From Astropecten irregularis (lineage: Eukaryota > Echinodermata > Asteroidea > Paxillosida > Astropectinidae): DNA of 64,000 bases. Under the pieces are notes generated by a model. It made no database searches. It saw only the letters and a program-made list of their open reading frames with translations, and was not told where the DNA came from. Below, piece by piece: positions 1 to 64,000 of the stretch. Numbering within the stretch: position 1 is the stretch's first letter; the number at the start of each line of letters is the position of its first letter. Made by a program: the position numbers and the translations under genes. The DNA lies in NCBI GenBank assembly GCA_963971285.1, contig OZ020260.1, positions 8,094,798 to 8,158,797 on the forward strand, in the 5' to 3' direction.

Positions 1-634
1 TTCTGTAGGTTCTTTACTTCTGGAGATATGGCTGTTTGAATGCGACAGATTGTGCTAATTAGTCAAAAGTTCGTTAACCTGTATCTCAAAAAGTAATGGA
101 CCAAATTACATAAAATTTCGGTTCTGAGGGTTTCTCATGGAGGCCAATAAGCATACCAAATTTCATTGAAATCCGAGTCGGTCGGGTTCCAAAGCGCGTT
201 GAATTGACACGGAATGACCCATACTTCTATATCCCAGGGATCATTTTATCGATTCTCGCAGCAATGCTGCAACCTGGGAACGGTACATGGGGATCACTCA
301 AAGAGGATACGACATTTTTTGCTCAATACATTGTCCTTGGCGATACTCCACAGTGTCCATACTAACTATTTATAGTGTCAAACCTTGGTTGTAGTGCTTG
401 TTGAACAAACTCATTTTTTATTAGGTCTGTATGAGATTCAGTTCCCAGTCTATTTTGATGGAATGATATTTATGAAGTGCCTTATTGTGAATGCACTTGT
501 AAGAGAGATATCCATACCTAGACACATGGTAGCATTCCAATGCAATGATCCTGAAGGCATAGGCACATATCTTGATCTGTGAGCTTAGACTCTATAAGAG
601 AAAGCAAAACAGAAGACAAGATACATATTCAGTC
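1..634. other. Part of intron 33
   Basis: No exon seen. 229-320 (ATCCCAGGGATCATTTTATC, CAGCAATGCTGCAACCTGGG) is the segment shared with the tRNA-like foldbacks. The first 220 bases look like a repeat of unknown type. The 65-residue ORF at 385-582 has no support. Confidence 0.5.
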
Positions 635-881
635 CAGGGGCCAATTTCATGGAGCTGCTTATAAGCATCAAAATGTGCATAAGCACCAAAAACCTTGATA
701 AATAAAATCAGTATGCCAGCCAAAACTCCTTGTGAATGTTATGCTCAGTTAAAAATGACAAAATACAAGTAAAAAGCAGGAAACATCACATGAAAATTTG
801 GTTGGTAATCCTGTTTGATCAAAGAACACTTTTCATGCTTAAGCATTTTTGTGCTTTAAGCAGCTCTATAAAATTGGCTCC
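635..881. mobile_element. MITE with GGGGCCAATTTCATGGAGC-type ends
   Basis: CAGGGGCCAATTTCATGGAG at the left is mirrored by CTATAAAATTGGCTCC at the right, with GCTTATAAGCA / TGCTTTAAGC just inside. A related fragment is at about 42,178-42,245. Confidence 0.65.
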
Positions 882-1301
882 AAATTTACAATGACTGGAA
901 TTAACTCACATGTGTAGTTAAATAAAAGATCAATTTGAAAACTGCTTTTAATTGTGAGTAGCTGTCATTACAACAAAGACAAATTGACCTGTTTTCTTCT
1001 GGGCAGGCTCTGTATCTTGCTAGTACAAGATGCTTAGACCGCAGAAGGAGGTTACAGGTTCAAATCCCCTTCAAGCAAGCTAGTATTAGTCATTACAGGT
1101 ACTTAGAGAGATTAATCCAGCAGTGTTACTGGAACATTGGATAGTGCACAGCTAATTTTGAACTTGCATCATAAGTCCTTTCTGTGTATATTGATTTCGT
1201 AGACACCATTCACTGATGCCATCCATTTATTACTTATATCAAATGACAATAACAGGTACAAACTGTATTAGATTTGCTACAACCATGAAGTAAATGTTTA
1301 C
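882..1301. other. Rest of intron 33
   Basis: AT-rich, with only the tRNA-like relic at about 1,005-1,080. I looked for the exon following PKFWDDV and did not find it. Confidence 0.5.
1005..1080 (+). other. Possible tRNA-like SINE relic
   Basis: ACAGGTTCAAATCCCCTTC near 1,055-1,073 resembles a B box, preceded by a poor A-box-like stretch. It is weak and stands alone. Confidence 0.3.
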
Positions 1302-1371
1302 CTGTGTACTTCCCTCTGATATGGCAAGATCTTTGAATAAGGGAGCTGTCACATCATCCCAGAATTTAGGT
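1302..1371 (-). CDS. NUP188: NUP188 exon 33 (last exon in window)
   Basis: It encodes PKFWDDVTAPLFKDLAISEG then STQ, parallel to vertebrate PKFWENLTSPLFGTL. The first base completes the Arg codon of exon 32. Acceptor TTTGTAG, donor GTAAAC. No further exon is seen in 1-1,301. Confidence 0.93.
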
Positions 1372-4300
1372 CTACAAACAAAACAGGGAAATTCAAAATA
1401 AGATTTAGAAAACCAAAAACAACTATTTCACACAATAAAAACAGATTCTATGAAGACAAATGATGACAAACATATGAGAATTTGAATTGATTGACGTCAA
1501 GTTGACCAGGGCCCAAACATTCTTTGCTTACGGTAGCAGATTTGTTTTGCTTAAGGTTAACGTATTTCACGGGAGTATATTCTTTTTGGTAACAGTAAGC
1601 AAGGAATTTCTGCAGACTTCATATGATAGCGTGTTAGGAGAAAATAATCATGGTAACCCTAGAAATTCTTCGCTAACCGAAAAGTCTTGCTTACGGATTC
1701 CATGATATAGATTCCACTAGTAGCAGTGCCCCCAAGCACAAAAATAGGCCGTAACGGATTCCATGAAATTGGGCCCAGGCAAATGAAATAATCATCAGGA
1801 TAAGGCTAATGTCATGATTTGGGTCTTTAACTTATATTGTGAGATGTGGAATAATGTACAAGGCACTGAAGTCATATGCAGTCCCTCTGGATGTAGCTTG
1901 ACATTTCTGAATTGATGACAGTCTCCATACAGAGAGCCTGAATCCTCACAATCAACTGATCAGACTGTGGCATGAAGCATCATACAGTACTTACCTGACT
2001 CTAAGCACTGAGAGTGCAGTCTCTCTACAATCCAGCCACAGTCAGACTGTAGGTGTTGTATCATACAGTACCTACCTGACTCTAAGCACTGAGAGTGCAG
2101 TCTCTCTACAATCCAGCCTCAGTCAGACTGTAGGTGTTGTATCATACAGTACCTACCTGACTCTAAGCACTGAGAGTGCAGTCTCTCTACAATCCAGCCA
2201 CAGTCAGACTGTAGGTGTTGTATCATACAGTACCTACCTGACTCTAAGCACTGAGAGTGCAGTCTCTCTACAATCCAGCCACAGTCAGACTGTAGGTGTT
2301 GTATCATACAGTACCTACCTGACTCTAAGCACTGAGAGTGCAGTCTCTCTACAATCCAGCCACAGTCAGACTGTAGGTGTTGTATCATACAGTACCTACC
2401 TGACTCTAAGCACTGAGAGTGCAGTCTCTCTACAATCCAGCCACAGTCAGACTGTAGGTGTTGTATCATACAGTACCTACCTGACTCTAAGCACTGAGAG
2501 TGCAGTCTCTCTACAATCCAGCCACAGTCAGACTGTAGGTGTTGTATCATACAGTACCTACCTGACTCTAAGCACTGAGAGTGCAGTCTCTCTACAATCC
2601 AGCCACAGTCAGACTGTAGGTGTTGTATCATACAGTACCTACCTGACTCTTAGCACTGAGAGTGCAGTCTCTCTACAATCCAGCCACAGTCAGACTGTAG
2701 GTGTTGTATCATACAGTACTTACCTGACTCTAAGCACTGAGAGTGCAGTCTCTCTACAATCCAGCCACAGTCAGGCTGTAGGTGTTGTATCATACAGTAC
2801 CTACCTGACTCTAAGCACTGAGAGTGCAGTCTCTCTACAATCCAGCCACAGTCAGACTGTAGGTGTTGTATCATACAGTACCTACCTGACTCTAAGCACT
2901 GAGAGTGCAGTCTCTCTACAATCCAGCCACAGTCAGACTGTAGGTGTTGTATCATACAGTACTTACCTGACTCTAAGCACTGAGAGTGCAGACTCTCTAC
3001 AATCCAGCCACAGTCAGACTGTAGGTGTTGTATCATACAGTACCTACCTGACTCTAAGCACAGAGAGTGCAGTCTCTCTACAATCCAGCCACAGTCAGGC
3101 TGTAGGTGTTGTATCATACAGTACCTACCTGACTCTAAGCACTGAGAGTGCAGTCTCTCTACAATCCAGCCACAGTCAGACTGTAGGTGATGTATCATAC
3201 AGTACTTACCTGACTCTAAGCACAGAGAGTGCAGTCTCTCTACAATCCAGCCACAGTCAGACTGTAGGTGTTGTATCATACAGTACCTACCTGACTCTTA
3301 GCACTGAGAGTGCAGTCTCTCTACAATCCAGCCACAATGCTTGAAGGAATCCCAGAGCAGCACAGTGTAGATCAGGTGGACAATGAGTAGTACCCTGCAC
3401 AGTAAGACATGTAACAAACCCTTATGTGATAAACAGTCATGGTAAACATTGTCATGTCAAAGGCAAGATGGGAATGATAGCACTCTTATTGATACTTTCC
3501 ACTTCCACATGTTTAGTATTGACGTTCCATACAAATGGTCAACATTTAGCCAGTGTGCATTGCCAAGTTGTAGAGACCTACACTGACCACTGAGGAGTGG
3601 GGGCTTTAGCCAATGCATCCTCTAATTGGACTATTTGGCCATTTCTATGGCAGCACGCCTTGTCAGCCAATTTCATTTGATTTCATAAGGAGAGCCTCAA
3701 GGCTCAAACAGAGAACATCCAATGGGAGCTTACATGTATCTTTTGTTGGCTGAGTATAGCCAAGAAAGTTTGTGAAATTACATTATTGCAAAATGACAAT
3801 TAAACTACAAAACTGCAAACACAATGTGTGAAGAACTGGCAACATGTGTGATTAGCTAACAGCTGTCCTATGAACAACTCCTGCTGTGCAGATTATGAGC
3901 TCAGGGGTCAATTTCACCAAACTCATCATAATTTTATACTATCACTCGTAGGAGTTATGATGCATTGCAGCCTAAATTAGAAATGATAGGTAATCCTAGA
4001 TAACTCGATTTACGATCGATCGAAGGGCTTCAGAAATCGACCCAAGCCACCACATAGTAGGATGATGCATCTGCCATTTGTTCATATAAATACCCATCAA
4101 ATTAAATACTTTTCAATTGCTTAAGATGATGATTGTAAACAATATCATGGTTGTACAAGCTCCAATCAAGAACATGGAGTACGTACCTGTTTAACTTCTT
4201 CTATGGCATCAAGCACAGCATGTAGACAGCTTACTTTACCTATCTCCACCTAGATATGTAAAATCAAAATGAAGCATTTATACAGTGTACATACATACAA

Positions 4301-7300
4301 TAGCAGATGTAATGTAGGAAAAACAGGCTGAATGGTCATTGACCAATCAGACATTGTCCAGACCTAATCTGAAGAATGAGATGAACTTCATGTAATGCAC
4401 TGGGAGATGGCAAAACCAAGCTTCATATTCCCGTATATGAACTGCATCAGGTTGGTTTACAATTTTTCACTATAACCAGGCCCAAATCCTCCCAGCTTTT
4501 CTTAAAGGTATAATATAATAATTAGGGCTCGCTGGTGAGACAGATAGTAAAGGACATAGGTCTGCAGATGCCAGGAGTTAGAGGCACTATATCTACTAAC
4601 CTTAGGGCTCGCTGGTGAGACAGATAGTAAAGGACATAGGTCTGCAGATGCCAGGAGTTAGAGGCACTATATCTACTAACCTTAGGACTCGCTGGTGAGA
4701 CAGATAGTAAAGAACATAGGTCTGCAGATGCCAGGAGTTAGAGGCACTATATCTACTAACCTTAGGACTCGCTGGTGAGACAGATAGTAAAGGACATAGG
4801 TCTGCAGATGCCAGGAGTTAGAGGCACTATATATACTCCCCTTAGGACTCGCTTGTGAGACAGATAGTAAAGGACATAGGTCTGCAGATGCCAGGAGTTA
4901 GAGGCACTATATCTACTAACCTTAGGGCTAGCTGGTGAGACAGATAGTAAAGGACATAGGTCTGCAGATGCCAGGAGTTAGAGGCACTATATCTACTAAC
5001 CTTAGGGCTCGCTGGTGAGACAGATAGTAAAGAACATAGGTGTGCAGATGCCAGGAGTTAGAGGCACTATATCTACTAACCTTAGGGCTCGCTGGTGAGA
5101 CAGATAGTAAAGGACATAGGTCTGCAGATGCCAGGAGTTAGAGGCACTATATCTACTAACCTTAGGGCTCGCTGGTGAGACAGATAGTAAAGGACATAGG
5201 TCTGCAGATGCCAGGAGTTAGAGGCACTATATCTACTAACCTTAGGGCTCGCTGGTGAGACAGATAGTAAAGAACATAGGTGTGCAGATGCCAGGAGTTA
5301 GAGGCACTATATCTACTAACCTTAGGGCTCGCTGGTGAGACAGATAGTAAAGGACATAGGTCTGCAGATGCCAGGAGTTAGAGGCACTATATATACTCCC
5401 CTTAGGGCTCGCTGGTGAGACAGATAGTAAAGAACATAGGTGTGCAGATGCCAGGAGTTAGAGGCACTATATATACTCCCCTTAGGACTCGCTGGTGAGA
5501 CAGATAGTAAAGAACATAGGTGTGCAGATGCCAGGAGTTAGAGGCACTATATCTACTAACCTTAGGGCTCGCTGGTGAGACAGATAGTAAAGGACATAGG
5601 TCTGCAGATGCCAGGAGTTAGAGGCACTATATCTACTAACCTTAGGACTCGCTGGTGAGACAGATAGTAAAGGACATAGGTGTGCAGATGCCAGGAGTTA
5701 GAGGCACTATATCTACTAACCTTAGGGCTCGCTGGTGAGACAGATAGTAAAGAACATAGGTCTGCAGATGCCAGGAGTTAGAGGCACTATATCTACTAAC
5801 CTTAGGACTCGCTGGTGAGACAGATAGTAAAGGACATAGGTGTGCAGATGCCAGGATTTAGAGGCACTATATCTACTAACCTTAGGGCTCGCTGGTGAGA
5901 CAGATAGTAAAGAACATAGGTCTGCAGATGCCAGGAGTTAGAGGCACTATATCTACTAACCTTAGGGCTCGCTGGTGAGACAGATAGTAAAGAACATAGG
6001 TCTGCAGATGCCAGGAGTTAGAGGCACTATATCTACTAACCTTAGGACTCGCTGGTGAGACAGATAGTAAAGAACATAGGTCTGCAGATGCCAGGAGTTA
6101 GAGGCACTATATCTAATAACCTTAGGGCTCGCTGGTGAGACAGATAGTAAAGGACATAGGTCTGCAGATGCCAGGAGTTAGAGGCACTATATCTACTAAC
6201 CTTAGGACTCGCTGGTGAGACAGATAGTAAAGGACATAGGTGTGCAGATGCCAGGAGTTAGAGGCACTATATCTACTAACCTTAGGGCTCGCTGGTGAGA
6301 CAGATAGTAAAGGACATAGGTCTGCAGATGCCAGGAGTTAGAGGCACTATATCTACTAACCTTAGGGCTCGCTGGTGAGACAGATAGTAAAGGACATAGG
6401 TCTGCAGATGCCAGGAGTTAGAGGCACTATATCTACTAACCTTAGGACTCGCTGGTGAGGTAGTAGCAGAAGCTCCTTGCTGGTCTACATTATCTGACTT
6501 CACCTTCTCTACGTTCAAAAATAGTTCACTCAACCCTGGCTGGGTCTCCACGGCAACCGTCAATAGTTCCAGGATGCCAACCTTTAACCTCTCATCCTAT
6601 AACAAACAGCAATAAAACAAAGAGAGTTGAATAGCAAAATGATTCAAAAGCATGGAGCAACTTCTTGCTATTCTGACATCAATAACCTCTTCTTACTCCA
6701 CATATCACTCAGCATAGAAAAAATCTGTACATACACCTCCCAATGGAAATTTAGATCAAAATGTTGTTATTTGTAAAGCAAACATACTTCAGCAAATCTG
6801 GTCATGCAAAGTCCACAGAAACCTGTTCTAAAGTGGTTGAGATGGATATTATTTAGATGGAAGTTGATGGTATATGACTGAGATATTGACTGGTCTAAGT
6901 AAGTAAGACCTACCTCTGAGTGAGCTTGTAGACGAGACAGGTAGATATCCCTGATTGCTGCTGCTTGACTTCCTAGACAACCAAAAATGGACATGGGGGC
7001 CACCTGTATAAAGTACAACACTGAGATATTACATGTAGGCTGCTAACAGATCAAGAGTAGTATACAATCAGAATCTCATTCATGGACATATCTCATGGTT
7101 GAAGTAGAATCTAGCTAGCTTGGCTTACCATGGCCACTCTCTTCAGCAATAAAGTAGCTAGTGTAGGAAGCCGTGGGTCATGTCTATGGTAGATGTAGCC
7201 AGCAATAAGACCAATGAGGTGAGGTTGATGAGGTAAGCCAGTAGTATGGGATGTCAGGGCTTGTTCCAGGGGGCATGGTGGCTGGTCACGGGGCTTCAGC

Positions 7301-10300
7301 AGGAGTAGACGATTCAAGATGGACAAGGATAACTTGATGAGTTGAGACAGCCGTTCAGCAGGACCTTCAAAGTTACTGAGGATGGGAGAAAAAGGAAGCT
7401 GTATTTCTACACTTTGCAATGGCTAGGTTTTTCTGGCCAGGGGGTAATTTCAAGGAGCCCTACCAACAATCAGATCTCCTGTTACAAAAGTTAGCCAACC
7501 CCATATATCCTAAGTAGGGCTGTAATGCATCTACCAAGGATTGATAGTGAGTTTGGTGAAATCAACCCCTGGTCTGATATTCTATTTTACATTTCATGAA
7601 CTTGACAAGCAAACTTCAACTTAAACAGTATTAGAAGGATGCCAATTATTGTGTTGTACAAATGGTTGAAATCTCATTCCAGTCTCGCACAGGAATATCC
7701 CAGGAAGTATGTGGCATATGTAAGCCAACTAGGTGTCATAGCACTGAAATAGAAACACCAGACACACCTGTAATGTATATAAGTAAATACTAATGAATAA
7801 GCGAGTTCAGATAGGATTGATGGAACCCTTAGTCAAAGGTAAATACACCGATCCAGTAGGCCACACCCACAATAGCAACAGCCAAGCAACAACGCACACG
7901 CACGCGTGTAATGTATCTTGACCGCCCACACGCATTGCACGCCTTCAACCCTTAAGCACTTCTCTCCATTGGACTCTGGTTTTGGAAAAGGCCAAAAATG
8001 TACATTTCCTCTCAGCCAGGCCATCGAGAGTCAGTATTACAATGAAATTATAAACATCATCAATTGTAGCAGAAAGATACTGTACTTGTGAAGTTGTGTT
8101 GCACTTGAAGAGGACGGTATTTATTGTTTTTCCAGTATGTAAACCTAAACACCGCTGTAATCAATACCGCGATCGCTAGCATGAGATCACCAAAATGGCT
8201 GCTGCAAATGGTGATCAGATTTTCATGGCTGTGATTGGTCAATGCAAAAAAGGGCGGGGCTTAATGGATCGATCTATTGGGATAAAATGATTGAACAAAA
8301 TCACTGCAAATGTGATGTCATAGATCCTGAGTGATATTGTAAAATCATTTTATACCGATTGACATTTGGTGGAAGCCGTCACCAATCCTTTATGAACTTG
8401 CTTATTGATCAACATGTACATGTATGTGGCTGTGTATAAAGTCCTAATATGTACAACCATACATGTAGTAGAACATGGAGTCAAGCTATGTATTAAGAAT
8501 ATAGTGCTGATAGCGCTTGTGGTGTAATTCACTTATCTTTATATAGATATAAATAGAAGGTTTGAATCATCTTATGAACTGATCAGACTATGACCTTACC
8601 TGCCCTGATCTATAATCCTCTGCTCCAATGTATCAATACCTGATGCAACTATATACAACAAGGCTTCACCAGCTGGAGTATACAGGAAACCATGTACACA
8701 GGTCTCACGTACAGATACAGCACTAAGACAGGGAAAACAATCACATTATATGGTCACATTCATGTATTAATGAGTCTGACTAGAGACAAATCATCAATCA
8801 TCTATGAGGAGAGCAATGTGATTACCAGTGCAGGCAATGGGGTCAGTGTGGTCAGTGTGGTCAGTATACAGGGCTCGAATTTCGTGAGAAAAAGCACTGG
8901 ACAGCAGGTCTAGTATACTGAAGCATTTTACTAAACCTGAACATTTTTCACTAGACCTGTGGCATTCATGTACATAGGAAAACAGTAATTGTATGCAACA
9001 TTGTTTCAAAATCATCAATTTAGGCACCATTTTAATTGTGCAAGGAAAACAAAATCACTAGACAGCCGGACTAGTGCAGTACACACTTTACTAGACCGAC
9101 ACTGAAATCACTAGACTCGGTCCACGGTCTAGTAGATATTTCGAGCCCTGGTATAGTATGTATAATATGTCAGTCTAGTCAATCTGTAGACTGGTATTGT
9201 TGCACAGAATGATAACTTACTTATGCAGGATATCAGCTTGTAGTGGAGGTGGTTTGGTTTGACCGATGGTTGGCAGAACATGAAGGACAACATGGAATAT
9301 ATCAAGACTGCATTGGCCTACAATGAAAAAGCACCAAAACATATCATTCAAACATTTAATTTTAGGGGAGATGTACATGAGACAAATGTAATTAATCAAA
9401 GCGCAGGTCTTTTAAATAGTAGACAAATAGAGGGATTGACATTGTATTCCTGTTTGCACATAATATTGTCAATAACTACGAAGGGTCAGCATTTTGTTCC
9501 CATTTTGGCTGCTGTGCCCTATTTGTATTGGAAACCTACCTACTATCTCCCTGTCTTCAAAGCGAGCATATCTCCAATTATGGAATGAAGCAAATATCTC
9601 TCTCTGTACAAATATGACACAAGCTAGTAGATCCTGAGATGTGGCAATGTCTACATCAGCTGTACATAGACCCTGGACAGGAGAGAGATTAACAGTAAAC
9701 TACATCATCTATCAGAGACACATACTGGTTTCATAAGCTTTATAGTTGTAGACTCTGAACAGTCCACATGTGCTAGTAGCAATCTTAACTTGTGACTTGA
9801 GACAAATTTGTTAAGGTTCATCAACTGCTCTACTCCATACACTTGTCATGTGCTTTGTAGATGTAGATTGTAGATGTCTTTGTACACTAGTGCTGTGCAA
9901 AATCGGGTAATGTGTTATTCGTTTCTGGAAGCAAAAAAAAATTCGGATCCGTGTTATACGATTTAATCGCCTTTTAAATAAACAGTGCTAGCGAGCGGTC
10001 GTGTGTGGTCAGTGTTGAAGAATAGTGCCTGAATAAAAGCGCTGTGTTGACAGACAGTATTGACGCGACCACAATGGGAATCTGTCTGCCTATCAGACAG
10101 ATTCCCATAATATGCCATGTGGGAGTCCTGTACAGCATGGTATAACGATCGTTGCGGTGCCGCTATAAATTCCACTGTAGGCTAAATGTACATTAGTTTC
10201 TGGTCTCAACTCTCAATCTACGTGCGTGTTTGTGAAAAAAATAGACGGGCCATATTTTTGTGCCTGTTTGTCCGAACAAAATCAAATATGCACGGACAAA

Positions 10301-13300
10301 TTGTCCGACCAACATAATTATGAATAAAAGCCCTTAAAATATAAAAACAATATGCTTATGACTTCCAATTTATTATTAGTTTCGTGATAGAATTACGTTA
10401 ATTACGCCATTAATACGCCGTATTGGTTCACTGGCCAGTGAAGTTCTACGCGTACGATGTACATGAAATCGCCCCATAGTTCTTTACGCACGGTAAAACT
10501 TCGGTCATTCAGCTCCGATCAAAGTCGCATGCAAATCATGAGAAGTGGCTGTAGCCGCTACCACCATAGACTTGTGTGTAACATCAAGCCACAGCCAAGT
10601 ATTTTAGACGCGGCCTAACAACGGCAGTGTCAAGAATTAGACGTAAGGAGAATTTGACCATAAAAAGCACTCGGCACACGCGGTATGCTGCATATGCAAT
10701 GGGATTTTAACGAAATTCTCAATACATGTGACAGATAGAAACCCACGTGGTCTGTATTTCTGCAGGTCCATTGAGTTCACGTGCGTGCGTGTGTGAAGTT
10801 TACACTCTGTTTACACGTACGGCATGGGAGTTTATAGGCCTTCACGAACGAAGTTGTTGAAAACTTGTGCCTTTGGGGGAAAGTTGTAGCAAGGCTTTTC
10901 TTCTACTCTAATATTAATAACCATATATGAGTCGAGAAATCGCTTCATCCCATGTTATGAAGCGAAGGAAAGTGTAGACAGAAAGCGCAAACCTGTCTTG
11001 TCCCATACACATACATCCAGTACACGTAGTGCATGCAGTCTGTAGCGTAAACCGATGGGGTTTGGTATCCTGACACAGGGGTATTTTGCAATTCATTGTG
11101 TATGATGTTTTTCCGTAGGCGGAAGGGTGCCTTGCTAAATGAAAAACCATCCTTGTAAGTTGTAGTTGTACATTATACCAATCGCGCTCGGAAGGTTTAT
11201 TTTAGTAGTAATTTTACGATGTTTTTTAGATTAAAATATATGAACAGTGTGTTTCTACTTGGCGAAATGGACAAAATAACTGACTGTAAATTTTTTTTGC
11301 GTGAGCCAATCGTGAGCCACGGTGAGTCCATATTTTTTTGGTGTTGGTTTCGGTTAATCCTTTTGGCAAATTAGTAAACGGAAACGTTTAATCCGTGTGG
11401 GTTACTCTATATCCGAATAAAAAGCACAGCACTATTGTACACATTCACAGTCTCTGCAGCAAAGGAGTGGAACAGTCTGCCCTCTTACATTCAATGTGCA
11501 GGATCTTTGGGTCAATTGAAGAAAAAACTCAAATCCTACCTGTTCCACCAATAATAATGCTACAGATAATATATTTCCAACATTAACTTTATTTGTGTAT
11601 TACGTTTATGTAATTATATGTGTTTGATTATCATTTGTAAGCGCTGTGATTTAGTTTACTAAGAAGAGTGTTTTAAATGCTGGTTATTTTTATTAATATA
11701 ATCATCAAATAACCACAAGGGAAACTGACTAAATTTTTAAAGTCATTGAAAAGTGAACAAAGAAAAATTGACTGCAGTGGGATTCCAACCGGCGACCTCC
11801 TGAATACCGTACAAGCACTCTACCAACTGATCTATCCAGCCCTACGTTGGTGGTGTCCTCAATAGTCAATTATCTTTGTTCGTTTGGCAGTCAGAAGCCA
11901 TGAAACCATGCACACACTGTCATATCCCAAGGATCATTTCACCGATACACACAGCAATGCTGCAACCTGGGAACAGTACATGGGGGATCACTCAAAGTGG
12001 ATACAGCTTTTTATTTAATATAATCATCAAATAACCACAAGGGAAACTGACTGAATTTTTTAAAGTCACTGAAAAGTGAAAAAAAAAGATTGACTGGAGT
12101 GGGATTCGAACCGGCGTCCTCCTGAATACCGTACAGGCGCTCTACCAACTGAGCCATCCAGCCCTACGCTGGTGGTGACCCCAATAGTAAATTTTTCTTT
12201 GTTCACTTTTCAATAGTTATAATTATTATTATTATGGTACCATATGTTGATTTTAAATCATTGGCTCTGATCTCATCAACATAACGTCATATCAAAACCA
12301 ATCCCTGAGCTAATTAGCCTCATTGGAAACATTTTTTGAAAGTTGAATCCAGGTCTAGTTAATCTTACCTTAAGGAGTGCCTTAAGAAGACGTAGAAACT
12401 CCATTGTGACTGGATATTCCCCAGTAGGTTGCTCCTGTGTAGAGAGAAGCTTACCATACTCTGCACGGTAGATACCTTCACCACTAGAACAAAATGCAGG
12501 AATAGAACACAGTCCATGAAGAAATCAGACTTTGAATGATGTGTTTCTAAAATGAACTCTAGCATGGCTGCACGATTGACCACTAAAGTGACCTCTGATG
12601 TAACGTCCAAAATGACCTCTGATATGACTTTTGAAATGACCTTTACCTACAATTACTCCCAAAATTCACCCCTAGAATGGCCTCTAGAATTCTTCTGAGG
12701 GAAAACATTCACCCATCTCATAATTCACTTAACCCCTATTAGACACTGGTTCACAATGTTCAACTGGCCAGAGAACGCGTGCAGGGAGGGATCTTATCGT
12801 AAACAATTTGGGCAATTTAATGGACTTTCCCGGCGATATCCCCTGGAAACTTATATACATGTTTTCTGGGTGGAAGAGGTAAATATCATGTCCCAAAATG
12901 AAATGTCATTTTTCAAAATGTACATTAATAACAGAAATTTGATGTGATAAATTGTTTGGCAAGAAGCAAATGTTGCTAAACTGGTAACATTTGGCTTAAC
13001 CTCTCTTTGAGGAAAAACACTCTACAGTTTTGTACCTGACTGCTACAGCTACATCAGTGTAGACATTACCAGTATGAGGCAGGAAACCAGACTTCTGTAT
13101 ACTCTGCCAAACCTGAAAGAACAACCAAATATGAACCAGAATACAATGAGAATAATTATGTTACTATTTAAAAACCTTTCATACGATAAAATATTTAAAA
13201 GACAACTACTTCATGTTAACTAGTTTAATTAAATCAGTGTATAAACAAGACCACATGTATAAGTTGCAACTTTGTTGCTTAAATTCTGTACCAGTTTAAT

Positions 13301-16300
13301 GAAGAGTGCATTTCCAAGGTTTTGGGAGGTTTTCGTAAAACAAAGTTATGTCTTTTTGGCATATATTTGCATGCCTTCCAAATACGTGGTATACGTGCGG
13401 TTTCTTAAAAAACAAAAATGTTTTTAAATTGGGGTCTTTCAAGAACGACTGATCAAGGAATAGGTCAAAGTTACTTAACATGTAAGGTATTAAGTTACTG
13501 TGGAATTGCCCAAGACATGATTTTACTACATAAAGGGATTGGGTTTTTGCAGATTCTAATGATGATAAGTGAGTTTGCATGAATATTGACCATACCTGTT
13601 TGGGTTGATGTTTGGCCATGACTGAGATACATTTCAAGCAGATAGATAGAAGGCTCAATGGAGGATTAGATAAACAACTCAAGCTGCAATATTAATGACA
13701 AATACAATCAAATAACATGCAATGTACATGCAATATTTGGAACTGAATTGAGATTCTGGAATGGCAAATACAATTCACTTGTATCATATGTGACATACTT
13801 ACACACATTATGGCCTCTATTCCCTACATGCTTGAAGTACACATATTACAATTCCCCTTCCATTACTATTAGGCCAAAAAAAAAAAATTGTTTGTTTGCC
13901 CTTCGGAAAAAAAATCAGCAGGGCCGGTCGGTTGATTTTTTTTATTTTATTTTTTTTTATATATAGGCCTACAATGATTTATTAAACCGTGGATGTTATT
14001 CCCACATTGTTTCTAAAACAGAACACACACAAAAAAGGATATCAACAATCATGGAAACAGAATCTCAAAGTATTTAATGTTTTATTTTTCTTGTTTCTTG
14101 TTTTGGTTTTGTTTTTTACAGACAATGCACATGTGTGCTTGTGCACGTGTACGAGGCGCGTGATGCATGCATGTTTTTCTGACATCTGGGGATTTTGTAC
14201 ACGCGCGCTAGCCAAATCACTCGTCTGACTAAATGCAGTGCGGAGCGCTATTAGCCAAACGGAATATGTTTAGCGTTTGTACGATCGATCCATGATGCAT
14301 GTAAGCAATATCCAACTCGTACGTACAGCAATTTTTGTGAATTTTTGAAATATTTTTCAGCTTTAATATGGGTGCTTTTAGGTTTCAAAACGCTAAAAAA
14401 ATATCTGAGAAAGTATAAATTATATTTTTAACGATCTTTTTTGGCCAAATTATGACATTTTGTGAGTTTGCACAAGGGATTAAAAAAAAAGAAAAAAAAA
14501 CGCGACCCAAGATTTTCGTGATTTTCCGGTCGGTCGCGGAGGGCAAACAAACAATTTTTTTTTGTTTGGCCTTATAGAGCTATATTGACACTACTAGAGC
14601 GCTAGCTCCGCATTCTCCGTGCATAGATTCTTTCAAGCCGTCTGGGCGCAGTCATTTTGAATTTGTATGCGTGTCTGTGGAACAAGAAAACTTTGACTGG
14701 AATGCCTTTCAAAGAGTGTACTCTCTATGCAACGCGCAAGTAAGTACGCATGGGCGCTGCTGTTGTATGTGACTCGACTGCTGATAAAATCCAACATCAT
14801 GGCAAAATTTAAGTGCAGTGCATGTATGCGGACTGTGCAAAATAAAACGTGCATTTACCGGAAGTGCATCGGATTTGGGGCGTATTTGGCTTCGATAACG
14901 CACCTGTATAGAACACAACGCAGATATGCAAATGAATGTACAAAAAAACGTACACAATTTTGTGTTTTCCACAGGTTTGTGCACAAACATGGATGCGCCC
15001 AGCAGGCTTAACTTTGTACACGGAGCTAGCGCTCTAGTAATTTTAATATAGTTCTATGATTACTATACAGTATATTCCATTTTGATACCATACACTACAT
15101 CAGTTAGGTTGACCATCTATAGTGTACATATATGACATGAGATCACCATTCATGTGGCAGTTTAGGTTGTCAAACCTCTGACTGGCATCTCAACAGGTAC
15201 ATTTGACAATAGGAAGGCCTTAGCTAGGGGTAGGATAGCTCAGATGGTAGATTATAAGTACACTAAGCCAGGTCAGGACAGTTCAGTTAAATTTTCTCTG
15301 CTCAACCAAAAATCTGAATAATTCCTAAAATGTCTAAAACATGGAATGAACCATGTGATCAAGAAAATAAAAGCATCAAATAACCACAAGAGAAACTGAC
15401 TGAATTTCTAAGTCATTGAAATGTGAACAAAGAAAAATTGACTGGAACAGGATTTGAACCGGCAACCCCCTGAATACCGCACAGGCAATCTGCCAACTGA
15501 ACTATCCAGCCCTACGTTGGTGGTGACCCCAATCCCGCCCCAGTCAATGATTCTTGGTTCACCTTTCAATGAAGAAAATAAAAGCATAGAATATCAACTT
15601 ATAATTACCTCGGGAGCAATAGAAAGAGAGAGTCTGTGATTGGCTGGAGCTTTGATGAGAGTGACCAATCAGCTTGCAGGGTATGGGTCACCAGGTCAAT
15701 GATTGACTCAGCTTGGCTAACTTGAACACCTGTAAAAACAAGAAAAACAATCAAATGAATCAAACACGGAACAAAAATATTAGGGCGCCCCTTTTTATTA
15801 CTGTGGTTCTCATTTCCTGACTGACCCATATTGTGTACTCCGACCGAAGAAAAAACAAACTTTTTTTTGCCGCCGACCCTGTCCAGAATGACATAATATA
15901 AATTCAAGAAAAAAAAATTAAAATTCCAGAATTTATGGAGACAAATTTTGCCAATAAGCCTACATTTTTATACTTTTTATCACAGAAATAATAAAACAAT
16001 TATTTAAAAGAGATTACACTGAATACAATGAACATTTCTAATCATTTTCTTAAGGTTTTTTTGTATTCAGCCAGATTTTTTTTTCTACCATACTTTTTTT
16101 TTCAACCGACCGAAAAAGAAATGAGAACCACAGTAATAAAAAGGGACGCCCTTATGTAAATACATAGATAAGCCTAAACCCCAGCTGGCTCAATCAAATA
16201 ATACAAAAAGGATTGTGCAGCAATTTGGATTTGACAAACTTTGGGAGTGATATTCAGAATGATAAAACAATTGATAGCTTGAGAAAGAATCCCCACATTA

Positions 16301-19300
16301 TCAGATGATTGAAATATTCATTGAACAATCCACTGACTGATGGTGCTTATGTGGGAAAACTCAGTTTATACTCAGACTGCTCAATGCATGGGAACTGCCT
16401 TGCCATCTCAGTGCTCTCCTTGTATGAGGTAGTTAGTCAGGTAGTGTAGCACACTGATAATACACATACATTTCTTCTTTTGCATCAGATGAAGTAGTCG
16501 TTGCTACGAAAGCTTATATGCACATTTTTAACTCTAGTTAGTCAATAAAGTGCTCCTTGTATGTTTTTATTTTCCAAGTAATACATTTCAAAGAGTTACA
16601 GATTTTCAGCCTATTCAAGGAATAGTTCATGTCGGAAGAGATCAATATTCATGAAGGCAATGATTACACATTAGCCTGTCAAATACACAGGCAGAGTTTA
16701 TGGAGTTAGAATTGTACTGAAGATCTATCATAACTAAAACTGTACGACAGCACAGACACAATACCTCTATGCTTAGCCTAACATATTTTTGACAAACGCT
16801 ATAAGAGGTTGCCCCACACTTAAATATGTAATCTATAGCAAAAAACGACCAGCCTTAGCTTTAATATGGATTTGATGGCGTTCTTTATCACACAATATCA
16901 CAGGTTGGTCACATACTGGCAATGGGTTTATGCTGAAAAACATGGAACTGGAAACTGTTGTAAATTATTGCGCTCTACTGGGAAGAAGTGTGGTTCAGTT
17001 ATTGGACTACTGACCACTGGTCAGTGTGATGGTCTAGTGATATATTGAATAGACTGACCTGATGCTGTATTGCCCTGTCTGATTCTGACTAGTAACCAAT
17101 CAATCAGACAATGAAACAACTGCCAACCATTGAAGTCAAAATCCCATCGAATCAGCTCAACTACAAAGATACATGGTAAAAAAGATCAATTATTACTAAA
17201 ACACAGATAGATATGAATACTATTTACAACAACAGAAATTTATATGAACATAAAAAAAACACAATGGAACTTGAACACAGCAACTGACTAAACTTCAATA
17301 ATGCATAAACAAGTATGACATTTTTTAGAACAAAGAATATTTATGAGGTATAGTAAAACAAATATCACATGGTTTATTTCAGATGGACAGTCAAGGTGTT
17401 GGAAGCTTCGTCTCGGGTACTAGTTTGTCAACTTCCAACACCGAGGGAAGCTACAATCGACTGTCCACCCAAAATAAACCATGTGATATTTGCTTTACTA
17501 TACCTCATAAATATTCTTTATTGTCCACAATTTCGTCGAGAAGTGCAGCAAAACGTTCGTTTTCGTTAACTTCTTGTAGGGCGAAGTTCACGCACACGCA
17601 CTGCAAACCAGCATAGATGCACAGTGAGATGTTCCATGTGTAGTGAGATGTTACATGTGTTAACAGTTCTGTGTAACAGTAACAGAATCCCTGACCTACT
17701 CGCTAGTTATCAGCAAATATATCCACTGGCACATGATGGTAAATTGACCAATTGGGATTCGGCTCTAGGTCATGAATATTTATGAGGTATAGTAATGTTG
17801 AATATATGAAGTGCTACTTACCTCTATCCCTATGCAGTTGGCCTCCTAGGGTACCAGCAGGTATGGTGAAGCCTTCACAATGATCACCTATGCATATCAG
17901 ATGAATGAAGAAGGCTATGCATGACAGAAGTACATAAAGTAATAGATTTTGCAGTAACACCATGTGACATAAGTTGGATATGGAAAGAAAATATGGAGCC
18001 CAAGCAAAAACGTAAACAAAATCAACATTCAAATGAATTGGATGTGTTTTTTGTCAAACTTTCTTCTTGTTTCTTTTTTTTTGCATATGCCTATATGTAC
18101 TAACTTCTTTTGGGAAAAGTCTGAATGTTTCAATGAAGCAGGTCATTCAAAATGACCATATGACCAGCTCCTAACCTACACACCTTAATATCAACTTAAA
18201 ACTCCACTTATTTGTTTCATCACACGTAGTGTACACAGTCCCATTTTTAAAATGAATTCAAGTTTTGGATGTATTGTCTGTTATGAAGCCCAGTGGTTGT
18301 TTTTTGGCATTTAAATAACACTTCGGAAGTAGATTATTTTCATCACAGGCCATGCTGTAAACAGGATTGGCCATTCCAGTAGAATAAGGCTCATAAATAA
18401 TGATAGTAGTGACCAAGCTAAGAGAAGTACTATGAGAACATAACATGATCCTAACCTGCTGGTAACAGTGTCTTATCCTGTATCAACTTCCATACTCCTT
18501 TCTGATTGGTGCTCTGTAGATCAGCTGATCTGTTATTATCCAATGGCTCAGTGAAGGTAGGAAGGTGTTCCACAAAAGCAAAGACCTACAGAAAACACCA
18601 AACAGTACACAGTGTGAACAATACAATGATAACAACATCATGTCATTGAAATATTAAATAAGGTCATGTCTCATATCCACATCCACAAATAACACACAAA
18701 ACTGGAAATGGTTGCAGTTACTGGCTAGTGGCTGTCATAGGTGTGTGTGTGTTATTTGCAGCCACTACCTGAATTTTAGGAAACAGCCTCTAGGTAAGGC
18801 TTGTCCATCCAGTGTTTTAATAGCACTGCATATCCAATGTTCAATAGGCCTACAATATGTCATTTTGTGAATTGCAATCCCTTTACTTAATTTTGATAAT
18901 GTTTTCGCATTAAACAGTGTTATAAATATGTTGAGTAGCACAAACATTATTTTTAAAAGTTAGATTCAAACTTACATGGAAGTAAATTGTCACAGATGAA
19001 TGTACAGACATATTTATTGAAAACTAGACATTGAAATCAATAAAACTGCCATTTACAATCATATCACACTGTATAATGATAAGTCACTGAGTTCAAATAG
19101 AACAAGATGAGGCTATTGAATTTTTTTAAGGTCTATGAGGAGACCTAGTCAGAATAAGAAAGGTAAGATGCAATGCTGTGGCAAGCTATTCCTTCCTACC
19201 TGTTTGCTGCCCTCGCTTGTCAGTGGAGTGAGGATTTTCAGGAGTGGATTGAAGTTCAATGGGAAGCTGTTGGTTGAAGAATGAAGGAGGGAGAAAATAC

Positions 19301-22300
19301 CACCCTCTACATCCTGAACAAAAACAGACAACATAGAGCTGAGTGTATCAGTGTATCAGGATATTTGCACTGATCTATACAAACTGGATAGGTCGCAGGT
19401 GCAGTGATTAGATGGCGAGCCCTGAAGTCACCAGCGGTCATGTTACGATATTCAGCACAATACTCATTGCACTGTATAACAGCATGCAGTGCAGCAATTC
19501 TATGTATACACTGGCTGCCGCACCTGCCATTGTACATGTTGTATTGAATATCTCAATATGGCAGCACAGATGCTTCACGGCCAAACTCAGTCCAACACTG
19601 TGCAATATCTTTACAGCATATTGTATGGCAAGTCTAGCAATTACAATACAGATAAGATAACACTGTCTAGATCTTCTATCTAGACCAATCATCCAGTACA
19701 TGAGATGGACCTTGATGTCTTAAGATATAGCTAAGAGCTATTTACGTATCTGCAGAGACAATCCAGCCAAAGCCACTATGGTATGATAAATAGCATTACA
19801 GGCTTAACACAGTACATGCATCATGACGTATCATTTCTACTCCTAGAATAGTACAAGTACACTAATTACATGATGAATGCATGTTCAACATACAACCAGT
19901 CATAGGCCAAGTATCTACATGTATGATAGCTAGACTGTAGACACATTCAACAAATATCCAATCAACTGAATTTAAGCAATAATGACAGAACTTACACTTT
20001 CCCAGAATTCTTGGCATAGTTGGGGTAGGTTGAGAAGCTGACAGGCTAGATCTATCAAATCCTACAGAGAGATAACATGTTAGATTATTACAAAACAACA
20101 TTCATCTTAATCATGATGTTTTCATCTCTTTAACTTATCAATATTATGTGTGAATGATTTGGGAGAGAGTAGAGAAAGTTTGACTCAATTAGAACCCCCA
20201 ACTAGTTTATACCAGATAAAAATTGCAATTTGCAGCAAGATACTGCAGAATATGTACTGATTTCATTGTTGAAAAACTGGAGTTATCAATCATTTCTATG
20301 TTAAACATGATAAAGATGGAGTAATTATTCAAACAATGCAAGAATACTAAGGGCCTGTTTGTTTAACACACAGGACCACAGATTCTACTGATCCGGATCC
20401 CATTTTAGTGTACCCTGCATAGGACATGGATCCGCACATCTGGGATCTCATGCGTTAAACAAACAGGCCCTAAGCCATCACCCAGAAATTAATGTTCAAC
20501 AAATACCAGTCACAAACCACGGTCATCAGCAGACAGCAGCCATATTGCATTGAAGTTTAGCTGGTAATCTATCTTGGGCACAGCACGTTTATATGCTTAG
20601 TAGCTCCATGAAGTCAAGACATACTGACCTGCCGATCACCCAGAGTGTCTTCACGGAACAGAGTAAGAACCAATGTAAGCAGAGAGTACACAGTGACATG
20701 ACATGCCAAACTCAGGACCTGAAATAATGGACAAGATATTCAGTACAACATAATGATACATGTGACTGGTCTCACCACACCACTGGATAACAAGTTATCA
20801 TTAATGCCTTAATATGCAAAACGCTTCCAAATCAATTTCCATTCTTGGGAAATAACTATGAATTATCTTTCACATTTTGAGCCAGTCCATGCCTTGGGAA
20901 ACTTGAGCTTCAAACCACCTTCAACAGGCTACTTCATTCAAATAAAAAAAATAATCATCAAATAACCACAAGGGAAATTGACTGAATTTAAATTCTAAAT
21001 ATCTTAGAATATTCTAAATATCAATGCTACACGTATCGTTAGAATGATCCTTGGGATAAAGTGGTATGTGAGTGGTTTCTAGGGCTGGATGGCTCAGTTC
21101 CAGCAGAGCGCCTGTACGTTATTCAGGAGGTCGCCGGTTCGAATCCCTCTCCAGTCAATTGTTCTTTTGTTAAATTTTCAACAAAATGAAAAAAAGGACG
21201 ATGTATATTATGCATGTGTTTCTCTTCCTGATCTTATATGTAAAACTCACAAAACCCATGGACAAATGTGTTCAGAAGATTAGCATAAAAACAAGGACTA
21301 ATCACAGCAGTACAAGCATTATTACTAAGGGTGTCATATGAAGATGGCTGAAATGTACCACTTACTGATTTACTTTGGCCAGGGATACTGGCTAACTGGC
21401 TAGACATGTAGCGGAAGACTTGCAGTTGGACGGCCTGATGACCGAGCCTTTTGACCACTGTCATGTCCTTCTCAGGCCATAGGGTGCCATGAATGACCAG
21501 CCAGGCCAATAAGACTGGACCATGACAAGGTAGGTTACCAAGACTCTGCAATATTGATGACAACTCCTACAAGATACAAGATACAAACAAAATGAGGATA
21601 TGATGACATAGAATACAGTCTTATAACCATAGCTTGATTGCAAACAAGTTATTGCCCTTCAACGACGTAGATAAGCATGAAATTGACTAATAAACATCCT
21701 CCGTCGCAATCCAAACGGAAATGTTCTCAAAACAGATCTGATTGGCTGAAATTGCTGCGTTGCATAAAATGTGCATGCACGCATGTATCAGATGTTCGTA
21801 CATAATGCAGTGGTACGGAGTAGAACGGGTGATACTCAGACTAGGACTGGGAAGCTTTAGTATCAAATGAAGATTTAAATATCAATAAAAATGTGTCCTA
21901 AATATACTTCTTAACATGTGATACATACCCCTGCTAGCTTCTTATCCGATGTAAGACAATGGCTCATTATGCTAAAAGATGAAGACATATAGAAACAAAT
22001 ACTTGTAATCATCAATTAGCATAACCCATGATAATTTACTCTTTTTAGCAAATTGGAGTGCAATATGTCCAGTGGCCATGAGGAATTAGTAAATATGTAT
22101 CATGCTTTAACATGACATTTAAGAAAAAAATTAAGAAAAACATGAATATGGGTATACATAATAGAACGATATGAGATTTCTGAAGGTACATGGACACTGC
22201 ACAATGCACACATCATCACCTCTGGTGGAATAGCAGACCTGTTACTATTAACACTTCTCCTGATATGATATTGACAACATATTTATTTCCAACTTACACA

Positions 22301-25300
22301 CATATCAAATCTAATTATTATCAATGTATTTCTTCCCATTCAACATTGAGCTTACAGTGCACAACCTTTTATTGCTTTTCTGTACATGCAATCTTACTTT
22401 TCCAACCACTATAATCTCTGCATTATGTCAAATGTTCTGTGACTGCAATCCACAGAAATATGAAGGCAAATAGGAAAGTCCATGTTAAAATGCGAGTCAT
22501 TTCAATAAACTGCTGATATACAGCAGAATGCATCTTTATAGGCACTTACCTGTCTGAAACTGGTAGACCTATCAATGGATACAGATTCATACATTCAATA
22601 AGTAGAATACTACACAGAAACCTAGAGAAAGAAATAAAGATGTTTATTAAGATTAGTGATCATAAGCAGATGGTTATATGAATCGCATCCTGAGAAAACC
22701 TATAGAGAGCGTGCACGTGACGTCACACTCACTTGACAACTTATCAGCCATTTTGGACGGCACGCGTACGCACGCACGTCGCGTATGCGCACACGCGTAC
22801 GTACCAGACAGCATCATTATATGCACGCACTTCTGCGTCTGCGTACGCGTCCGGTTGATTTGACAGCTACGCGAACACATGGGTTACATACATTCAATGG
22901 TTACATACACTGTACGTACGTGCACTGTTAGCAACTGAGGGATTTTCAGATTTTCAGTTTAAGTTTTAAAAATATGACAGCATTCCGGTGTAAAATACTT
23001 CACAGAAATATTGTTTCTAGATTGAAGCTAAGAACGACACACTTTCTGACTAAATCTAGAAAATGATATATTTTATCTTTTTCAATCCTATATGCTACCT
23101 GTAATACTTATTGCCATTTGTATCAATTTACACAGTTGTACATAAAGAGAGTTACTTTTATAAGCAATAAGGAGGTTATGCAGATAATGTCAGCAATGAC
23201 AATGATGATATGTTTCAAAACACCTCAAGAGGCTGTACCCTCACTGTATTAACTGTCATATAATTTGAGTGTTTAAGAGCGCAAGCACTAATAAAAAAGG
23301 AAATAGATTTGTTGTTTTTTAGGATAGGTTTTTTTTTTAATAGTAAAGATAAAGTGAGAATGGAAGGAACATGGTAAGGAGGTGCTTGTTAGTAATACTT
23401 ACCCTATACGTGCAGTAAGCTGATGAGCTAAATCCTCTGCATCTAATAGATATCTATATGGTTGACGTGTACCAAAGGCCTGTTTCTGCAATAACAGAAT
23501 TATTGTGTAAGGTTTAATCAGTGATAACCACCATACATCATACAGTTTGTCCCCAAAAAAATAACGACACCCATTTTCAAAAACTTATGAAAAGAAATTG
23601 TATGTTTTCAGCTATTTGATTTGTAGTGTATTGCATTCAATATATCACTGGGTACATTCTGACAAAATTTCAATGCAATCCATTCGTGCATCACCAAGCA
23701 ATTACTGATTGTCTTGAAAAGTTAATTTTGCCACCATAATAATTTTCATAATTCTTTGAAAATGGGTCTTTTTGGGGGGGACTAGAGTGTTACTAGTGTA
23801 TGAAGCTGCTTGATTAACCCCTCTCACCTGGGAAGCAGCTATAGCAGTTTGCCTCATGGCCTCATGGAGTGATTGCTTTGTTATTTCCATTGAAATACAT
23901 TGAATGGGGGTACTGTCTGGAACAAGAGGTTCAATGAACCTTTATTGTCCCAACAAATTCGCTAATTGTGGTACATTTGCCCCCTTGAATTGCATTTGAA
24001 TAGATTGGCATTTTCGAGCAGACCACAATCTGTGAGCTCTGAACACAGCTGTAATGACACGGATTATGTCCGCCTGCAATTTTGGATTTTGTGTGGCGGT
24101 ATTCAACCACTGTGTGCCTACTGTAAATTGTTTAAGCAGAGCTCCCTGCAGACATACATGTAGCCTGGATAGATGACCTCTACATGTATTTGACCAGTGA
24201 CTGATAATGAGGCCGGTAAACTCAAAACAAAACAAAACCCCGAGCTGAAGGAGTTAACATGAAATACTGCTTAGTATCTTTTTATGCTAAGCATAGCTGA
24301 GATGGTCACAGGTAATATACCTTATAAACATCCTAGTTGTATTTGTAAAGCAGACTATTTCCATGTTCAGCAGATCGGTGTGCTTAGCAGATACATGAAA
24401 GCTGCTCAAGCAACAAAACCTGCTTAAGCACAAAATTCTTTCTTAATAAAATCAGGTTGCGTGAAGTAAACAATTGCCAAATTGAGGAAGACTCAACGCT
24501 GGCCGCTGGTCTAAAGCCAAGCAGTACTATACTACTTGTTTCTAATCTTACTACACTGTACTAGGCCAGCTACATGGCAAAGGACTTTCTGCTGTATTAT
24601 ACTCAATAGTCTCAATGCAGGCAGATTTTAACACGTGTATACATGTACACGCCCCCTCAACTTTCTATACATGAGCAATGTGAATTTTCTTGCACACTTT
24701 ACTGTACATCATTTTAATGCAGCCCATAACACATTACACTATTATCCACAATCTACCATTGACACAAATAATGCATCTATGAAGGCCGGGCAGTACTTAT
24801 CTTTTGTATGCCTACTATGGATTAAGAATATATAATAATATACTCTGATTACCTACCTGGAATAGCTGAGCCAGATTAAGGAGATTCCCTGAGGGATCAT
24901 CTTGATCTCTGATGTACAATATGATAATCTCTAAAAGCTCACACTGCAGATGCAAACAACAAAAGGTACAAAATGTATATCAAAATCTATGAACTATGAA
25001 ATACTGTAAATTTACCAAATTTCAGAGCACTGGTATGACAACACAAACGGCTCAGGTTCACACCCTACTACATTGGGGCTGTGCATTCACGGGTAATTTT
25101 GGACCCGAGTACCCTTTGCCCAAACGGGCGGGTACCCGGGTACCCGCGATATAATATAAAACATAAGAAATTAAGAACCTGGAAGTACATGTATGTTGCG
25201 TAATGGCCGTTGGTGAGTGCCGTATCGGGACTCCGAGCCAGGCGTGCTAAAAAATTACCAGACCTTCCCCAAAACACCCCGACCTTTAGCGGATTTCGGC

Positions 25301-28300
25301 TATTTTTAGGGGTGCCGAATTTTAGTTTACGCTATTTCTACCGACATGACAGGCCAAGCAAAAGTTAGCGTGATCTTTTTTCCGACATCGAACACCGACA
25401 TCAAACACGATGTATGCATTGTCAGGGTTGTTATTTCGTTGCGTGTTCCCCGTATAATATTCTGACCACCCCGTAAATCGCATTTTCCTGATCAGCTAAA
25501 TCTTACTTGAATTTCAGTCGGTAATTTTTTCCAGTTGGCCAATTCGAAGAAACACACTTTTCACGTACAATCATGTGCTAGATCTTAAGAAATAACGTGA
25601 GAAAAATTACTAGGGCGACAAACGCATTATTAAGACGTAATCACAATGCATTGTGCACATGGTCAGCATGGTAATCCCGAATGTTCCATGACTGGTATCC
25701 GCCCCACACACGGCCACGCGTAATAGCCACGATGTCAAAACAACGTGCACCAGTCTCGACCACGTGTGGGCAGGAAGACTACATACTGTATATACACCGT
25801 ACGTACTGTGTGTGTGCACTGTGTACATGGTGTGGGCTCGATCGGTTCCGATGATCTGCCGTACGCGGTAGGATTTTTGGTCGGTACATGTAGGCCTACA
25901 TCGCGGCCGGGGTGCGTCGCGTTGTCGGGTACCGTAGATCGCGGCCGGACTGCGTCGATAATTGTGGCTCGCTGCCGGCTTCGGTACAGATTTGCGGTAA
26001 ATAATCTGCTTTTGACATTGCAAAAACTACCAATTTTGCAGGTCAGTGATGTATTATATGAAAAAGGGCATTGTTGTTATTTTTTTACGGGTAATAGAAT
26101 CGAAAAAATGGAGCCGGGTACTCGATGGTTTCGGTCGGGTTTCGAGTACCCGGGTAGAACGCACAGCCCTATACTACATTCAATTTGTCTTTGCTCACTC
26201 TTGAGTAATCATAATTGATTCCAGTTAGTAAGAGCGCCAATACGGTATTCGGGAGGTTGATGGTTCGATTCCAGCTCCGGTCAATTTTTCTTTGTTCACT
26301 TTACAATGACTTTTCCAAAATATTTTGATGAATACATACATTGTATCTTCAAAAAAATAAACAATTTGACGACACATGCAATTCAAATAGTCACCATACA
26401 TGTAATACAGAATTCAAGGTCACAAGCTGCTTTCCGTAATCTAGCTGTTATGACATCTGTATTATGACAACACACATTCCAATTTCCCCCAACAGAAAAT
26501 AAATAAATGTTGTGCATGAATTTGTAAATTATTTTCATTAGCATGAAGATTTGCCACATTTCATGTATTTAATGTCATGTCATGCTGACATAATGTGAAA
26601 TCTTTTGTACTGAAATATGCAAGAAATGATATTCAGATTAGAATTGATGGGAAAGTAACTTTAACCAACCTGTTCTGTCAATCCTTGTAGACACCACCTG
26701 ATACTGTGCCTCTCGCTCTATATTCAAATACACCAATGAAAATACAGAATGTAAACATGTACAGTTTTCATAGCAGCACATTCTACATGTAAGTTGATCC
26801 AGGATGCTTATATCAAGTGATGATGCATGGGTCTAAGAGACATGTAATCCTTCTAAGTCAAACAATTCCTTATGATAATAGGGGTAATAGGGTTAAGATA
26901 TTTACATGCGACATTGGAAGTCTTATCATTCAGGCAGAAGCAAATTTATGAACTATACAGGAAACAAATAATTGCCAGAAAAAAATTGCCTGTATCTATG
27001 ATCCGATGACCCGAAATGATTTTTGTCCCAAAAAATTTACAAAAACCTTTTAGGACTTTGTCAACTTAATGTGGAGAAGCAAACATTAAACTATAAATCA
27101 ATTAAAAGCTGAAGACCAACAAATAAATCAATGAAATCAATTAAAAGCTGAAGACCTGTTAGTGTTTGTCCTGTCCCATGTTATCATCTCTCGTATTAAT
27201 TGTTAATTGTTTATGTAATTAAGCAAGTAATTAATTGTAACTTAACGGGGGTCTCTACACGACAAGCTTGCTTTTTGGAGACCTCCGCCACTTTTTCTAT
27301 ACGTAGGTTTATTATTAACAAATTCAAACTATACTGTTGTTGTCAGAGAAAGTGGAAAATAAATGAATGAATGAAAAACAATTAAATTCATTTCCAGGTA
27401 ATTTACAAGGAATGGGTAGCATATGGTCAATAGAGGGCAGTAATCACTCACCATAAGGGGACCTCTTTTCTGTCTGGTGGGTACCGGTGAATTGAAGCTG
27501 GTCTCATATTGCTGTATTAGCTTATTGTACACCTTTTCCTTCTCTAACTTTAAAATGCATTCCAAATACTTTTCCTGTTTCAAAGGCGAATTCAAAACAT
27601 AAACAAACATGAACATATGGCATGTTATGATTGTGTAAATAGTTTCCAATTAATAACAATTTATCCTTATTGGTGTGTTTAAGTACTGTTTGTGCAAAAA
27701 GTACATTCCAGTGTGCCTCTTTTAAATATACATGGTGGTATGGGTGGGATTTGAACCCTGTGATATTTGCTATCTAGTGCATACTTCTTACCAGCTTGAC
27801 CTATGACCTAGCGGAGGCTAACTGGTGGATTTGCATCTATAGCTTAAGGTACCACACTATATTTATCATCATATATGTTAGATTAGTACAAGAATGGTTC
27901 TTTGTATGGGACAGCCCAGAAAATCAATGTCAAGTTTTCACACAGAAACTATACAACAAATTACACGAAGCCACATTGTATAAAGGAAAACAAATGGAAA
28001 GAGCATGCATGCAACATTCTTTTTGATTATAAATGAAATTATCTTAAGATAATATTGATGATATCAATTCAATTATTTGAATGATAATTGATCAATACCA
28101 TGTTGAGGGCTGATATTACTCTTGACCATTGCATACAAGCATCACTCATGTACTTAATCGATTTTTCCATTGAGTTATTGCTGGTAATTACTAGTCTATG
28201 TGATAGACACACTCTCCGTACAGCAAGCAAGCATCTATCACATGCGTGCAGATTTCCTGATTAATTATGCAAGCCATCCCAGCACTGACCTCTAGGTTTT

Positions 28301-31300
28301 GACCAATCAAGGGACGTCTACTGGATATATACCAGATGGCGAGCGCGTCTATCACATAGACTAGATACCGTAGCTGCTATGGACGTCCAAAATTGACCAA
28401 TCAACATCCTCCGTCACGATCCAGACGGAAATGTTCTCAAAACAGATCTGATTGGCTGATGTGCCACGATGCATAAAATGTGCATGTACGCTTGTATCAG
28501 ATGTTAAAGTAGAAAGGGTGATACTTGGACTCGCAGCTTACCTGGTATGGGTGTTCAGGATCTCTGTGGAAACTCAGTAAGTGTTTCAAGCAATGAAGGA
28601 GCATCATACGCTCTGTGTGGTAGTACTCCCATACCTGCACAAAGACCAATCAATTATACATATCAATGATGAATCTAGAGGAACTGTGTAGTACTGTGAG
28701 TAGAAGATAGAATACAAAAGATAAAATATAATCAGTGCTCCCTCACCAAATAAGATAGTGAGTTACTTGGTGAGTAAGCACTGATATTGTTTATCTTTTC
28801 TATGCTATCTTATACATGTGCTGGTAAATGGCCAATTCTGATTATCAATTTATGGAGTTCGGCCAATAATTAGGGCATTACAGATATATTAAAACAGGAA
28901 AATAAGACACAAATAATGGGTTTGTTTATAAAAATGCTTGGACATGAAACATTTTCACTCCAATAACCAATGTCTTGTCAAGGAATCCTGCATCTCTATT
29001 TCCATCTTACCTTCTGAAGTAACGCCTGAACACTCCTTTCATCCTTCAGAATGGACTGTAAAATGAGTCAAATGATAAAAGAGCAGTCATTAATTCAAAG
29101 TCATGTTCTCTGTACCGCATTGCTAATCATTGACACCAGTGTTTCATCCAGTGATTATACTATCCCTCTTCCTTCATGACAGGCAACATCCTGCCTGAAA
29201 CAGTTCACTTTCATGATTGTCTATAATCTTAAAGACGTAGTAAAACAGATAGAGACATACCGATTTTTCCTCATGAATGACTATTTGAATAGTTTTCCTA
29301 TACTATAATAAGACTACAAAATTGATGGATTTCCAATCCTAGAAAAAGGAGCAGAAATTAGCCGGTTTTGAACCCATAAAAGGTGCTGACGTCATTACCT
29401 AATTTAAATTGGTGATGACGTGTAGGAGGAGACTCACCGACAGCTATCACGCATGCATAATTGAAGCAATGCGTGAACAGCGCGATGAGCAAGACATAAC
29501 GTAACGTAGCACTTCTACTACAACGCAAACCTGTTGCCTGGTGGTGACTCTCCTTCTGCACATCATCAGTTTACATGGGTAAACTGCTTTCACATATTAT
29601 ACCAATATATTGAACAGGGTACCACTGATCCACGCAGTTATAAAATGACATGCTATTTACACAAGAGAAAGCCCCATTGTTATGGTTTTGTGAATTACAA
29701 GTATCTACATTAAAGGTAGTATCATACTTTGGTAAGAAACCAAAACAGAAATGTTCACAGATTTACGTATAACTTACAGGGTATGAAAATTGTGGTGGTA
29801 GAAACATACCGTTAAAATGTTTCCGCCTGAAATTGTGTATTTATCCAGAAATTAGTAAAACAATGACCGAAAATCTTTTTGATCTTTTAAAAGATCAAAA
29901 ATAAAAGAGAAAAGACTTAAGAAATACTGTGGCTGTGTTTCACTGTTTTCCAAAAAAGTGGGCAACGTATGGGACTGAAATTTTCACAGATGACTTTTAC
30001 TGTATCTGCCTTGGTATCTTTGCCCATGAATCTGTATTTCTTTGATAAAAACCAAAGTATGATACTACCTTTAATACCATGAACTGTGAATGTGTGAAAC
30101 TGAAAGTTGTTTAAGCCCTCATTCAAAATGTCACGAGTCATGTATCAAGGGTTATATATCAACTTAACATTTTCTGGTGCATCTTGTGATGCCCTAAGAA
30201 GATGACACGTCTAGGGCTTAGCATATAGCAGTCCAGTACACTCACCTGTAACTGTGAACCAGTGCCTCTAAAGGCATTCAATATGTAGGCTTCAAATAGA
30301 TCCTTACACTGCACGGCATCAAGATCCTAGATCAACAACAAAGGATACAAAACCATTTTAGTATTCAACAATAAATATCTGCATCAGAAGAGAAAATAAA
30401 TCCACAACTGACTTAGGATTGCATTAAGAATACTCTTAATGGTTCTTGATAGAAATTTCTTGCACCCATACTCCTCATAATGTGGTATTATATCCAAGCA
30501 ACAACAGGGCTGACATTTGGTTTCCCACTGCTTAAAGGGCACCAAGACAAAGATCACCGACAATGAAGCAGTTGCCTTTAATGTCTCACACTATCCATGC
30601 CTGCTATGCCTCAAGCTAACACTGAAATACACTGCATCTCAGCTGGTTCTCATACAATCGACCCAGCACATACTGATGTAGTGTGCAGCATTATCAAATG
30701 TTGGCTTACACCTACCAGAAACTGGCTGAGCTGCAGCAGAAACTGGATCTCCAACCGGCTAACATCCTTGTCATTCTTCAATTTAGTTTCTGCCTCCTTG
30801 CTGCAATTGGTTTCATAGGAAAAGCATTAGAGAAAGTATAGTTTGAGGTTTAAAGGACTTCATCAGGTAAGATGGTAATAGTGTGATGAGTGACCTACAG
30901 GCTTACAGTGTAGGCCTTCTGTTCAAGTTAGACTTCAAGTTCAAGTTAAACAGTCATTACTTCATAATAAAAAGGCAAACGATAATTAATGGTTGCATTT
31001 AGCGCTTTGTATCATTTTGTAAAAGGCGCTTTATAAATGTGATGATGATGATTATTATTATTATATAGTTATGAAGGTTTGAATGGTGATGCCCTAGATA
31101 CATGTATGCAGTTACACAATGCAGACATGTTCATTGTCTCTTTTGTAATTGGTTCTGAATACACCCGTACCCTGCCAGAACCACCAGTCCCTCGCAAATC
31201 AGTTTTGTGTAAATGGAGTAACAACCATGATCATCAACATGACAAGCCTTTTGCAAGTCGAGTTAAATGCCTAATAATGACTTTACTGGTCTCAAATGTC

Positions 31301-34300
31301 AATCAAATATTCGGATTCAAGACTGAAGATTTTGTTTGTTTAACATTCTATTCAAAGCAAGCTACTGTACAGTTTCCTGTTTAGTTTGCAACGCGTTAGC
31401 CAATCACAATGCGTGGAATAAATTTTTATCAACAAACTACGCATATGGAAAGATGCGCAGTTTGTCGACAAATTGGCCAACGCGTTGCAAACTCATGGTG
31501 GCGCACTTTTGTGAAATGCCTGTATTCATCATCAGTCAGCAGAATTCAAATAACCAATGTGTCTGTGCAATAAAAGACAGTAATGAGTATTATACGTGAC
31601 ATATACATGTAGGCCTACTAAAACTTAGTAAAAGTCAAATCTGTATTCAAAATGTCTTAAATCATTACAGAGTATGATTAATTTGTGACATAAAACAGTG
31701 AGGCCTGAAGCAGCTTCTGCCTGGTCATTGCTGAACATGTGCTCATTGTGTTATTTATCTAATATACACGTATGTAAAGTCTTACCTATGTTGCTTGTAA
31801 TATAGCAGACCATTGTAGAGAAGTGTCTGGTGATTAAGCAGTTCCTCACCTATAAGTTTCTATGAAATAAAAGGACAACACTATCATTGTGGTATTCCAA
31901 ATATATCTTGGCACAAGACTTTATTGAGGCAGACTTGATAAGATATCATCTTTAGATGGGGACAACTGAGGTTGAAATTAATAGAAGTCCACATGTCCAA
32001 GCCAACAGAAAATACAGAGATGAGTGGCCCCATTAAAAAAAAAATCAAAACACCAAGCAAAAAAGCTGAAACAAAAGAATCTGAAATTAGATTAAAATAT
32101 GAATTCCCAAAATCCCACATCCCTGACAATAGGAGTTAAAAATTATAAAAAAGGCATTGTCTGGTGGGCTGATGATTAATAAAGCTTAGAAACAAAATAA
32201 AAAGAATTCTTGAGTGATAACACACTTAATACAGAGCAAGGAGCAAGGCAAGTAATTGCGTTGGTGGGTGCCCCTGGTCATTGCTTGGAGTGTTTCAGTA
32301 GAAATTCCAGATATTTCTTATACTCACTGGTGATTTAACTGCTGACCGGCCGCTAATGATCTGCAACAACTCATGACTGCTTCTACAAACCAAAACAACA
32401 ATCAATAGCGCTAGCTTTAATTACTGCCAATAACAATTATAACTTCTTTAAAAATTTACGTTTTGAAATTCCGTGTTTTCGAGCGCATAATACATGTAAG
32501 TGTACTTCTGTATTCTTATTCTGGGGATTGTGATAAGAAGAAATCCCCAAAACACATTGATTATTTTACCTCTTAAATAGCTTCTACTCCTCAAAAATGA
32601 TACTTTTGACTTTCAGCAAATGTTCCTGGGTCCTTAAAAGCCTAGATTTAAGACATTTGCGCAACATTTCAGTGTTAAAATGCAATTTTCTTACGCGCTT
32701 CTTGCAAACTTGAAAACAGCCGTTCTTATCGTGTGAGGCCATTTTGTCTGGTCCGGTTAGTCTAGTGCCCAGACCCAACAGAACAAGAGTGTTCAAAATG
32801 TCAAGAGTAGAAATCAGACTATTCTCGTTTGTGGCCGTCCGTGCGGCCGTGAAATTTTGCATCTTTGTTTATAACGTTTTTACCCCACAATTTCCCTCAA
32901 AAGTCAAAGCCTGCCCTCTTTCCACAAAATTAACCTTGCTAATAATGTAGAAGAGGACACAACAAACATATATTAAGGTAGGGCCTAAATATAATTAACT
33001 TTCCAAAACTAAGTTAGGGCCTATTATAAAAGTAGGCCTAGTTTAATTTTCCTTTCCTATATAGTTTTGGGACCCGTCTTATATCACAATCCCCAAATAA
33101 GAGAATGGAATTACACCATACTGTTACCAAACTCACATAAACTAGGCCTATATCGAGTAATACTAGTACTAGTACATGTAGTACTAGTACTACTACTAGT
33201 AGTAAAGCCTAAGGCGAAATAAACAATAACAAAACTAGTACAATACATTGTCAACTCAATCATGGGAGCCGATGGGGGCTTGCATGGGCCGGCTAGAAAA
33301 GACGCAAAACTGGTTTGTGTTTCTCTGAAATTAAGCAACATAATTGCCTCCTTTTCTAAAAATTAAATCACATGTGAAGTCGGCAATCTTTATCATGTTT
33401 TACGTGGGTCTTTCCATACTGATGGGGACTTTTAGTGTGACATTTAGAGGGAACCAAGGACATAAGTTGATACATCAAGTAATTTGCCATTTTTTCTCTT
33501 TCACTACATCCCACATTCTTGTAAGAACTTGGCCAGCCAAAACGTTTGATAAATTCTTTAGAATCATCTTCAAGATACAATGTTTGTAACATGGACAGAC
33601 ATTTCATCATAAAATGTTGGGAATTAGTAATGAAATGGGCATTAGTGTAGTTTACGCCACCCATATTATTTTCAGTATTTATTTGGGTAAGAAACTGTTT
33701 CGTTTTCACTGAAATATTGCCGAAATAAGTTAATTTTAGGGTTTTCAGGACCCATGAATAAATTTGCTTTAAGTAACGAATCTCATTTTGGAACAGAAGA
33801 AGGTAAATAAATACTGAAAATAATATGGGTGGCGTAAACTACACTAACCCCATGAAATGAATTAATTATCCCAAGTTTTGTTTCTACAGCAGAGCTACAT
33901 CTTCAAGATATAATGTTCATAACATGGACAGACATTTGTCACAAAATGTCCGTCCATGTTACAAACATTGTTCAAGACGCACCCTAATTTCTTAAATATG
34001 AAATAGGCTAGGTTGCTTTAATTTTGAGTGATGACAAGTTAACATTGAACAAGTAATATATATGGAACAAGTCTGCATTAATCATACAAGAAAAATACTT
34101 ATATAACACAAGAATGTCCGTCCATGTTATGAACATAGGCCTACTCGTTCATTTCATCTAAGTTAAAGATGACCTTGTAATTTCCTACATATCCAGTGAA
34201 TCAGCCTATTTATTTTCAGTACAACCACGAATGAATACAGGAATATAGGGGTTCCTGAAGTTTAGTACACTCAGGTTAGCTGGTACCCAGCTTCTACTCA

Positions 34301-37300
34301 CCTAAATTGTAGGTGAGTAGAAGCTGGGTACCAGCTAACCTGAGTAGTGAGTATACTAATTATTACTAAACCTAACTCAGTATAAACCTGAGTGTAGGCT
34401 AGTCCGAGTAACTTGGACCCTAAAAATCGCCTTTTTTAACATTTGGACATTGTCTGGCGATAGTAGGGTCCAAGTACCTTGTTTGCATTTTGGTTGCAAG
34501 AGCTCCATTTTGCAATGTTTTGCCTCTACCCTGAGTCAAAATCCTGTGATTTCACCTCCAAAACGATCCCAAAATGTCTCATGCAGCCAGCTATGGACCA
34601 AGGGAGAATTGGAGATTCCAATAATGACAAGGTTTACTCACATTTTTTAAAGAAAAGATAATTTTTCCCCTAATTTTTTCCGGGTACCAGTGTACAATTT
34701 GAAAAACCAAGATGGCTGACCCAACGGACACTGTGCTCATTTTATAGGAGGTCGCTGAGCCCATTTTTAGGGGGAAAATTATCTTTTCTTCAAAAAATGC
34801 GAGTAAACCTTGTCATTATTGGAATCTCCAATTCTCCCTTCGGTCCATAGCTGGCCGCATGATAGTTGCGATGATCGTAACCCTAGGTCTGACATGGGGA
34901 CTGGGACCTTAGGGTTACGAGAAAACGTGTTCAAAATGTTTGGGAATGACATTTTGGCCAACTCCTGAAGTACGTTTCCACTTAGTTTTCCACTTTCCAA
35001 AATCCAAACACAAAATCTGACTACATGGATCTGATTGGTACTTATCAATGAGTCATATAAAACCACTTTGAACATTGAATGATCATTATATTCAGAAAAA
35101 ATGACCCAAAACTTACCGAAGGTGTCGAGATTCCCTCCGTTTGCCGTCAGTCGGCCATTTTGAATAGTGCGCAGTGTGCCATCTCGACCAAATCACGTCA
35201 TGCGAAATGCCGTTTTGGCTGTTCCACCTTTCAAACTCAAACTCGCAGCCCTATGGAGGGGGTGTTCCCAGAATAACACGTGCGCTGTGATATACCGTGT
35301 ACACGCATATTGTATACAGTATGGAGGAGGGTTTTTTTTTAAGTCCGCATTGTTTGCCCAAGTCAAGCTGCCGCTGATAATTCAAATCTTTCATCATGAA
35401 CTGAAGGAAATTGCTAAGATTTTCAAATGATTTCCTTTATGAATGGTCCCACAAACAGAGTAACAGACAAATGTTAGCAAGTCACAAACTCGGTGCCGAC
35501 CCAATCCATGATCAAACAGAAATAAAAAGGTCATCCACCTCATCACAGATCGCGAAGTGCGATTCCGACGGTCGGAATTAACGGTGGACTGAAAAATATA
35601 TCCGGTCATCAAATCATCAATTACACCAAAAATGATCATACCCGGTAGGACAGTGAGGACATATTCCTAAAAATGTCACAGAAATATTCCATCGAAAAAA
35701 CCACAATTTCTTTCTGCAAATCTGTAGTTCTGTACCGAGCCGGCCGCGGCTGTGTGAGCCACCGTCCGTATACGGTAACGAACCCGGCCGCGATCCAAAA
35801 AATTTCAAGCCCACGGCGAAATCTGTACCGAGTCGGCTTGCCGTGAGCCACCGTCCGTTACGGTGGAACGAACCCGGCCGCGATCCAAAAAGGTAGGCCT
35901 TCCGACAGAGCGCAATATACACTTCATTTCAAGCACACGGCACGTGTAATGTACTACTACTGATTGAGACTTTCGCTGGTGCACGTACACAATGTACGTT
36001 AACTACGTTTGCTTTGAAACTGTGGCTATTAAGCACGCGGATACCAGGCTGTCTTTCTCTGCGGTGAGGGCAATGTTTTTACGTCTTAATTTTTTAATGC
36101 GATCGGCGGTCGGTTTCGGAAGGATTTCACGATAAAAAGAGTGTTTCTACTTGGCCAACTGAACAAAATAACTGAGTGAAATTCAAGTAAGATTTATAAG
36201 CTGATCAGCCTACGATTTACGGTACTTTGGAAGGACGGTCGATCAGAATATTTTTATTTAGATCTCGCAACGCGGATATAACCATGGAGGTATAAAACGC
36301 ATACATATCGTGTATAATACACTCCATTTCTTTCGCCATGAATCGTATTTTCGCATGTGTTCGATGTCGGCCTGTGTTAATTGGATGTCGGAAAAAAATC
36401 ACGCCGTATACGTTTTTTTCACCTGTCATATCAGAAGAGCGGCGGAAAATAAACTTAATTCGGCAGTTTCGGCACACGGGTCTGGGCAATTCAATAACCT
36501 GTGATTTATTTAACGGACACGCTCACACACTGTATGCGATATGCCGTGTATATGTATAGCACTGTCCAACGCACGTGATACGAGCCCTCCATAGGGCTGC
36601 GAGTTTGAGTTTGAAAGGTGGAACAGCCAAAACGGCATTTCGCATGACGTAATTTGGTCGAGATGTCACACTGCGCACTATTCAAAATGGCCGATTGACG
36701 GCAAACGGAGGGAATCTAGACACCTTCGGTAAGTTTTGGGTCATTTTTTCTGAAAATAATGATCTTTCGATATTCAAAGTGGTTTTATATGACTCATTGA
36801 TAAGTACCAATCAGATCCATGTAGTCAGATTTTGTGTTTGGATTTTGGAAAGTGGAAAACTAAGTGGAAAAGTACTTCAGGAGTTGGCCAAAATGTCATT
36901 CCCAAACATTTTGAACACGTTTTCTCGTAACCCTAAGGTCCCAGTCCCCATGTCAGACCTAGGGTTACGATCATCGCAACTAGCCGCATGAGACATTTTG
37001 GGATCGTTTTGGAGGTGAAATCACAGGATTTTGACTCAGGGTAGAGGCAAAACATTGCAAAATGGAGCTCTTGCAACCAAAATGCAAACAAGGTACTTGG
37101 ACCCTACTATCGCCAGATTATGTCCAAATGTTAAAAAAAAAGGCGATTTTTAGGGTCCAAGTTACTCGGACTAAGTGTAGGCCTAGGCCTAAACTTCAGG
37201 AACCCCGGAATATTATTTAGGAAACAAAAATTAGCAAAACAAATGATCTTAAATCCCAAAAGTTATCTTTTGTATACAAAAGGTACCATTCATTAGTGTG

Positions 37301-37400
37301 GACAGACCCACTTTCGAAAGTGAAATAAGTACAAGAACGAAAACAACAGACATGACAGATTTATTCACCTCAGAGAACGTGGAGTTGTAGACGCCGCCAT
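1302..37400 (-). CDS. NUP188: NUP188 nucleoporin gene, 33 coding exons, 3' part outside window
   Basis: This encodes the inner-ring scaffold nucleoporin NUP188, a large alpha-helical solenoid. In known family members it pairs with NUP93, helps anchor the NUP62 channel complex, and acts at the nuclear pore. Spliced exons give 3,174 nt (1,058 codons) with an unbroken frame. All intron boundaries inside the window are GT/AG and all exon phases agree. Landmark peptides match my memory of vertebrate NUP188: SSHELLQIISGRSA near the N-terminus, HGPVLLAW, an SH3-like segment in exons 18-20 (IPAGTLGG...ELIRWDF), EQPTGEYPVT, AAAIRDIYLSRLQ, LLTVAVETQPGLSELFLN and PKFWDDVTAPLF. The last exon seen corresponds to about residue 1,060-1,080 of the human protein, so the C-terminal third lies beyond base 1. 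The start is the only ATG in exon 1 and has a good context (AAAATGG). NUP205 is the paralogous alternative, but the peptides fit NUP188. Coordinates span introns; exons are listed separately. Confidence 0.96.
1506..1779. mobile_element. MITE with perfect 11-bp inverted ends
   Basis: CCAGGGCCCAA at 1,506 and TTGGGCCCAGG at 1,769-1,779. The interior repeats CTTACGG and ATTCCATGA words in opposite orientation. It lies in intron 32 beside the 81-bp array. Confidence 0.65.
1995..3336 (-). repeat. 81-bp minisatellite built from the exon 32/intron 32 junction, 17 copies
   Basis: The period is exactly 81 bp (TCTAAGCAC at 2,000, 2,081, 2,162 ... and TCTTAGCAC at 3,296). Each unit is 46 nt of the end of exon 32 followed by 35 nt that starts with its 5' splice site. 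Thirteen donors read GTAGGT and four read GTAAGT (near 1,994, 2,724, 2,966 and 3,208). Past the last unit, the ancestral intron continues GTAAGTACTGTATGATGC. On the minus strand each unit also holds CCTACAG and TTGTAG acceptor-like words. Because 81 is divisible by three, the array is open in one non-NUP188 frame as a 27-residue repeat, which I take as a by-product. Confidence 0.95.
3291..3394 (-). CDS. NUP188: NUP188 exon 32 (its end seeds an 81-bp minisatellite)
   Basis: It encodes GTTH, CPPDLHCAALGFLQALWLDC, RETALSVLRV plus two bases of an Arg codon. It matches vertebrate CPPLLHRAAIAFLHALWQDR and AMLVLR. The acceptor is ACTGTGCAG and the adjacent donor is GTAGGT. The terminal 46 nt of the exon recur in all 17 units of the array to its left. 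Using any later donor would read an in-frame TAG just past the first one. Confidence 0.95.
3902..4044. mobile_element. Short MITE, CAGGGGT family copy 1
   Basis: It begins CAGGGGTCAATTTCACCAAA and ends GAAATCGACCC, with GTTATGATGCATTGCAG in the middle. Relatives are at 7,438 and 59,524. Confidence 0.65.
4187..4249 (-). CDS. NUP188: NUP188 exon 31
   Basis: 21 whole codons, VEIGK then VSCLHAVLDAIEEVKQ, parallel to vertebrate MWSCLHAVLELIDSQQQ. Acceptor ATATCTAG, donor GTACGT. This short exon lies between the two splice-site arrays. Confidence 0.95.
4521..6460 (-). repeat. 80-bp minisatellite built from the exon 30/intron 30 junction, 24 copies
   Basis: The period is exactly 80 bp, with units beginning at 4,521, 4,601 ... 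6,441. Each unit is the last 19 nt of exon 30 plus 61 nt of intron. Of 24 junctions, 20 keep the donor GTTAGT, three are changed to GGGAGT (at 4,841, 5,401 and 5,481) and one to GTTATT (6,121). On the minus strand each unit also carries CTCTAAC (a good branch-point word) 14 nt before CTGCAG, and a second AG in TCTCACCAG. Copies differ at few sites, which suggests recent or ongoing homogenisation. Confidence 0.95.
6441..6596 (-). CDS. NUP188: NUP188 exon 30 (its end seeds an 80-bp minisatellite)
   Basis: 52 whole codons with LLTVAVETQPGLSELFLNVE and then a low-complexity tail ending SPASPK at the donor GTTAGT. The last 19 nt of the exon and the donor form part of each unit of the 80-bp array that fills intron 30. 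The first donor (6,440-6,435) is assumed to be the one used, since exon 31 is then in frame. Confidence 0.95.
6914..7003 (-). CDS. NUP188: NUP188 exon 29
   Basis: 30 whole codons, VAPMSIFGCLGSQAAAIRDI then YLSRLQAHSE, nearly the same as vertebrate VAPMSVYACLGNDAAAIRDA. Acceptor TATACAG, donor GTAGGT. Confidence 0.98.
7129..7375 (-). CDS. NUP188: NUP188 exon 28
   Basis: The longest exon here (247 nt). It contains NRLLLLKPRDQPPCPLEQAL and YIYHRHDPRLPTLATLLLKR, matching vertebrate VIRLKPPSNVVSPLEQALSQ and YIYHKHDPALPRLAIQLLKR. The acceptor has a strong pyrimidine tract (TTTTTCTCCCATCCTCAG). Confidence 0.97.
7438..7572. mobile_element. Short MITE, CAGGGGT family copy 2
   Basis: It begins CAGGGGGTAATTTCA and ends GTTTGGTGAAATCAACCCCT. 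Located in intron 27. Confidence 0.6.
7573..8599. other. Intron 27, right part
   Basis: Unique-looking. A GC-richer stretch around 7,840-8,000 has CACACGCACGCGTG, and 8,150-8,260 has GCGATCGCTAGC and GGGCGGGGC. Nothing coding. Confidence 0.4.
8600..8722 (-). CDS. NUP188: NUP188 exon 27
   Basis: It encodes SVRETCVHGFLYTPAGEALL and then IVASGIDTLEQRII, parallel to vertebrate FLCICSLAYTEAGQTVINIMG and GVDTID. Acceptor GTCTTAG, donor GTAAGG. Confidence 0.95.
8869..9150. mobile_element. Short hAT-like MITE
   Basis: Inverted ends CAGGGCTCGAA / TTCGAGCCCTG enclose 282 bp with several CACTAGAC words. The flanks share only GTATA, so the 8-bp duplication is not confirmed. Located in intron 26. Confidence 0.65.
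9221..9317 (-). CDS. NUP188: NUP188 exon 26
   Basis: It encodes GQCSLDIFHVVLHVLPTIGQ and then PPPLQADIL, parallel to vertebrate QIGCLILELIHAILNLC. Split codons at both ends agree with the neighbours. Acceptor ATTGTAG, donor GTAAGT. Confidence 0.95.
9540..9672 (-). CDS. NUP188: NUP188 exon 25
   Basis: It encodes ...SQD and LLACVIFVQREIFASFHNWR, parallel to vertebrate LVPCVMFVLKEMLPSYHKWR. Two overlapping GTAGGT donors exist. The one at 9,539-9,534 gives the phase required by exon 26. Confidence 0.95.
9888..11434. mobile_element. Non-autonomous hAT-like DNA transposon, exact 8-bp target duplication
   Basis: The termini TAGTGCTGTGC and GCACAGCACTA are inverted repeats, flanked by TTGTACAC on both sides (9,880-9,887 and 11,435-11,442). 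The 1.55-kb interior has no transposase-like frame. Part of it (around 11,247-11,290) recurs in the elements at 25,075 and 34,248. It appears inserted beside a LINE fragment. Confidence 0.85.
11442..11700 (+). pseudogene. Non-LTR retrotransposon 3' end (reverse transcriptase C-terminus remnant)
   Basis: In one frame 11,443-11,556 reads TFTVSAAKEWNSLPSYIQ...GQLKKKLKSYLF, the usual tail of L2/CR1/Jockey-type polymerases (WNSLP ... LKxxLF), then stops. The rest is an AT-rich 3' region with AAGCGCTGTGATTTAG. The left side is cut by the hAT-like element's target site. Confidence 0.75.
11701..11890 (-). mobile_element. tRNA-like repeat, copy 1
   Basis: This is the reverse complement of a tRNA-like segment with a B box (GGTTGGAATCC, one change from GGTTCGAATCC), a poor A box, and a tail ending CCCTTGTGGTTATTTGATGA. 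The mutated boxes argue against a working tRNA. Just right, 11,920-12,012 holds a segment (ATCCCAAGGATCATTTCACC...) also seen at 229-320 and, inverted, at 60,655-60,750. Confidence 0.75.
12019..12226 (-). mobile_element. tRNA-like repeat, copy 2
   Basis: On the minus strand, TGGCTCAGTTGGTAGAGCGC (A box) and CCGGTTCGAATCCC (B box) are followed by the CACTCCAGTC acceptor-like end and the common tail. On the right, AAATTTTTCTTTGTTCACTT is an inverted copy of the tail, so this is a truncated foldback. Confidence 0.8.
12369..12483 (-). CDS. NUP188: NUP188 exon 24
   Basis: It encodes GEGIYRAEYGKLLST and EQPTGEYPVTMEFLRLLKAL, one of the clearest family matches (vertebrate EQPQGEYGVTIAFLRLITTL). Acceptor GTTCTAG, donor GTAAGA. 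Confidence 0.97.
12484..13035. other. Intron 23
   Basis: Holds a short degenerate run of AATGACCTCTGATATGAC-like words (12,575-12,645). Otherwise no feature seen. Confidence 0.4.
13036..13112 (-). CDS. NUP188: NUP188 exon 23
   Basis: It encodes VWQSIQKSGFLPHTGNVYTD and then VAVAV plus two bases of a Ser codon. It is parallel to vertebrate VWTDLRHTGFLPFVAHPV. Acceptor CTTTCAG, donor GTACAA. Confidence 0.95.
13596..13683 (-). CDS. NUP188: NUP188 exon 22
   Basis: It encodes LSCLSNPPLSLLSICLKCIS and then MAKHQPKQ, parallel to vertebrate ISPPVDVIASCVNCLTVLA...NPAK. Acceptor ATTGCAG, donor GTATGG. Confidence 0.94.
13870..14573. mobile_element. Inverted-repeat element, intron 21
   Basis: The left end AGGCCAAAA... 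with TTGTTTGTTTGCCCT is mirrored by AGGGCAAACAAACAA... and TTTGGCC at the right. The interior is AT-rich with CGCGCG-containing islands. It abuts the next foldback at 14,574. Confidence 0.65.
14574..15057. mobile_element. Foldback element, intron 21
   Basis: ATAGAGCTATATTGACACTA and TAGAGCGCTAGCTCCG on the left are mirrored by CGGAGCTAGCGCTCTA and AATATAGTTCTAT on the right. Further inside, CTGGGCGCAGTC.../GGATGCGCCCAG also pair. Overlapping ORFs on both strands are a consequence of the fold symmetry. Confidence 0.7.
15374..15572 (-). mobile_element. tRNA-like foldback repeat, copy 3
   Basis: The minus-strand tRNA-like half has a B box of CCGGTTCAAATCC. A second, plus-oriented fragment follows at 15,533-15,572 (CCCGCCCCAGTCAATGATTC). 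The arrangement is head to head. Confidence 0.78.
15609..15729 (-). CDS. NUP188: NUP188 exon 21
   Basis: It encodes QAESIIDLVTHTLQADWSLS followed by LQPITDSLFLLLP. Parallel to vertebrate RVKPIIDLVHKVISTDLSIA and LPITSRIYMLLQ. Acceptor TTTACAG, donor GTAATT. Confidence 0.96.
15780..16154. mobile_element. MITE, intron 20
   Basis: Left TAGGGCGCCCCTTTTTATTA then CTGTGGTTCTCATTTC; right GAAATGAGAACCACAG then TAATAAAAAGGGACGCCCTTA. Arms of about 36 nt, non-coding interior. Confidence 0.75.
16155..17058. other. Intron 20, remainder
   Basis: AT-rich. TTGCATCAGATGAAGTAGTC and ACGAAAGCTTATATGC at 16,480-16,520 resemble a known style of retroelement 3' end, but I cannot place it. Nothing coding. Confidence 0.35.
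17059..17160 (-). CDS. NUP188: NUP188 exon 20
   Basis: It encodes ELIRWDFDFNGWQLFHC and then LIDWLLVRIRQ, parallel to vertebrate YLVRWEYSYSSWTLFTCEIE. It closes the SH3-like domain and returns to the solenoid. Acceptor TTGTAG, donor GTCAGT. Confidence 0.95.
17334..17517. mobile_element. Palindromic MITE, intron 19
   Basis: Arms of about 60 nt (AGAATATTTATGAGGTATAG ... CTATACCTCATAAATATTCT) include ATCACATGGTTTATTT and GACTGTCCA words on both sides. A third ATATTTATGAGGTATAGTAA end lies at about 17,775-17,795, which suggests a larger or nested element. Confidence 0.75.
17822..17887 (-). CDS. NUP188: NUP188 exon 19
   Basis: It encodes DHCEGFTIPAGTLGGQLHRD, the centre of the SH3-like domain, parallel to vertebrate NLRIPQGTVGQVMLDDR. 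The two ends are split Gly and Val codons that match the neighbours. Acceptor TGCATAG, donor GTAAGT. Confidence 0.94.
18456..18585 (-). CDS. NUP188: NUP188 exon 18
   Basis: It encodes VFAFVEHLPTFTEPLDNNRS, a divergent loop, then KGVWKLIQDKTLLPA plus one base of a Gly codon. The VWKL...LLP stretch opens the SH3-like domain (vertebrate TLWRRQTPKLLYPLG). Acceptor TCTGTAG, donor GTTAGG. Confidence 0.93.
18586..19199. other. Intron 17
   Basis: No repeat or coding signal that I recognise. AT-rich. Confidence 0.4.
19200..19313 (-). CDS. NUP188: NUP188 exon 17
   Basis: 38 whole codons beginning DVEGGIFSLLHSSTNSFPLN and containing FNPLLKILTPLTS. Parallel to the vertebrate FPHLLSPLLQLLRALVS helix pair. 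Acceptor TGTTCAG, donor GTAGG. Confidence 0.95.
19314..19995. other. Intron 16
   Basis: 19,440-19,700 has several overlapping short ORFs on both strands and weak internal symmetry (GCACTGTATAACAGC / TTTACAGCATATTG), so it may be an old palindromic element. No clear ends. Confidence 0.35.
19996..20061 (-). CDS. NUP188: NUP188 exon 16
   Basis: 22 whole codons, DLIDLACQLLNLPQLCQEFW followed by ES, parallel to vertebrate DIIDTACEVLADPSLPELFW. Acceptor CTGTAG, donor GTAAGT. Confidence 0.96.
20350..20471. mobile_element. 122-bp MITE, intron 15
   Basis: Perfect 17-bp inverted ends AGGGCCTGTTTGTTTAA / TTAAACAAACAGGCCCT, with GATCC and TGGGATC words inside in inverted order. Confidence 0.75.
20629..20718 (-). 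CDS. NUP188: NUP188 exon 15
   Basis: 30 whole codons with VTVYSLLTLVLTLFREDTLG, parallel to vertebrate MCVYGLLSFVLTSLELHTLG. Acceptor TTTCAG, donor GTCAGT. Confidence 0.96.
20951..21185 (+). mobile_element. tRNA-like foldback repeat, copy 4
   Basis: A minus-oriented tail (ATCATCAAATAACCACAAGG at 20,953) is followed by a middle segment, then a plus-oriented tRNA-like part at 21,086-21,158 with TGGCTCAG and GGTTCGAATCC. The left tRNA-like half has been lost. Confidence 0.7.
21366..21566 (-). CDS. NUP188: NUP188 exon 14
   Basis: 67 whole codons including CHGPVLLAWLVIHGTLWPEK and LGHQAVQLQVFRYMSSQLAS. Closely parallel to vertebrate HHAPVLLAWALLRHTLNPEE and IGGTAIQLNVFQYLTRLLQS. Acceptor TTGTAG, donor GTAAGT. 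Confidence 0.97.
21682..21845 (+). repeat. Dispersed repeat, copy A (intron 13)
   Basis: Shares AACATCCTCCGTC, ACGGAAATGTTCTCAAAACA and GATCTGATTGGCTGA with 28,389-28,533 in the same order. Family not recognised. Confidence 0.7.
21929..21971 (-). CDS. NUP188: NUP188 exon 13
   Basis: A 43-nt exon, IMSHCLTSDKKLAG, between strongly matching neighbours. Conservation here is weak, and the call rests mainly on phase agreement on both sides. Acceptor CTTTTAG, donor GTATGT. Confidence 0.85.
22550..22621 (-). CDS. NUP188: NUP188 exon 12
   Basis: It encodes FLCSILLIECMNLYPLIGLP and ends in SD plus two bases of a Ser codon. It is parallel to vertebrate YFSALILVEGMDIESL. Acceptor TTCTCTAG, donor GTAAGT. 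Confidence 0.94.
22622..23402. other. Intron 11 with a CpG-rich block
   Basis: 22,705-22,870 is rich in CACG/ACGC words and contains CACGTGACGTCACACTCA (E-box plus CRE-like TGACGTCA) and GCCATTTTGG. It could be an internal regulatory element or a decayed transposon. The rest is AT-rich. Confidence 0.35.
23403..23485 (-). CDS. NUP188: NUP188 exon 11
   Basis: It encodes KQAFGTRQPYRYLLDAEDLA...TARI plus two bases of a Gly codon. It is parallel to vertebrate EQGFGSRQTNRHLVDE. Acceptor TTGCAG, donor GTAAGT. Confidence 0.95.
23549..23785. mobile_element. Inverted-repeat element, intron 10
   Basis: GTCCCCAAAAAAATAACGAC...ACCCATTTTCAAA on the left is mirrored by TTTGAAAATGGGTCTTTTTG...GGGG on the right. 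The interior is unique within this window. Confidence 0.55.
23786..24856. other. Intron 10, right part
   Basis: 24,240-24,460 carries GCTTAAGCA/TGCTAAGCA words like the inner part of the 635 MITE. 24,632-24,655 has an ACGTGTATACATGTACACG palindrome. No gene. Confidence 0.35.
24857..24943 (-). CDS. NUP188: NUP188 exon 10
   Basis: 29 whole codons, CELLEIIILYIRDQDDPSGN...LAQLFQ, parallel to vertebrate SMLLEIIFLYYAYFEMAPSD...TKMFK. Acceptor CTGCAG, donor GTAGGT. Confidence 0.96.
25075..26172. mobile_element. Non-autonomous hAT-like DNA transposon, 8-bp target duplication
   Basis: The ends GGGGCTGTGC and GCACAGCCC are inverted, and ACTACATT flanks both (25,067-25,074 and 26,173-26,180). Just inside are inverted copies of GGGTACCCGGGTA-like sequence. 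The interior is GC-rich and contains two overlapping, unrelated ORFs (137 and 157 residues) with no recognised domain. It shares a short interior module with the elements at 9,888 and 34,248. Confidence 0.8.
26215..26315 (+). mobile_element. tRNA-like repeat, copy 5 (partial)
   Basis: The A-box half is badly decayed (AGTTAGTAAGAGCGCC). The B box TGGTTCGATTCC and the tail TTTTTCTTTGTTCACTTT are kept. It lies just right of the hAT-like element at 25,075. Confidence 0.65.
26670..26717 (-). CDS. NUP188: NUP188 exon 9
   Basis: A 48-nt exon, SERHSIRWCLQGLTEQ, matching vertebrate TERQVSRWFVQCLREQ. Of three possible AG acceptors, the leftmost on the transcript (ATATAG) keeps 16 whole codons. The donor GTTGGT is unusual but fits. 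Confidence 0.92.
27150..27375 (+). mobile_element. Non-LTR retrotransposon 3' tail
   Basis: A non-coding stretch with GGGGGTCTCTACACGACAAG and GGAGACCTCCGCC, ending in GGAAAATAAATGAATGAATG. It looks like a LINE 3' UTR with a short tandem tail. No coding part is left. Confidence 0.5.
27452..27574 (-). CDS. NUP188: NUP188 exon 8
   Basis: 41 whole codons including YLECILKLEKEKVYNKLIQQ and ending RGPLM. Parallel to vertebrate DKLEKELVSKYRQQFEEL...NLM. Acceptor GAAACAG, donor GTGAGT. Confidence 0.95.
28191..28364. mobile_element. MITE, intron 7
   Basis: CTAGTCTATGTGATAGAC on the left and GTCTATCACATAGACTAG on the right are exact reverse complements (18 bp). The interior includes a second GTCTATCACA-like word (GCATCTATCACATG). 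Confidence 0.75.
28389..28533 (+). repeat. Dispersed repeat, copy B (intron 7)
   Basis: Second copy of the 21,682 repeat, with about 85-90% likeness by eye and one internal deletion. It starts just after the MITE at 28,191-28,364. Confidence 0.7.
28542..28634 (-). CDS. NUP188: NUP188 exon 7
   Basis: 31 whole codons, VWEYYHTERMMLLHCLKHLL through DPEHPYQ. Strongly parallel to vertebrate DYYYEERTCILRCVLHLL...ERHPYR. Acceptor TTGTGCAG, donor GTAAGC. Confidence 0.96.
29011..29055 (-). CDS. NUP188: NUP188 exon 6
   Basis: A 45-nt exon of 15 whole codons, SILKDERSVQALLQK, matching vertebrate VLQDERQSQALILK. Acceptor TTTTACAG, donor GTAAGA. It is too short for ORF-based detection. Confidence 0.95.
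29709..30075 (+). mobile_element. TTAA-flanked MITE (type copy)
   Basis: Inverted ends AGGTAGTATCATACTTTGG and CCAAAGTATGATACTACCT are bounded by TTAA, the piggyBac-type target. It is about 365 bp, non-coding, and lies in intron 5. It has at least seven relatives right of 37.9 kb. Confidence 0.88.
30076..30245. other. Intron 5, short remainder next to exon 5
   Basis: Nothing recognised apart from splice signals of exon 5. Confidence 0.4.
30246..30326 (-). CDS. NUP188: NUP188 exon 5
   Basis: It encodes 27 whole codons (DLDAVQCKDLFEAYILNAFR...GTGSQLQ), parallel to vertebrate LDEEQSVQLLQCYLQEDYRG. Acceptor GATCTAG, donor GTGAGT. Confidence 0.95.
30716..30800 (-). CDS. NUP188: NUP188 exon 4
   Basis: It encodes KEAETKLKNDKDVSRLEIQF and then a helix ending QLSQFL. 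It is parallel to vertebrate EKVKANKDVASPL...ISKFL. Acceptor TTGCAG, donor GTAGGT. The first base completes a Ser codon begun in exon 3. Confidence 0.94.
30985..31072 (+). mobile_element. LINE/SINE tail fragment
   Basis: AGGCGCTTTATAAATGTGAT followed by (GAT)n and (TTA)n is a typical L2-related tail. Only the tail is seen. Confidence 0.5.
31383..31493. mobile_element. Short palindromic element, intron 3
   Basis: AGTTTGCAACGCGTT and AACGCGTTGCAAACT are exact 15-bp inverted ends, with CCAAT / ATTGG next to them. Confidence 0.65.
31786..31859 (-). CDS. NUP188: NUP188 exon 3
   Basis: It encodes KLIGEELLNHQTLLYNGLLY and ends with YYKQH plus two bases of a Ser codon. Acceptor TTTCATAG, donor GTAAGA. 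The YYK word lines up with the vertebrate LSYYKPP region. Confidence 0.94.
32328..32382 (-). CDS. NUP188: NUP188 exon 2
   Basis: It encodes SSHELLQIISGRSAVKSP, parallel to the vertebrate RSSRELWTILLGRSAL segment. Acceptor TTTGTAG, donor GTGAGT. The first base completes the split Arg codon from exon 1. Confidence 0.95.
32383..33624. other. Intron 1, left part
   Basis: 32,738-32,760 has GGCCATTTTGTCTGG. 33,160-33,205 is a run of GTACTAGTACTAGTA-type simple repeat. The 92- and 113-residue ORFs here have no family resemblance. Confidence 0.4.
33625..33870. repeat. Inverted repeat, intron 1
   Basis: TTAGTGTAGTTTACGCCACC... (33,641-33,685) is mirrored at 33,801-33,846. Nearby, the word ATGTCCGTCCATGTTA (or its complement) occurs at about 33,590, 33,915, 33,950 and 34,117, so this is a cluster of related repeat pieces. 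Confidence 0.7.
34248..37206. mobile_element. 3-kb foldback element with long inverted arms, intron 1 of NUP188
   Basis: Outer ends GGGGTTCCTGAAGTTTA and its reverse complement at 37,190-37,206 are flanked by GGAATATA/GGAATATT (34,240-34,247; 37,207-37,214), a near-perfect 8-bp target duplication. Arms of roughly 0.8 kb (34,402-35,300 and 36,570-37,171) are highly alike, apart from a ~250-bp block present only on the left (about 34,600-34,860). The spacer of ~1.3 kb has a tandem pair of GGCCGCGATCCAAAAA-containing segments (35,737-35,893). The right end is 163 bp from exon 1. No transposase is recognised. Confidence 0.85.
34269..34345. repeat. Perfect 35-bp hairpin with 7-nt loop
   Basis: Arms 34,269-34,303 and 34,311-34,345 are exact reverse complements (starting ACTCAGGTTAGCTGG), with loop AAATTGT. 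A further AACCTGAGTGT near 34,386-34,396 mirrors ACACTCAGGTT at 34,267. This suggests a small palindromic element nested in the end of the larger foldback. Confidence 0.9.
37369..37400 (-). CDS. NUP188: NUP188 exon 1 (start codon)
   Basis: This exon encodes MAASTTPRSL plus two bases of an Arg codon completed by exon 2. The ATG is at 37,400-37,398 and the donor is GTGAAT. The short Met-Ala-rich start resembles the vertebrate protein. A 5' untranslated part extends right for an unknown distance. Confidence 0.93.
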
Positions 37401-37560
37401 TTTTGAAGATTCAATAATCCCAGCATGCAATGTACGTGTACGAGCACGTAGGCTTACCTCAAGTCGTGTTTCGTTCTCTGTTCGTACTCGTCATACCAGT
37501 AAACTTCTACGCAAAATGCCCAAATTCAAACAATAATTAGAAATACTCACAAGTTTCTGG
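37395..37560 (-). promoter_or_regulatory. Presumed NUP188 promoter / 5' UTR
   Basis: CCCAGCATGC at 37,419-37,428 fits the ZNF143/STAF core (CCCAnnATGC), a motif common at housekeeping promoters. AAAAATGGCGGCG over the ATG resembles a YY1 site, often found just downstream of transcription starts. Two donor-like sites on the minus strand (GTAAGC at 37,457-37,452 and GTGAGT at 37,550-37,545) could belong to alternative untranslated first exons. No TATA box is obvious. The transcription start is not visible from sequence alone. Confidence 0.45.
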
Positions 37561-37934
37561 GACCATCAAGCAATACAGCAAAATAAAGCATTTTCTTTTC
37601 AATTTTGTATAGGATGATAGATAATTTCAAATTTTAGTCCATCCGAAGAAGAATAACCCTAAAACTCACAGGTGCTTGACTTAAAAAAAAAAGGACCCCT
37701 CCAGAATATGGCAAAAGTACAGCGACTTTAGAACATGATTTCATTCAAACAGCTCAAAGGTAAAGGCCAAAACCTTTTTTTTTTCGTTTTCTTTTCAAAG
37801 ACATCCCACATAGGGATCAGCACAAAATATTTAAGAGTACACAACTATCATAGTATGCTATAGTATTACTGATCTGCAACCTTTGCATTTCTTGTATGGC
37901 GCCCCCTATAGTCCGCTCAATATTTAAGTTAACT

Positions 37935-38276
37935 TTAAATAAAAACGTTTTACCCAAACAGAAAGAAGTTCACAGATCTACATATAACTTTCAGGGTATG
38001 AAGATACATACTGTTAAAATATTTCCCCTGAAATGGTGTATTTATCCATAAATTAGTTTTAAAAAAAAAGACCGAAAAGAGTTGTTCTCTCAGGGTAAGA
38101 TCAAAACCATTCCTTATGTTTTTAAAGAAAAATGGAGTCGGGTTTTGCGCTAAATTCTCGTGACTCAGATGTCCGATTCAGATCAAATTTTCACAGGTCT
38201 ATTATTTCATGTAGATGCTGGATCAAAGTATGAGTGCTGCTCAGTGACCTTCGCCTATCATGTATTATACCTTTAA
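37935..38276 (+). mobile_element. TTAA-flanked MITE, degenerate copy
   Basis: It matches the 29,709 copy through the AACAGAAAGAAGTTCACAGAT... and CTGAAATGGTGTATTTATCC portions. The left end is eroded, while ATACCTTTAA is kept on the right. Confidence 0.7.
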
Positions 38277-38282
38277 TTCTAG

Positions 38283-38610
38283 GGGACATAGGTGGCAAGT
38301 GCGTTAGGCACTCGCCTCTCACCAATGTGGCCCGGGTTCGAATCCGGCCTGGGTCATATGTGAGTAGAGTTGTGCGTTGGTTCTCTCCTATGCTACGAGG
38401 GTTTTTCTCCAGGTGATCCGGTTTTCCTCCCTCCACAAAAATCAACACTTTCGATCTCAGGCTGTACTCCGTGATCATATATGAGTTGATGTGGCTGGCA
38501 GCCAAGGGCGCCCATGAAAGCCTGCTCCTCGATCACGTTGAAGTCGCATCCTTCGCAATTCAGCACCCCAGCTGCCAGTAAGGATGATTAGCCTCCCAAA
38601 TTATTATAAT
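38283..38610 (+). mobile_element. tRNA-derived SINE
   Basis: An A-box-like AGGTGGCAAGTGCG segment and the B box GGGTTCGAATCCGG are followed by a body with GGGTTTTTCTCCAGGTGATC and GGTTTTCCTCCCTCC. This layout is typical of deuterostome tRNA-derived SINEs. It sits directly after a TTAA-MITE. Confidence 0.65.
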
Positions 38611-39384
38611 TATTATTAACTTATTTCGAGGCTTTCGATGAGATAGTATAGAGATGCCAGAGTGTTGCAAAGAAATAACAAGCACATAAACAAAAGTCAC
38701 TGTCCCTTTATCTATTCTCATTTCCAGCCTTGGTGGCAGTTTTTGTGTATGTCCTATAATGATTCACAAAAGCTTATTGCTTTCCTTTGTCTTATCGTAA
38801 TTTTCTCATAATAATTCATTTACAAAATACGACTGGTTTTACAGTACACCATGTCGCTTATAGACATATTTTTATAACCAAGATTCCGATATAATTATGT
38901 TTGATTCTATAAACGAACTTGATTAACATATTTATATGTTGCATGCTGCAAACCAACCTACAAAGCAATTAAAGTGGCCTTAAATCTATTAATCATGAAA
39001 GATTCTGATCTGTTATACTCTATGTTTACTGACAAAAAGTGTTATTCGTTGCTTTCTCGAAACTGTAGTAAACGCCGATTTTGATGAAATTGTCTAGACG
39101 ATAAGAATGAATAGTAATAAGACCCAAACAGCAAAACCAATAATACACTATACTATCATATCAATTCTATTTATACTTTGCAATGGGTTAAAAGGACGTG
39201 TACAACGTTTGTAATTAAGGTGACAGAACAGCACTCCCACTTTGTGTAATCCATGATGGTTTGAATGATGATAAACCTGTGAAAAGTTGAGCTCAATCAA
39301 ACATCTGAGTGCCGAGAAAATAGTGGAAATCCTACTTAATTTTTCTTGTAAATCATTAAGAAGGATTCTTGAGCTTGCCAATAT

Positions 39385-39520
39385 GTTTTTGGTGTTTGGT
39401 TTTACTCTTTCTGTATAAATGCACCATTTCAGACGGTGGCATGTTTCTACCAGCACGATCTTCATATATCCTGAAAGTTATATGTAACGCTGTGAACATT
39501 TCTGTTTGGTTTGTTATCAA
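39385..39520 (-). mobile_element. TTAA-MITE fragment, inverted
   Basis: The words GGCATGTTTCTACCAGCACG, CCTGAAAGTTATATGTAA and GTGAACATTTCTGTTTGG are the reverse complement of the left part of the 29,709 element. The remainder is missing or too diverged to see. Confidence 0.6.
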
Positions 39521-39584
39521 TGTTGTACACAGTGGCCTTTAAACCAGATAAGTGATATAGGATACCAGTTTTCAAGTCTTTTCA

Positions 39585-39854
39585 ATGGGCGTTTACGAAA
39601 CGGAGGTTCAGGCTCAGGTTCTGGCTCAGTCTCAGGCTCCAGCTCTGTCATCCATAATTTATGCTGAAAACGTAGGTTGTAGTTTTTCATTAAAGCTGAA
39701 GCTCTGTTTTCCTTTTCAAACTATAGAGAGTCTACTTCCGAGCTGCAGCCAAAAGCCTCTATTTTGATACCCGTTATGTCAGAATGGATTCACGAAATGG
39801 CGCTGGAGCCTGAGACGGAGCCTGAGCCTGAGCCTCCGTTTCGTAAACGCCCAA
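39585..39854. mobile_element. Inverted-repeat element with CAGGCT-rich arms
   Basis: GGGCGTTTACGAAACGGAGG at 39,587 is mirrored at 39,833-39,852. The arms continue as CAGGCTCAGG / CCTGAGCCTG runs. It lies 2.2 kb upstream of NUP188. Confidence 0.7.
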
Positions 39855-39999
39855 TGTTTCAATTCAAATGACGCCTAATAGATATACGATATGCAAATTG
39901 TGTCACTAGCCCGAGGAGGGATGCAAAACTACCACTTAACGTTCAGTGCGCCCTCTATGGTACTTCAGGACTTTAACTTGTCGATATAATTATCGCCGC

Positions 40000-41101
40000 C
40001 AAAAAAAACCGCTAATGAATTGCATAATGACAATCACAATACAACTTTCATTGTTATTATTTGTTTTATAGTTAAATCTTCACTCCTCTATGTTATTGCT
40101 ACAAAATAAAAAGAGATTTGAAAACGCGATTATCCGCTTCTGTAATTTTATTAAAAAAGATAAAGCCTATATAAAATTAACGATAAAAAGGAATTCTGGG
40201 AGAATTTCTGGATTGTGTTTAAATGAAAACCGGAATGGAATTGTTCTAAAAGCTCTTCAGCAACTCCTTGCAGGATTTTTTTCAACGATCTTAATTTTTA
40301 GAACGACGCGAAATGTTATCGTCCAAATAATGTAAATTATGATTTATATCAGTTTGAACTTTCGTCCCAGCAATGATGCAAAGCATGGGCAGTAAACCTC
40401 TAAGACAATTCATATCATCGTAAGTGCCATTGGTATGGATCAACCTGTGAATATATTGTAGTATTATTTGATCAAGGCTATCATATAAGTACAGGGGTTA
40501 ATAGACTGTGTTGACGGTCTGGCCGCGGGCAACGCGGCACTTGCCTTTATCCCCGCTGAGAAAAGTGAACGCCAAATTCGTCAGGGAACGCTAAAAGTGA
40601 CCAAGGCTCAGGACAAGTTGACGGTAAAATTCGTCTTTAAGAAGTTATCAGTCTTTCCGTTCATTGCCCTAAGTCTCCCCACAAGTGCTAGTGAGTTTCT
40701 GCTAATCAGGACAATCAATGTTATAGGGGACCGTTCCAAGAGACTTACTTTCCCAAAGACGCTGCTGTATTTGTTCAGCTCATGTCCTACCCATGCCTTG
40801 GGGGTTGTTCGTAAAGTTGTACTGTAAGCAGTATATAGCGAGCTATTGATACCAGCTTCTTTTAATGATTTCATATCTGCTTGGATTATCTTTACTATCA
40901 TTTAAGTACCGTCATTGCATCTCAAGCGCTCCCGCAGAGACTAGGCAAGAACAAAAATGCATTTTGCTATTTCATGTACGATCAGTACAAAAGGCAATAT
41001 GGGTCATTATGAAAGCGACTGGTCAAATGAAAGGTCATTTTCACGGCACGTCAGCGACGAGTTTAGTAGTATGATAGTTGAACCTCGGAATGAAATTACC
41101 T
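40000..41101. other. Intergenic, no gene recognised
   Basis: AT-rich. Short ORFs at 40,090-40,335, 40,597-40,827 and the opposite strand show no family features. 40,515-40,640 is somewhat GC-richer (GGCCGCGGGCAACGCGGCAC). Confidence 0.4.
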
Positions 41102-41425
41102 TTAAAGGTGCTACCATACTTTGGTAGGAAACCAAAACATAAATGTTCACAGATTAATTTTAACTTACAAAGTATAAAGATGGTACAAACATACCGTTAA
41201 AACATTTTCTGCCTGAAATGCTGCTTTTATCCAAAATTAGTAAGACAAAGACCGACAACAGTTTTGATCTCCGAGATGAAAACCTCACAAAGTTCGCTGT
41301 TTTCTACTGTTTCCAATGATCAATTGAGCTGAAAATCTCACAGGTTTGTTTTTATTCCAAGACAAATCAAATTATGAACAGACCGCAGCTGTATTAACTT
41401 TACCAAAGTATGATACTACCTTTAA
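41102..41425 (+). mobile_element. TTAA-flanked MITE copy
   Basis: Both TTAA borders and both inverted ends are present (AGGTGCTACCATACTTTGG; CAAAGTATGATACTACCT). It is somewhat shorter than the type copy. Confidence 0.82.
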
Positions 41426-41739
41426 TAAAACCACTGTGTCGAGTTTGTAATATAAATAGGGGAAAAATTGACACAATTAAGGTTTCAGTGAAGCTTAATT
41501 TGCATGCAGAGCCAGTGATCTAACATTTGTTGAAGTCCAAAAGTAGATAAAATGTATACACCAACAAGTTTTAGCAACTGGTGGAATTTTAATAAAATGT
41601 TGGGGGAAATGAGCGCAATTAATTGTCACGTTTGGATGATCTTCTTTGTTTTACCCTGCACTCAGTGATTTTCAAAAACACTGAGCATGGACATGAATAC
41701 ATTCAAACAGCCGTAGACTGCATTCACAACTGAACCAGA

Positions 41740-42130
41740 AAAAAAGCGAAAAAAAGATCGGAATCGGTGATGGAGCCCGAGGAAAATGGTCACGTTTAGG
41801 CAACGGCCCTCGGTGTTCTTTTCAAAAGGGAAGACATTATCTTTAGCAGGGACCGTTAAGAGCTATGGTCGGCTGCGGATTGACACAGCCTTCATATGAC
41901 AGACACGAACTGCTCTATACCCGGGGATGCACGCCATCCCATTAGGCACGTTTCCATGGGGGATTCCAAAGATTGGCGATTAATGGCCAGATAAGACAGT
42001 ATCGAAGATGAGTGGAAAGGGGACATCACCTGGTCCCGACTCCACTGCCTACAGTGTTTCTGGTTTGTATAGTGTGAAGGTAATTATCATGCCCTTTCAT
42101 TAACAGGTCTTCTCTAACCTTGAAAGCCAT
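41740..42130. other. Unique GC-balanced block, possible regulatory element
   Basis: Non-repetitive within the window and of different texture from the AT-rich flanks. It contains GATTAATGGCCAGATAAGAC (homeodomain-like TAAT and a GATA site). No open frame of note. A conserved non-coding element is one possibility, but only comparison with a related genome could show it. Confidence 0.25.
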
Positions 42131-42472
42131 GAGTTTATAGACAATGACAGCATTGGGTCCGGCTAGTGCCGTCTCGACCAGGGACTAGTTTCATGGAGCT
42201 GCTTATCCCCCAAAACTTGTGAAGCATCAAAATGTGTTGCTAAGAAGAAAATACCATTGTAAACCAAGAATTCAACCATTTATACGCGAACCAAAAACAA
42301 TATCAACGCAACAACAGCATATTGATTTTACCACAAGTAATACAGATTTAGATTTTCTAACAAAACGTTTCCGAAGCAAGACGGGATAAGTCCACTCACA
42401 TTAACCCTCAACCAAATTAGACAAGACGGCAAAACATTTTCCAGCTTGTGTAATAATGATTGTAATCTTTAC

Positions 42473-43198
42473 CGTACCGGTACACACTGTTGCAGCTGTT
42501 TACTGGTATATACACTGTTGCAGCTCTTTACTGGTACACTGCTGCAGCTCTTACTGGTACACTGCTGCAGCTCTTTACTGGTGCACTGCTGCAGCTCTTT
42601 ACTGGCACACTGCTGCAGCTCTTTACTGGCACACTGCTGCAGCTCTTTACTGGCACACTGCTGCAGCTCTTTACTGGTACACTGCTGCAGCTCTTTACTG
42701 GTACACTGCTGCAGCTCTTTACTGGTATACTGCTGCAGCTCTTTACTGGTACACTGCTGCAGCTCTTTACTGGTACACTGCTGCAGCTCTTTACTAGTAC
42801 ACTGCTGCAGCTCTTTACTGGTACACTGCTGCAGCTCTTTACTGGTACACTGCTGCAGCTCTTTACTGGTACACTGCTGCATCTCTTACTGCACACTGCT
42901 GCAGCTCTTTACCGGTACACTGCTGCAGCTCTTTACTGGTACACTGCTGCAGCTCTTTACCGGTACACTGCTGCAGCTCTTTACCGGTACACTGCTGCAG
43001 CTCTTTACTGATACACTGCTGCAGCTCTTTACTGGTACACTGCTGCAGCTCTTTACTGGCACACTGCTGCAGCTCTTTACCGGTACACTGCTGCAGCTCT
43101 TTACTGATACACTGCTGCAGCTCTTTACTGGCACACTGCTGCAGCTCTTTACTGATACACTGCTGCAGCTCTTTACTGATACACTGCTGCAGCTTGCA
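42473..43198. repeat. 24-bp minisatellite, about 30 copies
   Basis: The unit is about ACTGGTACACTGCTGCAGCT plus CTTT, repeated with few changes (GGT/GGC/GAT at the variable position). The period is a multiple of three, so long open frames appear on both strands (up to 268 residues of low-complexity LLQLFTGT). No start context, splice signals or family resemblance supports coding. Confidence 0.95.
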
Positions 43199-43312
43199 GT
43201 GCATTTTTTTTTGCTGACAGAAAGCAGTGAGGGAATCCCCATGCATGTTTAACCTGACGGTAAAATTTGACCTAAAGGGTTTCAGAAATAAAAACCATTT
43301 AATGGTCTGCCA

Positions 43313-43625
43313 TTAAAAGTAGTATCATACTTTGGTAAGAAACCAAAACAGAAATGTTAACAGATTTACGTATAACTTACACGGTATGAAAATGATGGTG
43401 GTAGAAACATACCGTTAAAAATGTTCAGCCTGAAATGGTGTATTTATCCATCAGAAATTAGTAAAACAACGACCGAAAATCTTGTTGATCTTTCAAAAGA
43501 TCAAAAATAAAAGAGAAAAGACTTAAGAAATACTGTGATTGTTTTTCACTGTTTTCTCTAAAAGTGGGCACCGTATGGGACTGAAAGTTTCACAAATGAC
43601 AGTTACTGTATGTCTCGAATCTGGT
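43313..43625 (+). mobile_element. TTAA-flanked MITE, right end missing
   Basis: It has the left TTAA border and is closely related to the 29,709 copy as far as the GTGGGCACCGTATGGGACTGAAA portion. The sequence then departs near 43,615 and the right inverted end is absent. Confidence 0.75.
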
Positions 43626-45480
43626 AATAAATTCACAGCATTACAACATTAGCGAATTCAACTGATGTGTTGCGGAGTTGTGCATGTACGTCTTAAATTG
43701 TTTTACCACTACCATCCTTGAATATACACTAACCCAATGCAATAATATAAGTTAGTAACCATTCTAACCACGTTCTATACTGGAGACTGCTTCGTTTCCA
43801 AGTGACCACCGTGTTGTCCTAAAGGCATTGAAAATCCCGCTATAGAGACCGCAGCTGCGCTGACTGGCTTTAATACTCTGTTTTGTATAATTTGCCGAAA
43901 GTTCAGCCGAACTTGCCAACATGTTTACAGGCACAGAAAAACCCTTGGCTTCGCGGTCAACTCGACAGATTATTTCCCACCAAAACATTTTCTTTTGACG
44001 ATTAAAATGCGGAAAATGGGCGCAAATTACCAAAGCCCTCGGGAATTAATTTTACAAGCGGAAAACACTTGTGTATTAGCCACAAAGGCCAACCATACAC
44101 TTATTCATTCCTAGTTTTGATATTGGCGCCTCATTGTCGTTAATATGAATAGAAATTGCGCGCTTTAGTTTGACAATAGGCCTACACAATAATGTTATTT
44201 CATTAATTGTTGGCTGACTACAAACCATGTAGATTCGTATGGGGAGATATGCAGTAAGGTGGCAAATTAATTGCTAATCCTTATACTGAAAAGAGCAATC
44301 AAGGATTAAAACAGTCTTTGAAACATTCAACAGTGATCATTGACATTGAGAATACGTCGCACACTGAGGAAAGATTGGCAGCACCAGAACTCGACATGTT
44401 CAACCAGTGGCTTCATTGTGGTTATTTACTAATTGGGGGAAATGAAACACAGGTTCTGTGCATGCATGTCAGTATATTATGTTGACGGGTCTTTTTCATC
44501 AAATGTCCATGCTGAATTTGTCGCTGGCGTACTTAAAAAAACAGCAAGAGGGAAATTCATGTATAAAACTGCTGTGTGACGCTTTTCATTGTATTTATCA
44601 TTATATTAACAAAATATTTCAGAAAACACAGTATCACCTCAAAATATATGATTTGGTAATTTCATCAGACTTGTAATGTTTATATAGTACACTGGTCGTT
44701 AACGCAATCTGAATTTTGTTGCCACAAAGAACTCACAAGCTTTTGGTACAAGTATATGTATATATTGGCTTCAGTGATGCACACTCAAAATGAATAGTGC
44801 CAAAAGAGCCTTTTCATTCCTTAAAGTAACATCGAGTAGCGACTAACTTGTGTGTGGAAAAACAAGTTGTTTACACTCGTCACCTTTCTGGACGCTGTTT
44901 CTTGGCTTTGGGCTATTTGGCAAAGAAAGAGCGCCGATAAAAGTCGAAATTGGAAGAGCAAGCAGGCGTGAAATGTGATTCCAATCGACATCTATGATTG
45001 GGGTGGCCGGCAACAAAAAGTGAACAACTTGTGAAAACAGCGCCGTTTTTCAAGACCAGCCATCCGGTTAGAATGACGCGGGCACATGGTCGGAGGCCAT
45101 ACCTGAGCGTTGTCTAGCCTTTTGTCAGCCGTTTCCTTAAACGATTAACTCGCATAATTGAACACAAGAGAGCTTACCAGGGAAAGGCGTGATTTGCTAT
45201 AATGTTTTTACACAATGCCAGCAGCATTTTTTCCCACTGGTCTTTGTTGTTCACAAAATTCTTGTTAAATTTCGAACTTCAGTCACTTGGCTTAAGCCGT
45301 TGTACAAACAACGAGCGGTGACTGCACTGGTGCCACATGCTTTCATTTTGAGAAAAACAAATTTTTAACAGTATTTCTCAAAGATATATCAAACTCAGTC
45401 CGTGTAAATAAGTGTGGTCACAATGATCAAGATATTTTTAACAGCTCAGATGTTTTTAAATTGTGGCATGATTTGTAATT
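43626..45480. other. Intergenic, no gene recognised
   Basis: Unique sequence. 43,780-44,040 and 44,870-45,130 are GC-richer blocks with few simple repeats. The 89-residue minus ORF at 43,764-44,033 has no known features. Confidence 0.35.
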
Positions 45481-45587
45481 ATGAACTTAAACTCACAGAT
45501 TTTATACCAATTTCGCTATTTAAATCATTATTATCATCATTTAGTTATGCTAACAGTGACTAATAATTCAACTAACTACTTTATTTA

Positions 45588-45738
45588 CGGTCATGATGGC
45601 TCAGTTGGTAGAGGGCCTGTACGGTATTCAGGAGGTCGCCGGTTCGAATCCCGCTCCAGTCAATTTTTCTTTGTTCACTTTTCAATGACTTAAAAATTCA
45701 GTAAGTTTCCCTTTTGGTTATTGTATTTGATGATTATA
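45588..45738 (+). mobile_element. tRNA-like repeat, copy 6 (best preserved single unit)
   Basis: It has TGGCTCAGTTGGTAGAGGGC, a 17-nt middle, GCCGGTTCGAATCCCGC, then CTCCAGTCA and the common tail ending TTTGATGATTA. The acceptor stem pairs poorly at the 5' side, and there is no U33-like base in the presumed anticodon loop, so it is not called a tRNA gene. Confidence 0.8.
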
Positions 45739-48113
45739 CTTTATTTACAGTCAAAAGTGAGCTCAGTAGATATAATTGTTAAATTTGCTAACTCTATTTA
45801 ACAACCAAAAATACTAATATGTAAGTTTTCATCCGCACTGTGCAATGATGTGACGACTGACGTCAATGACCTATTTTAGAATTTGAATCTAAAAAATCAA
45901 TAATACATCCACTGTCTGATCAACAAGGTGATGTAGGAATGGGTGTATATAGTATACAGTAATAGAAATGATGAAAAGGGGAATGAACAGGAAATGAAAG
46001 GATTATGTTCTTGAAGGTAGAGATGACAGAGTCAAGATAAGGAATATGTTCAACTGTATAAAGCATGATTCCCGTTTTCTGGAAAGTACATGTATTGCTG
46101 TTACTGTCACGTTGCAGTTTGCGTTTCAAAAGTGGCGGGAAAGGAGCAAACAGATTTCCTATTTGGATAAGAGTGATGCACGCTGTATAGTCCGGCAGTG
46201 AGAGACATGTTCGTGTCCTATCAACAATCAATCTTTTCGGAAAAGCCGTAAAATGCTTTAAGTGTTACTCTTCCCGACATTAATTGTGGCGTTTTAGGTA
46301 TGCATAAACATGAACATGTCCACTTTAGTAGTACGGTACGTGCTCTACTGCGCTTAACTCGTAAGAAAACATGAAACTTTTAAGTAAAAGGCTGCGAAGA
46401 ATTTGAAAAGTCGAAACACTTGACGATATGGCTATATCTGCGTGCAGAACATCGAATGTGGCGCTATCGGCATCCGATGGATTTTTATTTTGATAACGCC
46501 CCAAGTCTATGTCAATTCATGCACTCTGACAGTTTAGTGTCTGTCTGCAACCTTTGGCGTGAAGATTTATGTATGAAACACGTCCTCCATTGCAAGTTGA
46601 CATTGCAAGTCAACGGGAAAGTTTGAAATTCTAAGTGTAGCAGTCAAATTCCATGGATGTGATGTGGAAGATAAAAGATTTACCAGGTCTGTTCATAAGA
46701 TATTCAAAACATAGCGTGACAAATAATTTAGCATAATATTTGGAAATAGGTTCTGGCATGCTAAAAATGCCGCCACAATCCCGTACCCTTTGGCCTATTA
46801 TAAAGCACGTGTTTTGCCTCATTTCATCACTGGTATGTTGCTATATTATGTGAGTTGTTCTTGTCGCGGCCTTGACATATGCTTGATTTCAAATCTGGTA
46901 TTCCCAAAATAGTTCATCTTTCAAAGTTGTTTGGTGTTAAATACATGACAATCTATGCAATGAACTGTTTCGCATATAGAAGTATGCCTATAACCGGGTC
47001 AATTAAATTCAAACAAGAAACAACATTGGCCTTCGAAATGGAAACCTATAGGGATCATACCTTACACAAAAGGTATGACGCAAAAATCAAAATATAGATG
47101 GTTCGAATTCTGTGTAAAAGCCAAATGTTGATCAAGGTGATAATGATGTTCATCTTTATGTAAAATATTTCCTGCCAAAATGTCATCAAGAAAATTGCAT
47201 CTTTGGGTTATAATATGCATCATTGGAAAGCTAGATTGGAATGATTGTTCTCTTCCCGGCAGAAAACAATATGCATCAAACTTGTTATTCAATTGTCGAA
47301 TAATCAACACCTGCTGTGAAACCGGTTCCAAATGGATATAATGATAACCTTCACAAACTACAAAAAACATTCATCAATTAAATCAATTTTAACCAGAGAA
47401 AACTCCACTAAATTAGCATATTTTTCTCATAGCATTTGGTTGGGTTTTTTCTCTCTGCCTTTTTCTCTCAGAGTGTAAAGGCATAATTATTGTTTTGGTA
47501 AAAAGTACTTTCTTGTGATCTTCTTATAACCACTTTTCAAACACATCGAGTTTGAATCCTGCAACTATCTGTGCCACCAGCTAGCAGGATCTTTCAGAAC
47601 TTTGGGCGTGGTGAGTCTTATAGCTCTGTGCTTTGCCGAAATGTAAATCAAAAATCTGATACTTACAATGAACTCTCCATGCATGGTATGTGCTGGATAT
47701 TAGACTACGTGTAAATGGTCCCATTATTTAATCTACTGGGGCTCTAAAGGTACATGTGCACTTGAATAATATTTGGAAGAGGGGAAATGACAAAGTGTAC
47801 TTTTCCTGCATGAGTGATAGTCAAAGATTTATGTAATGCAGACTGTGACTGCACACACATCAACCTGTTGTATATATGTTGCGAAAAATAATACGTAAAC
47901 AAATTCATTAAGAATATTCAACTAATTATTGGTGGCCTTTGGAAAGCAAGAGTCCACAAATGCAAGGCACTTATTCTTCAAAGCTAAGGCGAAAACAATA
48001 CAAGGCTCAGTGTCAAGCAACATAATTATTTTGGAACAAATTTCTCATCCATTTAGAACGGATAGTTAAGATGAACATCAATTTCTTTCCTTTGCTCGGC
48101 CTGAATGTTTTTA
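45739..48113. other. Intergenic, no gene recognised
   Basis: Mostly AT-rich unique sequence. ORFs of 60-103 residues on both strands lack domains, splice context or start context. Confidence 0.4.
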
Positions 48114-48470
48114 TTAAAAGGTAATATCATAATTTGGTTTTTGTCACAGAAATGCAGATTCATGAGCAAACGATATCAAGGAAAATACAGTAACGGTTAT
48201 CTGTGATTTTTTCAGGCCCATACGGTTCACACTTTTTGAGAAACGGCAATGAAAACGCCCTCAGTATTTTTAAATCTTTTCACCGTTATTTTTGATCAAT
48301 TTTCAATTTTATTGAAATGGTTTTACTCTTTTCTCGATAAATACAGCGTTTCAGGCAGAAACATTCTAAAGGTATGTTTCTACGGCCATCACCATCTTTA
48401 TATTCTGTAAGTTATAGGTAAATCTGTGAAGATTTCTGTTTATGCTACCAAAGTATGATAGTACCTTTAA
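48114..48470 (-). mobile_element. TTAA-flanked MITE copy, inverted
   Basis: TTAA is present at both ends. The interior is the reverse complement of the type copy, with GTTTCTACGGCCATCACC matching its middle. Confidence 0.8.
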
Positions 48471-48942
48471 TATCTACTTTAATTTGCACTGTACACTCAC
48501 ACATTCATTATCATACCTTATTCGAGGCATGTACGTTCTTTATGTACTGTACGTCAGTTATTATAACTGACCATACTTGTTGGCCGGGCCAAAATGCAAA
48601 ACGTCATGCCCTCCTTCTCCAAGCATTTTCCATATTTCAGGTTTTTCGTCGATAAGCTGTTTGCAGTAGTGTGTTATACAATGTACTTTTATAGAAAATT
48701 GACCGTGTTTGATATTTCTGTGGTGACGAAGACAACCATAATGTCTTGAAATTACTACCAGTATTTAAAAGTTGGTCCAGATGTATAATAAGCCAAAACG
48801 TAGTTTGATAATTTTGACTTTTTGGGGGGCAAAATCCAAATATTATGTCAATGCATGGATTTACCCACGATATTACCCATACCAACTGTGAATATGCACA
48901 ATCCACCTACATTGTACAATGTACTTCAACTACTTATATACA

Positions 48943-49075
48943 TTGAAAAGTGAACAAAGAAAAAGTGACTGGAGCGGGATTCGAAACAGCGACCAGAATA
49001 CCGCACTGGCGCTCTTAGTCTGACCAACTATACATGTAGCAACGGGCCCAGCCCTAGTAATGTTGATATGATGGT
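48943..49075 (-). mobile_element. tRNA-like repeat, copy 7
   Basis: Minus-strand copy with the GTTTCGAATCCCGCTCCAGT B-box end and the tail. The A-box half carries an insertion (TACATGTAGCAACGG). Confidence 0.68.
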
Positions 49076-49689
49076 GTCCCTAATAAATAATAATAGTCAT
49101 TTGTCTTCAAATGATTATATTTCGTATGTAAACCATATTCAAAGTGTTGTAATATTGATGATTTGCTGCAAATAGCTCAGATCGAACCTATGGTGACGGT
49201 GGTGTGGACGGTGGGCCTATACATGCCGCAGCCACCCCATGATGATGAGGCTAGATCATTGCAGCAAGGGAAGAAGCCCACAATAATGATATTAAGTACT
49301 GTATAAAGACGTTATTTCCTTCTTGTTTGAAACATTATACTATTTGAAATACCAATGTATTTCTACATTGCTGCCATTACCTTCTCGTTGATATCATGAC
49401 AGGCGCCCTCCCTCTCAAGATTATTCATTAATTTATCTGACGGCTGTTTCCTGCACTTCAAGATGCGCACTTTGGCAAAACGAATTTCGGGAAACGTTTT
49501 AATGACTATAATGTTAATAGTGTACATGGCCTTGAATACAACTCATCGGGTAATCGGTGAAATGATATTCATTCTATTTCAATTTACAGAACACATTTTA
49601 TTTTATATAAATTTTCTTCAGAAATATAAGTCACGGTGTGGAATACAAGAAAATGTATAACGATGGAAATATGGTGACAGGAAGCCGGA

Positions 49690-49935
49690 GCTTATGAGAG
49701 AACACCAATAACTGCAGCTGTACCTATGGAAACTGCCAACTCATGGGAAGCGCAGGCGTGGTTGGCCTTAAACTACATGGAGAGATGTCATTCAGAGAGA
49801 TCTCTCACTCCTAAACACTGGGTGGTCAGTTGAAGATGCAGAAGTGGCAGCTCAAGACCGTGGTCCATTTGGAAGTTTTTTTTCTCACGTCAGGCAGCAA
49901 GTGCAATGCATGAAGCTTTCCAGTCATAGTTAGTT
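49690..49935 (+). pseudogene. Non-LTR retrotransposon polymerase-tail remnant
   Basis: With one stop, the frame from about 49,750 reads KRRRGWP*TTWRDVIQRDLS LLNTGWSVEDAEVAAQDRG. This matches the common (K)RxRGRP..TWRxx...RDL...W.E..E.AQDR ending of non-LTR polymerases. It is heavily decayed. Confidence 0.7.
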
Positions 49936-50054
49936 ATGAGAGCATGCCTATAATTATGACACATGCAGAGAAACAAAGAAATCATTAGGACATATAGAAA
50001 CAACAAGAACTGAACAAAATACATACATTTAAATAATTAAGTTGAACGATGGCA

Positions 50055-50328
50055 ATTAGACTTGCCCTTCACCGACATACATGTGTACTGTTCATCAGTG
50101 CACATGAACAAAATCATGCGCTGGCTCAGATGGGATTCGAACCCACGGACCTCCTGCTTAGGCCTAGTGGTGCAGATGCCACAGGCCCGTCCCAGGAGGT
50201 TGTGCCGGTCCGAATCCCACCTGAGCCAGTGCCTGATTGTTTCTATGTGCACTCAAATGGTACCGAGTACATGTATATACAATGTGCAGAGCTCATGTAC
50301 GTCTGTGAAGGGCAAGCCTAATTTGCAT
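50055..50328. mobile_element. Second type of tRNA-like foldback
   Basis: Head-to-head pair: GATGGGATTCGAACCCACGG on the left and GGTCCGAATCCCACCTGAGC on the right. Each is next to CTGGCTCAG / CTGAGCCAG. Outer arms TAGACTTGCCCTTCACCGAC and GTCTGTGAAGGGCAAGCCTA are inverted. The tRNA-like core differs from the nine copies above, so the same layout arose from a different tRNA-like sequence. Confidence 0.75.
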
Positions 50329-53300
50329 ACTTCTATTTCCCCGATTTCTTACAATGGAATAACGAATTTAACAGGCTTTAGGCCTATACCAATTTGATCA
50401 CGAAATGAGTTATTTATTTACTTTGCAGGGCGCGTTTATATACCATATCAAAATTACCTTGAAAGGAAAATTATTCGGTAGGATTATAGCCGAGTCCTTT
50501 AACTGGAGTTCTACAATCACGTATCAGTGAAATGCTGGATGCTCTATCCAGCTAGAGGTTAACAGTTATGTTATAATAGGCGTGATAATTGAGGGCAAGA
50601 CAAACGATATTATTAAATGGGCCCACTACTTATCCCCTATCACCCATCGCAGTAATGAATAGAACCGGCTAACCCAAGTCCTATTTGGTATTGTTGTCCA
50701 AACTATTAGGGCATCGTAATCCCTCAGCAAGCTCCCTACTGAGGCTAATCCTTGCTCACAATCAAACCGCTGGAATCACCCAACTCCAGGTCTTACTTCC
50801 CACTCAATAGACCAAAATATGATGTCTGCTTTATCCGCTCACAGACTTTCCTTTCACCAATTCTCTGGGGGCTTTGTGACTAGATTTACAGAGGACTCTT
50901 GAAGATGACAACTTTCTTCAATTAGTAGTCCGGGTTTTGTTGCGCGAGCACTCACCTCAAATCAAGTAGACAGAAGCCGCGAAATGTTACCAGCTTGTCA
51001 GGTCGGATTTGCGGGTCATCGCGGCCGGAGTATCGCCTGGCCTTGCCGGTCTATTGTCCGAGTGGGCAGTTGACCGGCCCCACCAAGATGAACATTTTCG
51101 GTGTGCTGACACCGACGCTCGATAAACTCGTCTGCCTGTATTGTCCAGGGATTGGTGATCTGATGGTGGAACAACAGCTCCAGTTTGATCGGACAATAGC
51201 GAAGGAAGCTGGAACATAATCACATTAACCTTGCAAGGCAGTGTGGGTTGTTGACCCACTAATTGGGTGCCTTGTGATCGATCCTAGGTTTCTTTTGAAT
51301 GCGACCGACGACCCCCTAGTTTATTTAAGGGCTTTAAGATGCAAAAAAATAATCAGCAAAATCGTAGGTGAAAGAAAGTGGGTATCAGAGCGGTGATAAA
51401 GAAGTTAAGGCTTCTTTGTATGTCAATGTGTTGATTTCATTAAAGAATTGATTCTGAGGTGGCCGTTTATAATTGAAATATAATTGTATCTGTAAGTCAG
51501 TTGATATATAATGTCTTTCTGGTCGCCTTTTCCCTCGGTTTGTTCCAGGGGCTAAATTGCTAATGTGTCTGAAAAAACTATCGTTCTTTGTTAATAATTT
51601 GATATACCGATAGCATTTTAAAATCAAAGTAGACTTGACGATTTATATTAGTCCAAAATTGGTTTATGCTAATTGCCAGAAGCAATCATTCGTCATACAT
51701 GTATTTTGGAGAACTACCATGGTACTGCAATGTATGTCCTTTGTTTCTGGCATTCCAGTCTTTGAATCGCGCTGTTACGGGAGGGAATGTGGATTCTTCA
51801 GTTGGACATTGAATTTTTGATAGTCAATATTAAATTTCTGACCAAAATGACTCGAGTGGACTGAATTCCTCTTCCTAACGTTCAGCTTTGATTTTCCCGT
51901 ATCATTTTGGGGGACGAAGCTGCTGATGATCTTCCGTTCAACCGCAGGTGTATCGCATTTCACAAGTTAAACTGAAGGCTTGTCCAGTCAGGACGATACA
52001 ATGGCCTTAGAAAAACAGTTTAAACCCCCTTATTGTCGGTCGGACATCGCCCCTTGCTGCTCCGGACTCTTCCCACTCTCGCCCTTTCATCGGTCTCAAA
52101 TCTCTTATGGAAATTACGAGCGGCTTTGCCGACAGAAGATGCGATGAGGGGGAAGGGGAACTTAAAAGTGCCAACCGCCTCTTATTCCCAAATTGAATTA
52201 GTGCATTCCTAATCAGTAGCTGCCCAATCGCTGATAGAGTCTTCACACCTAGCTTTCATCATTATAATGATTGGTATTTCCTGACACCGTCAAATTAAGC
52301 AGAGGTGAAAATAAGGAATGCATGGACTCAGAAATATTCCCAAGGATTTGAATATTGATAATAAATATACAGTGATGAGCCTTGTTCGGCATCTGATTTC
52401 CTGCTCCTTTCCCTATTTGCCAATAATACAATGGGGGTGACATCTTCACATATAATTCAACTGAAAATGCGTAAAATTGGTAAAGTTTATTGCCCCATCA
52501 ACTTACGTCTTTTGACGGATGTTTCATGTTGCATTTTCTATTTCTGTGTTTCGATATATCATTGTGCTTTGTATTTCCTCACAAGAAATTCATAGACGCA
52601 AGTATTGATCAGTGTACATGTATATGCAATGTCATAAATGTGATAGTAAAAAAAGGCCCCCTATTCTACAAAACCAATTGTTATCTTTATCTAAAGTCGT
52701 TGTTCTCAAACATAAAACAGCCGCCGTCCTATAAGTTTCCAATTATCTTTTCCCTTTTAGGTTTGTTTTTAATCCCTATTGATCTGTAAATCGCCTGTTT
52801 ATTCAGTTAGACGATTCTTTGTGTCGGCAGTTTTTGAACATAATGTTTACTATCGGTGTGTCTTACATCTTAGACACGTTGCTTTAATGAGAGCTCAGTG
52901 ACAGCGATTACCGTGCCAGACAATCGAAGCACCTTGAAGAGTTTGGAGGAGGAGGTTAACTGACAACGCCCTCATGTTACCTCTACCACACGGACTTTAA
53001 AGACCATTCGCTGTATACGTGTCATGAGTACTGCACAAAGTATCAAGGTTGGCTCAACATGCTGCCATTGTAGGCCTATTCTACGAAAGAAAATGGAAGC
53101 TTCTGTATATTATTGCTGCCCAAAATAACTTAGAGCTCAGCTTATTGTCAGAAATTACTTTTATTACGGAGTTTGATTAAGGTGGTTGTGATCACACAAT
53201 TGAATTGTAGCACAGGGGGTTGCACATGGTATAATTATTCTGAAGGATTGTGTTTTTCTTTTGCAAATTACGACTTGTCATCCACGGAAAGGACACACGA

Positions 53301-53920
53301 TGCGGACCATTTGCAATTCCATCGAGATCATCAAAGGAGGGAAATATGAGCCAGTTGAAAGTTGTTGAATTCACCCGTCGAACCCCAATAACAAGCCCTC
53401 CCCCGTAATGCCCGTCTCGTCATTGGGCTCGCTACATTTAACACTTTGTTACAGTCTCTTTCTTAGCGTTCGTCTTACCTTCAATTTTTAATGGGATCGT
53501 TTACAGGGTTATCTGGACGGTTGAGAGGTATGACTAGGGATCCGTTTGGGGTCATTGTTTGGATATTGTAGTCAGGACGACTGAGACCTTGTGGCCTCGA
53601 CAGGTGATCATCCGAACCCACGACCCACCCAGGGGGGCTGGTCTCATCAAGGTTGTGCATCTCTGTGCTTTTTCTCTTTTATACTCTTTCCCTTTGTTTT
53701 CATTTTTTAAAAGTAGCACTATCATGATTTTATTTATCATGTTTCATCATCATCATCATCATCATGTAACTCGCCTTTCGATGTAGGTTTGATGAGGTTT
53801 CTTCACTGATCGGCAGTATTTAATGTCAGTCTGCGCCGTGCATGCGATGTTACGCACTGTACTCGATATGATCTCGGTAATGGTAAATGAGACATTAATA
53901 ATTATGGACCATTTATTCAA
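50329..53920. other. Intergenic, unique sequence
   Basis: 50,940-51,260 is GC-rich, with overlapping ORFs of 74 and 90 residues that I do not recognise. 52,000-52,250 is another unique block, with ATTACGAGCGGCTTTGCC. 53,575-53,665 looks like a decayed tRNA-like repeat, and 53,745-53,765 is (CAT)n. Confidence 0.35.
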
Positions 53921-54780
53921 CAGTGTTGGAGTCAAGTCCTCAAATCCGAGAACAGAGTACTCCAAGTACTTAAAGGTCTGAGTACTGGGCCGAGTCTGAG
54001 TCCACATCCGAGTACATGTACCATGCAATGCACAGTGTCCAAATGCACTTTGTTTCACAAAGATGTTTAAAGTTGGACGTTGTGCCACTCAGAAATTCCC
54101 TGATTTACAAACCTTGCATGCAAATGACACTGTCCTGCTTACTCCTGACCATTTTTTTTACTTAGTTCCCGATGTTCTTCATACTCCCACTTGTATAATT
54201 TATCGGAAATCACCAACATATTCAACCGTGAAATTGTAACAAAACAATTAAATGTAGTACCGGGTATCATACTTTGGTAAGAAACCAAAACAGAAATGTT
54301 CACAGATTTACGTATAACTTTCAGGGTATGAAGATGGTGCTGGTAGAATTGTTCCGCCTGAAATGCTGTATTTATAAAAAAAATATATATATAAAAAAAA
54401 GGAAAACAACGACCGAAAATCTTTTTGATCTTTTAAAAGATCAAAAATAAAAGAGAAAAGACTTAAGAAATACTGTTGCCGTTTTTCACGATTTTCTCAC
54501 AAAGTGGCACCGTATTGGACTGCAATTTTCACAGATGACTGTGACTGTATCTTCCTTGATATTTTTGCCCATGAATCTGTACTACTTCGACAAAAACCAA
54601 AGTATGATACTACCTTTAAATATGCACTAAATGGTCGAGTACTCCCAACATTCGAGTACATGGAATAGAGTACGGGCCACATACATTTTTTCAAGTACTT
54701 TTAATCGAGTATGCCTACGGGTCGAGTATTTGCCTGTACTCGAGTTGTACCATTGTACAAGTACGAGTACTCCAACACTG
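53921..54780. mobile_element. hAT-like element with nested MITE
   Basis: Ends CAGTGTTGGAGT and ACTCCAACACTG are inverted repeats of a kind common in hAT families. Many GAGTAC words fill both subterminal regions. The 54,248-54,619 MITE interrupts it. An exact target duplication is not visible. Confidence 0.65.
54248..54619 (+). mobile_element. TTAA-flanked MITE nested in a hAT-like element
   Basis: Both TTAA borders are present. It is close to the 29,709 copy, including GATCTTTTAAAAGATCAAAA. It sits inside the element 53,921-54,780. Confidence 0.85.
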
Positions 54781-54915
54781 TCAACTCTAATATCCCTCTA
54801 AATGATAACCTTCTACCGGTACCTTGTCAACCAAAGATGTTATCATATCGGTAGACACTATTTTGGACCATTCTCACCTCACATGGGCCAACAAAATTGA
54901 TTTCTTCGGGCACAA

Positions 54916-55164
54916 TAGACTTGGGGCCAAGTCTTTCTTAGTTCGCGCGGTGATTGTCTCTTTTTTTTTCCCGCAACTCTCGCGAAACCGCGCGAGACTC
55001 ATGGCTACGGCGAGAGTTCAGCTCTCGGCTTTCTTTTTGAGCGGTCCCGGGCCGAGAGCTGAACTATCGCCGTAGACATGAGTCTCGCGCGGTTTCGCGA
55101 GAGTTGCTGGGGAAAAAAAGAGACAATCACCGCGCGGACTAAGAAAGACTTGGCCCCAAGTCTA
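54916..55164. mobile_element. Mutator-like palindromic MITE, exact 9-bp target duplication
   Basis: The two halves are near-perfect reverse complements (arms of about 110 nt; ends TAGACTTGGGGCC and GGCCCCAAGTCTA). CGGGCACAA flanks both sides (54,907-54,915 and 55,165-55,173). A 9-bp duplication and long arms fit the Mutator superfamily. The GC-rich core holds CTCGCGCGGTTTCGCGAG-like sequence. It is non-coding and young-looking. Confidence 0.88.
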
Positions 55165-55173
55165 CGGGCACAA

Positions 55174-57414
55174 CTGAGCACGGACGGCTTGACCTATCCT
55201 TCATATGTATTTTAGTTTTTCACTGACCAACGTGGTTAAAAAAAAAGACGAAATCCATGTTTATATTTATCAACTGCGTCATGACCCATGGGGTGTATAA
55301 GCTAAATGCATCTAACGAATTACGATATTATGATGGAAGAAAATGAGAGAATCCAAAGTGAGACTTGAATTTCTCCAAAATGAACAATACCCTTTCAACC
55401 CTTTCCTTACGACAATAGCGTACGTCTTAATGCAAGGTAAAGTGTAATATAATGTTAATACAATTACATTTTATTTCACCTAAATAATGTCCGAAACCAT
55501 TAATGTATAGATAATGGTATTTACAACTCATATACATTAATGGTAACGGGAACTATCTTCTGGTGACAGAAGTCAGCTGATGTATAGTTGATATACATAC
55601 AGGGTATGTTGATTACATATACAGTTTTATGTTATTAATGGCAATCGCAGTACATGTCCAAACTGGGCCTACATCATCACACACGAAACCCCCTCAACTG
55701 CACAGGGGGTGTATTCAGCCCTGACGGCCATTTCATTGATATTTCATTGATTATTCATTTGTTATTTTCTGCTTTTTTATGTATCACGTTATCAAGTGCC
55801 AAGCCCAAGAATCTACAGCACTACGAAGAAGATCATTATCCAAGTTTTCGGTGAACATGTCCTAAGACATAAGCCTAACGAATCTGACATAAAGATGCAT
55901 CACAGGGAGACAGCTAACATGAAGAGATGAACATTTCCGTGTCTGCCTGCATTTTGTAGGAAGATTTTGTTAGCGCGGGAAACAAATTCACTCCCTTTTT
56001 GAGGAGGGGGGGGGGGCAGCCATTGTTTAGGATGTTTTGTTTTGAGCAGAGCAGAGCAGAGATGGTTATTGGGATGTTCAAAATGCTTCATGTTTAACTT
56101 GAGCAATGCTATCATAACGTATTTATCAGGTAACAGATTTAGCGTAATCAAAGTTATTGAATGCATGCGGAAAGAAACAAATGCTGTATTGTGTGGTTTC
56201 GTATCCAGTGCAAAATGCGGTGGTCGCCATGACACATGACACATGACACATGGGGCGCGCATTACATAACTCACAGTGCGATGTTTTCACGTGCATTATA
56301 ACTTGCGTATAACAATACATCGTACAACACAAATCTGCGCACATTTTTATTTGTGTGTTTTTATAGTGGCATGATTCAACGGTCAACTGCCGCGAACAGC
56401 GCAATAACGGTATGCAGTTAGCAGTTGTGATTCACCCATAATGTCATGTGTCATGGCGGCCACATAAATGCATAAGGACACTATTGTGTGGTTGATTTCA
56501 CTCATACCCGCTTCAATTGCATTAGACACGGCAGAAGCTCGACGTTTGAAGCTGGCTTCAGTTCCAAACCCGTTTCAGTGTGTATTTACACCGTTTAATT
56601 AGACTAATTTCCATATTCGTGAGCAAAAATTAACAGCAGCTCTGTTATAAAATGTTGATGTTATTTTATGGATTTTCTGAAAAGATGTTTTCCTTCCAGT
56701 GAACTTTCTTTCACTCAACTTTCCTAATAACCATTTTTATGAGACAAATTTGCTCTTTCTTCAATTTCACTTAGCCTATGGCTTTCCTACATGAACATTC
56801 ACGAAAAGCACCCTTTATTGCACAGACATTCAAATGAGTACCTAATGCTGGTCTGTAACCAAAATAAGACTTGCCATTCGCTTTCTGTTGATGAATGATG
56901 CACTGTTGATGCACTGAAGGGAACCTTTAAGAACATTGCATTCGTGTAGATCATTTCTGTATAGACACAACATCGTACATTAAAATGTTAAATCAAAAAG
57001 GCTACACTACCTAAAGTTTCATATAGATGTGTTATTTTGAATTATAAAAACACATGTATCAAAGCACCATTTGTCATGATGCACATAAATCCAGAGATTT
57101 GAATGGATCAAGGGGATTAACTACGGATGGATGGAGTCCTGATCAAAATTCGATATGGTCGCTGATTGGTTTAATGACGGTTGCACTTTAATCTCATGCC
57201 CAGTTAATGGATATATTGGGTCCGGTGCCAGACTATACTGTATTTCAATCTTCTTTTCTAGATTCTCCATTCATGTACGGGTTGGCTGCTTCATCGTTTG
57301 AACACAGGTATGCTGGTAATACTGCTCTGTATACCGACTATTGACGGTTTCTTGTCCCCATGCGATATGCTGATCTGTCTAAAAAAAAATTGCAAATTGC
57401 CAAGACATCACTCA
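55174..57414. other. Intergenic, no gene recognised
   Basis: Includes a G-run near 56,005, a GACACAT triplication at 56,228-56,250 and AT-rich unique DNA. The 124-residue minus ORF at 55,900-56,274 crosses the G-run and the triplication and looks accidental. Confidence 0.4.
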
Positions 57415-57755
57415 TTAAAGGTAATTTCATTCTTTGCAGATTTAGGTACTATATTCAGGGAGATACAGTAACAGTCATCAGTGAAATTTCCAGTTCCATA
57501 CGGTGCCCACTTTTTGAGGAAACAGTGAAAAACAGCCACGGTAATTTCAAATCTTTTCACAGGATTTTTGATCTTCCGAAGATCAAAATTGCTGTTGGTC
57601 AATTGGTCTTACTCTTTTCTGGATAAATACATGTACAGCATTTCAGGCAGAATGTTAACGGTATGTTTCTACCATCATCATCTTTATACCCTGTATTGCG
57701 TTATAGGTAAATCTGTGGAGATTTCTGTTTCGATGCTACCAAAGTATGTCGTTCA
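57415..57755 (-). mobile_element. TTAA-flanked MITE, inverted, one end eroded
   Basis: The left TTAA border is intact. The interior is the reverse complement of the type copy, ending GATGCTACCAAAGTATG before the terminal bases are lost. Confidence 0.72.
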
Positions 57756-58749
57756 TTACCAATGCAAGTACATGTAATTGAAATCTTCCTTACCGCTTGT
57801 CATTGTAAAATGTGTGCAGTCTGTTCTATACTTGTGATGACTTTGCACTGGGGATTTCATTAATTTCGTGTTTTCCTCTTATCATTTAGTATTCTGAAAT
57901 AAATGCTGGCCCACATGTACATAAAGCAAACAATAAACTATTGCAGACTATGAACAGAAATGTGGTATGATAGTTTTCTATTCTACGTTTCATTGCTTAG
58001 GTCGGAGAAGAACTAGTGCTATAATACTGTTGAGATATCTATGGCTAAAGTGAACAATTCAGAACGTTCATGTTTATCAATAACAACTTGAGTTAGGATT
58101 TCAAACTCGTGTGTGTTCTAACTTGGTGAGTGCCCGTTTTAACCAGTGTAAATATTGAATATTAGGTGATACTATATATTTTGTAAAAAACTCTCAACTC
58201 TAGGCCTATGCCATATTGCCATGAGCTCTATAAAACTGCAGTCAAGTACACTATCTAAACAGAAAAAAAAATATTCGTAGAATGAGTCAACAGTTTCATT
58301 TTAACACACCTGCTATAATGAGGCTTGAGGATGGAACAAGTAAATTATAAGTAGGCTGTTATGAACAGCTGCGTGTTCAAAATAGTGCAATGGAAATAAG
58401 AAATTATGATATAATTGATATACAATACATAAATAATATTTGATATTTGTAATGCATACAGATGAAGGATGATTCATTGTATAATTTAAACTGTATGAAA
58501 TCATCCTTGAAGTTTGACGGAGACGACATTGATAGAAGACCGGATAATCAAATGTGTCATTGAATAATAATCATAACATTATATTCAATGAATTATTCCT
58601 ATTTCATCTCAATCAAAAGAAACAGGACTGATTTTTGTTAAAGCTACATCACTTGAGATAAAAGAAAGAAATAAGTAAAGACCTCATTATCTAATCATGG
58701 CACAGCAGCCTGCCACTTAGTAACGCTAAACGTGAGTAAAACACAAACT

Positions 58750-59170
58750 AATTGGCCCGTATACAGCGGGGTTTGAGTGGTCGGCATGGCCGCGTCATTG
58801 TACGGGAGGTGTGATGAGCAAGCGTGGTGGTGTAGGCGTCACGTTCACCGAGTGAGGCGCGCTAGGTTTGCCCCGATGAAACTGACGTCGAGACCCATCA
58901 ACATGAGGTACGCGTCGCATCTGTCTCATGGGGATTGTGGCGTAGTAATCAAGAGCGATGTTTATTGGCTAGATGATGGTGGTGGTGTTTGTAGATGGGT
59001 TTATTCCGTCAGTATTCTTTCCATCCCTTCGGAAAGATGTATACGGCTTCAAAATGGTCTTTGGCGTTTTCCAATCAAATTTCATGCAAATCATCGGGTT
59101 ATCTTGGGGTCACTACATCCATTCGGGAAAAATAACCCGTTTTGGCTCATAAATTTAATCTGAAACAGAA
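58750..59170 (+). other. Unique GC-richer block with a 128-residue ORF
   Basis: The ORF 58,777-59,163 (starting MVGMAASLYGRCDEQ) shows no family motif, and neither end has convincing splice sites. The block also contains CCAATCAAATTTCATGCAAA, i.e. a CCAAT word and an octamer ATGCAAAT at 59,084-59,091. A regulatory element or an unrecognised exon are both possible; I favour neither strongly. Confidence 0.25.
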
Positions 59171-59284
59171 TCTGTGTGTGTTGAACAACGCTTAAAATAA
59201 GACCATATAGTGTATATACAAGTAGACAAACTGTATCTATACCTCATTGTGTTCGTATCTTACCAGGTGCAAGAAAACAAAGAA

Positions 59285-59494
59285 ATATCCACGCCATTGA
59301 AAAATTAACAAAGAAAAATTGACAGGAGCGGGATTCGAACCAGCGATCTCCGGAACACTGTACCGGCACCCTAACAACTGAGCGCTGATACGGTATTCCA
59401 GAGATCACTTCGAATCCCGCTCCAGTCAATCTTTCTTTGTTCGTTTATCAATGACTTGAAATTGAGTCAGTTTCCTTTGTGGCTGTTTGATGAT
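59285..59494. mobile_element. tRNA-like foldback repeat, copy 8 (compact head-to-head pair)
   Basis: The left half reads CGGGATTCGAACC (minus B box) and the right half TTCGAATCCCGCTCCAGTCA (plus). The A-box regions are fused in the middle near 59,375-59,395. Both tails point outward, so the unit is a palindrome of about 200 bp. Confidence 0.8.
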
Positions 59495-59523
59495 TAAATA
59501 TCCACGCCGATGGGAGAGAGGGT

Positions 59524-59673
59524 CAGGGGTGGATTTCACCAAACCCATCGTAACTTACTACCAATCGTAGGACTTATGATGCATTGCAGTCCTACGTAGG
59601 ATAGGCCCCCTACGATGGGTTATCCTTCGTAACTACGATCGATCAATCACATGGCTTCGTGTAATCGACCCCT
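59524..59673. mobile_element. Short MITE, CAGGGGT family copy 3
   Basis: It begins CAGGGGTGGATTTCACCAAA and ends TAATCGACCCCT, with TTATGATGCATTGCAG shared with the copy at 3,902. Confidence 0.65.
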
Positions 59674-60448
59674 CTACAATCTTTGATGCACCACAATTGG
59701 CGTATCATACCTTGTATAATCTGGAAAAGATGAAACTTGTATCAGTTCAGTCAAGTGACAACATGAAATTCTTTTTTAAGAAATCTGAGTCCGACGCTAT
59801 CAATCCGAGTCCGATTCGTTTTTTTGCGGACGACTCGAGAGCAAGTTTACACGATCTTCAGTCAAACCGACCATTATGTATCTTCATGTGAATAACATCG
59901 TATTGTGCGCCAGAGTAATCCAAATGCAATTCGAGTCGCAACAAAGTCCAGTTCTTAATTATAGGCTATGTATTTATTGTTTTGAGGGGCATAATGTATT
60001 GGTTAACATAATTATAAGCGAAATTACATTCAGGAATTGCAGGCATTGAATAAGCTGCAGTCACTCATGTACATGTACATGTATATCATGGTAGGTATAT
60101 ATGGTGTGTATATTGGCCAACAATAATATGCGCCAACTGCCCATCATGCAATTCTTCAGTTTGTTTGTTTGTTTGTTTGTTTGTTTGTTTTGCATGTATG
60201 TTTACAACTTTCAGAATACATTTTCGACTTTTTGCTCAATAAACTGCTATCAGTTGTATATAAGCATGTTCGTATATAATTCCGTGTGGCGGGGGGGGGG
60301 GGGTTACATGACTAGGAAATGTCTTGGTACAAACACTCCGGCACATTGAGATTGTATGGCTTCCATTGGGGTTCTGTATCATACGAAAACGCCTACATAT
60401 ATTACACAGTAAACTGACGAATCCTTGCTCATAATCAAATGTTTTGAT

Positions 60449-60945
60449 CATCAAATAACCACAAGGGAAACTGGCTGAATTAGAAGTCATTGGAAAGTGA
60501 ACAAAGACAAATTGACTGGAGCGGGATTCGAACCGGCGACCTCCTGAACACAGTGCAGCTATAGCGCTCTACCAACTGAGCTATCCAGCCCTACGTATTG
60601 GTGATGTCCCAAATAGTCCATCATCTTTGTTCATTTGGCAGTCAATACGGCAGCCGTATCCTCTTGAAGTGATCGTACTGTTTCTCAAGTTGCAGCATTG
60701 CTGCATGCGACTATCGATGATGATCCTAGGGATATAGCGATATGTGCGTGGTTTCATGGCTTCTGACTGCCAAGCGAACGAAGATAAATGACTATTATAG
60801 GGACATCACTTAAAACGTAGGGATGGATAGCTCAGTTGGTAGAGCGCCTGTACGGTGTTCAGGAGGTATTCGGTTCGAATCCCGCCGGAGTAAATGTTTC
60901 TTTGTTCACCTTTCAATGACAAATTAATTGAACCTTTGCAGCAGC
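60449..60945. mobile_element. tRNA-like foldback element, copy 9 (most complete)
   Basis: Left arm: tail, then a minus tRNA-like unit (60,515-60,592: GGGATTCGAACCGGCGACCT, CTCTACCAACTGAGCTATCC). Right arm: a plus unit (60,822-60,895: GGATAGCTCAGTTGGTAGAG, GGTTCGAATCCCGC) then a tail. The sequences between the units (GTGATGTCCC...; GGGACATCAC) are also inverted. The centre carries the GTTGCAGCATTGCTGCA segment shared with 229-320 and 11,925-12,010. Confidence 0.82.
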
Positions 60946-63900
60946 GGAAGTCACAATGAAGGAGGTAAGCTAACGTCTTATCGATTGCTTTTATAGTTTG
61001 TACATCATACGAAGGAGTATTCACATTGGTCACTTATAACCATGCATGTGACTAAGAAAGATTTTCTAAGCCAAATGTATGACACCCGGTACAAATTGTA
61101 ATTTCCATGATATTTATCAATGGAAATAACAGTAAAACACGTGAATCATTTATGTTTTGCAATGACATTTAATGAATGTCCTTGTGAAGGATGCAAAGAG
61201 AAGATCAGAATCATTTATCATCAACCGAGGCATTGAAACCGACTATTCAAGGCGTGAACTTTCCATCTTACTCTCCTATGCAGCTGGCTTGTCGTCTAGT
61301 TTTAATTTAAAAGAAAATTGTATTAACCCCAAAGCAACCTTCAATCTTTCAATTTTACAAAGTTACTGTAACAGGCGGGAGTAAAAAATAATCTTTTGTG
61401 GGGCCAAAAATATTCATTCGATTCCCGCCTTTTTGTCGCAGGCAGACGAAGCATAAAGTGAAAAGGATTTGCAGTATTATAGCGACGTCAAACCCCGGCC
61501 CGTTGCTCCGTGGATCCAGCGAAGGCGGCCGTCAATATGACGGGGCTCATACAGCCTCTACCCCGGCCGAAACGATCGATCGATCGGGAACCTTGTTATG
61601 CCCCGTCGAGCTTTCGTGTTGCTGCCTAAGAAAGTTGTTTAGCCTCTCCAAGCGAGCTTCCTCCTTCGATGGGGGATGTTAAGAAGACGCCAGTATAAGA
61701 CAGGGTTTGAGGTTTTTACCGGCGCGGCTAGCGAACCGGGTATACCCAGACCGGTGGCAGTATTGTACGGTGGTCATGAGGCGTACCTTGAGGGGTCCAT
61801 GAAGCAGGTGGCTTGGTATTGATTCCCCCTCTTGGGTGAGCAGTGGAGGAGAATTGACGAGGCCCCTCATCGTCGCCGCGACCTTGGCAGAGCAACTGAC
61901 TTTGACTGAATCAGATGTCTACGATTAGGTGATAGGAAGCGCCACAAAGGGGAACGTAATCATCCCTGGATGGGCCGGCCGATTGTTCTCGTTGAAGGAG
62001 TGAAGAGGCCGGGAGACCTCATCCTTCTAGACTCTACAATCCAACACACTAGTCTGTATAGACCAGGGTCCCAAACGTCGCGTGCCAATGCCAAGTTCTA
62101 TTTCCGTTGCGGCTGCACTATGTTGTGTCTCATAGCTCCCCCATCATATCTTCGGTCAAAGCCAAGCGGGCCCACAGGGTCACTGAAACCACCCTAGGAG
62201 AAAATATTTCCGTGTTCGAGAAAAGCGATAATTTGCTGATTGGAAAAAATCTCCTCGGAAAATAAGGTCAGGTGCAGTAGCAGCATCCATGCGTGTATTG
62301 AGAGCGCCGTGAGCAGAGTGCGGTCTGCATGTCAAGGATATCAAATGCCAGTCACACTGCATTGGACCAAGAGCTCAGGGAAATATCAAAAACAAAAACA
62401 AAGATCAAAATACGTATGAAGGTGATATTCTGTATATGCTTCATCACACCCATCATATTGAAGGTTTTGTCTTCATTAAAGCAGTGATATGCTGTCAGAG
62501 TGCTGGGCCTATTCTCTCGATTAATAGCGACAGGTTTAAAGAGAATAATCATTGTCAATACAGTACACATATTCAAGAAAGCAGTGCTAATACATTCAAA
62601 GAAGCCACACTGTACATAGAATTGGTAGAAAGTCCCTAGACTGAACCAAAACTTTACCAGATTAAACGCGTTGTCCAAATGGCAAAAAAAAACAAAAAAA
62701 AAAACAGGAATACAGTCGACAGATAAATTATTTATTCAGCAATGCACTTTATTCTATACCTATACATCCGTGTTCACATTATCCATTTTCAAGTAGCGTA
62801 AAAAGCTCGTCCTAAAAGTTTGCTTTCCTATCGCAGAGTCAGGAGTATATATATCCAGCCACTTCAGGCTGTTAATATATGATCACAAATATAATTATTA
62901 ACACGCCCGTTTAGTGCGGTAAAATACATTGCTCAGGAACACAAGTTGTCATGTCCGTCATTTCAGCATAAAGGAAGCGATGTGATTGGTTCGGGATCCG
63001 ATCTGTAGCAAACCTGGCCTGTCAATTACATCTGTGAAAAAAATGCAACTGTGAAAAAAATGCAACTTGTAAAATCTGCCAATGCTAACAACGCAACGTT
63101 TCTCTTCATATGGATTGAAACATCAAATACAAAAGAAGATGAATATCAGGGACGACTTTATTGCGCCTTTATATACTCTTTCGTGATAATACAATATTCT
63201 CTGATAATTGACTTTATTTCTTTGAATAGAGTTGCCACAAAAATAGTGGACTACATTGAACAGACACATTTTTTCATAAAGATTCAGCGAGCTTCATGAC
63301 AATATATCCAGTGCAATTGATAGAAAGAAGCTAATGTGCATTGTGTATAATGGCCTCGTTTTCGCCAGTATCTTAATGAAAGATATTGTTAATATTCTTC
63401 AGGAGACAGCCAGAGAATTCTGACTTGAATCTGTTATCTTTGAAAACACATTTACTCGTAGGCCTATATCGCCACCTCACTAGCACCGTCTCCAGTCTCT
63501 CAGACAGTTTTTCTTGACTACAAAGCACGGCACGATATTTGGGTGCTAATGTTAGTTTAATATCTAATTTTCATCTTAGATATCCTTGCAAATTAAAGAT
63601 ATGAATTTTGAATTATTCAAATTACTCGTGAAGGGAAAATGTCGATGAAAGTTTTGTAAAATGCATGTAGATAAATCGTGCTGTAATGCAGTCCACCTGC
63701 CAAACAAACAGGTTTCAAGGCCTTCATATCCTATGGATGTTATCAATTCTGATGATTCTTAACCTCTCTTGTGCCGTCCGTCCTCACCTTCAGTATTTGG
63801 ACTCTTAAAACCACCCGTTTGGATTCAGTTTTGTAACTTTATCAGAAACAATCTGCCTCTCTGTTTACTTTTCATATCTCCCCGACCGCGCTGCGGTCCC

Positions 63901-64000
63901 CCACGAACTCAGCCCATCGATCCTGGGGTGCAGCAAGCCGTTGTCCCCGCGCCGTTTGGTGACAAAACACTGCTACTTTCTCGGTCTCCGGAGTCGACCC
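60946..64000. other. Intergenic right end, GC-rich blocks
   Basis: 61,400-62,330 is unique and GC-rich (TGGATCCAGCGAAGGCGGCC, ATCGATCGATCGGGAACC), with only short unrelated ORFs. 63,885-64,000 is again GC-rich (CCGACCGCGCTGCGGTCCCC) and may be the edge of a neighbouring gene's promoter or exon. No protein family recognised. Confidence 0.3.

Follow-up and report, generated by a model that had tools for sequence, protein, structure and literature searches.

Two tandem arrays in the NUP188 gene are, with a probability of roughly 0.85, 'mirage' minisatellites, that is, a segment straddling an exon-intron junction was duplicated and then expanded, and the mRNA stayed unchanged. The gene lies on the minus strand of the window (the whole stretch of 64,000 nucleotides that was analysed). 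The phenomenon itself is already published, which the initial annotation had missed: as 'mirages' in amphioxus (PMC3087553, PMC3902484) and in a related form in human genes (PMC2812944).

Host and gene

The exon peptides aligned with residues 758-1022 of human NUP188 (E=2.3e-66) and with residues 752-1019 of the NUP188 chain 7wkk_B, which we take to be the Xenopus protein. Exon coordinates were derived from the sequence and the in-frame joins, and the exon numbering is that of the initial annotation. The COX1 of the host reads FFSTNHKDIGTLY under translation table 9 (AAA=N, ATA=I; echinoderms and flatworms) and FFSTKHKDMGTLY under table 5. With table 9, it matched mammalian COX1 with 463 bits over 251 residues. 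The mitochondrial code thus points to an echinoderm host.

Table 1. Arrays and exons of NUP188 in the window, and mirages in other genes of the same genome
Feature	Position	Strand	Unit and copies	Basis and remarks
Array A	1979..3336	-	81 bp x 16.8, 98% matches	TRF; starts inside exon 32
Array B	4522..6459	-	80 bp x 24.2, 96% matches	TRF; starts inside exon 30
NUP188 exon 30	6441..6596	-		Protein alignment; joins exon 31 in frame; the first unit of array B takes in its last 19 nt
NUP188 exon 31 (VEIGKVSCLHAVLDAIEEVKQ)	4187..4249	-		Protein alignment and joins
NUP188 exon 32	3291..3394	-		Protein alignment and joins; the first unit of array A takes in its last 46 nt
NUP188 exon 33 (PKFWDDVTAPLFKDLAISEGSTQ)	1302..1371	-		Protein alignment; in-frame join to the first donor of array A
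ARL8, donor mirage			86 bp, about 23 copies	Clear homology
VARS, donor mirage			86 bp x 4	Clear homology
NAT10, donor mirage			60 bp x about 50	Clear homology
PAN3, donor mirage			69 bp	Clear homology
NUDT9/TRPM2, donor mirage			77 bp	Clear homology
GCKR, donor mirage			35 bp	Weak homology (E=0.0026, confined to the exon's first 30 residues)
TBC1D32, acceptor mirage			66 bp x about 76	Pfam BROMI_C, 3.2e-19

Anatomy of the two arrays

Each array repeats the end of an exon, its 5' splice site and the start of the intron. The unit of array A comprises 46 nt of exon end, the donor and 35 nt of intron start, and that of array B comprises 19 nt of exon end, the donor and 61 nt of intron start. In array A, 17 donors follow one another in exact 81-bp steps from 3290 down to 1994. 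All of them read GTARGT (17/17): 13 are CAG/GTAGGT (the slash marks the splice site), including the first donor, and the four in copies 2, 5, 8 and 17 are CAG/GTAAGT. Array B has 24 donor positions in exact 80-bp steps from 6440, and its copy 25 ends at the donor. The majority of these positions read AAG/GTTAGT (20 of 24), one reads AAG/GTTATT and three read AAG/GGGAGT and hence lack the GT.

The two units gave no BLAST match to each other, and elsewhere in the window only short chance words of either unit were found. Insertion of a transposable introner or a satellite would predict one sequence at many sites of the genome. A genome search with array A returned three matches among the best candidates, all within array A, and the search with array B covered the 64-kb window. 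TRF, the donor register and BLAST therefore agree with the initial annotation, which had described two unrelated arrays with units of ~80 bp, each running from an exon end over the donor into the intron. It had also placed only exon 31 between them; exon 31 does lie there, together with most of exon 32.

Copies vary within both arrays. There were 8 types among 16 copies in array A, with copies 10-15 identical, and 12 types among 24 copies in array B. This pattern is minisatellite-like turnover. The intron past the last copy of array A (1900..1978, minus strand) resembles a degenerated extension of the unit, as if it were the original intron start: the fraction of 1000 dinucleotide shuffles that were as good was 0.003 at length 30 and 0.001 at length 65. 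For the corresponding stretch past array B (4440..4521, minus strand), the fractions were 0.02 and 0.065, and the weak likeness to the unit's intronic portion is marginal.

Copy numbers of 80-bp arrays can come out wrong in an assembly, but the arrays as such are very unlikely to be an assembly artefact. The variants among the copies are ordered, the period is exact, and versions with 3-4 copies, short enough for one read, occur in VARS and at a further locus (L036). As arrays, A and B are far beyond chance. The statement that two donor arrays in one gene exceed chance is much weaker.

The window holds a third long array at 42484-43194 (TRF: 24 bp x 29.6), where no recognisable exon was seen on inspection by eye.

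Donor choice and reading frame

Splicing at the first donor of either array joins the exons in frame with NUP188 (LRVR/PKFWDD and SPK/VEIGK), and the protein read through the exon-proximal donors is uninterrupted and can be aligned with human NUP188 and 7wkk_B. In array A, an in-frame stop follows directly after the first donor. This was read out for four of the 16 later donors, and as each of the 16 includes the sequence after the first donor, all of them reach the stop. In array B, use of the second donor changes the reading frame, which then runs into a stop within exon 31; from the third donor onward, a stop inside the second unit is included (7 of the 23 later donors read out). From the reading frame, the first donor is probably the site used in vivo. 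By consensus, the CAG/GTAAGT donors of array A are stronger than its first donor, so use of the first donor would need a position effect.

We infer the following course for mutation and neutrality. A segment of ~80 bp across an existing 5' splice site would have been tandemly duplicated once, and the duplicate would then have been expanded by unequal exchange or slippage, in the manner of a minisatellite. As the extra unit sits intronward of the original end of the exon, use of the exon-proximal donor would splice out all further copies. The mRNA would therefore remain unchanged, and array growth could be nearly neutral. Arrays A and B would have arisen independently, in line with the initial annotation, which had proposed two independent amplifications spanning an existing donor and had seen their relevance to models of intron gain.

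DNA hairpins were considered as a driver of expansion and rejected: the two unit DNAs and their shuffled versions folded about equally well (z of -1.4 and +0.5).

Similar arrays in the same genome

When the 476-Mb genome that contains the window was scanned for patterns and the matches were classified at the level of arrays, the same structure emerged in further genes (Table 1). An additional locus (L058) is a probable acceptor mirage. L036 resembles VARS in having a mirage-type structure with only 3-4 copies. The array at L049 (C12:259029; 64-65-bp unit, about 37 copies by the scan rows), at most a candidate, shows a short open frame ahead of its donor. The array at L059 (86 bp x 4) has its start inside an open frame and runs across the stop codon of that frame; the frame had no Pfam match, and the array was not tallied as a junction array. 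Pfam searches with frames of L036 (0.071), L037, L029, L046 (0.05), L058 and L065 gave nothing above the cut-off, where the query for L029 was another frame than its frame MENLIKTLTYDLKE.

These genes bear on two proposals of the initial annotation. Selection for the arrays, e.g. for a regulation of NUP188 splicing through multiple donors, could be suspected from the presence of two arrays within one gene. However, the later NUP188 donors lead to stops, and the structure recurs in the unrelated genes ARL8, VARS, NAT10, PAN3 and NUDT9/TRPM2. In all, six further unrelated genes carry it; homology is clear for five of them and weak for GCKR. Selection acting on the splicing of NUP188 thus lacks support and is highly improbable. 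A bias specific to donors, such as R-loops or repair at donors, is not supported either, because acceptor mirages occur as well. With TBC1D32 and the probable case at L058, a donor-specific cause was dropped as the leading reading.

Arrays at junctions compared with random placement

We counted single-locus arrays with a unit of 50-90 bp that had been picked by words unrelated to splicing. Four of the 13 span a junction, two at donors and two at acceptors. Random placement would give 0.8 arrays at 3% per junction type and 1.5 arrays at 5.6%, which corresponds to P values of 0.006-0.049, given an assumed donor density, exons read by eye and a small sample. Homology supports two of the four junction arrays, and the other two (three of five in the larger set) rest on open frames with no homology match. 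After adding L004, L029, L039, L040 and L051, where donor words match away from the exon's own donor, the count was 5 of 18 (P 0.0034-0.043). With three multi-locus families entered as non-junction arrays, it was 4 of 16 (P 0.013-0.096).

The counts have the following scope. From one non-splice scan, arrays in the first 100 of 445 rows were taken, leaving out the three multi-locus families (units near 39-77 bp), units under 50 bp and a 35-bp array (L064). In the other non-splice scan, unit lengths were taken from the rows, and arrays whose unit was shorter than 50 bp were left out. L056 and L067 were excluded, as TRF calls no array there, and L039 was included (TRF: 55 bp x 10.6). In the donor-word scans, the short-unit and multi-locus arrays C28, C18, C8, C22/GCKR (35 bp) and C24:7644742 were left out, and the first 100 of 154 rows were classified in the third of these scans. 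For the word GACATTC, most of the first 100 of 335 rows came from a satellite family with a unit of 37-38 bp (contig C1), and GACATTC arrays did not enter the counts. The words AGGTRNGT (degenerate donor), TGAGTGGA (control), TTTGCAGG (acceptor), AGGTACGT (donor) and CTTGCCA are outside all counts.

Row counts of donor words against the reversed word (39 vs. 26, 69 vs. 153 and 154 vs. 88) showed no consistent excess. They were discarded as a genome-wide test, as a few long arrays, together with short-unit satellites, dominate them.

Two readings of these counts were weighed. Junctions could be hot spots of tandem duplication through a local mutational bias, e.g. replication or repair at exon edges linked to transcription or nucleosomes, and mirages would then exceed random placement. 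The rates of 4/13 and 5/18 speak for this. The sample size, the cases with an open frame only, the assumed donor density, the omission of multi-locus families and short units, and the donor-word rows speak against it, and we regard such a bias as possible but rather unlikely. The other reading is that duplications arise everywhere by chance; those wholly within exons are mostly purged, and those in introns or at junctions persist through splicing. This is probable. The small sample contains junction-spanning arrays, an intronic, non-junction array (in PSMD12), exon-free arrays and in-frame coding arrays, whose units of 60 and 78 bp are both multiples of three and open in one frame. Moreover, donor and acceptor cases are equal in number. 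Against this reading, the rate of 4/13 is nominally above expectation. The counts hint at an overrepresentation of arrays at junctions in general, donors and acceptors alike; they do not support one specific to donors. The general excess is suggestive and not proof.

Comparison with known systems

In the available text of the amphioxus papers, mirages are described in Adh (Adh3), the globins BflGb6 and BflGb9, troponin C and PGBD5. Regular splicing is reported there to be undisturbed, and a route to new introns is proposed (PMC3087553, PMC3902484). As in these cases, where the unit crosses the exon-intron boundary at a 5' or 3' splice site and many copies carry AG/GT signals, arrays A and B have a boundary-spanning unit, repeated splice signals and an intact frame at the exon-proximal site. 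The unit lengths found here (35-86 bp) fall within the range of 10-160 bp given in that text. Copy numbers are 17, 24, about 50 and about 76, compared with 6 and 3 stated for the two haplotypes of BflGb6. The host differs, being by its mitochondrial code an echinoderm and not a cephalochordate, which is not a logical requirement for a mirage.

In human genes that belong to segmental duplications, exon-intron boundaries can carry variable tandem repeats, which have been linked to novel introns; as far as the text at hand goes, they lie in recently duplicated paralogues, and the repeat is often kept in the exon of the transcripts (PMC2812944), whereas the NUP188 arrays are predicted to be spliced out. 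The Rogers model, as cited in the accessible part of PMC3087553, derives intron gain from the tandem duplication of an exon segment containing AGGT, and the potato RdRp gene is presented as a case of this type in the portion consulted of PMC4974935. Here too, a tandem duplication puts extra GT/AG signals into a gene. However, in NUP188 the duplicated piece lies across a donor that was already present, and the outcome is a longer intron, not a new one. Ordinary intronic minisatellites or VNTRs share the unit length, the variant structure and the copy turnover; they differ in that the first (or last) unit of a mirage lies in coding sequence and includes the splice site of the exon itself.

Implications

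A gene-by-gene curiosity of amphioxus now recurs across many genes of an apparent echinoderm, in donor and acceptor forms and with up to about 76 copies. It is doubtful, yet conceivable, that donors and acceptors alike are genuine hot spots of minisatellite birth here as in amphioxus, several-fold above random, and that junction amplification is a general deuterostome process, a steady source of spare splice sites from which new exons and introns could form. At mirage loci, tens of nearly identical splice sites compete with one another, which makes these loci natural tests of splice-site choice by the spliceosome; they also bear on whether the duplication of splice sites feeds intron gain.

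A pair of donor mirages in NUP188

The two tandem arrays in NUP188, at the donors of exon 32 (array A) and exon 30 (array B), are a new pair of mirage minisatellites, that is, minisatellites whose unit straddles an exon-intron junction. TRF located both long arrays within 6.5 kb of the window start. NUP188, read from the minus strand, was identified as the host gene by the peptide assembled from its exons, which aligned to human NUP188 758–1022 (5ijo_J, E=2.3e-66) and also to a second NUP188 chain, 7wkk_B. The initial annotation had described the arrays as running from an exon end across the donor into the intron, and a copy-by-copy listing with a donor recount confirmed this.

The unit of array A comprises the end of exon 32 (46 nt), the donor and the intron start (35 nt); its 17 donors are spaced at exactly 81 bp (CAG/GTAGGT 13, CAG/GTAAGT 4). 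Array B is arranged in the same manner, with 19 nt from the end of exon 30, the donor and 61 nt of intron. Its 24 donor positions are spaced at exactly 80 bp (AAG/GTTAGT 20, AAG/GTTATT 1 and AAG/GGGAGT 3), and an incomplete 25th copy ends at the donor. The window holds a third long array (unit ACACTGCTGCAGCTCTTTACTGGT), for which an adjoining exon was not recognised by eye.

Coordinates of the arrays and of other repeats and tRNA-like matches (bare positions refer to the window, G000 to the genome assembly)
Feature	Position	Strand	Unit and copies	Source
Array A, exon 32 donor	1979–3336	minus	81 bp x 16.8, 98% matches	TRF
Array B, exon 30 donor	4522–6459	minus	80 bp x 24.2, 96% matches	TRF
Third long array	42484–43194		24 bp x 29.6	
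tRNA-like matches (n=5)	12091–12163, 60513–60590, 15439–15511, 21083–21157, 45590–45662			Rfam
TBC1D32 acceptor mirage (L055/L068/L069/L071)	G000:C9:8813360–8818400		66 bp x ~76	
In-frame coding repeat (L061–L062)	G000:C11:20264840–20267186		60 bp	
PSMD12 intronic array (L060)	G000:C11:15734404		64 bp x 21.7	
Stop-codon array (L059)	G000:C10:27980571		86 bp x 4	
Satellite family	G000:C1:895427–3480876		37–38 bp	

BLAST returned zero matches between the two units, which upholds the earlier claim that the arrays have no sequence in common. Neither unit was found elsewhere in the window, short chance words aside. Part of array A was also queried against the genome, where the best candidates, the only ones scored, all lay in array A. 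There are 8 distinct types among the 16 copies of array A (copies 10–15 are identical) and 12 types among the 24 copies of array B. Such a pattern is typical of minisatellite turnover. The intron past array A resembles a decayed further unit (fractions of equally good shuffles 0.003 and 0.001, n=1000), and the same test was marginal for the intron past array B (0.02 and 0.065). The likeness at array A is consistent with an origin in which the native junction was duplicated in tandem, with the original intron start left stranded at the far end of the array.

Predicted consequences for splicing

Joining the first donor of exon 32 to exon 33 gave LSVLRVRPKFWDDV, and joining the first donor of exon 30 to exon 31 gave SPASPKVEIGKVS; both agreed with homologues across the junction. 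The later donors of array A led to an in-frame stop immediately past the original exon end in the 4 of 16 that were translated, and the same stop is expected for the remainder because the first intronic bases are the same in all. In array B, where 7 of the 23 later donors were translated, donor 2 caused a frameshift with a stop within exon 31, and from donor 3 onwards a stop occurred in the second unit included. The reading frame thus suggests that the first donor is the one used in vivo.

Donor mirages found with donor words

The genome scans covered a 475.7-Mb assembly of 168 contigs, in which the window is G000:C24:8094798–8158797. The pattern of three AGGTAAGT copies at 58–88 bp spacing gave 39 rows, including an 86-bp array in ARL8 with ~23 copies by its edges; it starts within an exon with 44/46 residues identical to ARL8B (chain 8jc5_A). 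The AGGTGAGT scan (69 rows) yielded donor mirages in VARS, whose first-donor joined peptide matched valyl-tRNA synthetase (E=1.3e-7), and in GCKR (35-bp unit; E=0.0026 on exon residues 1–30). It also gave a likely donor mirage with a weak carnitine acyltransferase match (L036, E=0.071) and a candidate with an open frame only (L037). The first 100 of 154 rows of the AGGTATGT scan contained a 60-bp donor mirage whose two-exon peptide matched GNAT_acetyltr_2 (E=1.8e-21), in a gene we take to be NAT10, a 69-bp one in PAN3 (E=1.9e-14), and an open frame with a diverged first copy (L046).

For the tally, single-locus arrays with 50–90-bp units were used, with exons judged by eye and then homology-tested. 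Of the 13 arrays, 7 (ARL8, VARS, NAT10, PAN3, L036, L037 and L046) had the donor word at the donor of the exon and 5 (L004, L029, L039, L040 and L051) did not; L029 has an open-frame donor on the opposite strand. Its role was ambiguous in the 13th (L049).

Arrays found with non-splice words

As donor words select for donors, a sample was taken with the non-splice words TGAATGGA (26 rows) and CCATTGA (first 100 of 445 rows). Multi-locus families and units <50 bp were left out, and 13 arrays were kept. Two were donor mirages: in L043/L053, the first copy is an exon of a NUDT9-type ADP-ribose hydrolase or TRPM2 (E=5e-11), and L065 has an open frame only. Two were acceptor mirages. One lies upstream of a TBC1D32 (BROMI) exon, its unit made of 27 nt of intron end and 39 nt of exon start, and its last copy is the exon start (Pfam E=3.2e-19, all 47 residues). 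The other (L058, 73 bp x 4) has an open frame only. Hence, the donor-specific bias proposed in the initial annotation was not seen in this sample.

No exon was recognisable by eye in five of the 13 (L044, L045, L054, L063 and L066). L057 and L061/L062 (the latter encoding TIDQPGPSSAGHPMSVSDGS) were read as coding, with a unit length that is a multiple of 3 and a single open frame. The PSMD12 array lies within an intron, 72 bp beyond the donor. L059 starts within an open reading frame and covers its stop codon; it is possibly the stop-codon counterpart of a mirage, with extra copies that would fall in the 3' UTR.

Junction excess or chance

Assuming ~200,000 donors per genome, the probability that a donor falls within a random 72-bp segment is 0.03; at the density of the gene-dense NUP188 region (7 donors/9 kb), it is 0.056. 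For both junction types, 4/13 were observed against 0.8–1.5 expected (P 0.006–0.049), which hints at an excess of arrays at splice junctions. For donors alone, the count was 2/13 (P 0.056–0.16). Adding the three left-out multi-locus families as non-junction arrays gave 4/16 (P 0.013–0.096), and adding the five arrays hit by donor words off the exon donor gave 5/18 (P 0.0034–0.043). However, the sample is small, exons were read by eye, and the row counts for word and reversed word (39 v 26, 69 v 153 and 154 v 88) showed no consistent excess. The most economical account is that tandem duplication arises anywhere and survives where splicing discards the surplus; a junction hot spot is a testable alternative to it.

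Host genome

Under table 9, in which AAA is asparagine and ATA isoleucine, COX1 of the likely mitochondrial contig (C168) reads FFSTNHKDIGTLY; table 5 gives FFSTKHKDMGTLY instead. Table 9 is the code of echinoderms and flatworms. By this code, the first 252 residues matched mammalian COX1 with 463 bits, nearer than expected for a flatworm. The host is accordingly taken to be an echinoderm. The repeats presumably resemble sea star repeats.

Another COX1 match, a 552-aa stop-free frame on G000:C131 (L034), differs from the mitochondrial COX1 and is likely a bacterial contaminant. The tRNA-like matches of the window are possibly tRNA-derived repeats; ARAGORN called two of the five as tRNA-Thr and tRNA-Cys. 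The satellite family (GACATTCCC...AGGGAAGAGATGCACAAAGTTTCT) occurs in many places in the first 3.5 Mb of C1 (first 100 of 335 matches).

Published precedents

Such a structure has already been described in amphioxus and named 'mirage', in the passages available from PMC3087553. These report minisatellite-like duplications of intron-exon boundaries, 5' and 3', in globin genes, two haplotypes of one globin gene with 6 and 3 units, and regular splicing by RT-PCR. They also cite the somatically unstable Adh3 mirages as earlier cases and put mirages forward as an intron-gain model. Excerpts of PMC3902484 add amphioxus mirages in PGBD5 and troponin C. For human segmental-duplication genes, the accessible part of PMC2812944 reports variable tandem repeats at exon-intron boundaries, with 27 intron modifications upon manual inspection, and ties them to novel introns. 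Therefore, arrays of this kind were already known, also from hosts other than lancelets. Among the open-licence literature matches listed, no title concerned echinoderm arrays of the mirage type. What is new here is a mirage pair in an apparent echinoderm, with others at both junction types of its genome.
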